Shown piece after piece: positions 1 through 15,882 of a stretch of DNA of 15,882 bases. The position numbers were made by a program, and so were the translations under genes. The notes under the pieces were generated by a model. The model did no database searches and was not told the DNA's origin. It was given only the letters and a program-made list of their open reading frames with translations. The DNA lies in the NCBI GenBank assembly GCA_900552565.1, contig USAK01000037.1, positions 1 through 15,882 of the forward strand, in the 5' to 3' direction. This stretch comes from an uncultured Selenomonas sp. (GTDB lineage Bacteria > Bacillota > Negativicutes > Selenomonadales > Selenomonadaceae). Numbering within the stretch: position 1 is the first letter of the stretch; each line of letters begins with the position of its first letter.

Positions 1-50
1 ACTCGCCTTCATCCCCCACCTAAGAGGTGGAGGACTTCTGGCGGATTAGG
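1..50 (+). mobile_element. Probable right end of an IS200/IS605-type element (tnpB lies outside or is lost)
   Basis: A hairpin CCACCT-aag-AGGTGG (16-21/25-30) lies inside an outer pairing CGCC (4-7) / GGCG (40-43), followed by ACTTCTGGCGG. This layout (CGCC, TTCATCCCCC, short hairpin, GGACTTCTGGCG) matches what I remember of the 3' ends of IS605-family elements, where it overlaps the end of tnpB and its guide RNA. No transposase coding sequence is visible here, so only the element's end would be present. The identification rests on memory of the family pattern, not on an alignment. Confidence 0.5.
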
Positions 51-242
51 TTAAAAGATTGACTCCCATTTTAACATCACAGAAAGAAATTAGCAAGAAA
101 CAAAAGTAGGGATGCGGAAAGTTGTGACTATCAAAAAGTGGGGAAGGCAGGCTATCACAAGGGGGACCCTGTATTTCGGCTTCGTCGGCTCCACGCCCCC
201 TTTGCCCAACTTATCTCGTATATATGAATCAATTCCCGTAAA
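51..242. other. Gene-free stretch with foldable segments
   Basis: No convincing gene is seen. Possible pairings are AAGTTG (119-124) with CAACTT (207-212), TTGTGA (122-127) with TCACAA (155-160), and AAGGGGG (159-165) with CCCCCTT (196-202). The first two overlap, so they cannot form together. The reading frame running through this stretch has no ribosome binding site and does not resemble a known protein. It could be a second structured RNA, the remains of the adjacent insertion element, or nothing functional. Confidence 0.35.
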
Positions 243-399
243 TAAAAAAAACCGCCACATAAAAATGCAGCGGTCGTGTATGAGTGCGGTCGAAGGGCGC
301 CGGCTCCCATCGCGTTGACTTGTGGTTGGCGTTCAAATCAATGGACATGACTGGAGCCGGCAAGATAAAGCCTAAAGGCTGCCAACCTACCCCCTTCAC
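243..399 (-). ncRNA. Unrecognised structured small RNA with probable pseudoknot
   Basis: Read on the minus strand, a TATAAT box (410-405) is followed about six bases later by the predicted start. The RNA opens with GAAGGG (397-392), which pairs with CCCTTC (297-292) to close the fold. Inside are GGTTGGC (387-381) pairing with GCCAACC (330-324), a small AGCC-ttta-GGCT hairpin (380-369), and GCCGGCTCC (361-353) pairing perfectly with GGAGCCGGC (307-299). The second and last pairings interleave, so they form either a pseudoknot or two alternative structures. The RNA ends in a hairpin plus U-run terminator (274-244). No coding frame accounts for the pattern. I cannot match it to tmRNA, SRP RNA, RNase P RNA, 6S RNA or a common riboswitch, and no gene follows it directly, so a free-standing small RNA is the best reading. 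Confidence 0.65.
244..274 (-). terminator. Intrinsic terminator of the structured small RNA
   Basis: On the minus strand the stem ACCGC/GCGGT (274-270 and 255-251), with inner CAT/ATG pairs, is followed by an uninterrupted run of T (251-244). Confidence 0.75.
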
Positions 400-404
400 T
401 TATT

Positions 405-410
405 ATTATA
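405..410 (-). promoter_or_regulatory. -10 box of the structured small RNA
   Basis: TATAAT on the minus strand ends six bases before the predicted first RNA nucleotide (about 399), which coincides with the 5' strand of the closing stem. The -35 region (about 433-428, TTTCCT) is poor, so only the -10 is well supported. Confidence 0.55.
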
Positions 411-457
411 ACCGAATTTATCCTTGCAGGAAATACAAAGCCATCATACGTTCGCAC

Positions 458-481
458 AAAAAAACTTGTATAATCCTACAA
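458..481 (-). terminator. Weak terminator candidate behind the exonuclease gene
   Basis: On the minus strand, TTGTA-ggatta-TACAA (481-466) is followed by G and then seven T. The stem is short and AT-rich. It is placed 20 bases after the exonuclease stop codon, ahead of the small RNA promoter. Confidence 0.35.
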
Positions 482-501
482 AAATCTGCCTGTACCAGCG
501 G

Positions 502-1248
502 TTACGTGTGCTCTGTATGTTCTGCATCCTCTGGCAGCTCATAATCGAGGTACTCATGGACAAGTTCCCTGCCGCCCTGACGCGTGAGGATGTCCGGCAG
601 CCACGCGGGCTTCTGCGGCTTGTCCTTCAGCAGGCATTCGAGCAGCACGTACGAGGACAGCGCGTCTTCAAAGGCACGGTGTTTTTTCTTCGAATGCCAG
701 CCATACGAAGCCAAAAGAGCGATGAGGTTGTATTTTTTCCGTTTGGGCAGCAGCATCTGGGCAAGACGCACGGTGTCTAAGTAGCGCGGACAGAAGCGAA
801 TATCTGTGCCGTTCTTGCGGTTGATGCGCAGCAGGGCAAGATTGATGCTCAAAAGGTCATTGTCGCCAATTGCGTGGCCGATGACCAGGTCCTCAGGGTC
901 GACAAAATCGAGGAATTCCGGCAAAATGACATCGAGGGTCGACTTGTCGCGCAGGGCTTCTTTCGTCAGCCCCGTCATATTGCGCACCGTGCGGTTGATG
1001 AACGTACGCGGTCGAATCAGGCGGCGGAATACTTCAATCTTATCCGAGCCTATCGGCATGCGGATGGCCCCAATTTCAATGATGTCATCGGGAAAGGCCC
1101 CGGCCATCTCCAGGTCAAACGATACGACCGCGCGCGGCGAAAGCGAGGCGAGGCCTTCAAGATTTACAGACTGCGCATGGATCGCCCGCTCAATCTGACG
1201 TTTGCGCCGGCGCTGCCGGCGTTTATTTTCTTGTTCCTTACTCCGCAT
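502..1248 (-). CDS. DnaQ-like 3'-5' exonuclease (DEDDh family)
   Basis: The product is a 248-residue exonuclease of the DnaQ/RNase T superfamily, which removes nucleotides from 3' ends of DNA or RNA using two metal ions. The three motifs are visible: FDLEMAG near residue 46 (first Asp and Glu), VIGHAIGDNDLL near 122 (second Asp), and HRAFEDA near 190 (His and last Asp), which makes it the DEDDh type. The N-terminal 25 residues are very basic (KEQENKRRQRRRKRQ) and may bind nucleic acid. The start is placed at the second ATG because AGGAG lies seven bases before it, whereas the first ATG (1254) sits only two bases from AGGAG. No polymerase domain is attached, so the substrate is unknown; proofreading, DNA repair and RNA trimming are all possible. 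The gene has its own 180-base upstream gap and probably forms a single-gene unit. Confidence 0.85.
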   Translation of the reverse strand: MRSKEQENKRRQRRRKRQIERAIHAQSVNLEGLASLSPRAVVSFDLEMAGAFPDDIIEIGAIRMPIGSDKIEVFRRLIRPRTFINRTVRNMTGLTKEALRDKSTLDVILPEFLDFVDPEDLVIGHAIGDNDLLSINLALLRINRKNGTDIRFCPRYLDTVRLAQMLLPKRKKYNLIALLASYGWHSKKKHRAFEDALSSYVLLECLLKDKPQKPAWLPDILTRQGGRELVHEYLDYELPEDAEHTEHT

Positions 1249-1265
1249 ATGCATTCTCCTTGTCC

Positions 1266-1278
1266 GGTCACGTTGACC
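1266..1278. promoter_or_regulatory. Inverted repeat upstream of the exonuclease gene
   Basis: GGTCA-cgt-TGACC lies just upstream of the exonuclease ribosome binding site, in the 5' untranslated region or promoter. It could be a small operator or chance. The rest of the 1255-1433 gap shows no clear promoter, and no terminator is seen behind the upstream glycosidase gene. Confidence 0.25.
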
Positions 1279-1433
1279 TCGATTTACGATATCGGTGCAT
1301 AACGGCCGCTATCTTTCATCATCGCCTTGCCATTCCCTCGCTAAGAAGCACAGGAAATGACAGCTTGCGCTGACAACAAAACACAGGAGGATATTATGCA
1401 GAAATTCTCTTCATCTCATCTATCTACTATCTA

Positions 1434-2891
1434 TTATCTTCGATACGCAACGCTCTTCACGAACGAGACCATCGCCTTTTCGCTGAGCTTCGCTTCTTTT
1501 TCATGCGTATCGATATCGCGAATCTGCGCCTCAAGACGCTGCCGCAGTACCCGCGCGTTTAGGGAAGAACCGCTCTTTTGGGCTTTCACCAGCTGCACGG
1601 CTGTCCCGCTGGCCTCTGCCAGACGGCTGAACTGTTCCAGCTGCGGACGGCATTCTGCCAGCAGCTCAGGCGGCAGTTTCTGCTGGAGGTTTTTCGCTGC
1701 CTGCTGCCGTTCCTTTATTGCCTGCTCAAGATTCAGGGCATTCTGCGCGGCCTCTCTGCCTGCCGGCCATGTTTTCAGGAAATTCTCTGCTTTGGCCGTA
1801 AAGTCAGGGTCATCGGCAAGACCGATTTTTGCCCAGTCGTTCTCGAGATGACGCGAACTGCCCGCAAACAAAGTCATGTCCTTAGCCAAGGGGCCATACT
1901 GTTTCTCGATGGCCTGCTGCCATGACTTTTCAGGATTGTAGTTTGCAGGGTCCTTTGCGTAGTCAGCACCAGTGGCCAGGGCAATCTTTGATAAAGCCTC
2001 ATATTTCATCGGATTGAAGAAGACAGCAGGCAGGCCTTTCTGCGGCAGGCTCTCCATCGGTCCGAGGGCAAGTTTGTTTTCCATATAGTCATTGACCGGA
2101 TAATTCCACCAGACGCCGAGCTGGCGGCCGTACAAATCCTCGGCTTTCATCAGTTCCTGATCCGTCAGCGGGGATTTGGCTACGCCCTCCCCCGTATAAA
2201 GCACGAGCACCTGCGGGTCAAGTGTCTCGGCAAACGCTTTGGTGTAGGCCTTCTCTTCGCCGTCGGCACAAACCATGTCCTCATAAAAATACTCCGTCGG
2301 CACCGTCAGGAAATTGCCGAGGTCCTTGTGGCGCGCCTTCATCTGCGCGTAGATGGCATTGATGAATTCTGCCTGCCCCTTCCCATCTTTTTCTTTGATA
2401 TCATCAAAGAAAATGGCAAAGTCACGGACGCCCAGTGCATAGACCGTCTCGAGTTTTTGCAGGAGCTTCTGCCGGTCCGACTGACTCCGGCTGCCATGCA
2501 GGGAAACGTCAAGGCCCGGCGAAACGGCAAAGATAAAATGCACCTGTTCTTTTTGCGCCGCGGCAATCAAATCGCCAAGTTCACTGAGCTTCTGCGCGGG
2601 ATACGGCTCACGCCACTGTTCGCGGTGATACGGGTCATCTTTGGGCGCATAGATATAGGCATTATAGCCCGTCTCATGTGCAAAAGTCAGCAGGTCCAGG
2701 CGTTCTTTCTGCTGCCACGGCGTACCGTAAAAGCCCTCAATGACACCGCGCAGAGGAATTGCGCCTGCCGCAGCTTTTGCCGAACACGAGGCAGGTCTCA
2801 TGATATTTCCCACAGCAGCTATGCCCGTCACGCTGAGTATGCCGATGACACCAAGTGCCAAACCGATACGGACCTTACGGATTCTTTTCAC
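1434..2891 (-). CDS. Secreted GH84 beta-N-acetylglucosaminidase (NagJ/hyaluronidase-like)
   Basis: A 485-residue glycoside hydrolase of family 84, predicted to release N-acetylglucosamine from glycans outside the cytoplasm. The catalytic domain begins with RGVIEGFYGTPW (about 48-59), continues through YAPKDDPYHREQWREPYP, and carries the Asp-Asp catalytic pair FFDDI (163-164) used in substrate-assisted catalysis. WWNYPVNDY and the helical region after it also match the Clostridium perfringens NagJ layout. The N-terminus KRIRKVRIG plus about 20 hydrophobic residues is a signal peptide or anchor. A PASC sequence at residue 36 is close to a lipobox but lacks the usual Leu. I chose the GTG at 2891 because GGAAGG precedes it and the product then starts as a normal signal peptide. 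A TTG at 2942 would add 17 unlikely residues and lies only about seven bases from the predicted transcript start. Likely roles are host mucin or glycoprotein foraging, or peptidoglycan-related turnover. Confidence 0.88.
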   Translation of the reverse strand: MKRIRKVRIGLALGVIGILSVTGIAAVGNIMRPASCSAKAAAGAIPLRGVIEGFYGTPWQQKERLDLLTFAHETGYNAYIYAPKDDPYHREQWREPYPAQKLSELGDLIAAAQKEQVHFIFAVSPGLDVSLHGSRSQSDRQKLLQKLETVYALGVRDFAIFFDDIKEKDGKGQAEFINAIYAQMKARHKDLGNFLTVPTEYFYEDMVCADGEEKAYTKAFAETLDPQVLVLYTGEGVAKSPLTDQELMKAEDLYGRQLGVWWNYPVNDYMENKLALGPMESLPQKGLPAVFFNPMKYEALSKIALATGADYAKDPANYNPEKSWQQAIEKQYGPLAKDMTLFAGSSRHLENDWAKIGLADDPDFTAKAENFLKTWPAGREAAQNALNLEQAIKERQQAAKNLQQKLPPELLAECRPQLEQFSRLAEASGTAVQLVKAQKSGSSLNARVLRQRLEAQIRDIDTHEKEAKLSEKAMVSFVKSVAYRR

Positions 2892-2955
2892 GCGCTTCTT
2901 CCTTCCTTTTTCCTCTGCAGCAGGGCATACAGCTCTGCACAATCTTTCTATCTAT

Positions 2956-2964
2956 ATCATATCA
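2956..2964 (-). promoter_or_regulatory. Extended -10 promoter for the GH84 gene
   Basis: The minus strand carries TG-A-TATGAT (2964-2956), an extended -10, with only a weak -35 (GATACA) 17 bases upstream. A second candidate, TTGACT (3077-3072) - 18 bases - TATCAT (3053-3048), lies farther upstream. Transcription starting near 2949 gives a leader of about 58 bases to the GTG start. Confidence 0.5.
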
Positions 2965-3085
2965 CATCTAAGCAGGAATGTATCTCATCTGCAGAAAATT
3001 TTCACATATTCATCATTTTTTCTTCATCTTCCCAAAAATCTGTCTCCATGATAAAATGAAACCATAAAAAAAGTCAACTCTATCA

Positions 3086-3103
3086 ACTATATACCGATAT
3101 AGT
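3086..3103. promoter_or_regulatory. Promoter-overlapping inverted repeat before the AsmA-like gene
   Basis: ACTATAT-accg-ATATAGT is a perfect 7-base inverted repeat. Its right arm contains TATAGT (3098-3103), a plausible plus-strand -10 for the gene starting at 3125. The -35 region is poor. The repeat lies between two divergent genes and could bind a regulator of either one. Confidence 0.4.
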
Positions 3104-3124
3104 GAAGACAGCAGAGGTACAACC

Positions 3125-4567
3125 ATGCTTTTTTCAAAAATACATATCACACGCCGATTCTGCAAACTTCTGGGCCTGACCCTGCTCATCGCCTGTGCCG
3201 TCATCCTCATCTCCCTTGAAATCATCAGCCGCGGCGCTGCCCAGATTTTTAATCACGCCATGGCCAATCAGGATATGCTGCGCGGTTCCATCAAAGTCGA
3301 ACGGCTGATTTCTGACATCACGGGCCATGTTTATTTTACCGAGCTCACCTGGTACGACCCCGAAGGCAACCTCATTCTCGAGATTCCAAGCGGCGATTTC
3401 CGCGTCAATGTCTGGGATGTACTGACCAAGAACTTCAAATCCACGACGATTCGCGAGCTCAATGTCAATAACGCGGCCATTTCCGTCCATTTCTCCGATG
3501 ATATGAAAGTCGACTTCGTGCGCCCTTCGCCCGACATGGACCAGCTCAAAAAAGAGCCGAAGGATTGGCGCGAAACGGTCAATCTCTCCAGCCTTGATGC
3601 CATTCAGCGCCATGAAGTCGGCCAATGGCGCCGCGAGCACCGTCAGCAGAAGCTGCAGAAGAACTGGCAGAATTTCAATGCGCAGGGCAAACGGCTGAAG
3701 CTCCAGCTCAATGCCCACGACTGCCGCATCGAGATATTTTACCGCGAGCGCCATTACCTCATGAGTCACGTGCAGATGGCCGTCAACCTTGACACGAGCA
3801 AAAAAGCCACGCTCGACATATCCATCGGTGGCTTCGGCGGCACGATGATTGGCGATGCCATTTCCCTGAATGGTTCCGTCGATTTCACCAAGGACCCGGA
3901 ACCGGAATGCAATACGGCGCTCGTGCTCTACCAGATTGACCCGTCGTCGCTCGGCTTCGGCATGAACATCCATGATAAAATGACCTTGTCGACGTATTTC
4001 ACGGGCCCTGTCTCGCATCCGATTGGCACAGGCAAGGTCGAGATGGACGAACTGCATATCCCGGGACTTGACTTTGCCAATGTCGAGGGCAATGTCTACT
4101 ACGAGAATTCGCTGCTCAAATTCACAGATGTCACCGCGGATGTCTACAAGGGCAAACTTTCTGCCTATGGCGATTATGACCTCGACACGCGTTTTTACAA
4201 TCTCTACGGCCACGGCACCGACCTGCATACAGAGTCAGCCCTGCCCAAAAGCGGCCTGCATACCAGCGTTGACCTCGACCTCGAGATTCATTCGCAGGGT
4301 TCTGCCAAGAATACGGTCTCGTCGGGCTCCTTTGTCTCAGGCCCCGGCCGCTATCACCTGCTGCCGTTTGACAGCATTTCCGGCAAAGTCACCGATGCCT
4401 ACCGCGACCTGCATTTCTACGATGCCGTCGTCAAATTTCCGGGCTTCACCGTCTCGACCGATGCCTTCCATATCACGAACGGCAAGCTCAGCCTGAGCCC
4501 CATCAAACTCACCTCACCGGACGGGCAGCCGCTTTACACCTACAATCCCGACAGCCCAAATCCGTAA
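3125..4567 (+). CDS. AsmA/TamB-like envelope protein, single N-terminal membrane anchor
   Basis: A 480-residue protein with one hydrophobic segment at about 15-37 (KLLGLTLLIACAVILISLEII) and a long region predicted to lie outside the inner membrane. The remainder alternates short beta-strand-like stretches: residues 55-125 read like the N-terminal part of AsmA/YhdP/TamB proteins (IKVERLISDITGHVYFTELT, then IRELNVNNAAISVHF). A similar block recurs near 300-360 (GTGKVEMDELHIPGLDFANVEGNVYY). Family members bridge inner and outer membranes and carry lipids in diderm bacteria. The start has GAGG seven bases upstream. The next gene follows after about 37 bases, so they may be cotranscribed. I am confident of the general fold but not of a specific orthologue, and the protein is shorter than full-length TamB or YhdP. 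Confidence 0.65.
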   Translation: MLFSKIHITRRFCKLLGLTLLIACAVILISLEIISRGAAQIFNHAMANQDMLRGSIKVERLISDITGHVYFTELTWYDPEGNLILEIPSGDFRVNVWDVLTKNFKSTTIRELNVNNAAISVHFSDDMKVDFVRPSPDMDQLKKEPKDWRETVNLSSLDAIQRHEVGQWRREHRQQKLQKNWQNFNAQGKRLKLQLNAHDCRIEIFYRERHYLMSHVQMAVNLDTSKKATLDISIGGFGGTMIGDAISLNGSVDFTKDPEPECNTALVLYQIDPSSLGFGMNIHDKMTLSTYFTGPVSHPIGTGKVEMDELHIPGLDFANVEGNVYYENSLLKFTDVTADVYKGKLSAYGDYDLDTRFYNLYGHGTDLHTESALPKSGLHTSVDLDLEIHSQGSAKNTVSSGSFVSGPGRYHLLPFDSISGKVTDAYRDLHFYDAVVKFPGFTVSTDAFHITNGKLSLSPIKLTSPDGQPLYTYNPDSPNP

Positions 4568-4604
4568 CCATGTCATATAAATAGAAAGGATGCGTCAAAC
4601 CATC

Positions 4605-5495
4605 ATGTCACAATCCTCCCGCCGTCAGGGCATTCTGCTCGCCCTCACCGGTGCCATCTTCTGGGGCGGCTCCGGTGTCGCCGGCCAGTACCTGCTGCAG
4701 GACTGCGCGTTCACGACCGAATGGCTCGTCGGCGTCCGCATGCTCGTCTCCGGCGCCCTGCTGCTGCTCTTTGATTTCATCTTCTACCGCCAGAACCTCC
4801 TCACGGTATTCCGCACGCGCCGCGATGCCCTTGAAGTCATCGCTTTCGCCATCTTCGGCATGCTCGGCGTCCAGTATACGTATTTTGCGGCCATCAAGTA
4901 CAGCAATGCCGCGACGGGCACCGTTCTTCAATACCTCATGCCGATTGTCATTGTCTTTTACACGGCACTGCGCACCAAAAAATGGCCGAAATCCGTCGAG
5001 ATTCTCTGCGTCCTGCTCGCCGTGCTCGGCACCTTCCTGCTCGTGACGCACGGCAGCCTCGCGGCACTGGCCATTTCACCAACGGCGCTGTTCTGGGGCC
5101 TGCTCTCCGCCTTTGCCGCGGCATTTTATACGGTTCAGCCGAAGAGGCTCATCTGCCACTGGCGCCCGACGCTCGTCACCGGCTGGGGCATGCTGCTCGG
5201 CGGCCTGCTGTTCGTGCCCATCTCGCGGCCCTGGATTTTCACGGGGCAGATAGACATGACGGCCCTGCTGCTCTTTGCCTACATCATCCTCTTCGGTACG
5301 GTCATCGCGTTTGGCTGCTACCTTGGCAGCCTTCAGTACATCCAGCCGGCTGAAACGAGCATTCTCGGCTCGGCCGAACCTCTCGCCGCTATCCTGCTGT
5401 CTGTCGTCCTGCTGCACATCACGTTTGGTCTCTACGACCTGCTCGGCACCATCTGCATTCTGGCGACCGTCATCATCCTGGCCAGGCAAAAATAA
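4605..5495 (+). CDS. EamA-family (DMT) transporter, ten membrane segments
   Basis: A drug/metabolite transporter-type membrane protein of about 296 residues. It is two repeated EamA halves of about five helices each. The first half starts with GILLALTGAIFWGGSGVAGQY and the second with ISPTALFWGLLSAFAAAFYTVQPKR. It ends in a short basic tail (LARQK). Members export amino acids, metabolites or drugs; the substrate cannot be told from the sequence. The start is uncertain: AAAGGA abuts an in-frame ATG at 4590, which is too close to use, and lies 14 bases before the ATG at 4605, which I chose because MSQSSRRQG is a typical beginning. The gene probably shares a transcript with the AsmA-like gene and ends at a bidirectional terminator. 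Confidence 0.85.
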   Translation: MSQSSRRQGILLALTGAIFWGGSGVAGQYLLQDCAFTTEWLVGVRMLVSGALLLLFDFIFYRQNLLTVFRTRRDALEVIAFAIFGMLGVQYTYFAAIKYSNAATGTVLQYLMPIVIVFYTALRTKKWPKSVEILCVLLAVLGTFLLVTHGSLAALAISPTALFWGLLSAFAAAFYTVQPKRLICHWRPTLVTGWGMLLGGLLFVPISRPWIFTGQIDMTALLLFAYIILFGTVIAFGCYLGSLQYIQPAETSILGSAEPLAAILLSVVLLHITFGLYDLLGTICILATVIILARQK

Positions 5496-5508
5496 CTGCC
5501 AACAGGAA

Positions 5509-5534
5509 AAAAGCTCCCCAAAACGGGAGCTTTT
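5509..5534. terminator. Bidirectional intrinsic terminator
   Basis: AAAAGCTCCC (5509-5518) and GGGAGCTTTT (5525-5534) form a perfect 10-base stem around the loop CAAAAC, with A-rich and T-rich flanks. It can stop both the plus-strand transporter transcript and the minus-strand rfbA transcript, which converge here. Confidence 0.9.
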
Positions 5535-5536
5535 AT

Positions 5537-6409
<873 letters not shown>

Positions 6410-6479
6410 TCCTTATTTCCCCCATTTTGACAGATGCTTAAACGTCCTGTCATCTAAAAATATGACCAGCAGCTATGTG

Positions 6480-7046
6480 TCAGCCTTCATACACGAAATT
6501 CAGCGACTCGGCCAGACGTTCTTTCAAGGACGGGGCCTTCTGGTCCTTGTCCGACAGGATTACCGGCTCCATTGGCCAGGCAACGCCAATATCGGGGTCA
6601 TCCCAGCGGATGTTGCCGTCGCACTCCGGTGCATAGTAGTTGTCGGCCTTGTACTGGACCTCGACATCGTCCGTCAGCGTGATGAAGCCATGAGCAAAGC
6701 CGCGCGGAATGAAAAGCTGCTTCTTATTCTCTGCCGAAAGCTCTACACCGACCCACTGGCCGAACTGCGGCGAACCCTTGCGGATATCGACGGCCACATC
6801 AAAAATCGTGCCGCGCGTCGCACGCAGGAGTTTTGCCTGGCACATCGGGTTGAGCTGATAGTGAAGACCTCTGAGCGTTCCCTTCGTCGCCGAATACGAC
6901 TGATTGTCCTGCACAAAATCAACCTTGAGTCCGGCAGCTTCCATCTTGCGCTTTGACCAGCTTTCCATGAACCAGCCGCGTTCATCGCCAAAGACCTGCG
7001 GTTCCAGTACGTATACACCCTTGAGCTTTGTTTCCATAACGTTCAC
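6480..7046 (-). CDS. rfbC: dTDP-4-dehydrorhamnose 3,5-epimerase
   Basis: A 188-residue RmlC cupin enzyme. It epimerises C3 and C5 of dTDP-4-keto-6-deoxyglucose, the third step towards dTDP-L-rhamnose. Typical motifs are FGDERGWFMESW (19-30), RGLHYQ with the catalytic His62, GFAHGF, and Tyr132 in VQYKAD, the expected catalytic Tyr. The start is GTG: AAGGGGG lies nine bases before it, whereas the in-frame ATG at 7037 would be 18 bases away. It is the first gene of a short minus-strand unit with rfbA and is driven by a clear promoter. Its product is expected to feed rhamnose-containing surface polysaccharide. Confidence 0.95.
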   Translation of the reverse strand: MNVMETKLKGVYVLEPQVFGDERGWFMESWSKRKMEAAGLKVDFVQDNQSYSATKGTLRGLHYQLNPMCQAKLLRATRGTIFDVAVDIRKGSPQFGQWVGVELSAENKKQLFIPRGFAHGFITLTDDVEVQYKADNYYAPECDGNIRWDDPDIGVAWPMEPVILSDKDQKAPSLKERLAESLNFVYEG

Positions 7047-7078
7047 GTGAAAAGACCCCCTTCAATGATTACCGTTTC

Positions 7079-7108
7079 ATTATAACATAGCGCTGTCGGC
7101 CCTGTCGA
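7079..7108 (-). promoter_or_regulatory. Promoter of rfbC-rfbA
   Basis: On the minus strand TCGACA (7108-7103, five of six consensus bases), 18 bases, then TATAAT (7084-7079), preceded by TG-T as an extended -10. Start of transcription near 7071. Confidence 0.8.
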
Positions 7109-7150
7109 ATCTTTCAAACAGACCGTCCGACAGCAGCAGCGTCAAAATAA

Positions 7151-7199
7151 AAATCCCTGCCGTCTCTGTGCAGCAATTGCACAGAGACGGCAGGGATTT
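7151..7199 (-). terminator. Terminator of guaB with a 22-bp perfect stem
   Basis: Arms 7151-7172 and 7178-7199 are perfectly complementary (AAATCCCTGCC... against ...GGCAGGGATTT) around a 5-base loop. On the minus strand the stem is followed by TTATTTT, 32 bases after the guaB stop. The stem is unusually long for a simple terminator. Confidence 0.85.
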
Positions 7200-7231
7200 A
7201 TCCGATACAGTTAGATAAAAAAGCGCTGAGC

Positions 7232-8737
7232 TTAGTCGCGGCCGAATTTATCCTTGAGGATGACATCGTGCGAACCGCCCTCGACGATACTCGTTGCCGA
7301 AACAAGCGTAATCTTGGCTTTTTCACGCAGCTCCGGCAGCGTCAGGGCACCGCAGTTGCACATCGTCGAACGAATCTTAGCGAGCGTCGTGCTGACGTTG
7401 TCCTTGAGGGAGCCGGCGTACGGAACGTAGGAGTCAACGCCTTCCTCAAACGACAGCTTGCGGGCACCGCCGAGGTCGTAGCGCTGCCAGTTGCGCGCAC
7501 GGTTGGAACCTTCGCCCCAATACTCTTTGTAGTACGTGCCATTGACTTTGACTTTGTCCGTCGGGCTCTCGTCGAAGCGCGAGAAGTAACGGCCGAGCAT
7601 CAGGAAGTCAGCACCCATAGCCAGAGCCAGCGTCATGTGATAGTCGTGAACGATACCACCATCGGAGCAGACCGGGATATAAACGCCCGTTTCCTCATAA
7701 TAACGGTCACGCTCTGCGCAGACATCGATGAGTGCCGTAGCCTGGCCGCGGCCAATGCCCTTCGTCTCACGCGTGATGCAGATGGAGCCGCCGCCGATAC
7801 CGACTTTGATGAAGTCAGCGCCAGCCTCAGCGAGGAAGCGGAAGCCTTCTGCATCGACGACATTGCCGGCGCCGACTTTGACGTCATTGCCAAAATGCTC
7901 GTGGATGTAACGGAGCGTGATGCGCTGCCACTCGGAGAAACCTTCCGAGGAGTCGATGCAGAGGACATCTGCGCCGGCTTTCAGCAGGGCCGGAACGCGT
8001 TCCGCATAGTCGCGCGTGTTGATGCCGGCACCGACGATATAGCGCTTGTTCTCATCGATGAGCTCGAGCTCATGCTCTTTGTTGTCCGTGTAATCCTTGC
8101 GGAAGACCATGTAACGCAGGCGCTGGTTCTTGTCAACGAGCGGCAGCATGTTGAGTTTGTGCTCCCAGATGAGGTCATTGGCTTTCGTCAGCGTCGTCGT
8201 GTCAGCGTCAGCGTAAACGAGCTTCTCAAACGGCGTCATGAAGGACTGGGCCGGCGTATCGAGGCTCATGCGCGAGATGCGGTAGTCACGGCTCGTCACG
8301 ATGCCGAGCAGTTTGCCCGTTGGCGTGCCGTCTTCCGTGACAGCCATCGTAGAATGCCCCGTCTTCTGCAGCAGGTCGAGGATTTCACCGAGTGTCGTCG
8401 TCGGCTTGATGTTCGAGTCACTGCTGACAAAACCGGATTTGTAATTCTTGACACGGGATACCATAGCAGCTTCTGCTTCAATGCTCTGCGAACCGTAGAT
8501 AAAGGATACGCCGCCCTCTTTGGCGAGTGCAATGGCCATCGTATCATTCGAAACGGCCTGCATGATAGCAGACGTCATCGGGATATTCATTGAAATCTTC
8601 GGCTCTTCACCCTTCTTGAACTTCACAAGCGGCGTCTTAAGAGATACATTATTCGGGATACATTTATCCGAGGAATACCCCGGGACGAGAAGATACTCTC
8701 CAAACGTGTGTGATGGTTCTTTGAAATAGAATGCCAA
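7232..8737 (-). CDS. guaB: IMP dehydrogenase
   Basis: A 501-residue enzyme converting IMP to XMP with NAD+, the committed step of GMP synthesis in the cytoplasm. It has the N-terminal barrel part starting [22 protein letters not shown], a CBS-domain pair at about 97-213 (for example [25 protein letters not shown]), and the catalytic loop GGGSICITR with the active Cys at about 320, followed by [13 protein letters not shown]. The TTG at 8737 is chosen because AAGGGG lies five bases before it and the family starts at this point. Longer in-frame starts, up to ATG 8818, fall inside the promoter itself. This sequence subtype ([25 protein letters not shown]) is close to clostridial IMPDH. It is transcribed alone. 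Confidence 0.96.
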
Positions 8738-8789
8738 CGTAACCCCTTCTTTCTTGAATACTGCAACCTGTCTTAGATATATTGTTGCT

Positions 8790-8829
8790 AGTTTACTATA
8801 AAGGAGAACGGCTGTCAATCTCCTTTATA
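8790..8829 (-). promoter_or_regulatory. guaB promoter with flanking 11-bp palindrome (candidate operator)
   Basis: On the minus strand TTGACA (8818-8813), 17 bases, then TAAACT (8795-8790), a near-consensus promoter. The -35 box sits in the 11-base centre of a perfect inverted repeat, TATAAAGGAGA (8797-8807) and TCTCCTTTATA (8819-8829), whose right-hand copy in plus coordinates lies just upstream of the -35 and whose left-hand copy fills the spacer. The arms are spaced about two helical turns apart, as expected for a dimeric repressor. Regulation by purine level is an inference. Confidence 0.75.
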
Positions 8830-8876
8830 AAACTTTGTTTACAATGTTACAACAAACATAAAAGACACGTTCGATA

Positions 8877-8912
8877 CCTGCGGATTTACAGCTTTATTAT
8901 ATCACCCGCAGG
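8877..8912. repeat. Long-loop inverted repeat between the Wzi-like gene and guaB
   Basis: CCTGCGG (8877-8883) pairs with CCGCAGG (8906-8912) across a 22-base AT-rich loop. It lies about 45 bases past the stop of the Wzi-like gene. No T-run follows, so it is a poor intrinsic terminator. The minus-strand loop contains TATAAT, so it could also be part of a distal promoter. Confidence 0.35.
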
Positions 8913-8956
8913 CGCCCGACGTAAAGAAATTCGTGTATTTGCACTTGTACACGCGG

Positions 8957-10504
8957 TCAATACTGCCAGCGGGCCGTCGCGGTTGCAAAAACGTCCTTAT
9001 CCTTGCGCTGCGTATAGTCTGCGTGCTCAATTTTCGCAAGGCCGAGGGAACCGTCAATAAAGAAATGGTCCTGCAGCTTGACGCGTCCCGTCAGGGCTGC
9101 TTCATAAACGCTTGGATGGTTCAGCGTGCTGCGGTCGAACTCCGTGCGCATGAAATACGCGCCAATCTGGTTCTCCCCCGGCAGATAATGGTTGACACCG
9201 GCATAATACTTCCTGGCGTTATTGCCCATCGCATCGCCGATGATGTCATCGCTGTATGTCCAGCCATTCTGATATTTCTGGTGGACATACCAGAACGGAT
9301 TCGTCGAGGCATATTCAAGCGTCATGTCCCACGAACCGTCTTTCGTGAGCTGCGGCAGATACGTGCCGAAGCGGTAGCCGCGCTCTGTCGGCTGCAGGCC
9401 GCCGGCGTCCTCGCCGTAAACCTCGCCGTAGAACTGCACGCCCGGCAGGCGCACGCGGAAATCACCGCCCGCGATATCGTTCCAGCGGTCTTCACCGGCA
9501 TCGTCATTATGCCCAGTACCCCAATGACGCCAGTCCGACTTCGAGAGGCCATTGCCGTCGCCGCCGAGCATGGAGACGCGCATGAGACCAAACGTGAAGG
9601 CCTTCGACGGCGTGAAGTCCGCGCGCAGACCGAGGAGACCGGCGTGGTCATAATCCGTATGCCCCGACTTTACACGGTCTTCGCGGTCGCCTTCGAGCTG
9701 GCCATAGAACACATGGTAATTCTGCTTGCCGAGGAAACGGAAGAATCCGCCTACCGGCACATCATCCTCAAGATGCACCTGCACCGCCGTCAGCGGCTTC
9801 ATCGTATGGTCAAGTACGAGTTTGCCAGTTTTTCCCTGACCATAGCTCATGGCTTCACGGCCGGCCGTATACTCAACGATGCCCGTCTTCGTCTTGATGT
9901 AGCCTTCTTCGAATTTGAGCTTGGCATCATCATCGTCATTGAAGCTCAGGCGCGGCGTCACGGAAATGGCCGTCTGATGGCCGATATTGCCCGAGACTTC
10001 TGCTTTAGCCACAGCGTTAAAGCCATCGGCATAGTCATAGCCATTCGTGCCATTGCCAAACGGCTGCCAATGGGCGTTTGGCTGGCCATCGCCGCGTTTC
10101 TGGCTCTGCTTGTACGAGGATTGGTCGCTGTCGTAGCTCGCGAGCTGCACTGAAGCCTGACGCAGCGCCAGGTCATCCTGCTTGCGCTGTCCCTGGAGCG
10201 TCTCTACTTCTGCCGCAAAGGACTCGCGCAGAGTTGCAAGCTCTTCGGCCAGATATCTTGGCATCGGCTTGACTTTGGCCTTCTCCTCAGCCTGCAGCAC
10301 CCACTTTGCCATCTGCAGGCGGCTGTACGGGCGCGCGCCATCCGGCAGGTCATCGATATAGCCCATGCCGCTGAGCTTATCCACATAATCATAATAAACA
10401 CTGCCCATAGGTACATCGGCCGTAACCGCCTGAGCACCAGCCATCCCCGGCATTACAGCAGAGGCAGTTGCTGCCATCATGCCGACAAATAATGATTTTT
10501 TCAT
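8957..10504 (-). CDS. Wzi-like outer-membrane beta-barrel protein (capsule assembly family)
   Basis: A 515-residue exported protein. It begins with a signal peptide (MKKSLFVGMMAATASAVMPGMAGAQA, cleavage near 26) and ends in ATARWQY, whose terminal aromatic residue is typical of outer-membrane barrels. The segment after the signal peptide (VPMGSVYYDYVDKLSGMGYIDDLPDGARPYSRLQMAK) matches the start of Wzi-family proteins and also faintly resembles an SLH domain. A coiled-coil-prone stretch (about 80-115) links it to a barrel with family-like phrases (TGKLVLDHTMKPLTAVQVHLED; NPFWYVHQKYQNGWTYSDDIIGDAMG). Wzi proteins help attach capsule to the outer surface. The alternative is an SLH-linked porin, the usual major outer-membrane protein of Negativicutes. 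GAGGG lies about eight bases before the ATG. It follows a small membrane-protein gene by 37 bases. Confidence 0.75.
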   Translation of the reverse strand: MKKSLFVGMMAATASAVMPGMAGAQAVTADVPMGSVYYDYVDKLSGMGYIDDLPDGARPYSRLQMAKWVLQAEEKAKVKPMPRYLAEELATLRESFAAEVETLQGQRKQDDLALRQASVQLASYDSDQSSYKQSQKRGDGQPNAHWQPFGNGTNGYDYADGFNAVAKAEVSGNIGHQTAISVTPRLSFNDDDDAKLKFEEGYIKTKTGIVEYTAGREAMSYGQGKTGKLVLDHTMKPLTAVQVHLEDDVPVGGFFRFLGKQNYHVFYGQLEGDREDRVKSGHTDYDHAGLLGLRADFTPSKAFTFGLMRVSMLGGDGNGLSKSDWRHWGTGHNDDAGEDRWNDIAGGDFRVRLPGVQFYGEVYGEDAGGLQPTERGYRFGTYLPQLTKDGSWDMTLEYASTNPFWYVHQKYQNGWTYSDDIIGDAMGNNARKYYAGVNHYLPGENQIGAYFMRTEFDRSTLNHPSVYEAALTGRVKLQDHFFIDGSLGLAKIEHADYTQRKDKDVFATATARWQY

Positions 10505-10541
10505 TTCCTTATCCCTCTATCCTCTATAAAATTCCATTCAC

Positions 10542-10646
10542 TCAATGCATCTTATGCCTGCGGTAGCTGCGGTATCCGTAAATCGTGCCTGCGAAAATAA
10601 AAACCACGGCGAAAAGGGCCAGCAGCTGTTCGAGAAAACTTGCCAT
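10542..10646 (-). CDS. Small membrane protein of 34 residues upstream of the Wzi-like gene
   Basis: An open frame of 34 codons encoding MASFLEQLLALFAVVFIFAG followed by TIYGYRSYRRHKMH. One membrane helix spans about residues 5-22 and the tail is basic (YRSYRRHK), predicting an N-out/C-in single-pass peptide. A perfect AGGAGG lies eight bases before the ATG, and a promoter lies about 63 bases upstream of the start. The 37-base gap to the next gene has no terminator, so both are probably cotranscribed. I do not recognise a family. It could be a helper of the outer-membrane protein's export or a stress-type small membrane protein. Confidence 0.7.
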   Translation of the reverse strand: MASFLEQLLALFAVVFIFAGTIYGYRSYRRHKMH

Positions 10647-10715
10647 GCATTTTTCCTCCTATTCATGTGCTGTGTTCATCTGCAGCAGACGTCCTAAAGC
10701 ACAACGTTACGTTTC

Positions 10716-10724
10716 ATTATAGCA
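10716..10724 (-). promoter_or_regulatory. Extended -10 promoter for the small membrane protein and Wzi-like gene
   Basis: On the minus strand TG-C-TATAAT (10724-10716), with no good -35. Predicted start near 10709. The TATAATGAAACG sequence here is shared exactly with the rfbC promoter. Confidence 0.65.
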
Positions 10725-10829
10725 GTTTTATCCGCTTTCGTGTACCTTTTCATGATTTTTGCCAGCAGACTGTTTTACCTTATTCTCCGAAAAAATTTTA
10801 AATATCATCTTTATGACAGAAGGATTTTC

Positions 10830-10859
10830 ATGTTCAACCGCGAAAAAGAGAATGGATAG
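10830..10859 (+). CDS. Possible 9-residue leader peptide
   Basis: ATG at 10830 preceded by AAGGA five bases upstream encodes MFNREKENG and stops at TAG 10857, right at the left arm of the first leader hairpin. Its position in an apparent attenuator makes a translated leader plausible, but such short frames arise often by chance. Confidence 0.25.
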   Translation: MFNREKENG

Positions 10860-10956
10860 TGGTGATAGACTATCCGATCCCTCGTAGCCGGTATCCTTTT
10901 CACTTCCCCGGCTGCCTTTGGCGGCTGACTCCCCCAATTGTCAGCCGCTTCTTTTT
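10854..10956 (+). promoter_or_regulatory. Attenuator-like leader upstream of the histidine kinase
   Basis: Three hairpins lie in series: GGATAG (10854-10859)/CTATCC (10870-10875), AGCCGG (10886-10891)/CCGGCT (10908-10913), and a terminator with GCGGCTGAC (10921-10929)/GTCAGCCGC (10940-10948) followed by TTCTTTTT. AGCCG at 10886 could also pair with CGGCT in the terminator's left arm, giving an antiterminator. No plus-strand gene lies upstream and only 35 bases separate the T-run from the kinase start, so expression of the operon would need readthrough. The promoter for this leader is not clear. I do not recognise a riboswitch class, and a separate small RNA is the alternative. Confidence 0.6.
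10921..10956 (+). terminator. Intrinsic terminator directly before the histidine kinase gene
   Basis: A perfect 9-bp GC-rich stem with a 10-base loop, followed by TTCTTTTT. Orientation is plus, towards the kinase gene. Confidence 0.85.
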
Positions 10957-10991
10957 ACTTGTGTGCTTGTGCAGAAAGAAGATGACCGCCG

Positions 10992-12773
10992 ATGGAACAT
11001 TTTATCCGTGACAATTTACGCATCCGCACGTTTGCCGCGGTCATGCTGCTGAACTTTCTCGTGATCTTGGTCATCTCCATCTTTTTTCAGCAGCGTTCGC
11101 TTTCCTTCTTTGAACAGGAATATGCCGATGCCGTCTATGAACAGGCCCAGGCCAATGGCGCGCTTGTGGACAGCGGCTGGCAGTCCCTCTACCAGACCAC
11201 AGCGGATGCGGCGTTTGATTCGGCGCTGCGCGAAAAGCTCGCCGCGCCGGACAGCCAGTTACCGGATGCAGCCAAAGAAATTGCCGCCATCCTGCGTGCC
11301 TATAAGAACCGCAATGCCCAGATTGACCGCATCAGCCTCTACGAGCCTGCCACGGGCCGCCTGATAAGGTCGGATGAATACCATTCTGTCATGATGCTCC
11401 ATCCCGATGGCGACGGCAAAGCCTGGCTGGATACCATCAGCCAGCAGCAGGGACGCAGTCCCTTCCTCGGCGAAGACTTAATTGGCGCCTCACCGCAGAA
11501 AGTCTATCTCTATCATCAGCCTGTATATGATAAGGACGGTCGGCTGCTCGCCTATCTGACAACATCGTGCAGTGAGTGCAGACTCTATTATGCCTATCTC
11601 ACCCCCATCATCCAGAAAAAAGAAAGTGCCGTTCTCCTCTATCATACTGACGGCACTCTGCTGAGCGGCAGCCTCGATGATGAAGAGGCTGGCCCCGTTC
11701 AGGCCATTCTCCGCGATAAGATTGCCCAAAATCCCGACGGGCAGACTTCGCTTCATCTGCATAATCAGGATTACTTCGCCGTCTGGCTTTCCCTGCCCTT
11801 TTCGGGGGACGTTTTCTGCCTGATCAAATCCCAGCATGACTTCCATGCGCAAATCATACAGATGCAGGTGCTCTGTGTCCTCTCCGCGCTGGTTCTGCTG
11901 CTCTTATCGGCCGTCTTCCTCTATTGGATTTCCCTGCGTCTGGCACGTCCGGCTGAGGAACTGGCTGAGGCCATGCACGAGGCAGGGCGCGGCAATCTTA
12001 CGGTACGCGCACCAGTGACCGGTCATGACGAAATTTCTTATCTGGCCCTTTCCTTCAATGAAATGCTGCAGAAGATGCATGACCTCATTGAACGCCTGGC
12101 CAGTGAAAAAGAACAGAAAAAAGAAGCCGAGCTCAAGGCCCTGCAGTATCAGATTCGCCCGCATTTCATCTATAATATGCTCAATGCCATCCGCTTTGCC
12201 GCCATCATGCAGGGAGCGCGCAATCTCGGCAAGCTGCTGTCCGACTTTGTCGAACTCCTGCGTGCCAGCACAAACCGCAATGGCGTTTTTGTCCCGCTTT
12301 CTGAAGAAATCGGCACCCTGCGCCACTACATCGCCCTGCAGGAATTCCGGCTGATGGATGCATTTACCGTAGATTTTTCTATTGCCGACGAGACTCTCAC
12401 CTGCATCGTGCCGCGCATGCTCCTGCAGCCGCTTGTCGAAAACAGTATTCTGCATGGGCCTTCGGCCAGCCAATCCTGCTGTCATATAGAAATCTCTGCC
12501 CATCTCACCAAAGACCGTCTTCACCTGATTGTAAAAGACGATGGACAGGGCATGACGCCAGAGCAAATTGACCAATTGGAGCATGGCACGGCTGCAGGCA
12601 AAAGACCTGCCCACGGCGGTCTTTCCGGCATTGGCGTCCGCAACATCATTGAGAGACTTCATCTATATTATGGAGAAAAGGCCCGCCTGCATTATGAAAG
12701 TGACGGACAGTCCTTCACCAAAGCAGAGATCACGCTGCCAATTTCTCACGATGTCCATGAATACGAAATTTAA
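10992..12773 (+). CDS. YesM/LytS-type sensor histidine kinase
   Basis: A 593-residue inner-membrane kinase. Membrane segments lie at about 12-31 and 287-315, enclosing an extracytoplasmic sensor of about 255 residues. A HAMP domain (about 310-365) and a short coiled coil follow, then the His_kinase motif LQYQIRPHFIYNMLNAIRF with phosphoacceptor His391. The ATPase domain shows LLQPLVENSILHG (Asn484), VKDDGQGM (Asp517) and GIGVRNIIERLHLYYG. It should phosphorylate the regulator encoded two genes downstream. The intervening gene encodes a sugar-binding protein, suggesting that ligand reaches the kinase through it. The ribosome binding site is weak (AAGAAG about ten bases upstream). It is first in a three-gene operon controlled by an upstream terminator. 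Confidence 0.93.
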   Translation: MEHFIRDNLRIRTFAAVMLLNFLVILVISIFFQQRSLSFFEQEYADAVYEQAQANGALVDSGWQSLYQTTADAAFDSALREKLAAPDSQLPDAAKEIAAILRAYKNRNAQIDRISLYEPATGRLIRSDEYHSVMMLHPDGDGKAWLDTISQQQGRSPFLGEDLIGASPQKVYLYHQPVYDKDGRLLAYLTTSCSECRLYYAYLTPIIQKKESAVLLYHTDGTLLSGSLDDEEAGPVQAILRDKIAQNPDGQTSLHLHNQDYFAVWLSLPFSGDVFCLIKSQHDFHAQIIQMQVLCVLSALVLLLLSAVFLYWISLRLARPAEELAEAMHEAGRGNLTVRAPVTGHDEISYLALSFNEMLQKMHDLIERLASEKEQKKEAELKALQYQIRPHFIYNMLNAIRFAAIMQGARNLGKLLSDFVELLRASTNRNGVFVPLSEEIGTLRHYIALQEFRLMDAFTVDFSIADETLTCIVPRMLLQPLVENSILHGPSASQSCCHIEISAHLTKDRLHLIVKDDGQGMTPEQIDQLEHGTAAGKRPAHGGLSGIGVRNIIERLHLYYGEKARLHYESDGQSFTKAEITLPISHDVHEYEI

Positions 12774-12812
12774 AGTCTGCAGATATAGAAATTATAGAAA
12801 GGAAGTATGCCC

Positions 12813-13751
12813 ATGCGCCTCATGATGATGGTCTTTGCCGCGCTGCTCACGGGTATTTTCATCGTGCTGCTGCCCATGCAGAATCAGGAAAATTCTATCG
12901 CACGGCCTGCCTATACCGTCGGCGTTGTCCTCAAGGCCATGGACAGCGAGCATTGGCTGGCCGTCCGTTCCAGCATGCAGGAAGCCGCGCAGGAGAAAAA
13001 TATCCGTCTGATTGTCATGACGCCGGAAAACGAATTGGCCTATGATGAACAGAACCAGATTATCGAAGACCTGTTCGCCGGCGGCATCGACGCCCTGATT
13101 GTCTCGCCGGTCAACATTCACCATACGGACCAATGGGTGCAGGAAGCCAAAGAACGCGGACTGCCGCTGCTGACGATTGATGAAAAGATTGACGGCATCC
13201 CCTATGTCGGGTCCGATAATTATGCCATTGGCCAGACTGCTGCCAAAGAAATGGCCGCCCGACTGCCGGAAGGTGCCTCTGTAGGCATCATCGCGGGCAG
13301 CGCCAATCAGGATGCCCACATCCAGCGCGTTGCCGGCTTCCGCGACTATCTGTCGGCTTCTCACAGCCTGCAGCTTGTCGACGTCGAAGCCGATGAAACC
13401 AAATACCGGCAGGCCACCATTGAGACTGAGCAGATGCTCAAAACACATCCAGACCTGCAGGGGCTGTTTGTCACCAGTGCCATGATGACCTTAGGTGCCA
13501 TAGACGCGACGGAGATGCATACGCCGGCCATCCACATCATCGGTGTAGACACACAGAATGATACACTCGCCGCCCTGAAGCGCGGACGTATCGATGCCAT
13601 GATTTCGCAGGATGGGCATGAGACGGGCCAGCTGGCCATCAATGTCATCATGGACCTGCTGTCCGGCACGGCCGTTGAAGAAAATAATTTCATCGAGAAT
13701 GATGTCATCACGCAGGATAAAGCCGATGAATATCAAATCAAGGAAGAATGA
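12813..13751 (+). CDS. Periplasmic sugar-binding protein (RbsB/LacI-like fold), probable co-sensor
   Basis: A 312-residue protein of the type I periplasmic binding family (Peripla_BP_4). An N-terminal hydrophobic segment (RLMMMVFAALLTGIFIVLLP) exports or anchors it; no lipobox Cys is present. The two-lobe pattern begins with YTVGVVLKAMDSEHWLAVRSSMQEAAQ and shows the hallmarks IDALIVSPVN, LPLLTIDEKIDGIPYVGSDNYAIGQTAA, VGIIAGSANQDAHIQRVAGFRDYL, IIGVDTQNDTLAALKRGRIDAMISQD. The chosen ATG has AAAGGAAG seven bases upstream; the ATG at 12807 is too close. No ABC permease or ATPase gene is adjacent. The gene lies between a kinase and its regulator, which parallels the XylFII-LytS xylose sensor of Clostridium. 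Ligand unknown; ribose-like sugars or inositol are candidates. Confidence 0.88.
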   Translation: MRLMMMVFAALLTGIFIVLLPMQNQENSIARPAYTVGVVLKAMDSEHWLAVRSSMQEAAQEKNIRLIVMTPENELAYDEQNQIIEDLFAGGIDALIVSPVNIHHTDQWVQEAKERGLPLLTIDEKIDGIPYVGSDNYAIGQTAAKEMAARLPEGASVGIIAGSANQDAHIQRVAGFRDYLSASHSLQLVDVEADETKYRQATIETEQMLKTHPDLQGLFVTSAMMTLGAIDATEMHTPAIHIIGVDTQNDTLAALKRGRIDAMISQDGHETGQLAINVIMDLLSGTAVEENNFIENDVITQDKADEYQIKEE

Positions 13752-13792
13752 CAGAACAAATCACAGCAGCGATTCTCTAGGGAGGCTTCATT

Positions 13793-15313
13793 TTGTATAA
13801 AGTAATCATTGCGGACGATGATTTCTTAGTCCGAACGTATTTAAAACAGATGATTCCGTGGCAGAAAAATGGCTTTGTCATTGCCGGCGATGCCAAAAAC
13901 GGTCAGGAAGCACTGGACCTCATCGAAAAGGAGCATCTTGCTCTCATCATCACAGATGTCTGCATGCCTGTCCTCGACGGCATCGGCCTCATCCGCGCCA
14001 TGCGCGCCCGCCAGCTCGCCGGCCATATCCTTGTGCTGAGCAGCCACGATGACTTTGCCTATGTTCACGAAGCCATGAAGCTCGGCATCGATGATTATCT
14101 CTTAAAAGACGATTTGACCCCAGAAAATATGCTGGCCTTCCTCAAAGAGCATCTGCAGGACGCAGACAAAGAAAACACACCTGAACATACGGCCCATCCT
14201 GCATCGGTTTCACAGGCAGAGCTCGCCCGCATCGGTCAGGAAAAACTGCTTCATGATTTTTTCCATGGCTTCAGCAGTCAGGGAGCCTTTGCTCCAGAGG
14301 AAGCCGGCGAAAAGGCCCAGAGAGCGGGCCTGCCTGCTTCGTTCCGTTTAGCAGCTGCCAGTCTCATGATGCCGCGCGGCTGGCAAAAGAGACGGCAGGC
14401 CCTCAGTGAGGAAGAACGCGGTTCCTTTCGTCAGGCCTTTCAGGAAATGTGCCAGACGTTTTTTACGCATCATCGGGACGATTTTCAGGGACAGCCTTTT
14501 CTGCTCGAAGACAGGACCGGCTGCTGGGGATTCCTGTTTCTCTTTCCCAAAGACATCCGCCGTGCCGCCGTACTGCAGAAGCTGCAGGATGCGTCTGCCC
14601 ATTTGCAGACACTCATCCGACGTTATTTTGACCTCTGCCCCCTGATGGTACGGACTGCACCGCAGTCCGACTGGGCACGTCTGCTGACCGCCTGGCAGTC
14701 GCTCCTTGCCAAAAAAGATGTTCTCTTCTATTTCACAGAGGGAAATTTCACCGCAGAAGAGCTGCCTCCCGTTACGTCCGCCGTAAATCTCCCGCCTGAC
14801 CTGCCGGCGGAAAAGCTGCTTGCAGAGCTCGGCAGGGAATACCTGACCAGAAAAGCCCTGCAGGACTTCCTCAAACGCCGCTTTCCTCAGCTTACCGACA
14901 AAATCTGGACGAATTTATGGCAGTCGGAAGATTATGCGGGCCTGCAGCAGAATTTATTGCAGGTACTTGCCAATGAGCGGGCAGAAAGTCAGCTTCATCC
15001 CGCCATCCGTCAGGCCCTGCGCTTTATCGAGGAACATTACCGTGAAAACCTCATGCAGGCGGACGTTGCCGCTGCCGTTCATCTGAATCCAGCTTACTTT
15101 TCTACCTTATTCAAGAAAAACATGAACAAGGGCTTCAGCGAATATCTCGCGGAACGGCGAATCAAGGCCGTGCAGCAGCGTCTGACCAGCAGCACGGAAC
15201 GCATCAAGGAGATCGCTTCCGCCGAAGGCTTTGATGATTATCCTTACTTCTGCCGCCTCTTTAAACGGCTCGTCGGCCTGACGCCGCAGGAGTACCGCAC
15301 GCAGAAGATGTAA
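13793..15313 (+). CDS. YesN-type response regulator, AraC-family DNA-binding domain
   Basis: A 506-residue regulator. The receiver domain (1-120) shows the acidic cluster DDD (8-10), the phosphoacceptor Asp55 in LIITDVCMPVLDG and the lysine in YLLKDD. A central region of about 280 residues is less conserved. The C-terminal AraC domain (about 405-506) has two helix-turn-helices: LMQADVAAAVHLNPAYFSTLFKK and IKEIASAEGFDDYPYFCRLFKRLVGLTPQEYR. It starts with TTG: AGGGAGG lies exactly seven bases before it. It is the third gene of the kinase/binding-protein/regulator operon and ends at a terminator. It is predicted to activate genes such as the downstream dehydrogenase. Confidence 0.95.
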   Translation: MYKVIIADDDFLVRTYLKQMIPWQKNGFVIAGDAKNGQEALDLIEKEHLALIITDVCMPVLDGIGLIRAMRARQLAGHILVLSSHDDFAYVHEAMKLGIDDYLLKDDLTPENMLAFLKEHLQDADKENTPEHTAHPASVSQAELARIGQEKLLHDFFHGFSSQGAFAPEEAGEKAQRAGLPASFRLAAASLMMPRGWQKRRQALSEEERGSFRQAFQEMCQTFFTHHRDDFQGQPFLLEDRTGCWGFLFLFPKDIRRAAVLQKLQDASAHLQTLIRRYFDLCPLMVRTAPQSDWARLLTAWQSLLAKKDVLFYFTEGNFTAEELPPVTSAVNLPPDLPAEKLLAELGREYLTRKALQDFLKRRFPQLTDKIWTNLWQSEDYAGLQQNLLQVLANERAESQLHPAIRQALRFIEEHYRENLMQADVAAAVHLNPAYFSTLFKKNMNKGFSEYLAERRIKAVQQRLTSSTERIKEIASAEGFDDYPYFCRLFKRLVGLTPQEYRTQKM

Positions 15314-15336
15314 ACCTCTGCCATATGCCAAAATCC

Positions 15337-15386
15337 AAAAATACGACAACTCTTGTCAAAAAAAAACAAGGCTGTCGTATTTTTTT
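15337..15386 (+). terminator. Intrinsic terminator after the response regulator gene
   Basis: AATACGACA pairs with TGTCGTATT (arms starting about 15340 and 15373). An inner CTTGT (15352-15356) / ACAAG (15366-15370) stem surrounds a poly-A loop, and a run of T follows. It separates the sensor operon from the dehydrogenase gene. Confidence 0.85.
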
Positions 15387-15473
15387 ACGCTGATACTCTT
15401 CGCTGCCAAAAATGTGCCAAGGAAAAGACAATACATCCAAAAAGGTAAAAAGCAAGCGACATAAATAATAAAC

Positions 15474-15519
15474 TATAATAATAACTGTCAAACGGAACAG
15501 TACATATACCAAACAGTAC
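15474..15519 (+). promoter_or_regulatory. Dehydrogenase promoter region with repeated ACAGT half-sites
   Basis: TATAAT (15474-15479) is a good -10, but there is no good -35 upstream, as expected for an activator-dependent promoter. Downstream lie ACTGT (15484-15488), AACAGTAC (15496-15503) and AACAGTAC (15512-15519). The first two are inverted and the last two direct with a 16-base period. They could bind a repressor, since they follow the predicted start point near 15486. Confidence 0.5.
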
Positions 15520-15547
15520 TTACACAAACGAAAGAGAGGTTTTCATC

Positions 15548-15882
15548 ATGAAAATTGGTATCATCGGCGCAGGACGCATTGGCAAAGTTCACATCCGCAA
15601 CATTTCCCTGTTTGTCCCAGACATGGAAATCAAGACGGTCGCAGATCCGTTCATGAATGACAAGACGGCAGCCTACGTCAAGCAGTTCGGCATCGAAAAC
15701 GTCACCAAAGATGCAGCTGACATCCTTAATGACCCGGAAATCAAGGCCGTCGTCATTGCTTCCTCGACGAATACCCATGCAAAATTCATCATCGAATCGG
15801 CGAAAGCAGGCAAGGATATCTTCTGTGACAGCAGTTTACAGCTTTTAAGCCGCTTGCCCATCGCCCCAGGCCAAGACCTGCA
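15548..15882 (+). CDS. iolG: Gfo/Idh/MocA oxidoreductase, probably inositol 2-dehydrogenase (partial, runs off the window)
   Basis: The N-terminal 93 codons match the NAD-binding domain of inositol 2-dehydrogenase: MKIGIIGAGRIGKVHIRN (GxGxxG dinucleotide fold), VADPFMN, KDAADILNDPEIKAVVIASSTNTHA and GKDIFC. IolG oxidises myo-inositol to scyllo-inosose. AGAGAGG lies eight bases upstream of the ATG. After Cys93 the family requires Glu-Lys-Pro, but the frame reads DSSLQLLSRLP and stays unlike any family member to the end of the window. The first part is therefore sound and the last 17 codons are suspect: an inversion, an insertion or an assembly junction near 15828. It follows the sensor operon and is a likely target of its regulator. 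Other Gfo/Idh sugar dehydrogenases cannot be excluded. Confidence 0.8.
   Translation, partial: MKIGIIGAGRIGKVHIRNISLFVPDMEIKTVADPFMNDKTAAYVKQFGIENVTKDAADILNDPEIKAVVIASSTNTHAKFIIESAKAGKDIFCDSSLQLLSRLPIAPGQDL

Follow-up and report, generated by a model that had tools for sequence, protein, structure and literature searches.

The 15,882-nt stretch of DNA analysed here (the window) comes from a Mitsuokella-like bacterium, and the predicted RNA gene lies on it in a short stretch between genes. The predicted small RNA is about 155 nt long and occupies positions 244 to 399 of the minus strand, its 5′ end being placed from the -10 box TATAAT at 405-410. A weak -35 sequence, TTTCCT (428-433; read by eye and a poor match to TTGACA), lies 17 nt before the -10 box, and the gene ends in an intrinsic terminator found by the terminator scan (hairpin 250-275, T-run 249-244). 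The upstream neighbour, also on the minus strand, is a gene for a 3′-5′ exonuclease (PF00929; 502-1254), which is likewise the neighbour in loci L001-L006 described below. This gene is adjoined by one for a GH84-type beta-N-acetylglucosaminidase (PF07555 with NagJ_C; 1434-2942), and frames judged by eye to be similar to the latter are found nearby in L001 and L003. Farther along the window, the frame at 8957-10504 has a signal-peptide-like start and an S-layer-like N terminus (by eye) and matches the Pfam family Wzi capsule assembly (PF14052), and a histidine kinase, a periplasmic sugar-binding protein and an AraC-type response regulator, likely a sugar-sensing set, are encoded consecutively at 10992-15313. 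Positions 1-50, with a hairpin containing ...CCTCCACCTCTTAGGTGGGGGATGAA... on the minus strand, read like what we take to be a transposon end of the IS200/IS605 kind.

An earlier note on this DNA had proposed a compact pseudoknotted small RNA framed by a TATAAT box and a U-run terminator, leaving the strand unstated. Both signals are present (410-405 and 275-244), and all features concerned (the pairings, the hairpin, the TATAAT box and the U-run terminator) belong to the minus strand, where they run from about 399 to about 244. Folding programs, which do not score the pseudoknot, gave the minus-strand transcript 402-241, terminator included, a z score of -4.16 (0 of 200 shuffles folded as well), and plus-strand positions 280-399 a z score of -1.43 (16 of 200). 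The window's promoter is missing from the list of the promoter scanner because its -35 sequence is weak. The terminator scan of positions 1-1500 returned four sites, that of the RNA among them, against 1.7 expected. Judged by sequence, the RNA has a promoter and an intrinsic terminator of its own, and we infer that the gene is transcribed.

From 5′ to 3′ on the minus strand, the predicted fold consists of P1, P2, the pseudoknot strand, P3, P2′, P4, P5, an 11-nt loop, P5′, P4′ and P1′, followed by the terminator. P1 pairs GAAGG (393-397) with CCUUC (292-296); the earlier note had made this a 6-bp helix, which is present as such in the window (GAAGGG 292-297 with CCCTTC 392-397), only 5 bp of it being common to the relatives aligned below. 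In P2, GGGUA (388-392; AGAUA in L004-L006) pairs with UAUCU (363-367). The 5′ strand of the pseudoknot, GGUUGGC, follows at 381-387; it is found in 10 of 14 loci (as GGUUGGU in L006) and absent from four. P3 is the hairpin AGCC-UUUA-GGC-U at 369-380, already noticed before, whose loop is GAAA in L001-L005 and GCAA in L006. P4 is formed by GCCGGCUCC (353-361) and GGAGCCGGC (299-307), with an inner extension of GUC (349-351) and GAU (309-311). Finally, P5 pairs GAUUUG (334-339) with CAAGUC (317-322) and closes the 11-nt loop AACGCCAACCA (323-333), in which GCCAACC (324-330) provides the 3′ strand of the pseudoknot. As had been claimed, the 9-bp pairing 299-307/353-361 and the 7-bp pairing 324-330/381-387 are perfect and interleaved. 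Helices P2 and P5 had been missed, as had the fact that the pseudoknot joins a hairpin loop (GCCAACC) to a strand in the other arm. The suggestion that the interleaved helices might constitute a two-state switch was not borne out, since P2, P3, P4 and P5 can coexist with the pseudoknot in Mitsuokella.

Relatives were collected in several ways. A query with the exonuclease gave 15 loci, in six of which the RNA directly follows that gene; no RNA was seen downstream of the gene in L007-L009, and the same query found nothing in viral contigs. The six carriers are Mitsuokella multacida, M. jalaludinii, a Selenomonadaceae MAG, Mitsuokella oral taxon 131 and two uncultured Mitsuokella, and their RNAs (L001-L006) are 74-94% identical. 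A sequence search matched seven of nine genomes at E ≤ 1, six of them strongly (E 2e-49 to 1e-14) and the seventh at 0.14. Covariance model R1, built from seven sequences including these six homologues, found 13 of 189 Selenomonadaceae genomes at E ≤ 1, the six homologues being recovered, and 9 of 380 genomes of the class at E ≤ 0.1. A pattern search hit 21 of the 189 genomes; ten of these carry the RNA, and six of the other 11 were read and rejected. Weak R1 matches (E 0.0017 to 0.84) together with the pattern revealed a short form of the RNA in G151, G160, G162 and G165, which belong to a single genus. The hairpin-only model R2 (nine rows, without arm 1) matched 20 of 189 genomes at E ≤ 0.3 and added G159, G152 and G144 (E 1.7e-5, 4.9e-5 and 1.7e-4), whose loci L173-L175 are independent of its training. 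With model R3 (12 rows), 13 of the 189 genomes had matches at E < 1e-12, followed by one at 5.3e-4, and 21 of them reached E ≤ 0.1; in the second genus, 7 of 22 genomes were clear and 14 of 22 reached E ≤ 1. Models R1-R3 recover their own training rows by construction, and since the models and the pattern are biased towards an unchanged loop, the searches may have passed over relatives in which it has changed. Candidates L176, L177, L178, L180, L182, L186, L193, L208, L209 and L213, all weak matches, and L036 were dropped because the full loop motif is incomplete; the weak match L041 was inspected and dropped as well. The virus collection yielded 32 pattern matches, none with R1 at E ≤ 1, plasmids gave no match, and a single 35-nt match in phages (E 0.08) was ignored. 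In total we obtained 14 loci including the window, six after the exonuclease gene and seven beside pflB, the latter in 7 of the 22 genomes of the second genus, where the RNA is rearranged or shortened.

The cores of these loci, 106-108 nt long, are 74-100% identical to each other (79/107 to 107/107), M. multacida and M. jalaludinii having identical cores over 107 nt. Identity in the 60-nt flanks is 41-71% upstream, in a comparison that leaves out the L001 rows, and mostly 39-70% over aligned columns downstream; the downstream exceptions, L001/L002 (39/42) and L005/L006 (50/60), are close pairs whose terminators are also common to both. Between the RNA core and the terminator of L004 lies a sequence, GAUAGGGGUUCAAUUCCUAUC (6921-6941), similar to the T-arm of a tRNA; no tRNA was detected at these positions by ARAGORN.

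For the long forms we used A3, an alignment of seven sequences with six distinct rows. The fold is paired in 232 of its 234 cells, and 6 of its 39 pairs have changed on both sides; neither figure was reached by any of 500 shuffles, and slid controls gave 0-2 such pairs. In P4, which has 12 pairs in A3, three show both-sided changes and every cell is paired. P3 has one pair changed on both sides and 95.8% of its cells paired, and in P2 two of five pairs vary on one side only, every cell being paired. All five P1 pairs are invariant in A3, and because of this the helix is supported by conservation alone, its evidence being the A3 rows rather than the second genus. When hairpin P4-P5 was compared across both genera, 8 of 15 pairs had changed on both sides (0 of 500 shuffles; slid controls 0-4), as had 7 of 13 in alignment A5 (1 of 500; slid controls 1-4). 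Within A5, both-sided changes affect five of the six P5 pairs, 90.3% of the cells being paired. L002 and L060 were left out of A4 and A5 because they duplicate the hairpins of L001 and L037. Related sequences can beat shuffles of this kind, according to a warning of the tool, and slid controls keep the relatedness; one of five covariation measures, that of further pair types, did not rise above the shuffles (326, 315 and 443 of 500). Read on the plus strand, A3 is paired in 217 of 234 cells because 17 cells hold G-U pairs, and two mismatched cells gain; the better pairing of the minus strand points to it as the RNA.

Together, these comparisons, which carry the decisive weight, show that a predicted RNA gene has been conserved in both fold and sequence, and that its predicted arms P2-P3 and P4-P5 meet at a junction closed by P1. 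They support what had been proposed, namely a small RNA of compact, pseudoknotted build that has a promoter and a terminator to itself, and the paired segments, whose lack of conservation had been named as one outcome that would speak against it, are conserved with compensatory changes. The 9-bp helix shows the compensatory changes that had been called for, whereas the 7-bp pairing offers only a single change from C-G to U-G. The plus-strand fold, unremarkable by itself, would suit chance pairings in an intergenic stretch, a reading whose probability the conservation and compensatory changes among the homologues reduce to a negligible level. In the second genus, the lowest fold of arm 1 in L173 and L174 is a GGGAYA/UGUCCC helix, and in L174 and L175 GAUA/UAUC, as in Mitsuokella, is another possibility.

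The signals that frame the RNA recur among the relatives. In 12 of the 14 loci a -10 sequence with five or six of six matches occupies the same place, and L060 and L173 have four of six; for L003, L060 and L173 the site was placed by eye, the script having picked another. Terminators are found at the matching place in all 14 loci, with sequences that differ between lineages. Ten of them were found by a strict script, for which 31 of 400 shuffled versions of the same stretches also count as terminators, and the remaining four by a looser one (0 of 80 shuffles). The next gene is convergent in L005, L034, L173 and L174, and in L001-L003 it is of the LysR type and apparently has its own promoter (both by eye). 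With its own -10 box and terminator and with convergent next genes, the predicted RNA therefore looks like a stand-alone transcription unit rather than the leader of the next gene. That it precedes no gene, as had been stated, agrees with the convergent next genes of these relatives; in the window itself only 240 bases on the minus strand separate it from the edge.

The arrangement also bears on whether the RNA is a ligand-sensing element or attenuator that uses termination as its read-out, in the manner of a riboswitch leader. Purine-type riboswitches have a three-way junction closed by P1 whose two arms are joined by loop pairing. The P1-closed junction with loop-joined arms is common to them and the RNA described here, so that the fold resembles some aptamers in outline, and a terminator does lie downstream. 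In contrast to purine-type riboswitches, however, the RNA is followed in several loci by no gene that it could regulate and has no Rfam match, and its 7-bp pairing connects a loop with a strand that lies within the other arm. A cis leader of the next gene is rejected at the four loci where that gene is convergent, and in L001-L003 the apparent promoter of the LysR-type gene argues in the same direction. We consider a riboswitch-like function improbable.

Two further explanations fare worse. A compact pseudoknotted fold with invariant unpaired bases might belong to a small catalytic RNA, self-cleaving or similar, and HDV-like ribozymes do have a similar size and a pseudoknotted fold. Their strand order is different, however, no Rfam ribozyme model matches, and the predicted RNA begins at P1, leaving little 5′ of this helix to be cleaved; catalysis is very improbable. 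The loop could alternatively be part of a short coding gene, as it reads TTG AAC GCC AAC CAC in Mitsuokella, giving an NANH-like peptide in these rows. Against this, the loci share no start (the Mitsuokella TTG position is CCG in L034, L173 and L174), the loss of one base puts L035 and L037 out of frame, and the third positions of GCC-AAC-CAC are invariant. Coding is thus unlikely for the predicted RNA, and we give this explanation hardly any credence.

The loop GCCAACCAC is identical in all 14 loci, a figure to be read in the light of the models and patterns, which favour it. The seven pseudoknot pairs are invariant apart from L006, where one C-G pair has become U-G, and none changes on both sides, so that covariation neither proves nor refutes the pseudoknot. 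In its favour, L173-L175, found with a model lacking arm 1, carry UGGUUGGC at the matching place, the arm being otherwise rewritten; a 7-bp pairing between an 11-nt loop and a helix-flanked strand would also be sterically ordinary for loop pairing. Against it, the lowest fold of L174 that ignores pseudoknots pairs GGUUG locally with CGAUC. The pseudoknot, in which the 11-nt loop of arm 2 would form 7 bp with the strand of arm 1 and the arms would lie side by side, is in our opinion supported but not proven.

The four short forms beside pflB are without GGUUGGC and keep the loop GCCAACCAC unchanged. No GGUUGGC was found on the strand of the RNA within the surrounding 7.5 kb in G151, G160 and G162; in G165, within 4.3 kb, there is a single copy 2.1 kb away. 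Conservation of the loop without its internal partner implies another partner, and the loop probably has one outside the RNA.

In all seven RNA-carrying genomes of the second genus the distance between the loop and the start of the divergent pflB gene is 243-264 nt. Among the 22 genomes, these seven and no others have a PflB with 94-100% identity to the query; the remainder comprise 13 with a PflB of 60-80% identity and two with none at E 1e-100. In one genome, G146 (PflB 80%), neither GGTTGGC nor GCCAACC occurs on the scanned strand of the stretch examined, and no RNA was seen upstream of pflB. Of the other carriers, G001-G003 encode PflB (77-80%) at places away from the RNA gene, and in G004-G006 the RNA comes with no PflB match at E 1e-20. 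A functional tie to pflB was therefore rejected, and we read the link as one of clade and synteny.

The reading that we tentatively favour is that of an independently transcribed, non-coding RNA of about 155 nt that may act in trans, with the invariant loop as its contact and the pseudoknot holding or masking that loop. Through the loop GCCAACCAC the RNA would touch a partner outside itself, in all likelihood another RNA with the complementary sequence GGUUGGC(G). The internal GGUUGGC strand would copy this partner and hold or mask the loop, to be displaced in the end by the true target. The outside partner, the masking and base pairing as the mode of action are inferred, and a protein partner, which would explain the same facts as an RNA partner, is nearly as likely. 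Counting against the contact reading, a strong pairing of 7 bp would keep the loop of the long form occupied. That same pairing is central to another version, in which the RNA masks itself: a strand mimicking the target would hold the loop until a target, ligand or protein opens it, and one lineage beside pflB would have lost the mask and be constitutively open. We regard this version as rather unlikely.

A target search with TGGTTGGCGT in nine genomes returned 41 10-mer matches, nine of which are the RNA genes themselves; the 32 non-self matches compare with 34 for a reversed-pattern control. Among the 23 of these 32 that were read, no start-region site recurs in a second genome. All 23 fall within an open frame, on either strand, that is 148 codons long or longer, which is weak evidence because the DNA is G+C-rich. 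An ATG precedes the match in L134 (G001) by 31 nt and that in L135 (G003) by 58 nt, the latter match lying in a frame open on both strands. L133/L155 and L136/L142 each apparently represent the same gene in two genomes, with sites far inside the open frames. A different kind of site is found on the minus strand of L144 (1489-1527; G003), where the loop of a hairpin contains GUGGUUGGCGUUCA, a perfect 14-nt complement of the loop of the RNA. It lies in the 3′-UTR of an MFS-type gene, between this and an mgsA-like gene (both by eye), and is followed by a terminator-like hairpin. About 0.02 such complements are expected per genome, and more over nine, so that we take it as a lead only. The window contains no other complement of the loop longer than 9 nt.

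The outcome of this search also bears on the idea of a structured RNA (a scaffold, a sponge or the core of an RNP) in which a protein recognises the conserved loop and the fold, in place of base pairing with another RNA. In favour of such a role, paired and unpaired positions are alike highly conserved, the two-arm fold is compact, and the search gave no convincing mRNA target. The position of the gene, however, suggests no candidate protein: neighbours differ by genus (exonuclease or pflB), and PflB itself has no match in G004-G006, as mentioned above. This role is possible, if somewhat doubtful.

Rfam 15 has no match to the window at the gathering threshold, in agreement with the earlier view that the RNA matches no recognised family. 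Over positions 1-600, at E values up to 10, it gave six sub-threshold matches, for example Hrs13 with 15.6 of 52 bits. Applied to L173, L174, L001, L003 and L005, it found only a tRNA elsewhere in L005, and for L034-L037 and L041 sub-threshold matches only. In the literature, mostly open-access main texts, we found no description of this RNA and little on small RNAs for Selenomonadaceae. 6S RNA has a similar size and is likewise a stand-alone gene; compared with 6S, HDV-like and other small structured RNAs, the strand order is different and no covariance model matches. Several structured RNA candidates come from the same bacterial class (Selenomonadales, Veillonella or Negativicutes). In the portions of their descriptions available, the gltD, ldh2 and ilvD motifs lie mostly or always upstream of genes, and about 60% of SLH motifs precede S-layer-homology genes, the rest preceding genes of unknown function (PMC8632094, PMC6429828). 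It is by these descriptions that they are set apart from the RNA reported here, which stands alone. A likeness is also offered by loop-acting sRNAs of Firmicutes such as RsaA of Staphylococcus aureus, whose C-rich motif masks Shine-Dalgarno sequences; as far as the portion of its description available goes, RsaA too is small and non-coding, has unpaired stretches that are conserved (one of them in a hairpin loop) and makes a loop-loop contact comparable to the loop here (PMC3961350). This is a likeness by description, with no sequence relation claimed, and in contrast to RsaA the complement of the loop is found inside the RNA itself. To our knowledge, GCCAACC is not an anti-Shine-Dalgarno sequence, unlike the RsaA motif.

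By these comparisons, the predicted RNA is a new family of narrow known distribution within the stand-alone bacterial small RNAs, among which its internal pairing of a loop to an arm is unusual. It adds an uncatalogued RNA family, supported by covariation, to the Selenomonadaceae. In addition, among the natural loci at the same position next to pflB some have the pseudoknot strand and others lack it, and all keep the loop; this amounts to a ready-made comparison of the mutagenesis type, which makes the question of the binding partner of the loop directly testable.
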